Source: Alphaproteobacteria bacterium
GTDB lineage: Bacteria; Pseudomonadota; Alphaproteobacteria; RF32; CAG-239
Length of the DNA stretch: 44,321 nucleotides
Reading direction: 5' to 3'
Assembly (NCBI GenBank): GCA_017470165.1
Contig: JAFUEX010000019.1
Span: 1 to 44,321, forward strand
Of the stretch, positions 1-44,321 are shown piece after piece. How positions within the stretch are numbered: the first letter of the stretch is position 1; every line of letters begins with the position of its first letter. The notes beneath the pieces were generated by a model, which was not told where the DNA came from, ran no database searches, and saw only the letters and a program-made list of their open reading frames with translations. A program made the translations under genes and the position numbers.

Positions 1-9
1 CGGGAAACA

Positions 10-113
10 GCGGCTTTTTCTCAAAGCTGGCGATGATTATCCTTTTGCGACCTCGTCACGCGCGTATTGTCGCGTGTAAGTAGGTCGCAGCCCTATGCCT
101 TGAGAAAAACCGC
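10..113. repeat. Compound nested hairpin element
   Basis: Three nested inverted repeats share one axis. The outer arms are 10-24 and 100-113 (GCGG, TTTTT and CTCAA blocks, 14 pairs with one bulged C at 14). The middle arms are TGCGACCT at 46-53 and AGGTCGCA at 82-89, both perfect. The inner arms are CACGCG at 57-62 and CGCGTG at 71-76 around an 8-base loop. No reading frame of interest crosses it. It could be a structured RNA, a repeat unit of a larger family, or a transcription end for a gene left of the window. No known RNA family was recognised. Confidence 0.6.
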
Positions 114-142
114 CCCGCGGCGAATAGCCCGATGATTTTAGA

Positions 143-243
143 GTTACGCCAGCCCGCGGCTGTTTGGGCGTGCAAAAGTAACGTAAAAAATAAGGGTTAC
201 GCTAGCCTGTGGCTGTTTGATCACTCAAAAGTAACATAAAAAA
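143..243. repeat. Two-copy degenerate direct repeat, period 53 bp
   Basis: The block at 143-190 recurs at 196-243 with the same order of sub-blocks: GTTACGC, AGCC, GGCTGTTTG, AAAAGTAAC, TAAAAAA. The copies differ at scattered positions, so this is an old or relaxed duplication. No coding function is evident. Confidence 0.65.
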
Positions 244-262
244 CGTTTTTTATGACGATACG

Positions 263-297
263 ATGCCTTATTCGCGGACTAAAGTCCGCTCAGGCAT
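263..297. repeat. Palindromic repeat unit, also present near 44181-44205
   Basis: ATGCCT (263-268) pairs with AGGCAT (292-297), and inside it GCGGACT (274-280) pairs with AGTCCGC (283-289) around a 2-base loop. The 14-mer CTTATTCGCGGACT at 267-280 is identical to 44181-44194, and GTCCGCTC follows in both places. This marks a dispersed repeat rather than a local accident. Confidence 0.65.
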
Positions 298-326
298 GAC
301 ATTCCTTGGAGTTTTTTTATGCTGTC

Positions 327-367
327 ACCCCTTTTTCTGCGGTATGCACCGCAGAAAAATCAGGGGT
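327..367. repeat. Long hairpin, 12-bp perfect stem plus outer 5 bp
   Basis: TTTTTCTGCGGT at 332-343 pairs perfectly with ACCGCAGAAAAA at 348-359 around a 4-base loop. ACCCC (327-331) and GGGGT (363-367) extend the stem across a 3-base bulge. It lies about 170 bases beyond the trmJ stop. Neither strand shows a clean U-tract after the stem, so I do not call it a terminator. Confidence 0.6.
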
Positions 368-391
368 CTCACCGTCACAAGGACACTTACA

Positions 392-490
392 ACCAACAGA
401 CCGCTTATCCGCTGCGATGCAGCTTTGGCGGCAACAAGAGGAAATAAAAAAGAAGCGGCTCAGCGATGGCATAAAAAAAGACGCGACAAC
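392..490. repeat. Dispersed repeat, copy A
   Basis: The 17-mer ACCAACAGACCGCTTAT at 392-408 is identical to 44169-44185. A short palindrome follows (GCTGC 411-415 / GCAGC 419-423), and then a 24-base block at 467-490 that matches 44211-44234 at 20 of 24 positions. The order of 17-mer, palindrome and A-rich block is the same in both copies, although copy A is longer in the middle. In one frame both translate to short NRPLIR and WHKK stretches, but nothing else supports a gene. Confidence 0.6.
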
Positions 491-536
491 CGGAGGTGTG
501 AGGCGGCGCCTTTAACAGTAACAGAAAAGATAACCA

Positions 537-1280
537 TCACCATCCGTCGGACGAAAAATCACCTTCTGCCAAATAGTTAACAATACCATAAAGCGTATTC
601 AGCTCTTGCTCGGTGAGTTGCGCGCGGGTAAATATATTGCGCAAATTCAACACCAACTTATCCTTTTTGGCCTCATCGGTAAAATTGGCAAAATTACTAA
701 GCCGCCCTTCCAGATTGCGGCAAAACAGTAGCACTTTTTCTTTGTCCGCCAGCCGCGTATGATTAGTCTCAAAATAAGGCTTTGTCTGTCCGATAGTGGT
801 TTTGTAATATTCATACCCCGCCAGCAACACCGCTTGCGACAAATTGAGCGAGCAATGCTGCGGATTGAGCGGAATATTAATAATAGCATCACACAAACTC
901 ACGTCCTCGTTGCGCAGTCCCGTACGCTCCGGCCCAAACACCAGTCCGCATTTTTCTTCTCTTGCGATATGATTGGCAATTTCGGCCGCCGCTTGCGGTG
1001 CATCATATACCATTTTAGTCTGATCACGATGCCGCGCCGTAGTAGCAAAAACATAGTGCAAATCTCCCAGCGCATCAGACAGTGAATCAAACACTTGCGC
1101 ATTTTGCAAAATTTCCGGCGAATTGGACGAGGCCGCCAGCGCCTTATCAGACAAATGATTTTCTCTGGGTTTTACCAAACGCAAGTTTTCCAGCCCGCAG
1201 TTTTTCATCGCCCGTGCCGCCATACCGACATTTTCGCACAACTGCGGCTCGACCAAAATTATATAAGGATGATTAGCCAT
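537..1280 (-). CDS. trmJ: tRNA 2'-O-methyltransferase, TrmJ-like (SPOUT)
   Basis: The 247-residue protein carries the three SPOUT-class SpoU/TrmH motifs: ENVGMAARAM at 16-25, LVFGPERTGLRNED at 113-126, and IPLNPQHCSLNLSQAV at 136-151. The second and third form the SAM-binding trefoil knot. Members of this branch methylate the 2'-OH of tRNA position 32 in the cytoplasm. Length and the early start at MANHPYIILVEP fit TrmJ better than the longer TrmB-type SpoU proteins. The C-terminal 90 residues are the helical extension typical of TrmJ dimers. The gene stands downstream of two exported-protein genes on the same strand, 39 bases away. TrmJ is a family-level assignment; exact target specificity cannot be read from the sequence. 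Confidence 0.87.
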   Translation of the reverse strand: MANHPYIILVEPQLCENVGMAARAMKNCGLENLRLVKPRENHLSDKALAASSNSPEILQNAQVFDSLSDALGDLHYVFATTARHRDQTKMVYDAPQAAAEIANHIAREEKCGLVFGPERTGLRNEDVSLCDAIINIPLNPQHCSLNLSQAVLLAGYEYYKTTIGQTKPYFETNHTRLADKEKVLLFCRNLEGRLSNFANFTDEAKKDKLVLNLRNIFTRAQLTEQELNTLYGIVNYLAEGDFSSDGW

Positions 1281-1319
1281 AAAATTCGCTTTCGTTCACC
1301 TGTTTTTCCGACAAACAAT

Positions 1320-1862
1320 CTATTTTTCTTCCGGCACACCGGCGCGTTCGTAAATATATTGCTGCACTTCTTCATTGTCTTTGGGATTAACTTGCGCCTT
1401 GGGGGTATATTCGGCAATTGCCGCCGCATCATTATAATTCTCGCCCATTTGTTGCAAATGCCGCCGGTTCATCACCTTGTCCAAATAGTTATTGGCCGAG
1501 AGAAAACGCACATTTTCCTTAGCCTCGCCCTCGCGTAAGGTACCTTTGAGCTTATCCCGCAGCTCGTTGTCAAGCGCTGCTCTTTCTTCTTCACTCACTC
1601 CGGTGACAATTCCCTCTTCTGTCGCCGCTTGCTCAACAGAAGATGCTGTTTCATCAATCACCTCAGCCTTAACCTCATCTGCTGTCGAAGTTTCTTTTAA
1701 CCTTTCACGGTGGATGTGCTCATCTTGGTGAGTGGAAATAACCACATCTTGGTCAATCAGCCCCTTAAAATCGCGGCCTCCACCGTTTTGAAACATCTGA
1801 GCCTCGGCCACCGCACTCCAGCCCATCAACACCATAGCAAAACCTGTCAACCTTATCATCAT
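1320..1862 (-). CDS. Unrecognised exported protein, 180 aa
   Basis: I do not recognise a family. The N-terminus is a signal peptide (MIRLTGFAMVLMGWSAVAEA, likely cleaved before QMFQNG), so the mature protein should be periplasmic or secreted. The mature part is charged and mostly helical-looking, with an acidic Ala/Glu-rich stretch at about 60-110 and no cysteine or lipobox. An AGAGGGA ribosome-binding site precedes two adjacent ATG codons (1862 and 1859). The start lies one base after the stop of the upstream exported gene, so the two are almost certainly co-transcribed and probably act together. Confidence 0.7.
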   Translation of the reverse strand: MMIRLTGFAMVLMGWSAVAEAQMFQNGGGRDFKGLIDQDVVISTHQDEHIHRERLKETSTADEVKAEVIDETASSVEQAATEEGIVTGVSEEERAALDNELRDKLKGTLREGEAKENVRFLSANNYLDKVMNRRHLQQMGENYNDAAAIAEYTPKAQVNPKDNEEVQQYIYERAGVPEEK

Positions 1863-1863
1863 C

Positions 1864-2661
1864 TTAGTCCCTCTTTATCAAATCAATACTGTTAAACATC
1901 AGATTGCCGACATCCAGTCCGGTAAAATGCTCAAAACTGTCCAATATCCCGTTAAACACCGTGTCCGCCGGATTATTTTGCCGTCCCAATCCGCTGTAGG
2001 CCGTGCGCAAACCATCAGTATAATCACTCAAGAAATTGGCAAACCCGTTGTCATAACTGGCAGGAATCTTATAGCCTAAGTTGCGTAGCTGCTGCACCAT
2101 AACATTCATATTATTGTTATTAACCTCCGGCGCCAACATCTCTTGGCCATAGGCTTTGTCATAAGTAGTCACTGCGCCGGTATAAGCCTGTTGGTCGTAT
2201 TTTCCCGAACCGCGCCAGTTGTTTACCATCCCATTGTTCAACCCGGCTGCATTATAAACCCTTGATGCAGTGTTGGCCGCATTGGCACTGCTGCGCCGCG
2301 GCAAAGCAAACTTGCCTCCCGAAGACGAGCGCCGCGGCATGGCATAACCTTTGGTTGAGGCATTTTTTATGGCGCGGTGTCCGCCGATGGTTTTGGCGGT
2401 AACTCGCGGTGTTGCAAAGCTGGCCGTATTTGTACCTGAAGTTTGCGAGGCACTTTCAACCTCCATAGCTGTTCCATATGATGTTTTGATGTGCCCCACA
2501 TCCGCCGCCGCAGTTTTCTCTTGCGATGATGATGCCGCACTTGCCTCAGCCCGAGGCTCGCTCACTACCGCCCACGGATTAGCCGGCAACTGCGCTTTGG
2601 CATTTTGCGCCAGCGCCAAACCACATACCATAATTGTCGTACAAGTCATTGATTTCAGCAT
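1864..2661 (-). CDS. Unrecognised exported Ser/Arg-rich protein, 265 aa
   Basis: No family recognised. A signal peptide (residues 1 to about 23, ending ALAQNAKA before QLPANP) predicts export. Residues about 85-125 are low-complexity and contain two PRRSS motifs; the C-terminal third looks folded and ends in LDVGNLMFNSIDLIKRD. The ATG at 2661 is chosen because the strong GGGAGG site sits 7 bases upstream; a TTG two codons earlier is too close to that site. This is the first gene of a two-gene unit with the 180-residue exported protein. Nothing in the neighbourhood assigns a role. Confidence 0.72.
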   Translation of the reverse strand: MLKSMTCTTIMVCGLALAQNAKAQLPANPWAVVSEPRAEASAASSSQEKTAAADVGHIKTSYGTAMEVESASQTSGTNTASFATPRVTAKTIGGHRAIKNASTKGYAMPRRSSSGGKFALPRRSSANAANTASRVYNAAGLNNGMVNNWRGSGKYDQQAYTGAVTTYDKAYGQEMLAPEVNNNNMNVMVQQLRNLGYKIPASYDNGFANFLSDYTDGLRTAYSGLGRQNNPADTVFNGILDSFEHFTGLDVGNLMFNSIDLIKRD

Positions 2662-2909
2662 AATCAATCCTCCCTAAAGGCCGGTCTACACGGACATTAT
2701 AACACATAATTTATGATTATAATATTACAAATTTATTATAATTTGCTTAATATCCCTCGCTTCAGGCATTTTTTTAGCCGCAGAGAATAAAATTTTCTTG
2801 AATTTTGTTTTTATTTTGTGATAAATTCCACTCCAAAATTAACCATTTAGTCACACTAACGGCATATAATGGCAAATGATATTGCTATTAATAAATTGGA
2901 TTGATAAAA

Positions 2910-3743
2910 ATGACAGAGGTTCTATTTAACGGACACGCCGGCCGATTGGAAGGGCGTTATCATCAAAGCGAAAACCCCAACGCACCGATAGCATTAATTT
3001 TGCATCCGCATCCGCAATACGGCGGCACTATGAACAACAAAGTAGTCTATACTTTGTTCAGCGTTTTTCAAAGTTTGGGGTTTTCGGTGTTGCGATTTAA
3101 TTTTCGCAGTGTCGGTCGCTCTCAGGGCGAGTTTGAAGACGGCGCCGGCGAGCTTTCGGATGCCACAGTGGCCTTGGATTGGCTGCAGTCGGTAAACCCC
3201 GATGCCCGCCAATGCTGGATTGCCGGCTATTCTTTTGGTGCTTGGATTGGATTGCAACTATTGATGCGGCGTCCCGATATCAGCAATTTTATTGCCGTGT
3301 CTCCGCCGGCCAACGAAAAAGACTTTGCCTTTTTGGCTCCCTGCCCGACCTCTGGTTTGATTACTCAAGGAGCGGCAGACGAAATCGTCAATCCGGTGAG
3401 TGTCACCACTTTGGTTAAAAGGCTTAATACTCAACGCAACATCTCGGTTGATTATGCCTTAATCGAAGGAGCCGATCATATGTATAACAACCATTTGGTC
3501 GATTTGTACAAGATTGCCGGACATTATATTATTGACGCCCTGAAAAAAGGCGGTCCGGCTCGCAAAAAACGCGGCCGCCGGCGCAAAAGTGAGCTTGAGG
3601 GCGAAACTCTCCTGCTTGAAGACGATTCCAAAGATGGTGAGATGTCGGATATGGAAGATGAAACCGGCGATGACTTTGAAGATGATTTGACAGAAGGCCT
3701 CGCTGATGATGGTGATTCGTCAGATAATGATAACGATAATTAG
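2910..3743 (+). CDS. Alpha/beta hydrolase with charged C-terminal tail
   Basis: A cytoplasmic serine hydrolase of 277 residues. The HPHPQYGGTMNNKVV region (32-46) is the oxyanion-loop signature of the small alpha/beta hydrolase family widespread in alphaproteobacteria. The nucleophile elbow GYSFGA gives Ser108, Asp157 lies in GAADEIV, and His190 in GADHMY, making a complete apparent catalytic triad. The core ends near residue 212. A tail follows that is first very basic (ARKKRGRRRK) and then strongly acidic to the C-terminus (Asp/Glu-rich, ending DNDNDN). The ATG at 2910 is preferred over a TTG at 2901 because the fold begins right after it. Substrate unknown. Confidence 0.8.
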   Translation: MTEVLFNGHAGRLEGRYHQSENPNAPIALILHPHPQYGGTMNNKVVYTLFSVFQSLGFSVLRFNFRSVGRSQGEFEDGAGELSDATVALDWLQSVNPDARQCWIAGYSFGAWIGLQLLMRRPDISNFIAVSPPANEKDFAFLAPCPTSGLITQGAADEIVNPVSVTTLVKRLNTQRNISVDYALIEGADHMYNNHLVDLYKIAGHYIIDALKKGGPARKKRGRRRKSELEGETLLLEDDSKDGEMSDMEDETGDDFEDDLTEGLADDGDSSDNDNDN

Positions 3744-3770
3744 TCATTGACTTTTTTAATCAACCAAAAA

Positions 3771-3803
3771 AATCCCCGTTAATCTTATGGTTAACGGGGA
3801 TTT
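3771..3803 (-). terminator. Rho-independent terminator of bamE (partly bidirectional)
   Basis: ATCCCCGTTAA (3772-3782) and TTAACGGGGAT (3791-3801) form a perfect 11-bp stem with an 8-base loop. Read on the minus strand it is followed by a run of seven T, so it best ends bamE. It sits between two convergent genes and may also slow transcription from the hydrolase. Confidence 0.85.
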
Positions 3804-3825
3804 GGTTATCTATAACGATTATAAT

Positions 3826-4296
3826 TTACAAGCGATTGCCGGACTTGCCGCCAAACGGCATATATTGTCCGACTCCGCCAAAATACTTCTTAAAGAACCC
3901 CGGACGCTGCCCTCTGACATCGGTCTTATCGGCATTGGGAGTAACATCAACCCCGTCGGCCAAACTCAAATGTTCAATCGAGCTCACCTCATCGGCCTGA
4001 TTAAAGGTTATGCGCAAAACATCGCGATTAATTTCCTTTGGAGCAAAAAAAGCCATCTTTTCAATATCCGATGACGTATAAACCCAACTATTGTTGTCCA
4101 ACACATTAACCGACGACGGCATCCCCAAAGTATTAATAACATCATCCTTGGAAGTGCCGACCTCCACTCTGGCGATTCGCCTTGGCGAAGGCATATTACC
4201 GGTGTGGCTCACAAACCATTCATTTTGCTTGGCAGCCGAACAAGCGCTGACCAAACAAACCCAAAAAGCAGTCGCGAAAATTTTGCTGATTGACAT
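3826..4296 (-). CDS. bamE: Outer-membrane assembly lipoprotein BamE (SmpA/OmlA)
   Basis: A small lipoprotein of 156 residues. The N-terminus is a lipoprotein signal with lipobox VSAC, so Cys19 should be lipidated after signal peptidase II cleavage. The SmpA/OmlA fold follows: the RIARVEVGTSKDDVINTLG segment is the typical BamE helix-turn signature with the GxPS strand after it, then WVYTSS and a late LRITFN strand. BamE is an accessory of the BAM complex that inserts beta-barrel proteins. The ATG at 4296 has an AAGGAT site upstream and starts directly at the signal peptide; 17 further upstream codons are rejected. Placement next to a DUF177 gene is a common alphaproteobacterial arrangement. 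Confidence 0.88.
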   Translation of the reverse strand: MSISKIFATAFWVCLVSACSAAKQNEWFVSHTGNMPSPRRIARVEVGTSKDDVINTLGMPSSVNVLDNNSWVYTSSDIEKMAFFAPKEINRDVLRITFNQADEVSSIEHLSLADGVDVTPNADKTDVRGQRPGFFKKYFGGVGQYMPFGGKSGNRL

Positions 4297-4365
4297 AATC
4301 TTATCCTTGCAGTTATATATAATCAATTTTTGACTAAACCGATTCATAGCACAAGGAAAATATTA

Positions 4366-4893
4366 ATGCAAAACAAATTTTCTTATCCTTTGAAACTTGA
4401 GGATATGAGTGCCACCCCCAAAACCTATCATTTGAAGGCAAACCCTGCTCATCTCAAGGAAACGGCGGATTTGCTGCGTTTGAGCGCTCTGCATTCGCTC
4501 AACTGTGACATCACCGTCAGCTTTGATAAAACCCGACATCAAGTTGACGTAACCGGTCGTTTGTCCGCTCAAGTTGAACATACCAGTGTTATATCGCTGC
4601 AAACCTTCATCCGGCCTTATCAGATTGATTTTTATCTCACCTATGACCCCGAGCTCACCTATGCCAAACAGCGCGAGTTGGAGGATTTTTCCGACATTAA
4701 TGCCGACATCCCTGAGGTTATGGAAAACAAACAAATTGATTTGGCGGCCATCACGGTGGAACAATTGGCGCTCAATTTGGATGATTTTCCTAAAAAGGAA
4801 GGTGAAACTTTTAATTTTGTTTCGGAATTTGACGAGACGGATAACCTATCACGCCGGCCTTTTGAAATTTTGAAAAAAATCAAGAAATCATAA
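4366..4893 (+). CDS. yceD: YceD/DUF177 family protein
   Basis: A 175-residue DUF177 (YceD) protein. The family is linked to large-subunit rRNA processing or accumulation and usually sits beside rpmF, as here. The recognisable core spans about 45-150 and includes the variant CDITVSFDKTRHQVDVTGRLSA strand region and the later VEQLALNLDDFPKKEGE segment. The cysteine pattern of some members is absent. The ATG at 4366 is favoured by an AAGGAA site 8 bases upstream; an in-frame ATG at 4330 lacks one. The 148-base gap before rpmF carries a separate promoter candidate, so co-transcription with rpmF is possible but not required. Confidence 0.82.
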   Translation: MQNKFSYPLKLEDMSATPKTYHLKANPAHLKETADLLRLSALHSLNCDITVSFDKTRHQVDVTGRLSAQVEHTSVISLQTFIRPYQIDFYLTYDPELTYAKQRELEDFSDINADIPEVMENKQIDLAAITVEQLALNLDDFPKKEGETFNFVSEFDETDNLSRRPFEILKKIKKS

Positions 4894-4963
4894 AATTTAC
4901 TTGCAAAATTCAAAATATTTGCTAAAAAGCGAACAGAATTTCGCAAAAATTTGTTTTATTATG

Positions 4964-4992
4964 TTGCATTTTAAAACCAAATAGTTTACAAA
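4964..4992 (+). promoter_or_regulatory. Candidate sigma-70 promoter for rpmF-plsX
   Basis: TTGCAT (4964-4969) and TACAAA (4987-4992) are separated by 17 bases and lie 50 bases before the rpmF start. Confidence 0.4.
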
Positions 4993-5041
4993 TGCCACTA
5001 ATCAACAATTGTGTTAACTTTATTTAATAAGAGTAAAAGAA

Positions 5042-5227
5042 ATGGCTACACCTAAAAAGAAAACATCAAAATCGCGCCGTGATATGCGCCGTTCGCATGA
5101 TGCCTTAACCGCGAGCACCTATATGGAGTGCCCGAACTGCGGTGAGCTCAAGAGACCTCACAGCGTGTGCCCGAAATGCGGCCAATACAACGGCAAAGAA
5201 GTTTTGAAGCAGAAAACTGCCGAATAA
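5042..5227 (+). CDS. rpmF: 50S ribosomal protein L32
   Basis: A 61-residue L32. The opening [21 protein letters not shown] is diagnostic. A four-cysteine zinc ribbon follows: CPNC at about 34-37 and CPKC at about 47-50, so this is the zinc-binding form. It lies between the DUF177 gene and plsX, an order conserved in many bacteria that links ribosome and lipid synthesis. The start is fixed by the family N-terminus, with an AAGAG site upstream. Confidence 0.95.
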
Positions 5228-5279
5228 TTTTCTTCTGCGGCTGAATTTTGTAACTACAGGCATTTAAGGGGAGCTTAAA

Positions 5280-6326
5280 GTGGCTGATAAAGATATCGTC
5301 ATATCGATAGATGCGATGGGGGGAGATAAATCCCCCAAAATCGTGATAGAGGGGATGGCTTTAGCTGCCAAAAGCAATCCTAAGGTGAAATTTTTGGTTT
5401 TTGGCGACAGCGCAAAAGTTGCGCCGTTGTTGCAGAAGTTTCCCGAGCTTGACAAGGTTTGCGAGTTGCGTCACGCCCCTGAGATGGTACACAACGAGGA
5501 CAAACCCTCTTCGGTTATCCGCAACCGCAACACCAGTATGTTTATGGCGATTGATGCCGTACGGCGCGGCGAGGCTCAGGCTGTGGTTTCAGCCGGCAAC
5601 ACCGGAGCGCTTATGGCAATCTCCAAACTAACCCTGCGCACCATCAACAAAATTCATCGACCGGCCATTGTCAGCATTATGCCTCATCTTTACGGACGCT
5701 ATGTAATGATGGATTTGGGCGCCAACACTGAGTGCGACTCGGTAAATTTGTGCGAATTTGCCTTTATGGGAGAGATTTTGGCACGCCGCGCCTTGGGAAT
5801 TGAGCGTCCGCGGGTGGCGCTGCTCAATATCGGCTCCGAGGAGATGAAAGGCAAAGAAGAGATTAAACAAGCTGCGCAAATGATTAAAAACTCGCACGTC
5901 GATATGAACTTTATCGGCTATGTTGAACCGCACGATATTCAAAACGGTGTGGCGGATGTAGTGGTTGCCGACGGGTTCACCGGCAACATTGCCCTCAAAT
6001 CGATTGAAGGAACCGCCAAACAACTGGTTAAAATGTTCAAAGATGCTGTCAAAAACTCCTTTTTGGCCAAAATCGGCTTGCTGTTTATGTTGCCGGCCCT
6101 GTTCAAAATCAAAAAAATTATGGACCCCAGACTTTATAACGGAGCAATGTTCATTGGCTTGAACGGTCTGTCGGTCAAAAGCCATGGCGGTGCTGACGCT
6201 TTTTCTTTCTCCAAATCGATTGAAAATGCGGTGCACCTGGTCGAGCAGGATTTCATTCCGACGATTCGTCAAGAGGTTGACAAAGTCGACTTTGACGAGC
6301 TTCAAGCGGTTATGTACGATTACTAG
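5280..6326 (+). CDS. plsX: Phosphate acyltransferase PlsX
   Basis: PlsX (348 residues) makes acyl-phosphate from acyl-ACP at the membrane surface, the first step of phosphatidic acid synthesis through PlsY. Signatures are the N-terminal ISIDAMGGDKSP, the VVSAGNTGALMA motif, the LGANTECD segment and the late SHGGADAFSF motif. The start is GTG at 5280, with AAGGGGAG just upstream and the family N-terminus immediately after. It is 52 bases after rpmF. fabH, the usual next gene, is missing: a terminator follows and then the convergent ackA. Confidence 0.95.
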   Translation: MADKDIVISIDAMGGDKSPKIVIEGMALAAKSNPKVKFLVFGDSAKVAPLLQKFPELDKVCELRHAPEMVHNEDKPSSVIRNRNTSMFMAIDAVRRGEAQAVVSAGNTGALMAISKLTLRTINKIHRPAIVSIMPHLYGRYVMMDLGANTECDSVNLCEFAFMGEILARRALGIERPRVALLNIGSEEMKGKEEIKQAAQMIKNSHVDMNFIGYVEPHDIQNGVADVVVADGFTGNIALKSIEGTAKQLVKMFKDAVKNSFLAKIGLLFMLPALFKIKKIMDPRLYNGAMFIGLNGLSVKSHGGADAFSFSKSIENAVHLVEQDFIPTIRQEVDKVDFDELQAVMYDY

Positions 6327-6364
6327 CTCGGTAATAGCAGAGTTATCTGCCAGTTTATCTTCAG

Positions 6365-6399
6365 GACATCACTTTTTTTTCAAAGTGATGTCTTTTTTT
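6365..6399 (+). terminator. Rho-independent terminator of plsX
   Basis: GACATCACTTT (6365-6375) pairs with AAAGTGATGTC (6382-6392), followed by seven T. Confidence 0.9.
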
Positions 6400-6443
6400 A
6401 TCTTAGGTTCCGCTTTTTACCTTCAAAAAAACAGCAATAATAA

Positions 6444-6510
6444 TAAAAAAACAACCCTTACGATATCGGGTGTGTCATTTTAGCACACTACTTCAACCAT
6501 AAGGATTGTT
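6444..6510 (-). terminator. Probable terminator of ackA
   Basis: On the minus strand AACAATCCTTA (6510-6500) pairs with TAAGGGTTGTT (6460-6450) with one G-T wobble and is followed by a T-run (6450-6444). A smaller stem GTGTG/CACAC lies inside. It begins 30 bases past the ackA stop. Confidence 0.6.
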
Positions 6511-6540
6511 TTCTATTAGTATGTGGCGCCTTCGGCATTT

Positions 6541-7719
6541 TTACAGAAGAGCCAGCGAATCCCGCGCTATCATAACCTCTTCATCCGTCGGCACAACAAA
6601 ACACCGCACCTTGGAGCCTTCAGTCGATACTTCGGCAAATTTTCCGTGTACCTCATTGGCTTCATGGTTGACTTTGATGCCCAAAAAGGCCAGCTTCTCC
6701 ATAACCAATTGGCGCAAAATCGGCGAATTTTCACCGATGCCGGCCGTAAATGCAATCGCATCAAGTCCCTGCATCGCCGCCATATAACTGCCGATATAGC
6801 GAACCACGTTATAAACATAAACCTCCATAGCCATCACCGACTGCGGCTTACCTGCCAAATAATCACTCTCGACCTCCCGCATATCCGGATAGCCGGTCAA
6901 CCCCAGCATACCGCTTTGTTTGTTGAGCAAGTTGTTAACCTCATCTACACTCAAGCCTTGGGTTTTCATCAAATGCAGCGGCACATAAGCGTCGACATCT
7001 CCGCAACGCGAGCCCATCACAATACCCGACAACGGAGTAAATCCCATTGAGGTATCAATACATACCCCGTCATTGATTGCCGACAGCGATGCACCATTGC
7101 CCAAATGGCAAACCACCAGTTTTTTACCTTTGCCCAATATTTTTTCCATCTCTTGCGCAATATAACGATGCGAGGTTCCGTGCGCACCATAGCGCCGAAT
7201 GTGATGCTTTTCATATTGCTCCCAAGGCAAACCGTAAAGATAAGCCTCGCGCGGCATCGTCTGATGGAACGCCGTGTCAAAAACCGCAACCTGCGGCACA
7301 TTCGGCAAAATACTGCGCACTGCCTTGATACCGATAACCGCCGCCGGATTATGCAAAGGTGCCAAGGCCGACAAATCGGCAATATCTTGCAAAGCCTTGT
7401 CATCAATCAGGGCCGAGTGCTTAAATATCTCGCCACCATGCACCACACGATGCCCCACCACGGTAATCTCGCCCAAATCGGCAATTGCTCCGTCTTGCAA
7501 CAGCTTGAACACCTCGCGCAACGCCTCCTCATGCGAGGGCAAAGCTGTCTCCACCTCACGTTTGTTGCCTGAAGCATATTTGATTTTTATCTTGGAACCA
7601 TCAATGCCGATACGCTCGGACAGCCCTTTGGCCAGCACTTTATAGTCATCACCGTTCACATCAAACAATTGATATTTCAAAGACGAAGAGCCCGAGTTTA
7701 ATACCAAAACTTTTTTCAT
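6541..7719 (-). CDS. ackA: Acetate kinase
   Basis: AckA (392 residues) converts acetyl phosphate and ADP to acetate and ATP. The ASKHA signatures are all present: VLVLNSGSSSLK at the N-terminus, VVHGGE, the catalytic FDTAFHQTMP region, YGAHGTSH, VCHLGNGASLSAI, DTSMGFTPLSG and FTAGIGENSP near the C-terminus. The ATG at 7719 is chosen because the AAGGA site is 8 bases upstream of it; the TTG further out would place that site inside the gene. It follows pta by 29 bases, so the two form the standard Pta-AckA substrate-level phosphorylation operon, here fed by the pyruvate oxidoreductase encoded elsewhere in the window. Confidence 0.97.
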   Translation of the reverse strand: MKKVLVLNSGSSSLKYQLFDVNGDDYKVLAKGLSERIGIDGSKIKIKYASGNKREVETALPSHEEALREVFKLLQDGAIADLGEITVVGHRVVHGGEIFKHSALIDDKALQDIADLSALAPLHNPAAVIGIKAVRSILPNVPQVAVFDTAFHQTMPREAYLYGLPWEQYEKHHIRRYGAHGTSHRYIAQEMEKILGKGKKLVVCHLGNGASLSAINDGVCIDTSMGFTPLSGIVMGSRCGDVDAYVPLHLMKTQGLSVDEVNNLLNKQSGMLGLTGYPDMREVESDYLAGKPQSVMAMEVYVYNVVRYIGSYMAAMQGLDAIAFTAGIGENSPILRQLVMEKLAFLGIKVNHEANEVHGKFAEVSTEGSKVRCFVVPTDEEVMIARDSLALL

Positions 7720-7748
7720 AACATTTTTCCTTATAGTCAAATTGATAA

Positions 7749-8747
7749 TTATTTCATTGCCTGTACGGCAGTAATCGCTATGGTGCCGACAATATCATCA
7801 GCCGAACAGCCGCGCGACAAATCATTAATCGGACCGTTCAAACCTTGCAAAATAGGACCGTAAGCCTCAAATCCTCCCAGTCGCTGCACCAGTTTGTAAG
7901 CAATATTTCCGGCATTCAAATCAGGAAATATCAACACCTTGGCATGACCGGCAACCTCGCTGCCCGGAGCCTTGGACTTGGCCACACTGTCAACCAAAGC
8001 GGCATCAGCCTGCAACTCACCGTCAACTCTGACACCTAAGCTGGCAAATTCTGCGCTTTGTGCCAACTCTTTGGCAATTTTGGTACCGTTCTGCACCTTT
8101 TCCACCAATTCGCCCTTGGCCGAACCATAGGTCGAATAACTCAACATTGCCACATCCGGCTTAATCCCGAATTGTACGGCAGTCTGCGCCGATTGCATCG
8201 CAATATTGGCCAACCCGCGCTCGTCAGGATTAGGAGTTAACCCGCTATCGGCAAAAATAAAGGTCTGCTCGCCTTTGCTCATAAAAAAGAACGCCGACAC
8301 CGCCATATCTTTGCGTGCCGATTTCACAATTTGCAAGGCCGGACGCACCGTATCTGCCGTCGAATGCGCCGCCCCCGAAACCATACCGTCAACATCGCCG
8401 GCCTTAATCATTAAAGTGCCGAAATAATTGGCATTTTGCGCTGTTTTATAAGCATCTTCCTGACTAACGCCCTTATCCTTGCGCAGTTCATAAAACAACT
8501 TAGCATATTCGTCCAATTTGGATGAACTAAGCGGATTGATGATTTGCACATTCTCCATGCTCCACCCGTTTTGTGCAAATTTGGCCTTTATCTCATCTTC
8601 GTTGCCCAAGATGATGATTTTAGCGATTTTTTCTTTGGCGGCTCGTGCACCGGCCTCCAGCACTCTGATATCCTCTCCCTCCGGCAACACGATGGTTTTA
8701 TAAGCTGATTTTGCCTTAGCAATAACTCCGTCAATAAACTCAGTCAT
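7749..8747 (-). CDS. pta: Phosphate acetyltransferase
   Basis: Pta (332 residues) exchanges CoA of acetyl-CoA for phosphate to give acetyl phosphate for AckA. It is the short single-domain form without the N-terminal DRTGG regulatory part found in enterobacterial Pta. Signatures: TIVLPEGEDIRVLEA at the N-terminus, DGMVSGAAHSTADTVRP, FADSGLTPNPDERGLANIA, SYSTYGSAKG, and IFPDLNAGNIAYKLVQRLGG before the GPILQGLNGPINDLSRG end. The ATG at 8747 has an AAGGAT site 8 bases upstream. First gene of the pta-ackA operon. Confidence 0.96.
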   Translation of the reverse strand: MTEFIDGVIAKAKSAYKTIVLPEGEDIRVLEAGARAAKEKIAKIIILGNEDEIKAKFAQNGWSMENVQIINPLSSSKLDEYAKLFYELRKDKGVSQEDAYKTAQNANYFGTLMIKAGDVDGMVSGAAHSTADTVRPALQIVKSARKDMAVSAFFFMSKGEQTFIFADSGLTPNPDERGLANIAMQSAQTAVQFGIKPDVAMLSYSTYGSAKGELVEKVQNGTKIAKELAQSAEFASLGVRVDGELQADAALVDSVAKSKAPGSEVAGHAKVLIFPDLNAGNIAYKLVQRLGGFEAYGPILQGLNGPINDLSRGCSADDIVGTIAITAVQAMK

Positions 8748-8879
8748 CAATTTTTATCCTTTTCTCTCAAGTTAGATTTGTAATTTTTCTCCAATAAACA
8801 ACTTTATTCTCCAAAAGTCAAAATATCTTTTGCTTATTTGAATAAAATGTATTATATTTTTGCTGAATTCAGCAATTAT

Positions 8880-9950
8880 ATGAGGAGATGTCTGTTGCGT
8901 TTGTCTTACTTTATATCGGCGTTTTTGTTTGTGCTGATGCCGGTTTGGTGTTTTGCCGGCGATGATTTTGCCGTTAATATTCACGTTGATGTGACTGCCG
9001 CTGATGCCGCCGCTGCTCGCGAAAAAGCTCACCAAGGCGCTCAGGCTGCCGCCGTTACCGCTGCCGCCAAAAGGCTGACCGATGCCGCTGGAGTGGAAAA
9101 AATCGCCGCACTCAACCACAATCAATTGATAAACTTTGTCAAAGAGACTTCCGTTTCTGATGAAAAAACTCCCGTCAATCGTTATATCGCCGACCTGCAC
9201 ATCGTGGTAAATATGGATTTGCTCAAAACCTATATGCGCGAACGTTCGATTGATATTGCTCCCGAACTTATCCCCAATATTTTGCTGGTGCCGGTGTTTA
9301 AGCCCTCGCCTGCCGAAACTCCGATATTGTGGGAAATCAACAATGCTTGGCGCAAAATATGGGATGAATATGACATAAAATCGGGCGTTAATTTTGCTGT
9401 TATCAAAGACAATCAACCCAACATCGAGACAATTTCCGCTCTAAGTGCATTCGAGCTGGATAATGCTGCTTTATCCGAGCTTAAAGAACTCAACCATGTT
9501 GATGACGTATATGTCCTAAGCGCCTCTTTTGACAGTATCGACACCCTCAATGTTGAAATCTCATCGCTCAGCGGCTACCGCGACACGGTTCAAACCGCTG
9601 GGGTTAAATCCGAAAGTGATGAGATGTTTCGTCAAGCTATTGAGCAAATTATCCCCCTGATTGAGCAACAGGCTTATCAGCAAAAAGATGCTTTTGCCGC
9701 CCCCATTCAAGAAAAAATGACAGTGCTTTATCCTTTTGCCGACTTAAGCGATTGGGTCGCTGCCGAAAGCAAAATTAAAAACATCCCCGAAATTGCCTCG
9801 CTAGAAGTTCAGGCGCTCTCTCCGGGGAAAGTGCAGTTTGTTATCGGCTACACCTCGAGCGCCGACGAGCTTACCTCAGCTCTTGCCTCTTTTGGCTATG
9901 GCCTTGAAGACGGCGGCAATTATATGATACTCAAATACATCGGAGATTAG
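8880..9950 (+). CDS. DUF2066 domain exported protein
   Basis: A protein of about 356 residues with a signal sequence (hydrophobic LSYFISAFLFVLMPVWCFA, cleaved before GDDF). The mature N-terminal half matches DUF2066: an AREKAHQGAQAAAVTAAAKR helix, VNRYIADLHIVVN strand and an early PNILLVPVF. Function unknown. The start is unsettled. ATG at 8880 has no ribosome-binding site; an AGGAG at 8883-8887 lies 7 bases before TTG at 8895, in the same frame, which would give a slightly shorter signal peptide. An ATG at 8838 is less likely. The next gene, a permease, begins 3 bases after the stop, so the two form an operon. This pairing is familiar in alphaproteobacteria. Confidence 0.8.
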   Translation: MRRCLLRLSYFISAFLFVLMPVWCFAGDDFAVNIHVDVTAADAAAAREKAHQGAQAAAVTAAAKRLTDAAGVEKIAALNHNQLINFVKETSVSDEKTPVNRYIADLHIVVNMDLLKTYMRERSIDIAPELIPNILLVPVFKPSPAETPILWEINNAWRKIWDEYDIKSGVNFAVIKDNQPNIETISALSAFELDNAALSELKELNHVDDVYVLSASFDSIDTLNVEISSLSGYRDTVQTAGVKSESDEMFRQAIEQIIPLIEQQAYQQKDAFAAPIQEKMTVLYPFADLSDWVAAESKIKNIPEIASLEVQALSPGKVQFVIGYTSSADELTSALASFGYGLEDGGNYMILKYIGD

Positions 9951-9953
9951 CTT

Positions 9954-11009
9954 ATGACCCGCAATTCCTCTCGTGCCGTATGGTTTTGGCTTGGCGTGTT
10001 TATCTTTTTTGTAACGTTTGTCTATCTTTTGCGCTCGATTCTGCTGCCCTTTGTTGCCGGCATCATCATCGGCTATTTGTTTGACCCGTTGGCCGACCGA
10101 CTGGAAAAACTTAAATTAAATCGCAGCGCTGCCACTTCCATTGTGCTGCTTGGTGTTGTTCTCATTATTATACCTGCATTTTTGGCCGTTGCTCACATTG
10201 CTGATAGTCAAATCCGCGCATTTATTGCAGCTGCTCCCAAATATATCGCCTCTGTCAATCATAAATTATCGCCCCTGATTTCATCCCTACAAGAGAGTTT
10301 TCCCTCACTGAGCAAGGAAGGGGTTATGCAATATCTGCAAGACAATATCAGCAACGGGTTCAAGATTTTCGTCCGCATTTTGCAAAAACTCCTGACCGGC
10401 GGTTATGCTTTGTTCAATATCGTATCATTGCTGCTGATTACACCGGTAGTGGCCTTTTATATGCTCAGAGATTGGGACAAATTCATTACCCACACCGACG
10501 ACTTGTTACCCAAGTCACACAAAAAAGAAATCCGCACCCAAGCCAAAGCCATTGACCGGATTCTCTCGGCCTTTATCCGCGGACAGGTTGCCGTGTGTCT
10601 CACTTTGGGCACCTTTTATGCTGTCGGTTTGAGCCTTATCGGCTTGGATTTGGGGCTGATGGTTGGAATGATTGCCGGCGTAATCTCGTTTATTCCTTAT
10701 GTCGGCTCCATCACCGGATTTGCGCTGAGTATGATGATTGCTTTTGCTCAGTTTGACAGCATTTATCCGATTATCGCCGTCATTGGCGTATTTGTCTGCG
10801 GGCAGATTTTGGAAGGCTATTTTCTCACTCCCAAATTGGTTGGCGATTCGGTGGGGCTGCATCCAGTATGGGTAATGTTCGCCCTTTTATCAGGCGGCGC
10901 GCTGCTGGGATTTTTAGGCTTGATGATTGCCGTTCCTCTGGCTGCGGTAATCGGCGTTTTGATGCGGTATTTTATCGACAAATACAAACACAGCGCTATC
11001 TATAAATAG
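9954..11009 (+). CDS. AI-2E family (PerM-like) transporter
   Basis: A polytopic inner-membrane protein of 351 residues with about eight hydrophobic segments: two at 10-45, one near 58-80, one near 150-170, and a C-terminal bundle from about 205 to 340. The signature GxxxGYLFDPLADRLEK after the second helix and the conserved FIPYVGSITGF and GDSVGLHPVWVMFALL segments are those of the AI-2E exporter family (UPF0118). Substrate in any given member is rarely known; AI-2 export should not be assumed. It is coupled to the DUF2066 gene. Its last 10 bases overlap the 3' end of a convergent gene. Confidence 0.9.
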   Translation: MTRNSSRAVWFWLGVFIFFVTFVYLLRSILLPFVAGIIIGYLFDPLADRLEKLKLNRSAATSIVLLGVVLIIIPAFLAVAHIADSQIRAFIAAAPKYIASVNHKLSPLISSLQESFPSLSKEGVMQYLQDNISNGFKIFVRILQKLLTGGYALFNIVSLLLITPVVAFYMLRDWDKFITHTDDLLPKSHKKEIRTQAKAIDRILSAFIRGQVAVCLTLGTFYAVGLSLIGLDLGLMVGMIAGVISFIPYVGSITGFALSMMIAFAQFDSIYPIIAVIGVFVCGQILEGYFLTPKLVGDSVGLHPVWVMFALLSGGALLGFLGLMIAVPLAAVIGVLMRYFIDKYKHSAIYK

Positions 11010-11716
11010 TCCGTCCGCATCCCCTGTCCTGCTTTATAGAACTCTTTGCGCTCACGGCGGGTTTTGCTCCACAGATTGCCGATGGCATTAGCCGGCTGTA
11101 TCTTGTTCAAGGTGGAAAAATTAAAGTCGCGCTTGAAGAATATTGAGGTTGCCTTCGTAAAACTATTCATCGGACAACATCCGAAAAAATCAATCTGCAG
11201 CAAGCCAGCCTCTCGCAGTCTTTCAATTGCCTTTTGGTATTCTTGCGACTTGTTGGCGCGGTCACTATCATCCAAAATTATCATTCCGCCATCCGCCAAA
11301 TATTGCACGGCATAAAACGCGCACTCTTCACGCGATTTGCCGTCTATGGCAATCACATCATATTTTTCATCACCCGCAATTGCCGCCGCATAATCACTCA
11401 ATTCCGGCCGGTAAAGCAATTGCAAATTGCTCAGTTGTAATTCACTTTGCCATTTTTTCAGCCAGCCTTCGTCATTTTCTACCGCCGTAACCTTAGAAGC
11501 ACGCTTGGCCCAAAAGGCGCTCGAGTAACCGGCCCCAAACTCAAACACGCTTTTTTGCCGATAATCAAACTGCCGCAAAAATTCTATCGCCGGATAAGTA
11601 TACCACGGCAGTTCATCTCCCGAAGCATCCGCACAAACCTTATCGTCAATTGACCTTTCCGCCCCATAAGCATAACGCCACAAATCAATAAACATTGCAA
11701 ATTTTTTGCTAAACAT
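11000..11716 (-). CDS. Class I SAM-dependent methyltransferase-like protein
   Basis: A 238-residue cytoplasmic protein with a Rossmann methyltransferase core. Motif I is SVFEFGAGYSSAFWAKRASKVTAVENDEGW (split as FEFGAGYSS at about 58-66 with acidic E at the end of strand 2), YDVIAIDGKSREEC supplies motif IV, and GGMIILDDSD a later strand. The pattern resembles small-molecule or glycan methyltransferases but no substrate can be named. It overlaps the convergent permease by 10 bases. It stands alone, with an AGGGA upstream of the ATG at 11716. Confidence 0.7.
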   Translation of the reverse strand: MFSKKFAMFIDLWRYAYGAERSIDDKVCADASGDELPWYTYPAIEFLRQFDYRQKSVFEFGAGYSSAFWAKRASKVTAVENDEGWLKKWQSELQLSNLQLLYRPELSDYAAAIAGDEKYDVIAIDGKSREECAFYAVQYLADGGMIILDDSDRANKSQEYQKAIERLREAGLLQIDFFGCCPMNSFTKATSIFFKRDFNFSTLNKIQPANAIGNLWSKTRRERKEFYKAGQGMRTDYL

Positions 11717-11799
11717 AATGTTATATTTTCCCTCGTTGAAAAAAATTTTGCATCCTATATATCATAAGCGTATCAAAAAATAAACAGGAGATTACATCC

Positions 11800-12021
11800 A
11801 TGATTAATTCATTACGCACGACCTCAATGATTTTGGCGCTGATTGGCGGCATCAATTGGGGATTGGTCGGCCTTTTCGGTTTTGACTTGGTGGCCTATCT
11901 GTTTGGTCCGATGAGCCTGTTGAGCCGAATTGTCTATGTTTTGGTAGCACTTTCAGCTATCACTGTGGCCTTTATGCCCAACTGCTCGCTCAAAGAGGTC
12001 GTCCAACACAAAATGGACTAA
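11800..12021 (+). CDS. DUF378 small membrane protein
   Basis: A 73-residue DUF378 protein with two transmembrane helices (about 8-35 and 40-60). The family hallmark ALIGGINWGLVGLFGFDLVAYLFG is split across the first helix and the turn. Function unknown; related proteins are small inner-membrane proteins found singly. A good AGGAGA site lies 8 bases before the ATG. A terminator follows directly, so it is a single-gene unit. Confidence 0.88.
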   Translation: MINSLRTTSMILALIGGINWGLVGLFGFDLVAYLFGPMSLLSRIVYVLVALSAITVAFMPNCSLKEVVQHKMD

Positions 12022-12035
12022 ACCGACTGATAAAA

Positions 12036-12072
12036 AAACAAGCTCCCAAAATTCTTGACGGGAGCTTGTTTA
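12036..12072. terminator. Bidirectional terminator between DUF378 and PH-domain genes
   Basis: ACAAGCTCCC (12039-12048 region) pairs with GGGAGCTTGT (12060-12069) around a 12-base loop. T-tract is best on the minus strand (seven T), weaker on the plus strand. Confidence 0.85.
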
Positions 12073-12090
12073 ATTCAGCGATTTAATATT

Positions 12091-12558
12091 TCAGTTTTCC
12101 TCAATTGCATCTTCAATTTGTGCCTTAAGCGCCCGCGGATTCTTCACCCGTGCAAACACCAAACGCACCAACCGTCCGGAGCCTGCCGAGGCAAAACACA
12201 CATTGCCGTATCCCAAAATCCGCCCCATCACCGTCTGCTCCACTTCAATACTGGTCAGCGCCATATTTTTCATCTCATCACCATCCGAGGCCACTACCCC
12301 TTTGCGCGTAACCACCCTTTTGTTGGTTACTGCCATCTCTCGGAATTTTACCTCCAACAGCCCCCAGCCGGCATATACCGCCATCACCAAAGCCAACATC
12401 AACAGCCCATGGTCGCTAAATCCCAGCAACATATCAATCACAATCGCTGCCAAAGCTCCCACCATTGCCATATACGGTGCAACATAGTTCACCCAGTGCA
12501 ATTCCGGCCTTACCAACACTCTCTCATCTTTTTGCATAGTATCATCAACATAAGACAT
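12091..12558 (-). CDS. PH (bPH2) domain membrane protein
   Basis: A 155-residue protein with two transmembrane helices (about 26-45 and 50-68) followed by a bacterial PH-like domain. The EMAVTNKRVVTRKGVV segment is typical of the bPH2 (YdbT/YdbS-like) fold, followed by SIEVEQTVMGRILGYGNVCF, also characteristic. Such domains are thought to bind lipids or scaffold membrane complexes; the role here is unknown. The start codon overlaps the end of recX by 14 bases, so the two are translationally coupled, although no functional tie is known. Confidence 0.82.
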   Translation of the reverse strand: MSYVDDTMQKDERVLVRPELHWVNYVAPYMAMVGALAAIVIDMLLGFSDHGLLMLALVMAVYAGWGLLEVKFREMAVTNKRVVTRKGVVASDGDEMKNMALTSIEVEQTVMGRILGYGNVCFASAGSGRLVRLVFARVKNPRALKAQIEDAIEEN

Positions 12559-13105
12559 TGTCTCTATCTACCTCCGTTTCCAAAACTTTTATTGCTATAT
12601 CATAATCAAATCCGGCACGTACCAACACCGCCAAATCTTTGGCTCTCCGCTCTCTGTGTTTTGCCTCATCCTCGCAAAAAGGCCCGATTTTTTTCTTCTT
12701 GGCCAACCGCAGTGCCGAATCATAAGGGTCAAATTCCTGCTCGGCCAAAAGTCGAGCCGTGGTAGCCTCATCTATGCCCTTTTCTTTGAGTTTGCCGGCA
12801 ATATACCGCGGCGACTTGCCGGCAGATAAATATCCCCGCACTCTGATTTCGGCAAAACGGACATCATCCACGTACTTGCAGCGTTCAAACTCATCCAGCA
12901 GATTTTCCACCCACTCATAAGCCTCTGCTCGGTTAAACTCCTTGTCAACAAAAGCATAGCCGTCCACCCTGCGCCGCAGCACACTGCGCAGATTTGCCCT
13001 TGAGGTCTCAAAGCGTTTCAAATAATACAACGCTATATTCTTCAACCGCGCGGCTGTAATTTTCTTCGGCATTTTTTTGCCTTGTTGTCGGTTTTCGTCA
13101 GTCAT
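12545..13105 (-). CDS. recX: Regulatory protein RecX
   Basis: RecX (186 residues) inhibits RecA filaments and recombinase activity. The protein shows its three-helix repeats: ALYYLKRFETSRANLRSVLRRR, the middle FVDKEFNRAEAYEW...YVDDVRFAEIRVRGYLSAGKSPRYIAGKLKEKGI block, and the late LRLAKKKKIGPF repeat. The YVDDVRFA motif and GKSPRYIAGKLKEKGI are particularly characteristic. recA is not in the window. ATG at 13105 is favoured by a GGAGAG site 8 bases upstream. It overlaps the PH-domain gene by 14 bases. Confidence 0.88.
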   Translation of the reverse strand: MTDENRQQGKKMPKKITAARLKNIALYYLKRFETSRANLRSVLRRRVDGYAFVDKEFNRAEAYEWVENLLDEFERCKYVDDVRFAEIRVRGYLSAGKSPRYIAGKLKEKGIDEATTARLLAEQEFDPYDSALRLAKKKKIGPFCEDEAKHRERRAKDLAVLVRAGFDYDIAIKVLETEVDRDNVLC

Positions 13106-13195
13106 CGACCATTCTCTCCGTTGCTGTAACCCTATTCTTAGCACACAAATTTTGATTTAGCCACCGATTTTTAACAATTCTCAGCATCTAAATTT

Positions 13196-13250
13196 TTGCT
13201 TCTATATTAACGACTTATTAAATATTATCTTCTATATTCGGGTATAGAAG
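13196..13250 (+). promoter_or_regulatory. Promoter and palindromic site before the lipoprotein gene
   Basis: TTGCTT (13196-13201) and TAAATA (13219-13224) are 17 bases apart. Just downstream CTTCTATA (13229-13236) and TATAGAAG (13243-13250) form a perfect 8-bp inverted repeat with a 6-base gap, at or near the transcription start. It may be an operator or a 5' leader hairpin. Confidence 0.5.
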
Positions 13251-13277
13251 TGTAATAACTAGGTGGGTATTATAACC

Positions 13278-13901
13278 ATGACAACAGCTCAAAAAATCCT
13301 GATGACGCTCGGCATAACTCTAAGCCTTACTGCTTGCGGAACATTATACGGCACCCCTGAAGAAGAGGTCACCGAATATAAGGATATTCGCTATACGCAA
13401 GAAACTCCTATTTCGCTCAAAGTAAATCGTGTTGATGTCACCTCCGAATTTACCCCGACATTTACTCGTCCGCACGTAGAGCATCTGCTGCCGGTTTCGG
13501 TTGAAAAATCAGCCAAACTTTGGGCTCACGACCGTCTCAAGGCCTCTGATTTCTCCTCTGCCAAAATCGCCGAAGTTACCATCAAAGACGCTTCGGTCGT
13601 CGAGGAACTTGAGCCGGCAAGTCAGATTTTTGAACAAGACAAAATCAAATATTCCGCCAAATTAGTGATGAGTGTTCGGGTTTATGATCCTGCAACTTTG
13701 GCTCAGGCCTCAACCGAGGTCGAAGCATGGCGCACATTGACCATACCCGCCAACACCGATATTGCCACCAAAGAAAGCTACTGGAACTCCATGGTCGAAA
13801 AGTTGATGACCGATTTTGACACTCGGATGACCTCTAATATCAATCAATATCTCAATATCTTTGTTGACGGAACTGCCTTGGAGCCCTCTTATTGGGAATA
13901 A
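13278..13901 (+). CDS. Unrecognised lipoprotein, 207 aa
   Basis: The N-terminus MTTAQKILMTLGITLSLTACG is a lipoprotein signal with lipobox LTAC; the cysteine is residue 20. Mature +2 is Gly, which does not signal inner-membrane retention. The rest has a beta-rich look, with two conserved-looking blocks (SLKVNRVDVTSEF and the LKASDFSSAKIAEVTIKDASVVEE segment) and a C-terminal helix. No family was recognised; some such proteins accompany RecX-adjacent genes, but no role is inferred. The ATG at 13278 is preferred to a GTG at 13263 because it begins the signal. It has its own promoter region and palindrome upstream. Confidence 0.75.
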   Translation: MTTAQKILMTLGITLSLTACGTLYGTPEEEVTEYKDIRYTQETPISLKVNRVDVTSEFTPTFTRPHVEHLLPVSVEKSAKLWAHDRLKASDFSSAKIAEVTIKDASVVEELEPASQIFEQDKIKYSAKLVMSVRVYDPATLAQASTEVEAWRTLTIPANTDIATKESYWNSMVEKLMTDFDTRMTSNINQYLNIFVDGTALEPSYWE

Positions 13902-13943
13902 TTTTCCCCTCCCCTATCAATCCGCTTGATAGGTTTATCATCA

Positions 13944-14351
13944 TCAGTTTACCACCCGACCTTTGGCATCATTTGCCGCCGACAAACTGAAGGTCGGGAT
14001 TTTTACATCCTTTTTCTCACTTCCGGAAATCACCTTACACGAACCGTAAATCACAGCATTTTGCGCTTTAAGCGGAGCATACGACGTATACTCGAAAAAT
14101 TCTCCCGGCTCCAACTCCGGCATCTCTCCCTTAAAACCTACCGAAGAATCATGATAGCGATTCCCTTGGTCATCCGTTATATTCCAATCCTTGCCAACCA
14201 GTTTTATCTTAGAGGGGGTGTCGTTTTCCACGCACATATAATATCCCCACATATAGTCGTTTTCGGCATTGTCATTATTCACCAACACCGAGCCGACCGA
14301 AATATTTATGCCGTCCGTTCTTAAACAAATCAAATCATCCGTGACGCTCAT
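13944..14351 (-). CDS. apaG: ApaG protein (DUF525)
   Basis: A 135-residue fibronectin-III-like protein of the ApaG family. Visible features: the WGYYMCVENDTPSKIKLVGKDWNITDDQG segment (the Y...V.N..P..v.L..R.W.ItD.... pattern), GFKGEMPELEPGEFFEYTSYAPL, and IYGSCKV near the end. The EFFEYTSYAPL loop matches FEYTSGTPL of the family. ApaG has been linked to metal-ion and diadenosine tetraphosphate phenotypes; its biochemical role is unclear. Here it is not beside apaH or ksgA. It reads as a single-gene unit with its promoter in the 170-base gap before 14522. Confidence 0.85.
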   Translation of the reverse strand: MSVTDDLICLRTDGINISVGSVLVNNDNAENDYMWGYYMCVENDTPSKIKLVGKDWNITDDQGNRYHDSSVGFKGEMPELEPGEFFEYTSYAPLKAQNAVIYGSCKVISGSEKKDVKIPTFSLSAANDAKGRVVN

Positions 14352-14521
14352 ACAATTTTCCCGTGTCTAAAATTAAAAAAAAATTAACGATTCGTTAATC
14401 GTTATTATCATCATCTCATCTTGAGAAAACAAGCCGGTATGATTCTTATCCACACGCTTATGCACAACAATTTTTATCTTCGCACTATCACCTCTGTAAC
14501 ACTGATAATCATCAAGCCCTA

Positions 14522-14556
14522 ACAGCAAAAGCACCTCTCTCAGGTGCTTTTGCTGT
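14522..14556 (-). terminator. Terminator of the parvulin gene
   Basis: ACAGCAAAAGCACCT (14522-14536) pairs with AGGTGCTTTTGCTGT (14542-14556). The inner GCACCT/AGGTGC stem followed by TTTT works as a terminator in either direction; by position it ends the foldase gene. Confidence 0.75.
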
Positions 14557-14599
14557 CACAATTCAAAGACTTAATGATGATTGACGGACTTACAACAAG

Positions 14600-15412
14600 C
14601 TATAACTTGTTACCTTTCAAATCATACTTAACCACATCAGCCTTATTCTGCAACGAGCTTATCACATCACTCATTGCCTTTTTGGCCAGCATCATCTTCA
14701 ACTGCGGCTCAATACTCTTAAACGGCTCCGGTTTGGCATCGCGCACATCATCAATCATAATAACATGATAACCGAACTGCGTCTTCACCGGTTTTTGGCT
14801 GAATTGACCTTTTTTCATTTTCAGCGTAGCCTGTGCAAATTCCGGCACCATCATCTCCTGAATTTGCTCTTTGGTCAAATATCCCAACTCGGCCGGTTCT
14901 TTGGAATATTGCTTGGCCAATTTATCAAACTGCCCGTCGGAATTGAGTTTGGCAATTACTTCTTTGGCCACCGCCTCGCTGTCCACCAAAATATGTTTCA
15001 GGTTCATCTCTTGCTCGCCATGAAAAGTCCCCTTGTAATCCTCATAAAGTTTTTTCACTGCTTTGTCATTAACCGAAGCGCGCACCTTTTTATCCAAATA
15101 CATTTTGCGAGCCAGCTCCTTTTTGGCCTCGGCCAATTGCGCGGCATATTCCGGCGATTCGGTTATCTTATCGGCCATTGCCGCCTGATACACAATCTCA
15201 CCATCCACGAAAATATCCAGCGTGTTGTCATAAAACTCGTTAAACGACGTCTTTTCTTTCACTTTCGGATTCATATCATATGCGGTCTTGATATCCGCCA
15301 CTTTCACCTGCTTACCATTGACAACAGCGGCCACTCCGTCCTTGCCTGCAGCTTGTGCATTGACCGCAGCCAACACCCCCATCATTGCTAGGGCAATCAT
15401 TTTTTTGTTCAT
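14600..15412 (-). CDS. Exported parvulin-type peptidyl-prolyl isomerase
   Basis: A 270-residue periplasmic foldase of the PpiC/SurA type. A signal peptide (MNKKMIALAMMGVLAAVNAQA) is followed by a SurA-like helical N-domain (about 25-130), a parvulin rotamase domain (about 137-230; LKHILV, FDKLAKQYS, LGYLTKEQIQEMMVPEF, and FGYHVIMIDD), and a C-terminal helix that packs on the N-domain. It should help outer-membrane protein folding. It is divergent from secA, a frequent alphaproteobacterial arrangement that groups export functions. An AGGAG site lies 8 bases before the ATG. Confidence 0.88.
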   Translation of the reverse strand: MNKKMIALAMMGVLAAVNAQAAGKDGVAAVVNGKQVKVADIKTAYDMNPKVKEKTSFNEFYDNTLDIFVDGEIVYQAAMADKITESPEYAAQLAEAKKELARKMYLDKKVRASVNDKAVKKLYEDYKGTFHGEQEMNLKHILVDSEAVAKEVIAKLNSDGQFDKLAKQYSKEPAELGYLTKEQIQEMMVPEFAQATLKMKKGQFSQKPVKTQFGYHVIMIDDVRDAKPEPFKSIEPQLKMMLAKKAMSDVISSLQNKADVVKYDLKGNKL

Positions 15413-15518
15413 CTTTCATCTCCTCAAAATAAAAAAAATCGTCTCTCTTTCTGTTATAAATAAAAACTCCGCATTGTCCAACACATTTTTTTTGCTGGTT
15501 TATAACTCGGCTCCGCAC

Positions 15519-15547
15519 TTGACACTGCGCCAATAAAACACTAGATA
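15519..15547 (+). promoter_or_regulatory. Sigma-70 promoter for secA
   Basis: TTGACA (15519-15524), 17-base spacer, TAGATA (15542-15547). The expected start leaves a leader of about 35 bases ahead of secA. Confidence 0.65.
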
Positions 15548-15590
15548 TATTGTAACTAAAACATTTGAATATAACTTTAAGGATATGGAT

Positions 15591-18320
15591 ATGATAGGCA
15601 GCATTGCACGCAAAATCTTCGGCTCGGCCAATGACAGATATGTAAAGAGACAATACAAAACCGTAGAAAAAATCAACTCGTTGGAACCGGAAATCTCCCA
15701 ACTGAGCGACGAACAGCTGCGCGCCAAAACTCTGGAATTTAAACAGCGCCTTGCTCAGGGCGAAACTTTGGACGAGATTTTGGTGGAGGCTTTTGCCGTC
15801 GTGCGCGAGGCTGCCAAACGCACTTTGGGACAACGCCACTATGATGTGCAGCTTATCGGCGGCATTGTCCTGCATCATGGCCAAATCGCTGAGATGAAAA
15901 CCGGCGAAGGCAAAACCTTGGTCGCTACTCTGGCCGCTTATCTCAATGCCTTGGATGGCAAAGGCGTACACATCGTAACCGTCAACGATTATTTGGCCAA
16001 ACGCGATGCCGAATGGATGGGGCAGGTTTATCGCTTTTTGGGCTTGAGTGTTGACTATATCATCCATGCCAAAAATGACGAGCAGCGCCGCGCCGCCTAC
16101 AATGCCGATATTTTGTACGCCACCAACAACGAGCTTGGTTTTGACTATTTGCGTGACAATATGAAATTCCGTCTTGCCGATATGGTGCAGCGGCCTTTCA
16201 ATTATGCCATTGTCGATGAAGTTGATTCCATTTTGATTGATGAAGCCCGCACCCCGCTGATTATCTCCGGCGCCGCCGAAGACAGCTCCGAAAAATATAT
16301 TTTGGTTGACCGTATTATTCCCGAGCTCAACCCCGATGATTACGAAAAAGACGAAAAATCGCGTCAGGTAACCTTGACCGAAAAAGGTATGGTACACGTT
16401 GAAGAGCTGTTAAAAAAGGTCGGCCTGATTAAAGAGGGTGGATTGTATGATTTGGCCAATGTCAGCTTGGTTCATCACGTCAATCAAGCCTTGCGTGCTC
16501 ATAAAATCCACATCAAAGACGTAGACTATATTGTTAAAGATGGTCGGGTAATGATTATTGATGAATTCACCGGACGTATGATGGAAGGACGCCGCTATTC
16601 CGATGGACTTCATCAGGCCATTGAGGCTAAAGAAGGGGTGGAAATCCAATCGGAAAACCAAACTTTGGCTTCTATCACCTTCCAAAACTATTTCCGTATT
16701 TATCCCAAATTAGCCGGTATGACCGGAACTGCGATGACCGAAGAGGCCGAATTCAACGACATTTACAACCTCTCTTGTGTGGAAATTCCCACCAACCGGC
16801 CGATTACTCGTCAAGATATGCACGATGAGATTTATCGCACTGCTGCCGAAAAATATGACGCCATTATCAAAACCATAATTGAATGCCACGAAAAAGGCCA
16901 GCCGGTATTGGTCGGCACCGCTTCAATCGAAAAATCGGAACTGGTAGCTGACCTGCTCTCTAAGCGCACCAAGCTGAAATTTGAAGTATTAAACGCTCGC
17001 CATCACGAACGCGAGGCCTATATCATCGCTCAAGCCGGACGCACCGGCGCCATCACTATTGCCACCAATATGGCCGGCCGCGGCACCGACATTCAACTGG
17101 GCGGCAATGTTGATATGCGCTTACGCGAATCTCTCAAAGGCGATGAAACACCAGAACAAATTGAGGCCTTGCGTCAAAAAATCAAGCAAGAAATCGAGGC
17201 TGACAAAGAAAAAGTCAAGGCCGCCGGCGGTCTGTATATTTTGGGCACCGAGCGTCACGAAAGCCGCCGTATTGACAACCAACTGCGCGGCCGTTCCGGA
17301 CGTCAGGGCGACCCCGGAACCTCCAAATTTTTCTTATCTTTGGAAGATGACTTGATGCGCATTTTCGGCTCCGAACGGATGGGGGTTATGCTCCAGCATC
17401 TTCACCTGCCCGAAGGCGAGCCCTTAGTGCATCCTTGGATTAGCAAAGCGCTGGAAAAAGCTCAGCAAAAGGTTGAAGAACGCAACTTCGACATCCGCAA
17501 AAATCTGTTGAAATACGACGATGTAATGAACGAACAGCGCAAGGTAATCTACGCCCAACGCCGCGAGTTGATGGAAAATGACGATGTCTCCGAAGTGTTG
17601 GTTGATATGTACCACGACCAAATACGCAACGCGATTTACAAAAATATCGCCTACGGCTCGGCGCCCAAAGATTGGGATTTAGAGGCTATCGGCCAAGATT
17701 TATCGCGGCTCACCGGCATTGCTTTTCCGCTTGAAGATTGGCTCAAAAACGCTGATATCGATTCGGAAAAACTGGTCGATTTGGCAACTGCCGCAGTCGA
17801 TAAAGCGCAAGCTGCCAAAAATGCCGATGTTCCGGCCAACATTGTTCGCTTGGTTGAAAAGTCCATTTTGCTGCAAGAGCTTGACACCTTGTGGAAAGAC
17901 CATATTGCCACTCTTGATTATATGCGTCACACTATTGTTCTGCGCGCTTACGGCCAGAAAGACCCGCTCAACGAATACAAAAAAGAAGCCTTTAATATGT
18001 TCTCGGAGATGCTTTCGCAACTGGGCGAAAAAGTGTCGTTCATTCTGTTGCGCACCGTCATCCAGCAGAACTCTGCCGAAAAAATGGAACAACCGAGCTC
18101 GGCTCCTTTGCAGGAAGTTCACGAATCACCGCTCAACCTACTCTCCGGCAAACCGACCTCACCCGCCCCTCAGAGCGTTGCTGCCAAACCGGAGACCTTC
18201 AGTTATTCTAACACGGCAGCTAACCCTGCTGATCCTTCCACTTGGGGCAAAATCGCCCGCAACGATCCTTGTCCCTGCGGCAGCGGCAAAAAGTACAAAC
18301 ATTGTCATGGCAAACTCTGA
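15591..18320 (+). CDS. secA: Preprotein translocase ATPase SecA
   Basis: SecA (909 residues) drives preproteins through SecYEG. All parts are visible: Walker A GEGKT at 105-109, the [19 protein letters not shown] segment, preprotein cross-linking domain, the second nucleotide-binding fold with [31 protein letters not shown], the helical scaffold and wing ([19 protein letters not shown]), and a C-terminal zinc finger [12 protein letters not shown] that binds SecB and lipids. The ATG at 15591 is preferred over one at 15585 because AAGGA is 7 bases before it and only one base before the other. Confidence 0.97.
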
Positions 18321-18379
18321 GTTTATACAAAATTAACTCTTTGCCATTATACTAAACTCATAACTTGAGGAGAAAATTT

Positions 18380-19462
18380 ATGTTCAAATATAAGGCTCTT
18401 ATCGTTATGAGTTTATTTTTGTGCTATAATGCCATAGCAGCAGACAGACCGTCGCTTTTGGGTGATGATGATGCAAGCACTCTCTCTTCTGCGCCACAAT
18501 CCTCCTCTGCCGCACAGGATGATGACGATTCGCTGTTCAGCTTTTTAGGAATAAAGATTCCGAAATATATCTCAACCTCTTCTAAAGAAAAAGACCAAAA
18601 TTCCATCGACATCGTCACGCAAAAGGCCGAAGACGGCGATGTTGCCTCACAGCTGCGTTTGGGCTATTCATATCTCTACGGACAAGACGGTGTTGATATC
18701 GACTATGCCAAATCGTTTCATTTTTACGAAATGGCTGCCAAAGCCGAAGACAAAATCGGCCTCAATAACTTAGGCAGCCTTTATTATAATGGCATCGGAG
18801 TTAAGCGTTCGCCCAAAATTGCCGCCGAACTTTTTGCCCGCTCGGCCAAGCTCGGCAATATTGACGCCGCCACCAATCTCGGATTTATGTACATCAGCGG
18901 TAACGGTATCACCAAAGACATTCCCACCGGTCTCGAATATTTGGAGCAAGCAGCCTCCCAAGGCAATGTGTTGGCCGGCTATATCGTAGGCTATGCCTAT
19001 TACCAAGGTACCTATCGTCCGCGCAACTATCATACGGCCGCCACTTTGATAAAAAAGGCCGCCGATGCCGGTCTGGATGAAGCCCAAGTTGCCATTGCCA
19101 ATATGTACACTCTCGGTCTGGGCTATCCGCAAAACTATAATATGGCATTGGCTTATCTGCAAAAAGCCTTCAACCAAGGCAACCTCGATGCTATGATGAA
19201 ACTGGCTGACATCTATTCAGGCAAAACCAAATATCCGGCCAACTTGGCTTCCGCTCACGTTGTTTATAATTTGGCCTCGGTGCGCGGAGTCAAAGGAGCA
19301 TCACAGATTTTGCGCCAAATTGAGCATAAACTCAAAATCGAAGAAGTAATCGCCGCGCAGGAAGAAGCCTCGCGCTATGTCGAAAAACCATCATCGCTCA
19401 CCACTTATGTCAAGCAAACCTACGGCGCCAATCTACAGCAATTTTTGCTCTCGCCCAACTAA
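18380..19462 (+). CDS. Exported Sel1-repeat protein
   Basis: A 360-residue protein with a signal peptide (YKALIVMSLFLCYNAIA before ADRP), a disordered Ser/Asp-rich linker (about 25-75), then about six Sel1-like (TPR-type) repeats from about 80 to 310. Examples are GDVASQLRLGYSYLYGQ, IGLNNLGSLYYNGIGVKRS and GNIDAATNLGFMYISGNG. Sel1 proteins act as periplasmic scaffolds or adaptors in envelope and secretion processes. A GAGGAG site lies 7 bases before the ATG at 18380. It follows secA by 59 bases with no terminator seen, so read-through is likely. Partner unknown. Confidence 0.85.
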   Translation: MFKYKALIVMSLFLCYNAIAADRPSLLGDDDASTLSSAPQSSSAAQDDDDSLFSFLGIKIPKYISTSSKEKDQNSIDIVTQKAEDGDVASQLRLGYSYLYGQDGVDIDYAKSFHFYEMAAKAEDKIGLNNLGSLYYNGIGVKRSPKIAAELFARSAKLGNIDAATNLGFMYISGNGITKDIPTGLEYLEQAASQGNVLAGYIVGYAYYQGTYRPRNYHTAATLIKKAADAGLDEAQVAIANMYTLGLGYPQNYNMALAYLQKAFNQGNLDAMMKLADIYSGKTKYPANLASAHVVYNLASVRGVKGASQILRQIEHKLKIEEVIAAQEEASRYVEKPSSLTTYVKQTYGANLQQFLLSPN

Positions 19463-19485
19463 CCATCAAATTTAGTGTTTAGCTA

Positions 19486-20826
19486 CTACTTAAGGTTGCG
19501 TATGGTATCTTCCAACCAATGAATATCGTACAAGCCGTCGATGTATTCCGGTTGAGCGATAATTTTTTGATGCAAAGGAATGGTAGTTTTAACCCCGTCA
19601 ATCACAAACTCTTCCAACGCCCGATGCAACCGCATCAAAACACCGTTGCGGGTGCGTCCGTGCACAATCAGCTTGGCAATCATACTATCATAAAAGGGGG
19701 GTATCCTATAACCTGAGTAGATTTCCGAATCCACTCGCACACCCAGTCCACCGGGAGCGTGCCACTCCGTAATTTTTCCGGCATTGGGCACAAAAGTCTC
19801 CGGATCTTCGGCATTAATACGACACTCAATCGCACATCCCTGAAAAACAATATCATCTTGGGTATATCCCAGTTTGGCGCCATCGGCAATCCTCAGCTGC
19901 TCTCTGACAATATCAACCCCCGAGACGGCCTCGGTAATCGGGTGTTCAACCTGCAGTCTGGTATTCATCTCCAAAAAGTAAAACTCCCCATCCTCAAACA
20001 AAAACTCCAGCGTACCGGCACTCACATACCCGATTTGCTTCACCGCTTTACGGGCAATTTCGCCGATTTCCTGCCGCTGTTTTTGATTAAGCGCCGGCGA
20101 TGGCGTCTCTTCAATCACCTTTTGATTCTGCCGCTGAATTGAGCAATCGCGCTCGCCCAAATGCACCACATTACCATAGCTGTCTGCCAGTACCTGCACT
20201 TCAATATGGCGCGGATGTTGCAAATATTTTTCCATATAAACTTCATCACTGGAAAACGAAGCCTTGGCCTCGGCACGCGCCATCATATAAGCAGTCTCTA
20301 TCTCTTGCTCGTTATGCGCAATTTTCATTCCCTTGCCGCCACCACCGGCCTTGGCCTTAATAATTACCGGATAACCGATTTGCAATGCCCATTTTTTGGC
20401 CGCCTCAACATCCTCCAGCGCCTCCGACCCCGGAACAATCGGCAATCCGCATTGTATGGCAAACTCTCTGGCTTTGAGCTTATCCCCCATCATTCTGATT
20501 TGCTCCGGTTTCGGCCCGATAAAAGCAATGCCGTGCTCTTCCACCATCTCGGCAAAATCAGCATCTTCCGACAAAAACCCATACCCCGGATGTATCGCAT
20601 CCACTCCGGTGATGGTTGCCGCCGAAATAATCGCCGACTTATTCAAATAAGAATCGCTGGAACGCGCCGGCCCGATGCATACCGCCTCATCTGCCAACCT
20701 CACGTGCATGGCATTGGCATCCGCCTCCGAATGCACCGCCACGGTTTTAATTCCCATCTCGCGGCAGGCACGATGAATTCGCAACGCAACCTCACCTCTG
20801 TTGGCAATCAGCACTTTTTCAAACAT
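19486..20826 (-). CDS. accC: Acetyl-CoA carboxylase, biotin carboxylase subunit
   Basis: AccC (446 residues) carboxylates the biotin on AccB using ATP and bicarbonate, the first half-reaction of malonyl-CoA synthesis. Family length and start (MFEKVLIANRGEVALRIHRACREMG) are exact. The ATP-grasp glycine-rich loop is at KAKAGGGGKGMKIA; FLEMNTRLQVEHPITEAVSG is the bicarbonate and metal-binding region, and the C-domain carries AIECRINAEDP. It follows accB by 20 bases. Ends 23 bases from the convergent Sel1 gene with no clear terminator. Confidence 0.97.
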   Translation of the reverse strand: MFEKVLIANRGEVALRIHRACREMGIKTVAVHSEADANAMHVRLADEAVCIGPARSSDSYLNKSAIISAATITGVDAIHPGYGFLSEDADFAEMVEEHGIAFIGPKPEQIRMMGDKLKAREFAIQCGLPIVPGSEALEDVEAAKKWALQIGYPVIIKAKAGGGGKGMKIAHNEQEIETAYMMARAEAKASFSSDEVYMEKYLQHPRHIEVQVLADSYGNVVHLGERDCSIQRQNQKVIEETPSPALNQKQRQEIGEIARKAVKQIGYVSAGTLEFLFEDGEFYFLEMNTRLQVEHPITEAVSGVDIVREQLRIADGAKLGYTQDDIVFQGCAIECRINAEDPETFVPNAGKITEWHAPGGLGVRVDSEIYSGYRIPPFYDSMIAKLIVHGRTRNGVLMRLHRALEEFVIDGVKTTIPLHQKIIAQPEYIDGLYDIHWLEDTIRNLK

Positions 20827-20846
20827 AGGCTAACCTCAAAAAATTT

Positions 20847-21296
20847 TTATTCAATTATCAGCAATGACTCGCCATATTCCACCGGATCACCGGATTCAAC
20901 CAAAATCTTGGCCACAACACCGCTGCGATGTGCTTTAACCGGATTAAACGTCTTCATCGCCTCAATCAAGCAAACAATATCCCCTTCTTTAACCTTATCG
21001 CCGACACTCACATAATCTGGCTTGGTCGGATCGGGTGACAAATAAACCACCCCCACAATCGGTGACTTCACCGTTCCCACATTATCCGAATAATCATCTA
21101 TTGAATACTCACTGCGTTTGTTTTCCACCGCCACAGGCGCTGCCGGAGCCATCGGCTGAACCGGCATCGGAGCTCCGCCGGCCTTTTTGATGCGAATACG
21201 CAGCTTTTCCGCCTCATATTCCAATTCCATCAAATTATTTTTATTCAGCACTTCGGCCAATTTATCAATAATTTCGGTATCTATTTGCTTATCCAT
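20847..21296 (-). CDS. accB: Biotin carboxyl carrier protein of acetyl-CoA carboxylase
   Basis: AccB (149 residues). A helical N-terminus (1-40, MELEYEAEKLRIRIKKAGG), a short Pro/Ala linker (41-57), and a biotinyl domain from about 73. The biotin site is EAMKTFN with Lys115; the thumb region SPDPTKPDYVSVGDKVKEGD is present. First gene of accB-accC, divergent from the flagellar operon. Its promoter lies in the 146 bases before the sigma-54 site; no good -35/-10 was identified. Confidence 0.96.
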   Translation of the reverse strand: MDKQIDTEIIDKLAEVLNKNNLMELEYEAEKLRIRIKKAGGAPMPVQPMAPAAPVAVENKRSEYSIDDYSDNVGTVKSPIVGVVYLSPDPTKPDYVSVGDKVKEGDIVCLIEAMKTFNPVKAHRSGVVAKILVESGDPVEYGESLLIIE

Positions 21297-21442
21297 AATT
21301 GTCTGCTTTCAAAATTTAAACTCACACGCAACATATCATTTTTTGCAAAAAATACAACAATAAATCCCTCGTTTCCTACAAAAACTTTTATTATCAAATG
21401 TTACATATGTTCTGACCATCTTTTAATTATCTTTTCAAAAAT

Positions 21443-21457
21443 TGGCACGCATTTTGC
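21443..21457 (+). promoter_or_regulatory. Sigma-54 (RpoN) promoter of the flagellar operon
   Basis: TGGCACG at 21443-21449, 4-base spacer, TTGC at 21454-21457. The invariant GG (21444) and GC (21456) are 12 bases apart, the exact -24/-12 geometry. It lies 43 bases before the fliK start, with no competing sigma-70 promoter nearer. This implies an RpoN-dependent flagellar activator elsewhere in the genome. Confidence 0.85.
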
Positions 21458-21499
21458 ATATAAACTGCCAACGACAACTTTTTTAAGAAAGTCAGACCG

Positions 21500-23035
21500 A
21501 TGGAAATACAAGATAACAACATTATGCAACTGGCGTTGAACCTTAGTTTTGACAACAAAATTCAGTCTGCAGGCGACACATCTTTTCTTGAGATGCTCAC
21601 CTCACCGGCAACATCTGCTCCTGAAGCCTCACTCAAAACGGCCGACACCGCAGCCGTATTAAAACCAAAAGTAAAGGTCAAAGCTCCGACAGGAACCGCT
21701 GTTGCGAGCAAACCTGCCAAAACCGCAGCCCCGAAAGAAACTGCTCCCGCCCCCAAGGCCAAACCGACCAAACGGGCAAAACCTTCTGCTGCGGAAACTT
21801 CTGGATTAGCAGCTCCGGTTACGCTCGACAACCAAACCGCTCCGGCGCAAAACGCGGCTCCTGTTTCTTCCGATACCGACACTTATGTTGCCGACATTGA
21901 TACCTCTTCTGTCGAAGCTACTGTTGATGTTATTTCCTCGCCCCTAGCTCCGGCGATTGATGCCACACTTGATTTAGTCTCCGAGATTGACCTTGCTGCG
22001 CAAACCGTTGCAGCTTCATCAGAAGTCTTGAGTAATGACGCCGCTCGTCCTCTTGAAACTCAAATGCCGGAAGTTTTACCTGCCGCATCCGATGAGCTTG
22101 TGTTCTCTAAGGGCAAAAAAACCGACCTCGAGCTTGCATCTCCCATAGATGATAACGCTTTGCCCGAAGAAATTACTTCTGCCGATGACCTGTTGCTGCA
22201 ACAGTCGCGCTATCTTGACCGTAAACTAAACTCTGACCATCCGATTAAAATTAATGTTGCCGCTCAAGAGGAAAAAATTGCCGCTCCTTTGTCTGGCAAC
22301 ATTCTGCAAAATTCTTTTGAGCTAACCTCAATGTTGCAGAAAAGCTCGGCCGAGACCGCCTTACCTTTTGCCGAACCCAAGCTTGATTCAGGCGATGAGC
22401 CGGCCGCCTTGCAAACGCAAAATTCGCTTTCCGACTTGCCGGAAGTTCAGCTTAATACTGTGGCCATGGCTAAAACCGAAACTCTTGTGCAGGCCGATTT
22501 GACTAAGGAAACTCCGCTTAGTGCCTCCGGACAACTCGAGGCGGTCTCCTTCTCCGGCTCCCGAAGCGAGGTAATTGCCAAAAATCAAGACCTCAACACC
22601 GATGCTTCACTCAAAGGTTTGGGCAAAGAGGTTGTTGAGCAAATCAAGGTAAACATCACCAAATCGGCCGTCAAAGGCGTTGATACAATTGATATTGAGC
22701 TCAAACCCGCCGAACTCGGCAAAGTGCAAATCCGGATGTATATCAGCAAAGACGGCAAACTCCACGCCGATATCATCGCCTCGCGTCAAGAAACTTCCGA
22801 TTTGCTGCAACGCGAAATCGAAGGATTGAGCAAATCTTTCCAAGATGCCGGCTATGACACCGACAAACAAAGTTTCAATTTCAGTTTTCAGGAAGAAAAT
22901 CAATCGCAGCGTCACTCTGAAAGTCAGCGTCTGCAACAATTTATCGGCGAGACTTTGGAACAGGAAGCCGAAGCCGAGCTTGCCAATGACAACCTGATTT
23001 ATGACCCCGCCATCGGGCTCAATATCAGAGTATAA
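21500..23035 (+). CDS. fliK: Flagellar hook-length control protein FliK
   Basis: A 511-residue FliK-type protein. The N-terminal two-thirds is low-complexity, Ala/Pro/Lys- and then Asp/Ser-rich, like the disordered ruler part of FliK. The C-terminal Flg_hook domain (about 370-480) is clear: VDTIDIELKPAELGKVQIRM, GKLHADIIASRQETSDLLQ and the GLSKSFQDAGYD segment. It is exported by the flagellar type III system and switches export specificity when the hook is complete. First gene after the sigma-54 promoter, with flgD 21 bases later. Identity rests on the C-domain and the operon; the N-terminus is not diagnostic. Confidence 0.86.
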   Translation: MEIQDNNIMQLALNLSFDNKIQSAGDTSFLEMLTSPATSAPEASLKTADTAAVLKPKVKVKAPTGTAVASKPAKTAAPKETAPAPKAKPTKRAKPSAAETSGLAAPVTLDNQTAPAQNAAPVSSDTDTYVADIDTSSVEATVDVISSPLAPAIDATLDLVSEIDLAAQTVAASSEVLSNDAARPLETQMPEVLPAASDELVFSKGKKTDLELASPIDDNALPEEITSADDLLLQQSRYLDRKLNSDHPIKINVAAQEEKIAAPLSGNILQNSFELTSMLQKSSAETALPFAEPKLDSGDEPAALQTQNSLSDLPEVQLNTVAMAKTETLVQADLTKETPLSASGQLEAVSFSGSRSEVIAKNQDLNTDASLKGLGKEVVEQIKVNITKSAVKGVDTIDIELKPAELGKVQIRMYISKDGKLHADIIASRQETSDLLQREIEGLSKSFQDAGYDTDKQSFNFSFQEENQSQRHSESQRLQQFIGETLEQEAEAELANDNLIYDPAIGLNIRV

Positions 23036-23056
23036 CCCAAGAGGAGGACATTTACC

Positions 23057-23794
23057 ATGACTGATTTAACTTCCATAATCGGCTCCATAACCGCCAACTC
23101 CAGCAAAACTTCTGCCGCCTCTAAAACCTTGTCGGCGGATATGAACACCTTTTTGACCATGTTGACCACTCAGTTACAGTATCAAGACCCGCTTGACCCG
23201 ATGGACGCTTCGGAATATACCAACCAACTGGTACAATACTCCAACGTTGAACAGGCTATTCAAACCAACACCAAACTCGACCAATTGCTGAGCCTGTCCA
23301 TCTACAATCTGGGGGTTCAGGCCACCGGTTATGTCGGGCAAACCGTACAGGTGTTAGGCGATGTAATGCCGCTCGACGGCGGAGTTGCCAAGGCAACTTA
23401 TACCCTCAATCAAAACGCGGCCGATTGCCTCATCACCATCAAAGATTTGGACGGCAACACCATTTATACCGCCTCCGGTGACAAAACTGCCGGTTCGCAC
23501 GATTTTATTTGGGACGGCAAAAACTCTCTCGGTGAACAATTACCGGACGGCGCCTACCAAATCGTTGTCTCGCCTTCGGCACTGCCGCAGCAAACCGCGC
23601 CGTCAGTCACCACCACCGTTTTCGGGCGTGTTACCGGAGTTGCCAGTGATGACAACGGCATCTACATCGGTTTGGGTGATGCCACAACCACCACATTGGA
23701 TAGTATTTTAACTTCTCGCGGCGAAAGCTACTGGGATTCAATCATCACAAGCGCTCAAGTAAATGAAGGCGCATCCACCAACGAGAACGTCTAA
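23057..23794 (+). CDS. flgD: Flagellar hook assembly (capping) protein FlgD
   Basis: FlgD (245 residues) caps the growing hook during FlgE polymerisation and is lost from the finished flagellum. The N-terminal MNTFLTMLTTQLQYQDPLDPMD with SEYTNQLVQYSNVEQ (about 30-75) is the family signature. The C-terminal half contains the FlgD Ig-like and Tudor-like parts (IKDLDGNTIYTASGDKT, WDGKNSLGEQLPDGAYQI). A GAGGAGG site precedes the ATG. Second gene of fliK-flgD-flgE, 24 bases before flgE. Confidence 0.94.
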   Translation: MTDLTSIIGSITANSSKTSAASKTLSADMNTFLTMLTTQLQYQDPLDPMDASEYTNQLVQYSNVEQAIQTNTKLDQLLSLSIYNLGVQATGYVGQTVQVLGDVMPLDGGVAKATYTLNQNAADCLITIKDLDGNTIYTASGDKTAGSHDFIWDGKNSLGEQLPDGAYQIVVSPSALPQQTAPSVTTTVFGRVTGVASDDNGIYIGLGDATTTTLDSILTSRGESYWDSIITSAQVNEGASTNENV

Positions 23795-23818
23795 TTTTTA
23801 AGTTTTAGGAGAAAGATA

Positions 23819-25933
23819 ATGAGTATTTTAGGTGCATTACAAGCTGGTGTTTCGGGCTTATCGGCCCAATCCAGCGCCATGGGAGCGGTTGCTGACAACA
23901 TCGCTAACATGAACACAATCGGATACAAAAACAACAATGTATCCTTCTCAACCTTAGTAACCAAGCAAATATCGTCGAACAAATATTCCTCCGGCGGTGT
24001 TCAGCCCCACTCTTCGCAAAACATCAGCGCACAAGGGTTGCTCTCTTCGGTTTCTTCCAATACCTCGCTGGCCATTTCCGGCGCCGGATATTTTGTGGTA
24101 AATTCATCCAATCTCGGTGACGGGACTTGGGCTTATACCCGCGCCGGCGATTTCAGCATTGATGAAACCGGTTATTTGGTAAACTCCGGCGGTTACTATG
24201 CTCAGGCTTGGTCATTGATGCCTTGGGACGGCACCACAACCGCCGCCACCGTGGAAATCAACGGCTTGGTTTATATGAAAGCCTACAAAAACGACGCCGG
24301 TCAAACCGTTTACATTAACGACAACATTGTAGACGGCACCAATATGCGCGGCATCGATTTGTCGACCATCGGCGGCACGGCTACCCCTACCACCCAAATT
24401 TCGTTTGGTGCCAACCTGCCCTCCTCCACCCGTATCGGCGATACTCACTCGGTGTCCACTCTGGTTTATGACAGTTTGGGCAACCCCTCCAACATCAGCC
24501 TGAACTATCAAAAAACCGCGGCTAATGCTTGGGGACTGAACACTTCGATTCCCTCCGGTGCGGCAGTAGTAAACCTCTACAACACCGAAGGATTAATCTA
24601 TTCTTCGACGGCGCAAATGGAATTTAGCACGGTTCCGGCCAATGGCTCGACCATCACTATCGGCTCCAAGACTTTCACTTTCACCACAGCACCGACAGCC
24701 ACCACCGATGTTGATATTTCCTCAGGAGAGCTCTCCACTGTTATGAGCAATTTCTTGAGTGCTATTCAGCTCAATGTTCGCGACGGCGGACGCTTTGCCA
24801 TCAACAACAATTCCATTGTTGTCACCCAAAGCCCCACCGGCGATGCTCTTGACTTTGACTGCAGTGGTTGTCTGTCTTGTGTTCAATCATCGGCTGATAT
24901 CAACCAAGCCTCAGGCCTGCCCTCCGGCAAATTCACCTTATCGGCAATTGACAATGATATCAAAAACGCGGCCTACATTGATTTTACCGCCAATCCGGCA
25001 GCCGACAACAGTATTGTTATCGACGGCATTACCTTCATCTTTGCCGACGAGCCGACCGGCTATAGCGGCAACGACGTTTATGTTGGCTCACCTAGCGCTA
25101 ATGATGTGGTCACCAATGTCAAAAACCTCGTCAAAGCTATCCAAAATTCCAAAGTAGCTGAGCCCGAGCGTTTTGTGGCCAGCGGTTTTACTATGGAAAT
25201 TCTCCCCTCGGCCACCGGCAGTGACATCCAAATCGGCACCATCAATTTGGCCGGACAGTCGTCATCCTATGTCCAAGGCGGCTCCACCAAAGCGATTACC
25301 GACCCCATCACCAACAGCTTCACCTATGACAGCATCAGTCAATTAGGTGCGCTAACTCCAGCGGTTATGTTCAATTCCGACGGCACTCCCAAAAACATCA
25401 ACATTGAGGATATGGAGGTTTATTGGGCCAATGGTGCACAGGATATGACCGGCAACATTGCCGACGGCGACGGCGTAAAAATCAAGATTAATATGGGCAA
25501 CGAAAACACCTCTTCGGGACTCACCAGCCTCTCGGGCAATTTCAACACCTCCTACATTAATCAAGACGGCGCCACTTTCGGCAGCTATACCGGTGTAACT
25601 GTCAGCGATACCGGCATAGTCACCGCGGTTTTCTCCAACGGCGAGACCGTGCCGATTGCTATCATTCCCTTGGCAATGTTCACCAATGCCGACGGTATGG
25701 AAGCCCTTAACAACAACGTGTGGATTGCCACCACTGAATCCGGCACTCCGTTGTTGACCCAAGCCAAATCCGGCGGGGCCGGCGAGATTGCCGCCAGCTC
25801 ATTGGAAAGCTCAACGGTTGATTTGGCCAATGAATTTTCTAATATGATTATTGTTCAGCGTGCTTATTCTGCCGCCGGCAAGATTATCACCACCGCCGAC
25901 GAAATGCTGCAAGAGCTCACATCGCTGATATAA
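23819..25933 (+). CDS. flgE: Flagellar hook protein FlgE, enlarged
   Basis: FlgE (704 residues) forms the flagellar hook. The N-terminal rod motif (ALQAGVSGLSAQSSAMGAVADNIANMNTIGYK) and C-terminal flg_bbr helix (STVDLANEFSNMIIVQRAYSAAGKIITTADEM) are complete. The protein is much longer than the roughly 400-residue enterobacterial FlgE. The extra length is in the exposed middle, which holds two tandem copies of a domain (about 266-345 and 385-472, aligned through FTxxP...I.I....F.F...P, AIQ, RF and SxTG). Three cysteines, C348, C351 and C354, sit between them in a CxxCxxC arrangement, odd for a type III-exported hook protein. Ends the operon at a terminator. Confidence 0.93.
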   Translation: MSILGALQAGVSGLSAQSSAMGAVADNIANMNTIGYKNNNVSFSTLVTKQISSNKYSSGGVQPHSSQNISAQGLLSSVSSNTSLAISGAGYFVVNSSNLGDGTWAYTRAGDFSIDETGYLVNSGGYYAQAWSLMPWDGTTTAATVEINGLVYMKAYKNDAGQTVYINDNIVDGTNMRGIDLSTIGGTATPTTQISFGANLPSSTRIGDTHSVSTLVYDSLGNPSNISLNYQKTAANAWGLNTSIPSGAAVVNLYNTEGLIYSSTAQMEFSTVPANGSTITIGSKTFTFTTAPTATTDVDISSGELSTVMSNFLSAIQLNVRDGGRFAINNNSIVVTQSPTGDALDFDCSGCLSCVQSSADINQASGLPSGKFTLSAIDNDIKNAAYIDFTANPAADNSIVIDGITFIFADEPTGYSGNDVYVGSPSANDVVTNVKNLVKAIQNSKVAEPERFVASGFTMEILPSATGSDIQIGTINLAGQSSSYVQGGSTKAITDPITNSFTYDSISQLGALTPAVMFNSDGTPKNINIEDMEVYWANGAQDMTGNIADGDGVKIKINMGNENTSSGLTSLSGNFNTSYINQDGATFGSYTGVTVSDTGIVTAVFSNGETVPIAIIPLAMFTNADGMEALNNNVWIATTESGTPLLTQAKSGGAGEIAASSLESSTVDLANEFSNMIIVQRAYSAAGKIITTADEMLQELTSLI

Positions 25934-25961
25934 TCTCAATCATAATTCTTAATCCTAAAAC

Positions 25962-26001
25962 AAAAAAATGCTTTTCTAAAGAAATTAGAAAAGCATTTTT
26001 T
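25962..26001. terminator. Bidirectional terminator between flgE and the SPFH gene
   Basis: AAAATGCTTTTCTAA pairs with TTAGAAAAGCATTTT around a 5-base loop, with A-tract before and T-tract after, so it serves both convergent genes. Confidence 0.9.
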
Positions 26002-26029
26002 CAATCGGTCGCAACCGACTTGTCAATTC

Positions 26030-27442
26030 TTATTGCTCCGACTGCGGATTGTCCTTTTGGGAGCTGAAGATTGCTGCCAAAGTTTGCAAAACTTTTTGCC
26101 CTGCTTCGGTTGCCCCGAAAGCCTCAATTGCTTGTCCCAAAGCAGCTCCGCCTTTTGGCGAAAACAAATCTAGCGCTTTGGTAAGACCTCCTTGCACACC
26201 CTCACCGGCGTTCGCGATAATTTTTATCTGACTGCCGGAAATGTTTTTGGCCTGCTCAACTCCAACTGCTTCTTGCGCTTCAACCTTGCGAATCTCTATC
26301 AGATATTCCTGATAGTTCTTGTTGTCGCCCACCTCTTTGGCCAAAGTTGTCTGCGCCGCAACCGATGCCAACTGCATCTCTTTTTCAGCATCAGCTTTAG
26401 CCAAACCTTCGGCTTTGATACCCTCGGCATTTTTGGTAGCCTTTACCAAATCAGCCTCAGCTTCCATTTCTTTTTGGCCTCGTTTGGCTTCAGCTTCCAA
26501 CAGAATTCTCTGTTTTTCGGCCTGAGCTTCAACCACGGTTTTTTCTTTGGCAATTTCGGCTTGACGCACGGTCTCAACCTTTTTTACCTCCATTTCTTTC
26601 TCGGTGGTAACTTTGGCTTCTTCCTTAATGGCTTGCGTTGCTTGTTGATTAGCAATACCGACCTCGCGGTCTTTCTGCGCCTTACGCAAACCGACCATTT
26701 CGTCAGCTTCAGCTTGGCGCAAATCAACGTCTCGTTTGGCCTCCAACTCGGCAATGCGTGCTGCCTGATCATTTTTAGCCACTTGCTCGCGGGATTCTTT
26801 TTCGATGCCGGATTTTTTCTTCTTCATAATATTGGAGATAACTTCTTCGTCTTTGGCATCACGAATATCCATCAGCTCTATGGACTTAACCGGCTCGACG
26901 CCCCATGCCTTAAGCTGATCTTTCACCTCGTTGGTAAAAGTCTGTCCATACTTGGAACGCTCGCTCATAATCACCTCCAAATCTTCCTTGGCCAAAATGG
27001 TACGTGAGGCACCTCGGCAAATATCCAGCAATTGTTGTTTCAACTCGCCAAAATCCTCCACACGTTCGGCAGCCACTTTATAGTCGCTGATGCGGAAGAA
27101 CGCCTTGACATCCACCACAAACGGCAGACGGTCTTTGTCATAAGCATCATAGCCTTTAATATCAATGTCAAACACTGACAAAGGCAAAGTCGACACCGTA
27201 ACACCGATACCCGGAACCCACTGCGGCCAGCGATAATACGTATTGCCGCAAATCTCGTCCGCACCATCTTTTACCACCGCGGTATTACCATAAACCAAGG
27301 TTTTGCGGCCGCGACGCACAATGTGCACGGCATTAGTCGGCACCACAACCCTCAACGACAAAATAAAGCGCAACAGCAGCAACAATAAAACCAGCGCCAC
27401 CGCGCAAACTCCAATGATAATCCAGTTGATTGTCATAAGCAT
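26030..27442 (-). CDS. SPFH/flotillin-like membrane protein
   Basis: A 470-residue protein with one N-terminal membrane helix (about 5-30), an SPFH/Band 7 domain (about 35-215, including VVPTNAVHIVRRGRKTLVYG and a QLLDICRGASRTILAKEDLEVIMSERSKYGQTFTNEVKDQLKAWGVE helix segment), and a long Ala/Glu/Lys coiled coil (about 215-400). This is the layout of flotillins, which oligomerise in membrane microdomains. The C-terminus is an unstructured Gly/Ala then Gln/Ser region. ATG codons at 27442 and 27436 are both possible; no strong ribosome-binding site separates them. It is preceded by a 48-codon candidate gene and a promoter on the same strand. Partner NfeD is not nearby. Confidence 0.87.
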   Translation of the reverse strand: MLMTINWIIIGVCAVALVLLLLLLRFILSLRVVVPTNAVHIVRRGRKTLVYGNTAVVKDGADEICGNTYYRWPQWVPGIGVTVSTLPLSVFDIDIKGYDAYDKDRLPFVVDVKAFFRISDYKVAAERVEDFGELKQQLLDICRGASRTILAKEDLEVIMSERSKYGQTFTNEVKDQLKAWGVEPVKSIELMDIRDAKDEEVISNIMKKKKSGIEKESREQVAKNDQAARIAELEAKRDVDLRQAEADEMVGLRKAQKDREVGIANQQATQAIKEEAKVTTEKEMEVKKVETVRQAEIAKEKTVVEAQAEKQRILLEAEAKRGQKEMEAEADLVKATKNAEGIKAEGLAKADAEKEMQLASVAAQTTLAKEVGDNKNYQEYLIEIRKVEAQEAVGVEQAKNISGSQIKIIANAGEGVQGGLTKALDLFSPKGGAALGQAIEAFGATEAGQKVLQTLAAIFSSQKDNPQSEQ

Positions 27443-27500
27443 TAATGTGTTTTACTATTAAGCATCCAACCGACAATACAAGCACTTTTTAAAAAAAGAG

Positions 27501-27647
27501 TTATACAAAAATGACTAATGTCTGGCGTATATTCTGATCCTCTGAAATCATAAGTTTCAAACTGCGAAATAAATCCACAGGGGCGGTTTTTTGGAGAAAA
27601 AACTCTTTAGCCTCGCATTTTGCATCTTTCGCAAACTCCAAGCGCAT
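27501..27647 (-). CDS. Candidate small protein, 48 aa, upstream of the SPFH gene
   Basis: An open frame from ATG at 27647 encodes 48 residues (starting MRLEFAKDAKCEAKEFF, ending RQTLVIFV), soluble and amphipathic. The ribosome-binding site is weak (GGAT 3 bases away). Support comes from context: a sigma-70 promoter candidate is 55 bases upstream and the terminator of the previous unit lies just beyond it, with the SPFH gene 58 bases downstream on the same strand. It could also be a non-coding 5' leader of the SPFH mRNA. No family recognised. Confidence 0.3.
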   Translation of the reverse strand: MRLEFAKDAKCEAKEFFLQKTAPVDLFRSLKLMISEDQNIRQTLVIFV

Positions 27648-27701
27648 ATTATCCGTTATCAGCTTCGATTAATAATTGGAAAAATAAGACAAATTGTGTA
27701 T

Positions 27702-27730
27702 TTTGTACACCTAACCGCTTTTTTTGTCAA
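27702..27730 (-). promoter_or_regulatory. Sigma-70 promoter candidate for the SPFH unit
   Basis: On the minus strand TTGACA (27730-27725), 17-base spacer, TACAAA (27707-27702). The -35 is perfect, the -10 poor. It lies directly past the terminator of the upstream small gene. Confidence 0.5.
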
Positions 27731-27740
27731 TGTTTTAAGT

Positions 27741-27772
27741 AAAAAAAATCCCGCACAAGCGGGAAATTTTTT
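27741..27772 (-). terminator. Terminator of the 59-residue membrane protein gene
   Basis: CCCGC (27750-27754) and GCGGG (27759-27763) around a 4-base loop. Read on the minus strand it is followed by a run of eight T (27748-27741), ending the small gene 37 bases past its stop. Confidence 0.85.
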
Positions 27773-27808
27773 CAAGTTTAGGTTTAATAAAACTTGCTTG
27801 CAGGTTGA

Positions 27809-27988
27809 TTATTCTGCTGCGTCAATCAATTCGGCCGCCTCGGTTGTATTTGCATCAGAGGCAATTTCATACTTTGTTTCGTCAGCATATTCCAACTTCA
27901 TCGAACTGACCAAAACCACCGCAACAGCTATCATAACCGCCACAATCAACAATGCAGACAATAAACCTGTTCCTTCAATTTTTTTCAT
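27809..27988 (-). CDS. Small single-span membrane protein, 59 aa
   Basis: Starts MKKIEGTGLL, followed by a 20-residue membrane helix (about 9-30, ALLIVAVMIAVAVVLVS), then an acidic tail (YADETKYEIASDANTTEAAELIDAAE). Two positive residues at the N-terminus and the acidic tail suggest the C-terminus is outside the cytoplasm. No known family. The ATG at 27988 is chosen because the promoter at 28034-28062 would start transcription close to the alternative ATG at 28027, leaving it without a leader. It is a complete unit: near-consensus promoter, gene, terminator. A reading frame on the opposite strand covers it but has no such signals. Confidence 0.65.
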   Translation of the reverse strand: MKKIEGTGLLSALLIVAVMIAVAVVLVSSMKLEYADETKYEIASDANTTEAAELIDAAE

Positions 27989-28033
27989 TTTACTTAAAAA
28001 TCTAATTTGTGAATAATTAAAAAACATCGGGTG

Positions 28034-28062
28034 AATATATACTCATCCCCTCAGCTTGTCAA
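28034..28062 (-). promoter_or_regulatory. Near-consensus sigma-70 promoter for the 59-residue protein
   Basis: On the minus strand TTGACA (28062-28057), 17-base spacer, TATATT (28039-28034). One mismatch from consensus overall. Transcription should begin near 28028, about 40 bases before the ATG at 27988. Confidence 0.75.
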
Positions 28063-28078
28063 GTTGTTAATTAAAACC

Positions 28079-28127
28079 TCGAGGCCTGATTAAATTCATC
28101 TTGCGAAGAAAAAAAATCAGACCTCGA
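28079..28127 (-). terminator. Hairpin ending the small transcript from 28440
   Basis: TCGAGGCCTGATT (28079-28091) and AATCAGACCTCGA (28115-28127) form a 13-bp stem. The one non-Watson-Crick position (28085/28121) is a G-U wobble in minus-strand RNA but a C-A mismatch in plus-strand RNA, so the minus strand is the more likely transcript. A short TTTT tract follows. Confidence 0.6.
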
Positions 28128-28148
28128 TATTTTTTTCAACCACGGTAA

Positions 28149-28262
28149 TTACATAGTTGCAACACAAGCTACGATTACCGCAACTATTGCGCTCGCGCCT
28201 GCAAACGCAAATATATCGTTAAAACTAATTGTTTTTACCGTGGTTACTATTTTCTCTGCCAT
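28149..28262 (-). CDS. Candidate 37-residue membrane microprotein
   Basis: The frame runs ATG (28262) to TAA (28149): MAEKIVTTVKTISFNDIF, then a hydrophobic Ala/Val helix (AFAGASAIVAVIVACVA) and TM. There is no convincing ribosome-binding site, which is the main objection. In favour: it lies inside a transcript with a perfect sigma-70 promoter and a terminator just past the stop, and the next gene on this strand is also a single-helix protein. An 11-bp perfect inverted repeat (28138-28148 / 28235-28245) brackets the frame, so the same RNA would be strongly folded, and it may be a regulatory RNA instead. Confidence 0.4.
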   Translation of the reverse strand: MAEKIVTTVKTISFNDIFAFAGASAIVAVIVACVATM

Positions 28263-28283
28263 AAGCAAAAAAAGCAGTTTTTT

Positions 28284-28323
28284 AAGAGGACGGTATCCTT
28301 TTATACCTCAGCTTATTCCTCTT
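28284..28323 (-). other. Leader hairpin of the small transcript
   Basis: AAGAGGA (28284-28290) pairs with TCCTCTT (28317-28323), with GGTAT (28292-28296) / ATACC (28303-28307) inside. On the minus-strand RNA it lies 20 bases before the candidate 37-residue gene. The AAGGA-like sequence is held in its inner loop, so it might control translation. Confidence 0.45.
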
Positions 28324-28439
28324 TGTTGTTAATAAATTAAGTTATCTGGATAATCTTATTTCACCAAATTAACTAACTAAAACCGCTAATTAATGGCACG
28401 TTCTATAAAAATAAAACAAAATAAGACTTAAACGTCGTT

Positions 28440-28468
28440 ATTATACCTCTTTTTTGCCTTTATGTCAA
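28440..28468 (-). promoter_or_regulatory. Perfect consensus sigma-70 promoter
   Basis: On the minus strand TTGACA (28468-28463), exactly 17 bases, TATAAT (28445-28440). Transcription should start near 28433 and run to the hairpin at 28079, about 350 bases. It is divergent from nifJ. This is the strongest-looking promoter noticed in the window. Confidence 0.8.
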
Positions 28469-28531
28469 GTTTTTGCGCCGTTTGCGCGATAATTTTTCCG
28501 CCGATTTTTTATCTTGTCAATATCGCATTTT

Positions 28532-28560
28532 TTGCTGGATTTTATAATCAAACCTTTATA
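28532..28560 (+). promoter_or_regulatory. Weak promoter candidate for nifJ
   Basis: TTGCTG (28532-28537), 17-base spacer, TTTATA (28555-28560), 43 bases before the nifJ start. A TATAAT at 28542-28547 is an alternative -10 without a good -35. Confidence 0.3.
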
Positions 28561-28602
28561 TATTGCAGTCAGACTAATTTTTTAATAAAAGGAAAAAACA
28601 TA

Positions 28603-31600
28603 ATGTCTGATGTGAAAATGAAAATGATGGACGGCAACGAGGCTGCGGCTTCTGTTGCTCACCGTATGAACGAGGTTTGCGTAATCTATCCGATTACCCC
28701 CTCCTCCCCGATGGGCGAATGGGCCGATGCCTGGTCTGCCGCCAAGCAAAAAAATATTTGGGGCGTTGTACCCGATGTTCAGGAGATGCAGTCGGAAGCC
28801 GGTGCCGCCGGTGCCTGCCACGGCTCCATACAGGCAGGTGCTCTAACCACCACCTTTACTGCCTCGCAAGGGCTGCTTTTGATGATACCCAATATGTACA
28901 AAATCGCCGGTGAGCTCAGCCCGTTTGTTATGCACGTTGCGGCGCGTTCGCTCTCTTATCATGCACTGTCGATTTTCGGCGACCATTCGGATGTTATGTC
29001 CTGCCGTCAAACCGGCTTTGCCATGCTCTGCTCCAACTCGGTGCAAGAGGCTCACGATATGGCGGCGATTGCCCAAACTTCGACCTTGCGTTCGCGCGTA
29101 CCGTTTATGCACTTTTTTGACGGTTTCCGTACCTCGCACGAAATCAAAAAGATTAAACTCCTTTCTGATGACGACTTGCGTGCAATGTTAGAAGGGGTTG
29201 ATTTCTCGTTCAATGCCGAAAATGCTTTGCGTCCGGAAAAACCGGTTTTGCGCGGCACTGCTCAAAATCCCGACGTATTCTTCCAAGGCCGCGAGGCTTC
29301 CAACAAATTCTATGCCAAGGTTGAAACCATTGTTCAAGAAGAGATGAACAAGTTTGCCAAAATTTCCGGTCGCAGATACAACGTGGTTGACTATTGTGGC
29401 CCCGAAGATGCCGAACAAGTTATCGTTATTATGGGCTCGGGTGCCGAAACCGTGGAAGAGACAATTGCATACCTCAACGCCAATGGTTATAAAGTTGGCT
29501 TGGTAAAGGTTCGTTTGTATCGTCCTTTCCCCTCGCAGTCGTTCTTAAAAGCTCTGCCCAAGTCGGTAAAAGTGGTCAATGTTTTGGACCGCACCAAAGA
29601 ATCCGGCTCCATCGGCGAGCCCTTGTATTTGGATGTTGTTACCACCTTGAGCCAAGCCTTTGCCAAGGGCAAAATTGCCTCATTGCCTGCTATTTACGGC
29701 GGCCGCTATGGTTTGTCATCCAAAGAGTTCACTCCGGGAATGGTTCGCGCGGTTTACGACAACGGTGCTTCGGCCAACCCGATTAACAGTTTCTCGGTAG
29801 GTATCAACGACGATGTCAACAATACCTCGTTGCCCTATTCCGATGACATTGACACCGAGGGCAAAGATGTTGTTCGCGCCGTATTTTACGGATTGGGCGC
29901 GGATGGCACGGTTGGCGCCAACAAAAACTCGATTAAAATTATCGCCGAAGATGCCGGTAAATACGGTCAGGGTTATTTTGTTTACGATTCGCGCAAATCC
30001 GGCTCAATGACCACTTCGCACCTGCGTTTTTCCGATAATCCGATTAAAGCGGCCTATCAGATTAACAAAGCCGACTTTGTGGCCTGCCACCAATTTCCGT
30101 TTATGGCCAAGGTTGATATCTTAAAGATTGCCAAACCGGGAGGAATTTTCTTGCTCAATGCGCCTTATGCCGCAGACGAGGTTTGGAATCACTTAACAGC
30201 CGAGGTTCAGGCCGAAATCATCAACAAGAAACTGGAGTTCTACACCATTAATGCGGTTGAAGTTGCCCGCGAAACCGGTATGGGCCAGCGCATCAACACC
30301 ATTATGCAGGCTTGTTTCTTTGCGATTTCCAACATTTTGCCTAAGGATGAGGCAATTGCGCAGATTAAAAACGCCATTAAGAAAACCTATTCCAAGAAAG
30401 GCGATGCAATCGTTCAGAAGAACTATGCCGCAGTTGATGCCTCACTGGAGCACCTGCACAAGGTTGATTATTCCAAGGAGGTTACCTCGGCTCTGCATCG
30501 TCAGGCTCCGGTTCCTGCCAACGCCCCTGAGTTTGTCAAGAAAGTAACTGCCGAAATTATTGCCGACCGCGGCAATGAGTTGCCGGTATCTGCTTTCAAC
30601 GAGGTTGTTGACGGCACTTGGCCGACCGGTACCACTAAGTTTGAGAAGCGCTGCATTGCTACCGAAATTCCGGTTTGGGACAGTGACACTTGCATCCAGT
30701 GCGGCAAATGCTCGATTGTCTGCCCGCACGGCGTCATCCGGATGAAAGTAGCTTCCGCCGAAGATTTGCAAAATGCTCCTTCCTCATTGAAATCTGCCGC
30801 CTACAAAGGCAAAGAGTTTGAGGGCAAGAAATTTATTCTGCAAATTTCGCCCGAGGACTGCACAGGATGCGGCATATGCGTTTCGGCTTGTCCGGCTAAA
30901 AACAAGGCCGCTCCTGAGCTGCACGCCATCAATATGGATCATATTGAGAACCATTTGGAATCCGAAGTTGCCAACTGGAATTTCTTTGAGACTTTGCCTT
31001 ATGTAAAGCGCACCGAAATTTCCAAGAACTTGCCCAAAACCACTCAGATGATTCAGCCTCTGTTTGAATTTTCGGGTGCCTGCGCCGGCTGCGGTGAAAC
31101 TCCTTATATCAAACTGCTAACTCAGTTGTTTGGCGATAGGATGTTGGTTGCCAACGCTACCGGCTGCTCGTCAATTTACTCGGGCAATCTGCCGACCACC
31201 CCTTATACCAAAGACGAAAAAGGCCATGGTCCGGCTTGGTCAAACTCTTTGTTTGAGGACAATGCCGAGTTTGGTTTGGGGATGCGTTTCTCGGTTGACC
31301 AGCAGACCTCTTTTGCCAAGATGCTGTTGGAAGGCTTAAAAGACAAGGTTGGCGCTGATTTAACCGACCGACTGCTCAACAACCCGCAAAAAACCGATGT
31401 CGAGATTGACACTCAGCGCGATTTGGTCAAACAGTTGCGCGACAAATTGGCCGGCATAAAAACGCCTGAAGCCAAACATCTCGACAAATTGGCCGATTAT
31501 TTGATTAAGAAATCGGTATGGATTTTGGGCGGCGACGGCTGGGCTTATGACATCGGCTTCGGCGGCTTGGATCACGCGATTGCTTCCGGCAAAAACATCA

Positions 31601-32163
31601 ACATTTTGGTTATGGATACTGGAGTTTATTCCAACACCGGCGGTCAGCAGTCTAAGGCAACCCCGATGGGAGCTTCGGCCAAATTTGCCACTGCCGGCAA
31701 AGCCTTGCCGAAAAAGGATTTGGGTATGATTGCTATGTCCTATGGCAATGTTTATGTTGCTCAAGTATCTTTGGGAGCTAACGATGCTCAAGTCATCAAA
31801 GCAATGAACGAGGCTGAGGCTTATGACGGCCCCTCCATCATCATTGCCTACTCGCACTGCATCGCCCAAGGTTTCAATTTGGCTGATGGCCTGAGCCACC
31901 AAAAGGCGGCGGTTGAAACCGGTTCTTGGCCGCTGTATCGCTACAATCCTGAAAACATTAAGGAAGGCAAAGCGCCTCTGACCTTGGATTCCAAGGCTCC
32001 GTCGCGTCCTTTGTCGGATTATATGTCCAACGAAACCCGTTTTCAGGTCGTCAATAAGCAAAACCCCGAGCGTTATGAAGCCCTTTTGGGCAAAGCTCAG
32101 GAGAACGTCAAAGAAAAACGTTCGCTGCTGGAGCATATGTCCGAGTTTAAGATTGCCGAATAA
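28603..32163 (+). CDS. nifJ: Pyruvate:ferredoxin (flavodoxin) oxidoreductase
   Basis: A single-chain PFOR of 1186 residues that oxidises pyruvate to acetyl-CoA and CO2 and reduces ferredoxin or flavodoxin. The pyrimidine-binding N-domain carries VIYPITPSSPMGEWADAW. A ferredoxin domain holds two 4Fe-4S sites: C697, C700, C703, C707 and C753, C756, C759, C763. The third cluster fits C827, C830, C855 and C1086, the spacing expected for the family. The TPP domain shows GGDGWAYDIGFGGLDH and VYSNTGGQQSKATPMG. The ATG at 28603 has AAGGA 10 bases upstream; longer in-frame extension codes for nothing recognisable. Together with Pta-AckA it gives pyruvate to acetate with ATP. Confidence 0.96.
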   Translation: MSDVKMKMMDGNEAAASVAHRMNEVCVIYPITPSSPMGEWADAWSAAKQKNIWGVVPDVQEMQSEAGAAGACHGSIQAGALTTTFTASQGLLLMIPNMYKIAGELSPFVMHVAARSLSYHALSIFGDHSDVMSCRQTGFAMLCSNSVQEAHDMAAIAQTSTLRSRVPFMHFFDGFRTSHEIKKIKLLSDDDLRAMLEGVDFSFNAENALRPEKPVLRGTAQNPDVFFQGREASNKFYAKVETIVQEEMNKFAKISGRRYNVVDYCGPEDAEQVIVIMGSGAETVEETIAYLNANGYKVGLVKVRLYRPFPSQSFLKALPKSVKVVNVLDRTKESGSIGEPLYLDVVTTLSQAFAKGKIASLPAIYGGRYGLSSKEFTPGMVRAVYDNGASANPINSFSVGINDDVNNTSLPYSDDIDTEGKDVVRAVFYGLGADGTVGANKNSIKIIAEDAGKYGQGYFVYDSRKSGSMTTSHLRFSDNPIKAAYQINKADFVACHQFPFMAKVDILKIAKPGGIFLLNAPYAADEVWNHLTAEVQAEIINKKLEFYTINAVEVARETGMGQRINTIMQACFFAISNILPKDEAIAQIKNAIKKTYSKKGDAIVQKNYAAVDASLEHLHKVDYSKEVTSALHRQAPVPANAPEFVKKVTAEIIADRGNELPVSAFNEVVDGTWPTGTTKFEKRCIATEIPVWDSDTCIQCGKCSIVCPHGVIRMKVASAEDLQNAPSSLKSAAYKGKEFEGKKFILQISPEDCTGCGICVSACPAKNKAAPELHAINMDHIENHLESEVANWNFFETLPYVKRTEISKNLPKTTQMIQPLFEFSGACAGCGETPYIKLLTQLFGDRMLVANATGCSSIYSGNLPTTPYTKDEKGHGPAWSNSLFEDNAEFGLGMRFSVDQQTSFAKMLLEGLKDKVGADLTDRLLNNPQKTDVEIDTQRDLVKQLRDKLAGIKTPEAKHLDKLADYLIKKSVWILGGDGWAYDIGFGGLDHAIASGKNINILVMDTGVYSNTGGQQSKATPMGASAKFATAGKALPKKDLGMIAMSYGNVYVAQVSLGANDAQVIKAMNEAEAYDGPSIIIAYSHCIAQGFNLADGLSHQKAAVETGSWPLYRYNPENIKEGKAPLTLDSKAPSRPLSDYMSNETRFQVVNKQNPERYEALLGKAQENVKEKRSLLEHMSEFKIAE

Positions 32164-32192
32164 TCCTTAAAACTTGGTATTGCTTACCTCTC

Positions 32193-32230
32193 CCCCAAGC
32201 TCTGCCATTCCGGAGCTTGGGGATTTTTTT
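32193..32230 (+). terminator. Rho-independent terminator of nifJ
   Basis: CCCCAAGCTC (32193-32202) pairs with GAGCTTGGGG (32213-32222), then ATTTTTTT. Confidence 0.92.
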
Positions 32231-32244
32231 ATTGCGCTTAGCAC

Positions 32245-32272
32245 TTGACAAAATACGGTATTTGTCTAAAAT
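32245..32272 (+). promoter_or_regulatory. Promoter with inverted repeat before the orphan gene at 32305
   Basis: TTGACA (32245-32250), 16-base spacer, TAAAAT (32267-32272). GACAAA (32247-32252) and TTTGTC (32261-32266) form an inverted repeat lying across the -35 and spacer, a place where a repressor would block RNA polymerase. Confidence 0.55.
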
Positions 32273-32304
32273 AAGCCACATAACAAAATTAAATATTCAT
32301 TATT

Positions 32305-32961
32305 ATGATCAATCCAAAATTTGTAGATTCGGATACGCATTTTGGTCGTTGTGTATCCGCCGTTCAGGCCTCTGAGTTGTTGGGTGAACCGGTTGAAGAT
32401 ATCCGTATCGGTATGGCGTCGTTTTTAACTCCATACGGAGTATGTAATTTCGACATATGGTATTGCATATATCAGGAGCTCAACTACTATCCGGTATTTG
32501 ATATGCCAAAAGAGCTGATTGAACACAAGCGCCGTTGCATCGCCCTGATTCCTTATAGGGATGACGACTTCTTGTTTTATCGCGATCGTTTGTATGTTTA
32601 TTCGGCCGCAACTCAAACCGTGCAATTGCTGAATTGCCTTTATACCAAAAAAGTAGCCATTGCATTTGTTAACAATTTGGGGTTTGAACCTAAGTTGATA
32701 ATGCCGGTTCGGGTCAACGACAGCACAGCTCCCGACTTGCCGGAGTTTTACGCTTGGCAGTTGCGCGTGCCGCAAGGACCGATATTGCTGCCGTTTTTCG
32801 TAGATGATTCTTCGCGCTTGGTTGATGCGGATAATAAACTTCGCCATCTATCCGAGTTTAGGTACACCTACTTGTGTTTTGGCGATACTATTGAACACAA
32901 TCAGCAGCGTTACACCCTTTGTCACGATGAAACCGACGAAGTGTATCTGAAACCTGATTAA
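32305..32961 (+). CDS. Unrecognised protein, 218 aa
   Basis: No family recognised. It has no signal peptide or membrane helix and is rich in Tyr, Phe and Leu, with several cysteines (CVSAV, VCNFDIWYC, KRRC, LLNC, YLCFG, LCHD). The spacing is irregular and does not resemble a metal site. Beta-strand-like stretches dominate. No ribosome-binding site precedes the ATG; the leader is about 25 bases. It has its own promoter and terminator. It stands beside two other orphan genes on the opposite strand, but no sequence similarity to them is visible. Confidence 0.7.
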   Translation: MINPKFVDSDTHFGRCVSAVQASELLGEPVEDIRIGMASFLTPYGVCNFDIWYCIYQELNYYPVFDMPKELIEHKRRCIALIPYRDDDFLFYRDRLYVYSAATQTVQLLNCLYTKKVAIAFVNNLGFEPKLIMPVRVNDSTAPDLPEFYAWQLRVPQGPILLPFFVDDSSRLVDADNKLRHLSEFRYTYLCFGDTIEHNQQRYTLCHDETDEVYLKPD

Positions 32962-32970
32962 CTTATGCAA

Positions 32971-33006
32971 AAAACCTCTCTTAATCAGATGATTAAGAGA
33001 GGTTTT
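32971..33006. terminator. Bidirectional terminator of the two convergent orphan genes
   Basis: A perfect 16-bp stem, AAAACCTCTCTTAATC (32971-32986) with GATTAAGAGAGGTTTT (32991-33006), loop of 4, A/T tracts on both sides. Confidence 0.92.
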
Positions 33007-33017
33007 AATTCAGCTAA

Positions 33018-34130
33018 TTAAAATTCTTCATAGATATCGCGCAATTTACGCTGTTTGTGGCGCAAGGACTCCTCCTGACGGGCAATTATCTTAAAATAAG
33101 ACAATCCCATCTTGTCGATAATATCTCCCATATAGAAGAGATACCCGAAATCATTGCAAACCTTGGCAAACTCCGGACTTTGGCGATGCTTCAACAAATA
33201 ATCCAACTCCTCAAACGGGATTTCGATTTCTTTGCTTTCACCCCATCCCAATCGCTCAAACATTCCGTATTTTTGTTCATATATAACAAAATACGTTGCA
33301 GCGACCAAACGGTCGATGTCCTGTCCGCTGTATTTCCTGCGATAGTCGCTCTCTTGGAAATACAAATCGACTTGCGGTAAAGCGCCCAAAATCAAAGTAG
33401 CCAGCAGCGGAAATTCCGACACCACTACCACCTTGGCCTTTTCGCTTTCAGTGGTAAATTCCTGACGCGGAAACAGCTTTTCCAGCATACGCTTAGCGCC
33501 GAAAACTGCCTCCACCGGATCACAGTCATCTTTTGGCAGACAACGATGATTGCTGCAAACAGTTACCTTGGTGTCAACCAGCTCTTCTCCGTAGCGGAAT
33601 GAATCCGTTGCCAAGAATACGTGTACTCCAAGGTCATAGTATTGGCGCATCATCTCTGTCCACGCCCTATCATGCGAGCGTCCGACAAAAATAACCGCTT
33701 CTGCCTGAGTGTGCTCAACCGCCCATTGCGGCGTTGTATGCCACCTAAGCACATTGATAGGCTCGCCCAAAACATCCGGCAACCTATCCCAAGTTTCCAT
33801 CATCACACGTCTTGATGGGCGTTCTTCGGGATGAGTGGCAAACCATTCTTCCATCCTTGCGTCAAATGCCTCCATTGCGGTGTAATAACGTTGTTTTTTC
33901 TGTTCTGCCATTTCCTCAGCAGTAACATCAAAATACCCAGGGTTGGCCAATCTGGCCTTTGTATCGCTAATGCGAGACAAAGTGCTATTAAACATTGACA
34001 GCCTCCATATGCACTGTCTCAGCCACCAGGTTTCACTCCTCAACTTACGTTGCTCTTTCTCTTTTCTCCACTCCTTGCCGGTTAATCTTGGAACCACGGC
34101 CACTTCGGTTTTTCTACTTTTCTTAGCCAT
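33018..34130 (-). CDS. Unrecognised protein A of a paralogous pair, 370 aa
   Basis: No known family recognised. The first 45 residues are very basic (MAKKSRKTE, KEKEQRKLRSE), then a helical region (about 45-110), then about 200 residues of alternating strand/helix that align by order and motif with the gene at 34263: SHD at 152-154, VHVFLATDSFRYGEELVD, SEFPLLATLILGALPQVDLYF (239-258, split here). No signal peptide, no membrane helix, so cytoplasmic. The C-terminus is again basic (RHKQRKLRDIYEEF). It has its own promoter (34179-34207), which resembles that of the neighbour. No strong ribosome-binding site. Confidence 0.72.
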   Translation of the reverse strand: MAKKSRKTEVAVVPRLTGKEWRKEKEQRKLRSETWWLRQCIWRLSMFNSTLSRISDTKARLANPGYFDVTAEEMAEQKKQRYYTAMEAFDARMEEWFATHPEERPSRRVMMETWDRLPDVLGEPINVLRWHTTPQWAVEHTQAEAVIFVGRSHDRAWTEMMRQYYDLGVHVFLATDSFRYGEELVDTKVTVCSNHRCLPKDDCDPVEAVFGAKRMLEKLFPRQEFTTESEKAKVVVVSEFPLLATLILGALPQVDLYFQESDYRRKYSGQDIDRLVAATYFVIYEQKYGMFERLGWGESKEIEIPFEELDYLLKHRQSPEFAKVCNDFGYLFYMGDIIDKMGLSYFKIIARQEESLRHKQRKLRDIYEEF

Positions 34131-34178
34131 AATTTTTTGTTTTTTTAATAATACATTAATAAATTTTTTATGCCTCGT

Positions 34179-34207
34179 AATTTACCACAATTATAGACAA
34201 AAAGCAA
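34179..34207 (-). promoter_or_regulatory. Promoter of protein A, duplicated motif
   Basis: On the minus strand TTGCTT (34207-34202), 17-base spacer, TAAATT (34184-34179). The -35 block and about 30 flanking bases (AGACAAAAAGCAACA on the plus strand) are matched upstream of the neighbouring gene at 35149-35160. Confidence 0.6.
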
Positions 34208-34226
34208 CATATTTTTCACAAAAAAA

Positions 34227-34256
34227 ACTCTCGAGTCGTTTTACGACACGAGAGTT
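34227..34256 (-). terminator. Terminator of protein B
   Basis: ACTCTCG and GTCGT arms pair across 34228-34255 with one A-A mismatch and a 3-base loop. On the minus strand it is followed by eight T. It separates the two paralogues into different transcripts. Confidence 0.85.
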
Positions 34257-34262
34257 TAAAAG

Positions 34263-35072
34263 TTATTTCGTTAAAACGATTCCCATTTGCACTCGCCGTT
34301 CACGAACCCTTGGTTCAATGAACAGCCTAGCATAGCCCAACGCTTCCAAAGTATACGGATGCACACACCCACAATGCTTGGATATGATTTCATCCGCTCC
34401 AAGCAGACTAGGCCTGTCCAGCAGCAATGTTCCCAAATTCAGACCTCTGTTGCATTTATTAAGCAGCATTGAACTTAGCAATGCTGACACTGTCAGATCA
34501 ATTCTCAGCTCGTTGCTGGGCGAAAACTTGTGCTTAGCGAAATATAATTCGCACTGTGGGCACTCATCCGCCAAGATTTGCGCCGCCAAGACCGGAAAAT
34601 CGGCAAATACCGCTATATTCGGCTTACCTTGCCAACCAGCCTTCTTGGTATATCGCAGATTAAGCAACTCTTTCGCCGCTTCAACCAAATCCAGCGGACG
34701 GTACGATTCCACTACCAAGGTTGCCACCAGCCTTTTATAAACCGCATCTGCCAGTATCTCATCGTCATAATCCTGCTGAGTAACAAAAACCATTGGCACA
34801 TCCGGCAAAGTTTCAGCAGTCTTCGCCAACAATTTGGCATCGTGGCTCACCACCAGCACCAAATCAGGTGTAGACTTACATAAACTCTTTGTTTTCAACT
34901 CGCTTTCATCCACCATACTCGGATAGTATGATTGATTTTTTTTGTAGTTGTAATCCATACCGCTGGCATCGGCCAACCATTTAGCCGCTTTTCTTACGAA
35001 AGGCATTGTTCTTTGCTTTTCAACTTGTACTTTCTTACCGGTCATACCGTTTATTCTAACTTCTTTTGCCAT
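34263..35072 (-). CDS. Unrecognised protein B of a paralogous pair, 269 aa
   Basis: No known family recognised. Begins with a basic stretch (MAKEVRINGMTGKKVQVEKQR), then a domain with alternating strands and helices. Shared order with protein A: SHD (76-78; protein A 152-154), VPMVFVTQQDYDDEILAD (protein A VHVFLATDSFRYGEELVD), DLVEAAKELL, ADFPVLAAQIL (157-167), PQCELYF (172-178). Spacing SHD to FP is 83 residues here and 88 in A; FP to PQ is 13 and 12. It lacks A's helical N-terminal 70 residues. Cytoplasmic by composition. Own promoter and terminator. Duplication followed by divergence is the simplest reading. Confidence 0.72.
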   Translation of the reverse strand: MAKEVRINGMTGKKVQVEKQRTMPFVRKAAKWLADASGMDYNYKKNQSYYPSMVDESELKTKSLCKSTPDLVLVVSHDAKLLAKTAETLPDVPMVFVTQQDYDDEILADAVYKRLVATLVVESYRPLDLVEAAKELLNLRYTKKAGWQGKPNIAVFADFPVLAAQILADECPQCELYFAKHKFSPSNELRIDLTVSALLSSMLLNKCNRGLNLGTLLLDRPSLLGADEIISKHCGCVHPYTLEALGYARLFIEPRVRERRVQMGIVLTK

Positions 35073-35129
35073 ATTTCTTTATTTTTTTAGTTTATAATAA
35101 TTTAATCAATCTTATGTTTTACATCACCG

Positions 35130-35158
35130 ATTATATCCTCTTTTTAGACAAAAAGCAA
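35130..35158 (-). promoter_or_regulatory. Promoter of protein B, duplicated motif
   Basis: On the minus strand TTGCTT (35158-35153), 17-base spacer, TATAAT (35135-35130). Upstream flank matches that of protein A almost base for base through the -35. Confidence 0.7.
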
Positions 35159-35254
35159 CACATTTTTATCACAAAAAATTCCTCTCCGCTCTCCGACTGC
35201 ATCTCAAGCGGATTATATTGAGAAAAATTTTCCTTCAATTTAAAAAGATAGGGC

Positions 35255-36382
35255 TTATTTCAGCTTGTCCGGATTCAATCCTTGCAATTCTTTGAGACTG
35301 AATATTCCGTCTTTGCGCACCAACACATCATCAAACCATATCTCACCGCCGCCATGCGCTTTGTCTTGAATCAATACCAAGTCCCAATGTATCGCCGAGC
35401 GATTGCCGTTAAATGTCTCATCGTTATAAGAATTACCAATAGCCATATGCATTGAGCAGGCAATTTTTTCATCAAACAAGATATCCATCATTTCTTTGCG
35501 AATATACGGATTGACCCCGATGGCAAACTCGCCCATATATTTGGCCCCATCATCTACACTGAGCTGACGCTGCAATTTGTCATTATTGGCGCGCGAGGTT
35601 GCCTTAACAATCCGTCCGTCCTTAAACTCCAAACTCACATTCGAATAAAACACCCCGTCATACAATGTATCGGTATTAAACTGAATCCGTCCGTTAATAG
35701 AATCTTTTACCGGAGCAGTATAAACCTCGCCGTCCGGAATATTCATCTTGCCATCGCACACCACCGCTTTAAGCCCCTTGATAGAAAAGCTCAGGTCGGT
35801 ATCTTTGCCCAAAATACGCACTTTGTCAGTCTTATCCATCAGTTTTTTCAAAGGCTGCATTGCCTTGCCCATTTTCTTATAATCCACCAAGCAGCAATCG
35901 AAATAAAAATCTTCTAATGCTGCACATGGCATCTTGGCTGTGGCCGCCATAGTATTATTGGGCCAACGCATTACACACCAGCGGGTTTTGGCAATTCTGC
36001 GGTCAAAATGCACTTGGTTATAAAACACATCGCGATAAACGTTCATCTTGCTTTGCGGCACATCCGCCAAAGCAAACAAATCATCATACCCCCTCAGCCC
36101 GATATAGCAATCCATATCATCCATCAAAGCGGCGTGCCATTTGGCATATTGTTCTATTTGCTCTTGCTTAGAGTTAGCAATCAGGTTTTTAACAAACTCG
36201 TTGTCATTATAAAAATAAAACGGGGTCGCGCCGATTTTTGCCGCAACTCGCACCAACTCTTTCAGCATATCTTTGGTCGAACTGCCAAAGGCCTCAATAT
36301 AAATTTTTTCTTTATATTTCAACTCCAGCGAATTTTTCAAAATATTTTCCGCCAGTTGGGTAATTCTTGCATCAATTTTCAT
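35255..36382 (-). CDS. M29 family aminopeptidase
   Basis: A 375-residue M29 (AmpS/thermophilic-type) metallo-aminopeptidase, acting in the cytoplasm on peptides. The metal ligands expected for the family are visible: Glu219 in NIPDGEVYTAP, Glu285 in KYMGEFAIGVNP, His312 in CSMHMAIGNSY, His332 and Asp334 in SAIHWDLVL. The N-terminal dimer domain comes first (1-180). It begins 2 bases after the stop of the M17 gene, so the two are one operon and probably share in peptide breakdown. Confidence 0.88.
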   Translation of the reverse strand: MKIDARITQLAENILKNSLELKYKEKIYIEAFGSSTKDMLKELVRVAAKIGATPFYFYNDNEFVKNLIANSKQEQIEQYAKWHAALMDDMDCYIGLRGYDDLFALADVPQSKMNVYRDVFYNQVHFDRRIAKTRWCVMRWPNNTMAATAKMPCAALEDFYFDCCLVDYKKMGKAMQPLKKLMDKTDKVRILGKDTDLSFSIKGLKAVVCDGKMNIPDGEVYTAPVKDSINGRIQFNTDTLYDGVFYSNVSLEFKDGRIVKATSRANNDKLQRQLSVDDGAKYMGEFAIGVNPYIRKEMMDILFDEKIACSMHMAIGNSYNDETFNGNRSAIHWDLVLIQDKAHGGGEIWFDDVLVRKDGIFSLKELQGLNPDKLK

Positions 36383-36384
36383 CT

Positions 36385-37773
36385 TTATAAATTCCTTATC
36401 AATTCGTTTAACAATTTGACCCCGAATCCGGCCGCCAATCCCTTGCCGTCCATCCGCATATTGCTCATATCAATATGCGCCCACACAGCTCCTTTTTCGA
36501 TAAAGCCTTCCAAAAAAGCCGCCGAAGTAATCGAAGCCTTGGCCTCCGGCGCCACATTGCGCACATCTGCCAGTGTCGATTTTAAAGCCGCCGCATATTT
36601 TTCATTAAGCGGCATCCGCCACAATTCCTCGCCGCAAGCCTTTCCCGCAGCAATCAACTCGGCCGCCCATTTATCATCATTGGCAAACAAACCGCCGTAA
36701 ACTTTGCCCAACACCCCGTTCAACGATCCGAGAGTGGTAACATCCACCAGCTTTTTCACTGTATAATTTCTCTGCATATAACTCAAAGCATCCGCCACAA
36801 TCAGCCGCCCCTCCGCATCGGTATTATTAACTTCCACCGTCTTGCCGCTATAAGAGGCATAAACATCGCCAACCTTGCAGGCTCTGCCGTCGGGCATATT
36901 TTCCACCAGCGCCACAATCGCCAGAAGGTTCTTTTTGCAACGCTGCAAGGCTGCCGTTTTCATCACCGCCACCACCGCCGCTGCGCCGCTCATATCTTGC
37001 TTCATCTCCAGCATTCCCTGTGTGGTTTTCAAACTCAACCCGCCGGCATCAAAACAAACTCCTTTGCCTACCAAACCGAGGTCATATTCTTTTGTTTTGC
37101 GGTTTCCTTTCCACGAAACTATCACCATTTTCGGAGCATTAACCGAGCCTTTGCCCACCGCCTCAATCAGCCCCAAACCTTTGAGACTTAAGTTGTCTTT
37201 ATCCAATATCTCCACATCCAAGCCTAAATATTCCAACCGTTTGATATCGCGGGAAAAAATCTCCGGTGTCAGACAATTGGCCGGCTCGTTGCACAAATCT
37301 CTAGCATAGCGAATACCGGTATAAAGCGCAACATAATCTTTATATGCTTCCGCCGCCTTTTTCTCATTTTTCACCTTAACCACCAACTGCTCGAGTGCCG
37401 GAAACTCCTCCGGCTTTTTGGTGGTTTTGTATTTGTCAAAGCTGTAAGACCCCTGCAATATGCCATATGTCACTGTCAAAGCCGCCTCATCATCACGAGC
37501 GCTCAACATCGCCCTTTCTGTTTTCTCGAGCTTGGCATACAGTTCTTTGCCGGCCTCTTGCATATCCGCGTTGTCAGGCTTTTCGCCCACACTATACACA
37601 ATCACCCGCTCGTCCTTATCCCACAGCTCTACCACCTTGCCTTTGGCAAAATCAAACCCCTGATACTCAGCCTGCTTGCGATAAGCGGCGGGAATTTTAT
37701 CCCCCTTTTGCCACACCACGACCTTGGTTTTAATTTTGTCATCGCCCTTAGCTGTCAAAACAACTTCCAGCAT
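36385..37773 (-). CDS. pepA: M17 leucyl aminopeptidase
   Basis: A 462-residue M17 (cytosol) aminopeptidase. The signature NTDAEGRL is at 317-324; Lys237 and Asp242 lie in VGKGVCFDAGGLSLK, Asp260 in EMKQDMSGAAAV, with Asp319 and Glu321 completing the two-metal site and Arg323 for bicarbonate. The N-terminal domain (1-150) is divergent from PepA and lacks the E. coli DNA-binding features, so PepA is used only in the broad sense. First gene of the M17-M29 operon, 114 bases from the divergent Sua5 gene. Confidence 0.9.
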   Translation of the reverse strand: MLEVVLTAKGDDKIKTKVVVWQKGDKIPAAYRKQAEYQGFDFAKGKVVELWDKDERVIVYSVGEKPDNADMQEAGKELYAKLEKTERAMLSARDDEAALTVTYGILQGSYSFDKYKTTKKPEEFPALEQLVVKVKNEKKAAEAYKDYVALYTGIRYARDLCNEPANCLTPEIFSRDIKRLEYLGLDVEILDKDNLSLKGLGLIEAVGKGSVNAPKMVIVSWKGNRKTKEYDLGLVGKGVCFDAGGLSLKTTQGMLEMKQDMSGAAAVVAVMKTAALQRCKKNLLAIVALVENMPDGRACKVGDVYASYSGKTVEVNNTDAEGRLIVADALSYMQRNYTVKKLVDVTTLGSLNGVLGKVYGGLFANDDKWAAELIAAGKACGEELWRMPLNEKYAAALKSTLADVRNVAPEAKASITSAAFLEGFIEKGAVWAHIDMSNMRMDGKGLAAGFGVKLLNELIRNL

Positions 37774-37887
37774 TGCCCCGATTCCTTTTTTTGAATTAAC
37801 CCTGCTCTGCAGTATAAAGGCAAATCGTTAAAATAAAACAAACATTATTTGACAAATTAACCATACCGGTGCTATGTTGAGGGTATT

Positions 37888-38838
37888 ATGACCGAAATAC
37901 GCGCTTTTAATGATGAAACTTTGGCTTTGGCCGCCACCACTATCCGCTCCGGCGGGTTGGTCGCTTTTCCCACCGAAACAGTTTACGGTTTGGGTGCCGA
38001 TTCTTTTAATGCTAAAGCTGTGACGCAAATTTTTGCCGCTAAAGGCCGTCCGAGTTTCAACCCGCTGATTTCCCATATTTCGTCATTTGAGATGCTGGAA
38101 GATTTGGCCGTTCCCGACAGTCGGGCTCAAGCCTTGGCAAAAAAATTTTGGCCGGGACCGCTCACACTTATTTTGCCGCGCCGACAATCTCATTCCGCTT
38201 TGGATTTGGTCTGTGCCGGCCTGCCCAATATCTCGGTTCGAATGCCCTCGCACCCGATTGCCTTGGCGTTGATAACCGCAGCCGCCACGCCGATTGCCGC
38301 ACCCTCAGCCAACCGCTCGCAAACCATCTCTCCCACCTGTGCACAACACGTTGCCGATTCGCTTTTCGGGCAAGTTGACCTCATCTTAGACGGTGGTGCT
38401 TGCAAAATTGGTGTTGAATCCACCATTGTCAACCTCACCACCAAAGACACCGTCATTTTACGCGCCGGCGGGCTGTCCAAAGAAGCACTGGAAGAATTTT
38501 TGGGTGAAAAGGTTTTGCTTTCTCAAGGCAATCCAAATCTGCCAACCTCTCCGGGGCAAATGCTCAAACACTATGCGCCGCGTCTTCCTACCCGCATCAA
38601 TGTCACTCCCTCAATGTTGGCCGAGGATGAATTTTATATCGGCTTTGGTGTAATGGATGGCAATCTTAACTTAAGTCCGTCGGGCGATACTACCGAAGCT
38701 GCGGCAAATCTCTTTTCTTTTATGCATCAGGCCGAAACGCAAACTCTTCACCCCAAGATTGCCATTGCCCCTATTCCCGATTATGGGCTCGGATTAGCCA
38801 TTAACGACCGCATCAAACGCGCCTCCTATCAAGGCTAG
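37888..38838 (+). CDS. Threonylcarbamoyl-AMP synthase (TsaC/Sua5)
   Basis: Sua5-type (316 residues): the N-terminal YrdC domain (1-205) makes threonylcarbamoyl-AMP from Thr, bicarbonate and ATP for the t6A modification of tRNA; the smaller Sua5 C-domain follows. Signatures: GGLVAFPTETVYGLGADS, KGRPSFNPLISHI, WPGPLTLIL, ISVRMPSHPIA, PIAAPSANRS, and the linker SPGQMLKHYAPRLPT between domains. The two-domain Sua5 form is distinct from the shorter TsaC. Single gene, with tsaBDE not nearby. Confidence 0.93.
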   Translation: MTEIRAFNDETLALAATTIRSGGLVAFPTETVYGLGADSFNAKAVTQIFAAKGRPSFNPLISHISSFEMLEDLAVPDSRAQALAKKFWPGPLTLILPRRQSHSALDLVCAGLPNISVRMPSHPIALALITAAATPIAAPSANRSQTISPTCAQHVADSLFGQVDLILDGGACKIGVESTIVNLTTKDTVILRAGGLSKEALEEFLGEKVLLSQGNPNLPTSPGQMLKHYAPRLPTRINVTPSMLAEDEFYIGFGVMDGNLNLSPSGDTTEAAANLFSFMHQAETQTLHPKIAIAPIPDYGLGLAINDRIKRASYQG

Positions 38839-38918
38839 CCATACCGCACCTGCAATTTTGCTTGCTTTTTGTCACATTTTCAGCTAATATCTTGTCATAA
38901 AAAAATTATTCTCAAATT

Positions 38919-39743
38919 ATGCAAAAAACAATAAATGTGGCAATCTGCTACGATTTTGACGGCACCCTTTGCATCGGCAATATGCAAGAATACGGTTTTA
39001 TGAAGCAACTTAAAATGGCGCCTGCTGAATTTTGGAACAAATGCGACACCCTCGCTCACCAAAATTCCGCCGACCCCAATCTGTCTTATATGAAATGTAT
39101 GTTAGATGAGGCCAAAGCGCGCAATTTGGTTTTCCGCAAACAAGATTTTGCCGACTGCGGACGCGATATCAAGCTGTTTGCCGGTGTTGCCGCTTGGTTT
39201 GACCGCATCAACGCTTATGCACTGAAAAAAGGCGTGGTTATCTCGCACTATCTGATTTCCTCCGGTTTGGAAGAAATTATCGCCGGAACTCCGATATATG
39301 CCAAATTCCACAAAGTTTTTGCCGGATGTTTTATGTACAACGGCTATGGTGAGGCAATTTGGCCGGCGCGCACGGTAAACTATACCGAAAAAACGCAGTA
39401 TATCTTCCGCATCAACAAAGGTATGCTCGACATAAGTGATGATGTCAATGCCGCAATGTCGGTTGATGAAAGGCCGATACCTTTTGCCAATATGATATAT
39501 TTCGGCGACGGTCATACTGATGTACCTTGTATGTCAATGCTCAAACATTTGGGCGGCCATTGCATTGCTGTTTATAACCCGCGCCAAACCACCGCGCAAA
39601 AACAAGCCTTGCAACTAAAAATCGACGGTCGCGTTGACCTTGTAGCTCCGGCTAATTATTCGGCCGGTTCATCAATTGACCGCTATGTAAAAAGGGTTAT
39701 CAACAAAATCTGTGCTGATTATGCCTTAAAAGAGTGTTGTTAA
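38919..39743 (+). CDS. HAD superfamily phosphatase
   Basis: A 274-residue HAD hydrolase. Motif I is YDFDGTL with Asp12 and Asp14, motif II SSG at 114-116, a conserved Lys at about 158, and motif III FGDGHTDVPCM with Asp197 and Asp201. The large helical cap between motif I and II (20-90) is of the C1 type. The substrate is unknown; close relatives are annotated as haloacid dehalogenase-like hydrolases. It follows the Sua5 gene by 80 bases and ends at a strong terminator. Confidence 0.86.
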   Translation: MQKTINVAICYDFDGTLCIGNMQEYGFMKQLKMAPAEFWNKCDTLAHQNSADPNLSYMKCMLDEAKARNLVFRKQDFADCGRDIKLFAGVAAWFDRINAYALKKGVVISHYLISSGLEEIIAGTPIYAKFHKVFAGCFMYNGYGEAIWPARTVNYTEKTQYIFRINKGMLDISDDVNAAMSVDERPIPFANMIYFGDGHTDVPCMSMLKHLGGHCIAVYNPRQTTAQKQALQLKIDGRVDLVAPANYSAGSSIDRYVKRVINKICADYALKECC

Positions 39744-39750
39744 ACACTTC

Positions 39751-39787
39751 AACTCCCTCAAAAAGCCTTAAGCCTTTTGAGGGAGTT
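39751..39787. terminator. Bidirectional terminator between the HAD gene and pheT
   Basis: AACTCCCTCAAAA (39751-39763) pairs with TTTTGAGGGAGTT (39775-39787) with a GGC/GCC extension inside. Confidence 0.85.
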
Positions 39788-39824
39788 TTACTAAAATAAG
39801 CCCGACTTCTGACTAAAGTTTTTT

Positions 39825-42215
39825 CTAGAAAGAACGCAGCACCGCTCCGCATTTTTGTTTCTCGGCCTGCTCAACTTTCGCCATCAGGGTTTCGATATCC
39901 TTGTCACTGAATGATGCTTCCCAAGGCTGAAAAGTTATGCTCAAAGCAATCGACTTCTTGCCGGCCTCCATATTTTCACCCTCGTAAACATCAAAAATTC
40001 GCACCTCGCTGATGTAGCGTTTGTCTGCATTGCGTGCCGCGGCCAACAAATCATCGGCCTTAACAGCGGCATCCACCACAAACGCCATATCCTTTTCCAC
40101 CGGCTGAAATGCCGACAATTCCAGTTTCTTTTTCGCTTTGTCTTGAGTATTGCGCGGCTGAGGAATATTATCCAGCATCACTTCAAACGCCATTACCCGT
40201 TGCTTAATGCCGAGCTTTTTCAACACCAAAGGATGCAGCTCGCCGAAATATGCTATAACATTGGCGCCCAAACGCAACGCTCCCGACCGACCGGAATGAT
40301 AATAAGTCGGCGCATCCAAGCTGATACGCGCCGAATCAAACGGCCCGTTAGCAGCCGCAATCGCCGCCAAAGCATCGGCCTTAGCATCAAACACATCAAA
40401 AGCGCGATCCTCTTTCAACCAGTGTTTTTTGCCTGTGTGACCGCAACGCACACCGGCCGCCACCATTCTCTGCTCTCCCGGCCGGCAACCGAAAAATTCC
40501 GGTCCGCATTCAAACAAGCTGACATTGGCACACCCGCGAGCAATATTGCCCTTAACCCCCAACAAAAGATTAACCAGCAGCGAGGGGCGCATCTCTCCCA
40601 GCTCTTCGGTAATCGGGTTGCAAATCTCCACCGGCTTGTCTGTCCGGCGAAAATATTTGGCCAGCCTGCCATCGGTAAAACTCCAAGTCACCGTCTCCAA
40701 CAATCCGCGCACAGCCAATTCATGCTTCACCGTCACAATCCGGCGTTGCTGATAAGTCAAAGTCTGCCGCGGAAAATACTCTTTATCCATTGAGGCTGCC
40801 GGAATATTATCCAGCCCAATCATCCGCACCACTTCTTCAATCAAATCGTGCTCGCCTTCAATATCTCCGCGCCATGTCGGTGATACCGCCCAAATCTTAT
40901 CCCCTTCGATTTCAACCTTAAATCCCAGTCGCTCCAAGATATCAACAATCTGAGCCGGTGCCACCTCAATACCGATAAAATCTTTTAACCTTTGCGGCCG
41001 AATAAATGTACGCGCCGGCTGAAAATTCTCCTCTCCGGCAATCTCCAACTGTGAAGCCTCGCCGCCGCAAATATCCAAAATCATCCGCGTGGCATACTCC
41101 ACCCCCGTAATGTTCGAATTCGGGTCAACCCAGCGCTCATAACGATAGCGTGAATCCGAATCAATTTGGAACTTGCGCCCCGTACGGGCAACGCACACCG
41201 GATTAAACAGCGCGCTTTCCAAAAACACATTAACCGTTTCCGCGGCGCAACCTTTGCCAAGTCCGCCCATAATACCGGCCAAACATTGCACCCCTTCATC
41301 ATCGCAAACACCCAAAGACTGCTCATCAAGATTATAAACTTTTTCTTCCAGCGATTCAAACCCTTCGCCGTCTTTCGCCATCCGCACACAGATGTTGCCT
41401 TTCAGCTTGTCGGCATCAAACACGTGCAACGGCCGCGCCATATCATAATTGATATAATTGGTAATATCTACCAGCGGTGATATGGAGCGCAACCCGATAG
41501 CTTCCAAACGTTTTTTCATCCACTCCGGTGTTTTTGCTCGATTATTCACCCCTTTGATATAGCGACCGACATAAGTCGGGCAAGCCTCTTTATCGGCAAT
41601 ACTAACCTTTATCGGCGAGGCGAATGTCGCACTAACCGGCTTAATTTCCAATGGCTTAAGTCTGCCCAAACCGGCCGCGGCCAAATCACGTGCTACCCCG
41701 CGCACTCCCAAACATTCGGCCCGATTGGGGGTGATATTAATATCAAACACCGGATCAGCCTGATACACCTCCGCCAAACTTAAACCAATCGGCGAAGCAC
41801 TTGGCAGTTCAATAATTCCGTCATGGTCCGACCCGACCCCGATTTCATCCTCGGCGCACATCATCCCGAAGCTCTCAACTCCGCGCACCTTGCCCACCTT
41901 AATTTTTTCGCCAAACAGAGGTATATAAGCCCCAACGTGCGCCAAAATTCCCATCATTCCGACTTTCACATTCGGCGCTCCGCATACAATCTGCAAAATA
42001 TCTTTTCCGTCATTGACCTTCAAAATATGCAAATGATCCGAGTCCGGATGCGCACTTACTTCTTCGATTCGCGCCGTGCAAAAACCTTCCATATTCGCCA
42101 GCGGATTAATCACTTCTTCAACTTCCAAACCTATTTTGGTCAAAGTCTCGGCAATCTCATCCACCGAGGCGTTGGTATCCAAATGTTCTTTTAACCATGA
42201 CAATGTAAATTTCAT
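39825..42215 (-). CDS. pheT: Phenylalanyl-tRNA synthetase beta subunit
   Basis: PheT (796 residues) forms the alpha2-beta2 enzyme with PheS. All domains are seen in order: EMAP/tRNA-binding domain (about 40-150, ICTARI and HILKVNDG), the B3/B4 editing domain (about 210-400, SPLVDITNYINYDMARPLHVFD), B5 (about 400-475), the catalytic-like core (EEVVRMIGLDNIPA to about 690), and the FDX-ACB domain at the C-terminus (SAFQPVEKDMAFVVDAA, KKSIALSITFQPWEASFSDKDI). A GGAGAGGAT site lies before the ATG. It is 12 bases after pheS and ends the operon. Confidence 0.97.
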   Translation of the reverse strand: MKFTLSWLKEHLDTNASVDEIAETLTKIGLEVEEVINPLANMEGFCTARIEEVSAHPDSDHLHILKVNDGKDILQIVCGAPNVKVGMMGILAHVGAYIPLFGEKIKVGKVRGVESFGMMCAEDEIGVGSDHDGIIELPSASPIGLSLAEVYQADPVFDINITPNRAECLGVRGVARDLAAAGLGRLKPLEIKPVSATFASPIKVSIADKEACPTYVGRYIKGVNNRAKTPEWMKKRLEAIGLRSISPLVDITNYINYDMARPLHVFDADKLKGNICVRMAKDGEGFESLEEKVYNLDEQSLGVCDDEGVQCLAGIMGGLGKGCAAETVNVFLESALFNPVCVARTGRKFQIDSDSRYRYERWVDPNSNITGVEYATRMILDICGGEASQLEIAGEENFQPARTFIRPQRLKDFIGIEVAPAQIVDILERLGFKVEIEGDKIWAVSPTWRGDIEGEHDLIEEVVRMIGLDNIPAASMDKEYFPRQTLTYQQRRIVTVKHELAVRGLLETVTWSFTDGRLAKYFRRTDKPVEICNPITEELGEMRPSLLVNLLLGVKGNIARGCANVSLFECGPEFFGCRPGEQRMVAAGVRCGHTGKKHWLKEDRAFDVFDAKADALAAIAAANGPFDSARISLDAPTYYHSGRSGALRLGANVIAYFGELHPLVLKKLGIKQRVMAFEVMLDNIPQPRNTQDKAKKKLELSAFQPVEKDMAFVVDAAVKADDLLAAARNADKRYISEVRIFDVYEGENMEAGKKSIALSITFQPWEASFSDKDIETLMAKVEQAEKQKCGAVLRSF

Positions 42216-42227
42216 CTTATCCTCTCC

Positions 42228-43331
42228 TTATCTTGCCGAACCGCCTTGTCCCGACAAACCGCCGGTCATCGATGATAAATCAAGCGGCAAAAAGCCATAG
42301 TGCTTAAGCCAACGCACATCCGATTCAAAAAACGTGCGCAAATCGGGAATCCCATATTTCAGCATCGCCAATCTGTCTAAGCCCAAACCGAAAGCAAACC
42401 CTTGATATTCCTCAGGATTAATATTGCAGGCTTTCAAAACATTGGGATGCACCATCCCGCAACCCAAAATCTCCAGCCAATCATTGCCGGCTCCGATTTT
42501 CAACTCTGTCTTAGATTTTTTACATCCGATATCCATCTCGGCTGAAGGCTCGGTAAACGGGAAATACGACGGGCGATAACGCACCGGAATATCATCCAGC
42601 TCAAAAAACGCCTTGACAAAATCATACAAACATCCCTTCAGATTGGCAAATGTTGTCTTTTTATCGATTACCAACCCTTCCACCTGATGAAACATCGGCG
42701 TATGCGTAGCATCATAATCTGAGCGATAAGTGCGCCCCGGAGCAATAATCCGAATGGGCGGTTGTTTTTTCTCCATTGTGCGAATTTGCACCGCCGAAGT
42801 TTGGGTACGCACCACAAAACTATCGTCAAAATTAGCACTGTCCGGATTGGTAATATAAAATGTGTCTTGCATCTGGCGCGCCGGATGATTGGCCGGAGTA
42901 TTCAGCGCATTAAAATTGTGGAATTGGTCTTCAATGTCCGGTCCATCGGCCACTTCAAACCCCATCTCGCCAAAAATTGCCGCCACTTCTTCATAAATCT
43001 TCGACACCGGATGGATGCGCCCCTGAACTTCGTCACGCACCGGCAGTGTCACATCAATCATCTCGGCCGCCAACTTGGCATTCATTTCTGCGGTGCTGAG
43101 GGCCTCGCGTTTTTCTTCCCATGCAGCTTCAATTTCGCCTTTCAACACATTGAGCTCCTGACCTTTTTGCTTTTTTTCTTCTAAGCTCAAGGCTGCCAAA
43201 CCTTTCAGCATCTCGGTCAGTGCACCTTTTTTCCCCAGTACCGCAACTTTTATCTCCTCCAGTGCCTTAACATCGGCAGCATTTTCTATCTTCTCCAAGG
43301 TCTGAATTTTCAGATTTTCCAAACTTTCCAT
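42228..43331 (-). CDS. pheS: Phenylalanyl-tRNA synthetase alpha subunit
   Basis: PheS (367 residues). The N-terminal coiled coil (1-100) binds tRNA. Class II motifs follow: PTPAN-like NTPANHPARQMQDTFYI (motif 1/2), RIIAPGRTYRSDYDATHTPMFHQVEG (motif 2), and GFAFGLGLDRLAMLKYGIPDLR (motif 3). The C-terminus carries a short extra tail (GGLSGQGGSAR) beyond the usual end. Third gene of rpmI-rplT-pheS-pheT, 97 bases after rplT. Confidence 0.97.
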   Translation of the reverse strand: MESLENLKIQTLEKIENAADVKALEEIKVAVLGKKGALTEMLKGLAALSLEEKKQKGQELNVLKGEIEAAWEEKREALSTAEMNAKLAAEMIDVTLPVRDEVQGRIHPVSKIYEEVAAIFGEMGFEVADGPDIEDQFHNFNALNTPANHPARQMQDTFYITNPDSANFDDSFVVRTQTSAVQIRTMEKKQPPIRIIAPGRTYRSDYDATHTPMFHQVEGLVIDKKTTFANLKGCLYDFVKAFFELDDIPVRYRPSYFPFTEPSAEMDIGCKKSKTELKIGAGNDWLEILGCGMVHPNVLKACNINPEEYQGFAFGLGLDRLAMLKYGIPDLRTFFESDVRWLKHYGFLPLDLSSMTGGLSGQGGSAR

Positions 43332-43428
43332 TGTCTTATTCCACTAATTATCACCAATTTAAAATAAGCAAGAGCCTTCTTGGCAAAACAAGTCGGCTCT
43401 TTATACTTTTCTACTGCTGAAAACAAAA

Positions 43429-43788
43429 CTATTTGTTCAAAGAAGCCTTAACCTGCTCGGCAATCTTAGCAAATGTTTCGGGCTCTCTTACAGCGATATC
43501 GGCCAATACTTTGCGATCCAACTCGATACCGGCTTTGCACAGCCCGTTCATAAATCGCGAATAGGTCATATCATGCAAACGTGCAGCAGCATTAATACGC
43601 TGAATCCACAAGCTGCGGAAATTTCTTTTCTTAGCGCGTCTGTCGCGGTAAGCATATTGCAAAGCCTTCTCAACTTTTTCAATAGCAACTCTGAAGACGT
43701 TTTTGTTACGTCCGCGATAACCTTTGGCCATCGCCAAGACTTTTTTGTGACGAGCGTGAGCCGTCATTCCTCTTTTAACACGTGACAT
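43429..43788 (-). CDS. rplT: 50S ribosomal protein L20
   Basis: L20 (119 residues), a basic early-assembly large-subunit protein. The family N-terminus [17 protein letters not shown] and the [34 protein letters not shown] blocks are diagnostic. L20 often represses its own operon by binding the leader mRNA in the L35-L20 operon. 14 bases after rpmI. Confidence 0.97.
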
Positions 43789-43802
43789 ATTTCAACACTC
43801 CT

Positions 43803-44000
43803 CTACAAATAAGGTAAAAATTTCTTAACAATGCTGATATCGGAAGCCGCCAACAAGGTAGTTCCGCGTGCTTGTCTTTTCATTTTTTGAGTTTTGCAAA
43901 AGAGGCAATGTCTCTTGAACGCAAAATTTCTTTTCAATTTGCCGGTTCCGGTAACGCTGATACGCTTCTTAACCGAGCTTTTAGTTTTCAATTTTGGCAT
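43803..44000 (-). CDS. rpmI: 50S ribosomal protein L35
   Basis: L35 (65 residues), opening MPKLKTKSSVKKRISVTGTGKLK. The ATG at 44000 is fixed by the family N-terminus and a GAAAGGGA site. The middle shows CLFC at 32-35, a Cys pair that is not part of the usual L35 sequence. First gene of the operon; infC, which often precedes it, is not there. Confidence 0.95.
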   Translation of the reverse strand: MPKLKTKSSVKKRISVTGTGKLKRNFAFKRHCLFCKTQKMKRQARGTTLLAASDISIVKKFLPYL

Positions 44001-44033
44001 TTTAATCCCTTTCTTATTAAATGGATTGTTAAG

Positions 44034-44076
44034 AGCCGACAGGCATACCAACAGCCTGGCCGCTCACCCTACGGCT
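44034..44076 (-). promoter_or_regulatory. Structured leader of the rpmI operon
   Basis: On the minus strand AGCCG (44076-44072) pairs with CGGCT (44038-44034) and CAGGC (44058-44054) with GCCTG (44044-44040), a two-tier stem with a one-sided 13-base internal loop. It lies 34 bases before rpmI, where an L20-type autoregulatory site could act. The L20 role is an inference. Confidence 0.45.
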
Positions 44077-44091
44077 TATAAAAGCGTATTT

Positions 44092-44120
44092 CTTATACGC
44101 CGTTATATTTTAAAAATCAA
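44092..44120 (-). promoter_or_regulatory. Sigma-70 promoter of rpmI-rplT-pheS-pheT
   Basis: On the minus strand TTGATT (44120-44115), 17-base spacer, TATAAG (44097-44092). The -10 lies inside a palindrome, GCGTAT (44084-44089) / ATACGC (44095-44100). Confidence 0.6.
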
Positions 44121-44168
44121 GCACTTTTTACATCTGCAAACCAAAAAAAAAGAAACGGTGACATTATG

Positions 44169-44234
44169 ACCAACAGACCGCTTATTCGCGGACTGATGTC
44201 CGCTCGGGGGTGGCACAAAAAAGGAAGCGGCAAC
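44169..44234. repeat. Dispersed repeat, copy B
   Basis: 17-mer identical to 392-408, palindrome GCGGAC (44188-44193) / GTCCGC (44198-44203) matching 274-289, and an A-rich block (44211-44234) matching 467-490 at 20 of 24 positions. A reading frame opens at 44166 and runs off the edge; it is not called as a gene. Confidence 0.6.
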
Positions 44235-44321
44235 ACAAAAAGAGAGCAGCTCAGCGGCTGGGGCGATAAAGAAAAAAGGCACTTAGTTTCCGCAAATCAT
44301 AGGATACAGGTCATCCCAAGC

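Follow-up and report, generated by a model that had tools for sequence, protein, structure and literature searches.

Locus and gene order

The window analysed here is the whole stretch of 44,321 nt that forms contig C10 of an alphaproteobacterial genome (G000; assembly 1.45 Mb, 88.9% complete). The locus is flanked by the divergent gene for pyruvate:ferredoxin oxidoreductase (POR) and by an SPFH/Band 7 gene, both recognized by protein-library matches. As shown in Table 1, its features lie on the minus strand: a sigma-70-type promoter, a folded leader, a 37-codon frame with one hydrophobic segment and a 3' hairpin, beyond which the promoter of a second small unit begins. No tRNA or tmRNA was found in the window. 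Literature searches by general terms found no title on the genus or the locus. From its sequence we regard the locus as a real unit and as an orphan.

Table 1. Features of the locus and its surroundings (window coordinates)
Feature	Position	Strand	Basis or remark
POR gene	start near 28600	+	divergent from the locus
Sigma-70-type promoter, TTGACA-17-TATAAT	28440..28468	-	12/12 consensus positions
Hairpin A, branched 5' leader stem	28352..28428	-	MFE fold, pair probabilities 0.67-1.0; z -4.8 for 28433-28350
Hairpin B	28284..28323	-	MFE fold; z -3.0 for 28325-28280
Hairpin C, whose 3-nt loop UAU contains the first two bases of the AUG	28246..28278	-	MFE fold
37-codon frame, one hydrophobic segment	28149..28262	-	MAEKIVTTVKTISFNDIFAFAGASAIVAVIVACVATM
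Domain D, its ends paired through the perfect inverted repeat of 11 bp	28138..28245	-	z -5.4 for 28247-28136
11-bp perfect repeat	arms 28235-28245 and 28138-28148	-	
Hairpin E, 12 bp including a single G-U pair, probable end of the transcript	28080..28126	-	MFE fold
Promoter of the next unit, TTGACA-17-TATATT	28034..28062	-	11/12
Neighbouring 59-codon frame with membrane segment, separate small unit	27809..27988	-	
Terminator-like site after the neighbouring unit	27749..27764	-	6-bp stem, then T8
SPFH/Band 7 gene	26030-27442	-	

The initial annotation had reported an exact TTGACA-N17-TATAAT on the minus strand at 28468-28440, and every consensus position is indeed matched. It is the sole perfect promoter in the window at spacings of 16 to 18. 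The whole genome has 6 such promoters, against 0 for a reversed-pattern control; over the 36 genomes of the genus, our own included, the count is 44 against 22, and a perfect match is therefore genus-wide only about twice as frequent as the control. Since three of the other five perfect promoters of the genome precede ordinary frames, a perfect promoter cannot be taken as the sign of an RNA gene. Another of the genome's perfect promoters (L169, G000:C17:239-267) lies near a contig end and has no long downstream frame in the 267 bases available; by eye, a GAAAGTTGA/CAGCTTTC stem seems possible at the start of its transcript.

The 59-codon frame of the neighbouring unit has gene-like codon usage (0.36 bits per codon) and a membrane peak of 3.24. 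Its search in the 36 genus genomes gave no convincing homologue, the best other match having an E value of 0.03.

RNA folding

The minus-strand RNA from 28433 to 28060 (374 nt) folded with a minimum free energy of -115.2 kcal/mol, compared with -75.9 for 100 shuffles, none of which was as low (z -7.7). The fold as a whole exceeds chance. It ranked first among the 498 stretches of 354 nt in the window (next -6.4) and also among the 1040 stretches of 170 nt (next locus -6.0). The minus strand folded with a z of -7.8 and the plus strand with -3.0; by this strand difference the locus ranks only third in minus bias among the 520 stretches compared. Other strong folds, with z of about -5 to -6.4, were seen in the window at 14451-14868 (minus), 6196-6549 (minus), 32131-32300 (plus) and 256-425.

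Pair probabilities were mostly high in hairpins A to E, and 19 of the 129 pairs in the fold are G-U. The leader of about 170 bases with a nested hairpin that had been annotated was recovered: about 171 nt precede the frame (177 nt counted from the -10 box), and the hairpin spans about 28428-28352. The odd pair of hairpin E was likewise read correctly as a wobble on the minus strand only, being A-C on the plus strand. The U tail behind this hairpin is weak on the minus strand (AGGUUUUAAUUAAC), and a longer T run follows on the plus strand; hairpin E could thus be bidirectional. It is a putative terminator, outside the reach of our terminator scan, which had a loop limit of 8. The promoter of the next unit (28062-28034) begins 17 nt past it.

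The 11-bp inverted repeat is exact, as annotated, at 28138-28148 and 28235-28245, but its arms do not enclose the frame. The 5' arm falls within the frame: it begins 17 nt past the start of the ATG, in the last part of codon 6, and reaches into the first part of codon 10. The 3' arm directly follows the stop codon, outside the frame. The window holds 4 perfect 11-bp repeats, and 20 shuffles of the window held 0 to 4; a shuffled 374-nt segment carried one in 65 of 2000 cases. By itself, such a repeat is ordinary and not rare. The exact repeat pattern was searched in genome_contigs and viral_contigs and gave 0 hits.

The 37-codon frame

The frame would encode a peptide whose hydrophobic peak is 2.62 (Kyte-Doolittle, 19 residues). 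No Shine-Dalgarno sequence precedes it, and the initial description of a 37-residue hydrophobic frame lacking a clear ribosome-binding site is correct; the missing site says little, since 15 of the 29 long frames in the window lack one by an equally rough test. Its codon score was -0.08 bits per codon, compared with 0.35 (sd 0.21) for the genes of the window and -0.18 (sd 0.24) for 290 frames overlapping genes. Codon usage is not gene-like; it does not decide whether the frame is coding, but stands nearer to the non-coding side.

The length of the frame is unremarkable: an ATG frame of at least 37 codons occurred in 12% of shuffles and in 18% of structure-keeping permutations (5000 each). When a peak of at least 2.3 was asked for as well, the shares fell to 0.20% and 0.26% (5000 each). 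None of 99 spurious ATG frames of 30 to 60 codons inside window genes reached this peak; of 19 intergenic frames of that size, with the neighbouring small gene treated as a longer frame, one did, namely the 37-codon frame itself. These hydrophobicity tests followed the choice of the frame.

Folding of the full RNA showed the start region paired, and so did folding of five versions trimmed at the 5' end, the 3' end or both. The first two bases of the AUG fall in the loop of hairpin C, which is 3 nt long, and this hairpin stayed closed in all five trims.

Search for relatives

By blastn, the locus matched its own copy alone among 59 genomes (58 others), and it is present once in its own genome (E 0.001). 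With a single own copy and none in the 58 other genomes, a mobile repeat of the MITE kind was rejected. The peptide had no convincing homologue in 36 genus and 153 family genomes, own included; the best other match had an E value of 0.04. Besides the own match, six weak ones were obtained (E 0.04-0.49; G027 twice, G007, G006, G012, G032). We read five of these loci (L033-L036 and L038) and took the matches for chance: two cross a stop, two lie within longer frames, and the frame at L038, 39 codons from stop to stop, has no ATG. The peptide hit no family in Pfam, NCBIfam or PADLOC and one in PHROGs at E 0.76. Phages and plasmids gave no match, whether by DNA or by peptide.

A covariance model was built from domain D and hairpin E of this single sequence, and is hence weak. 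It found no convincing relative in 36 genus, 385 class and 153 family genomes, own included, the class genomes being a sample and the class and family searches using stricter filters that lose weak matches. In the genus, nine matches in other genomes had E values of 0.23-3.9; on the plus strand, the model also matched our own 3' hairpin, with E 0.023. In the family, matches of 25.4, 24.7 and 18.5 bits in G476, G477 and G437 (L176-L178) were taken as chance. The match of L177 lies within a long frame, that of L178 within a 412-residue frame, and that of L176 overlaps the start of a flagellar-type frame and extends past it; L176 and L177 do not align with each other.

Rfam 15 gave 0 matches at the gathering cut-off in the window, in agreement with the initial remark that the RNA resembled none known to the annotator. 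In a permissive scan of 27600-28620, the best match overlapping the transcript reached 20.3 bits against a cut-off of 100. A diverged 6S RNA was also considered and rejected: 27 of the 36 genus genomes have an RF00013 match (153-159 nt), and the three loci that we read (L170, L171, L173) adjoin another gene. In the own assembly, 88.9% complete, RF00013 was not found, which may reflect a gap.

The initial annotation had said that a lack of conservation of both stems and frame in related genomes would refute it. Nothing convincing was found for either in 35 other genus and 152 other family genomes, a result by which the proposal would count as refuted on its own terms. The folded stretch behind a textbook promoter appears confined to one species within an uncultured genus.

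The slot beside POR in congeners

The DNA upstream of POR was read in 29 congener loci (L003-L031), two of which, L020 and L028, are truncated by contig ends. Promoters were compared by eye in 11 of them (L003-L009 and L011-L014), and the promoter positions and distances given below come from this hand comparison; lipobox and membrane labels were also assigned by eye. A TTG box with 17-nt spacing stands in the same place in nine of the 11 (L003-L009, L011 and L014) and is absent from that place in L012 and L013. The position of the promoter is old, being kept in most of the relatives inspected. The upstream DNA of L012 and L013 (genomes G010 and G023) is repeat-rich, with HPER-like and VERG-like words in several frames.

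What follows the promoter varies from species to species. The nearest loci, L003-L006, have 71-97 aligned bases adjoining POR in common with the window, and nothing significant further by blastn; in them a lipobox-bearing frame of 133-184 residues begins 24-39 nt past the -10 box. L007 encodes a 35-residue hydrophobic peptide (peak 2.26) that begins 52 nt past the -10 box and for which the other 35 genus genomes gave no good relative (best E 0.07). The frames of L003-L007 resemble ours in standing behind the same promoter position and in having an N-terminal or single hydrophobic segment; they differ from it in sequence and in the distance from the -10 box to the ATG, which is 24-52 nt in them and 177 nt here. 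In L008, L009, L011 and L014, the first long frame encodes 281-300 residues with an N-terminal hydrophobic segment and begins 212-276 nt past the -10 box. Ahead of this membrane protein, L009 has a short hydrophilic frame of 52 residues and L014 one of 35. The slot promoter may serve these long frames, and the argument from the slot is weakened for these four of the nine congeners because of the distances. Our own leader exceeds the spacing in L003-L007 and not the gaps of the other four. The products behind the slot promoter thus seem to differ by species and to be mostly membrane-bound or exported. Since the gene content of the slot varies between species, the lack of homologues is weak evidence against function.

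Stretches of 354 nt at the slot were folded for 26 congeners, using automatic promoter picks of which some were off (L003, L008, L009, L011 and L014 among them). Three folded about as strongly as ours: L004 (z -6.6), where the stretch is the lipoprotein-like frame, L007 (-7.3) and L012 (-8.8), where it is repeat-rich. The remaining 23 lay between -3.3 and +2.5. With three of 26 slot stretches folding about equally, a strong fold is not proof of a noncoding RNA; in these genomes, a strong single-sequence fold alone fails to separate noncoding RNA from mRNA.

Interpretation of the locus

A short transcription unit on the minus strand is supported in silico, because the position of the promoter is kept in relatives, the fold is strand-biased, a 3' hairpin is present and the next promoter follows. 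Such a unit would be transcribed from the minus strand and end near 28070. Our preferred reading, held tentatively and at somewhat under an even chance, is that the product is a short mRNA, restricted to this species, which encodes a single-pass membrane peptide of 37 residues and whose translation is held down by hairpin C. With the start region paired, translation would be poor, and little peptide would be made unless hairpin C were opened or cut; the peptide would insert into the inner membrane. The slot beside POR would then be a site of turnover, in which an old promoter stands ahead of genes for membrane or exported proteins that vary from species to species. The initial annotation had left open a small RNA, a microprotein such as a type I toxin, or both. 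Of these, the microprotein gains from the hydrophobicity control and from the slot products of relatives, while no antisense signal stands out in favour of a type I toxin.

The close rival, which we think somewhat less likely, is a small structured RNA that is noncoding and would work through base pairing or by binding a protein, with the 37-codon frame as a by-product. It would suit the best-folded minus-strand stretch of the window, with its z of -7.8 compared with -3.0 on the plus strand, its high pair probabilities and its G-U pairs (19 of 129), as well as a frame whose AUG is paired and whose codon usage is not gene-like. However, the fold is not diagnostic, as L004, L007 and L012 show, the strand difference is just third of 520, and the hydrophobicity of the frame is above chance. 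Small RNAs carrying short coding frames resemble the locus in combining a strong fold with a short hydrophobic frame; PMC5521070 names comparative genomics as a basis, whereas no relatives on which to test selection were found for this locus.

Type I toxins are small hydrophobic peptides, usually under 60 residues. On this analogy, the peptide could be toxic to the membrane, its mRNA inert through structure, and an antisense RNA could run from the plus strand over the leader, an arrangement that we consider unlikely. The locus is like the mRNAs of hok, tisB, dinQ, zorO and aapA in its predicted short hydrophobic peptide and in its structured, presumably translation-poor transcript with a closed start. 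A promoter-like site (28326-28354) and a terminator-like site (28473-28489) on the plus strand would frame such an antisense RNA. However, the promoter-like site matches at 9/12, as do eight of the 11 sites found in 2.5 kb, where shuffles gave a mean of 5.0 (sd 2.0); terminator-like sites number 4 where 3.4 are expected. According to published accounts, hok, tisB and aapA mRNAs are inert and structured (PMC5668327, PMC8167048), the mok-hok primary mRNA has 398 nt (PMC5668327) and the AapA1 mRNA is inert through long-distance pairing (PMC8167048). In our locus what blocks the start is a hairpin formed locally around the AUG, which none of the five trims opens, in contrast to the 5'-3' lock of the hok and AapA1 kind. 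The only contact between the ends, of 3 bp, appears in the 374-nt MFE structure and is absent from the centroid and from the 353-nt fold. No toxin family was matched in the peptide searches described above. We do not file the locus as a type I toxin, because neither kinship nor a long-distance lock was found and no antisense signal stands out.

An improbable reading is a gene for RNA and peptide together, born in this lineage. The five hairpins would make a stable RNA with a function of its own, and the membrane peptide would be made only once the hairpin that carries the start codon in its tip had been cut, which would leave an almost leaderless AUG. Such a gene would act as a toxin of a type I-like sort, or as a regulator, with a local lock and no need of an antisense RNA, and would have arisen in one species at a slot with turnover of membrane-protein genes.

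A non-functional relic, in which the old promoter has lost its gene and the leftover DNA carries fortuitous inverted repeats, would fit the lack of a convincing homologue in any search and the differing gene content of the slot, but is made improbable by the perfect promoter, the fold far beyond shuffles, the hydrophobic frame and the tight succession in which promoter, folded RNA, 3' hairpin and next promoter are laid out.

If the mRNA reading holds, an old promoter next to a gene of central metabolism would act as a docking site at which genes for membrane proteins are swapped or born from one species to the next, and the POR slot would be a compact place to study the origin of structured RNAs and of orphan microproteins. 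With POR as the anchor, a scan of genome_contigs yielded at least 80 loci. Two of these, L077 (JAISVX010000003.1) and L079 (JAISFX010000102.1), are titled Lactobacillaceae and Lactobacillus and have a POR 82% identical to that of the window; these titles may be wrong.
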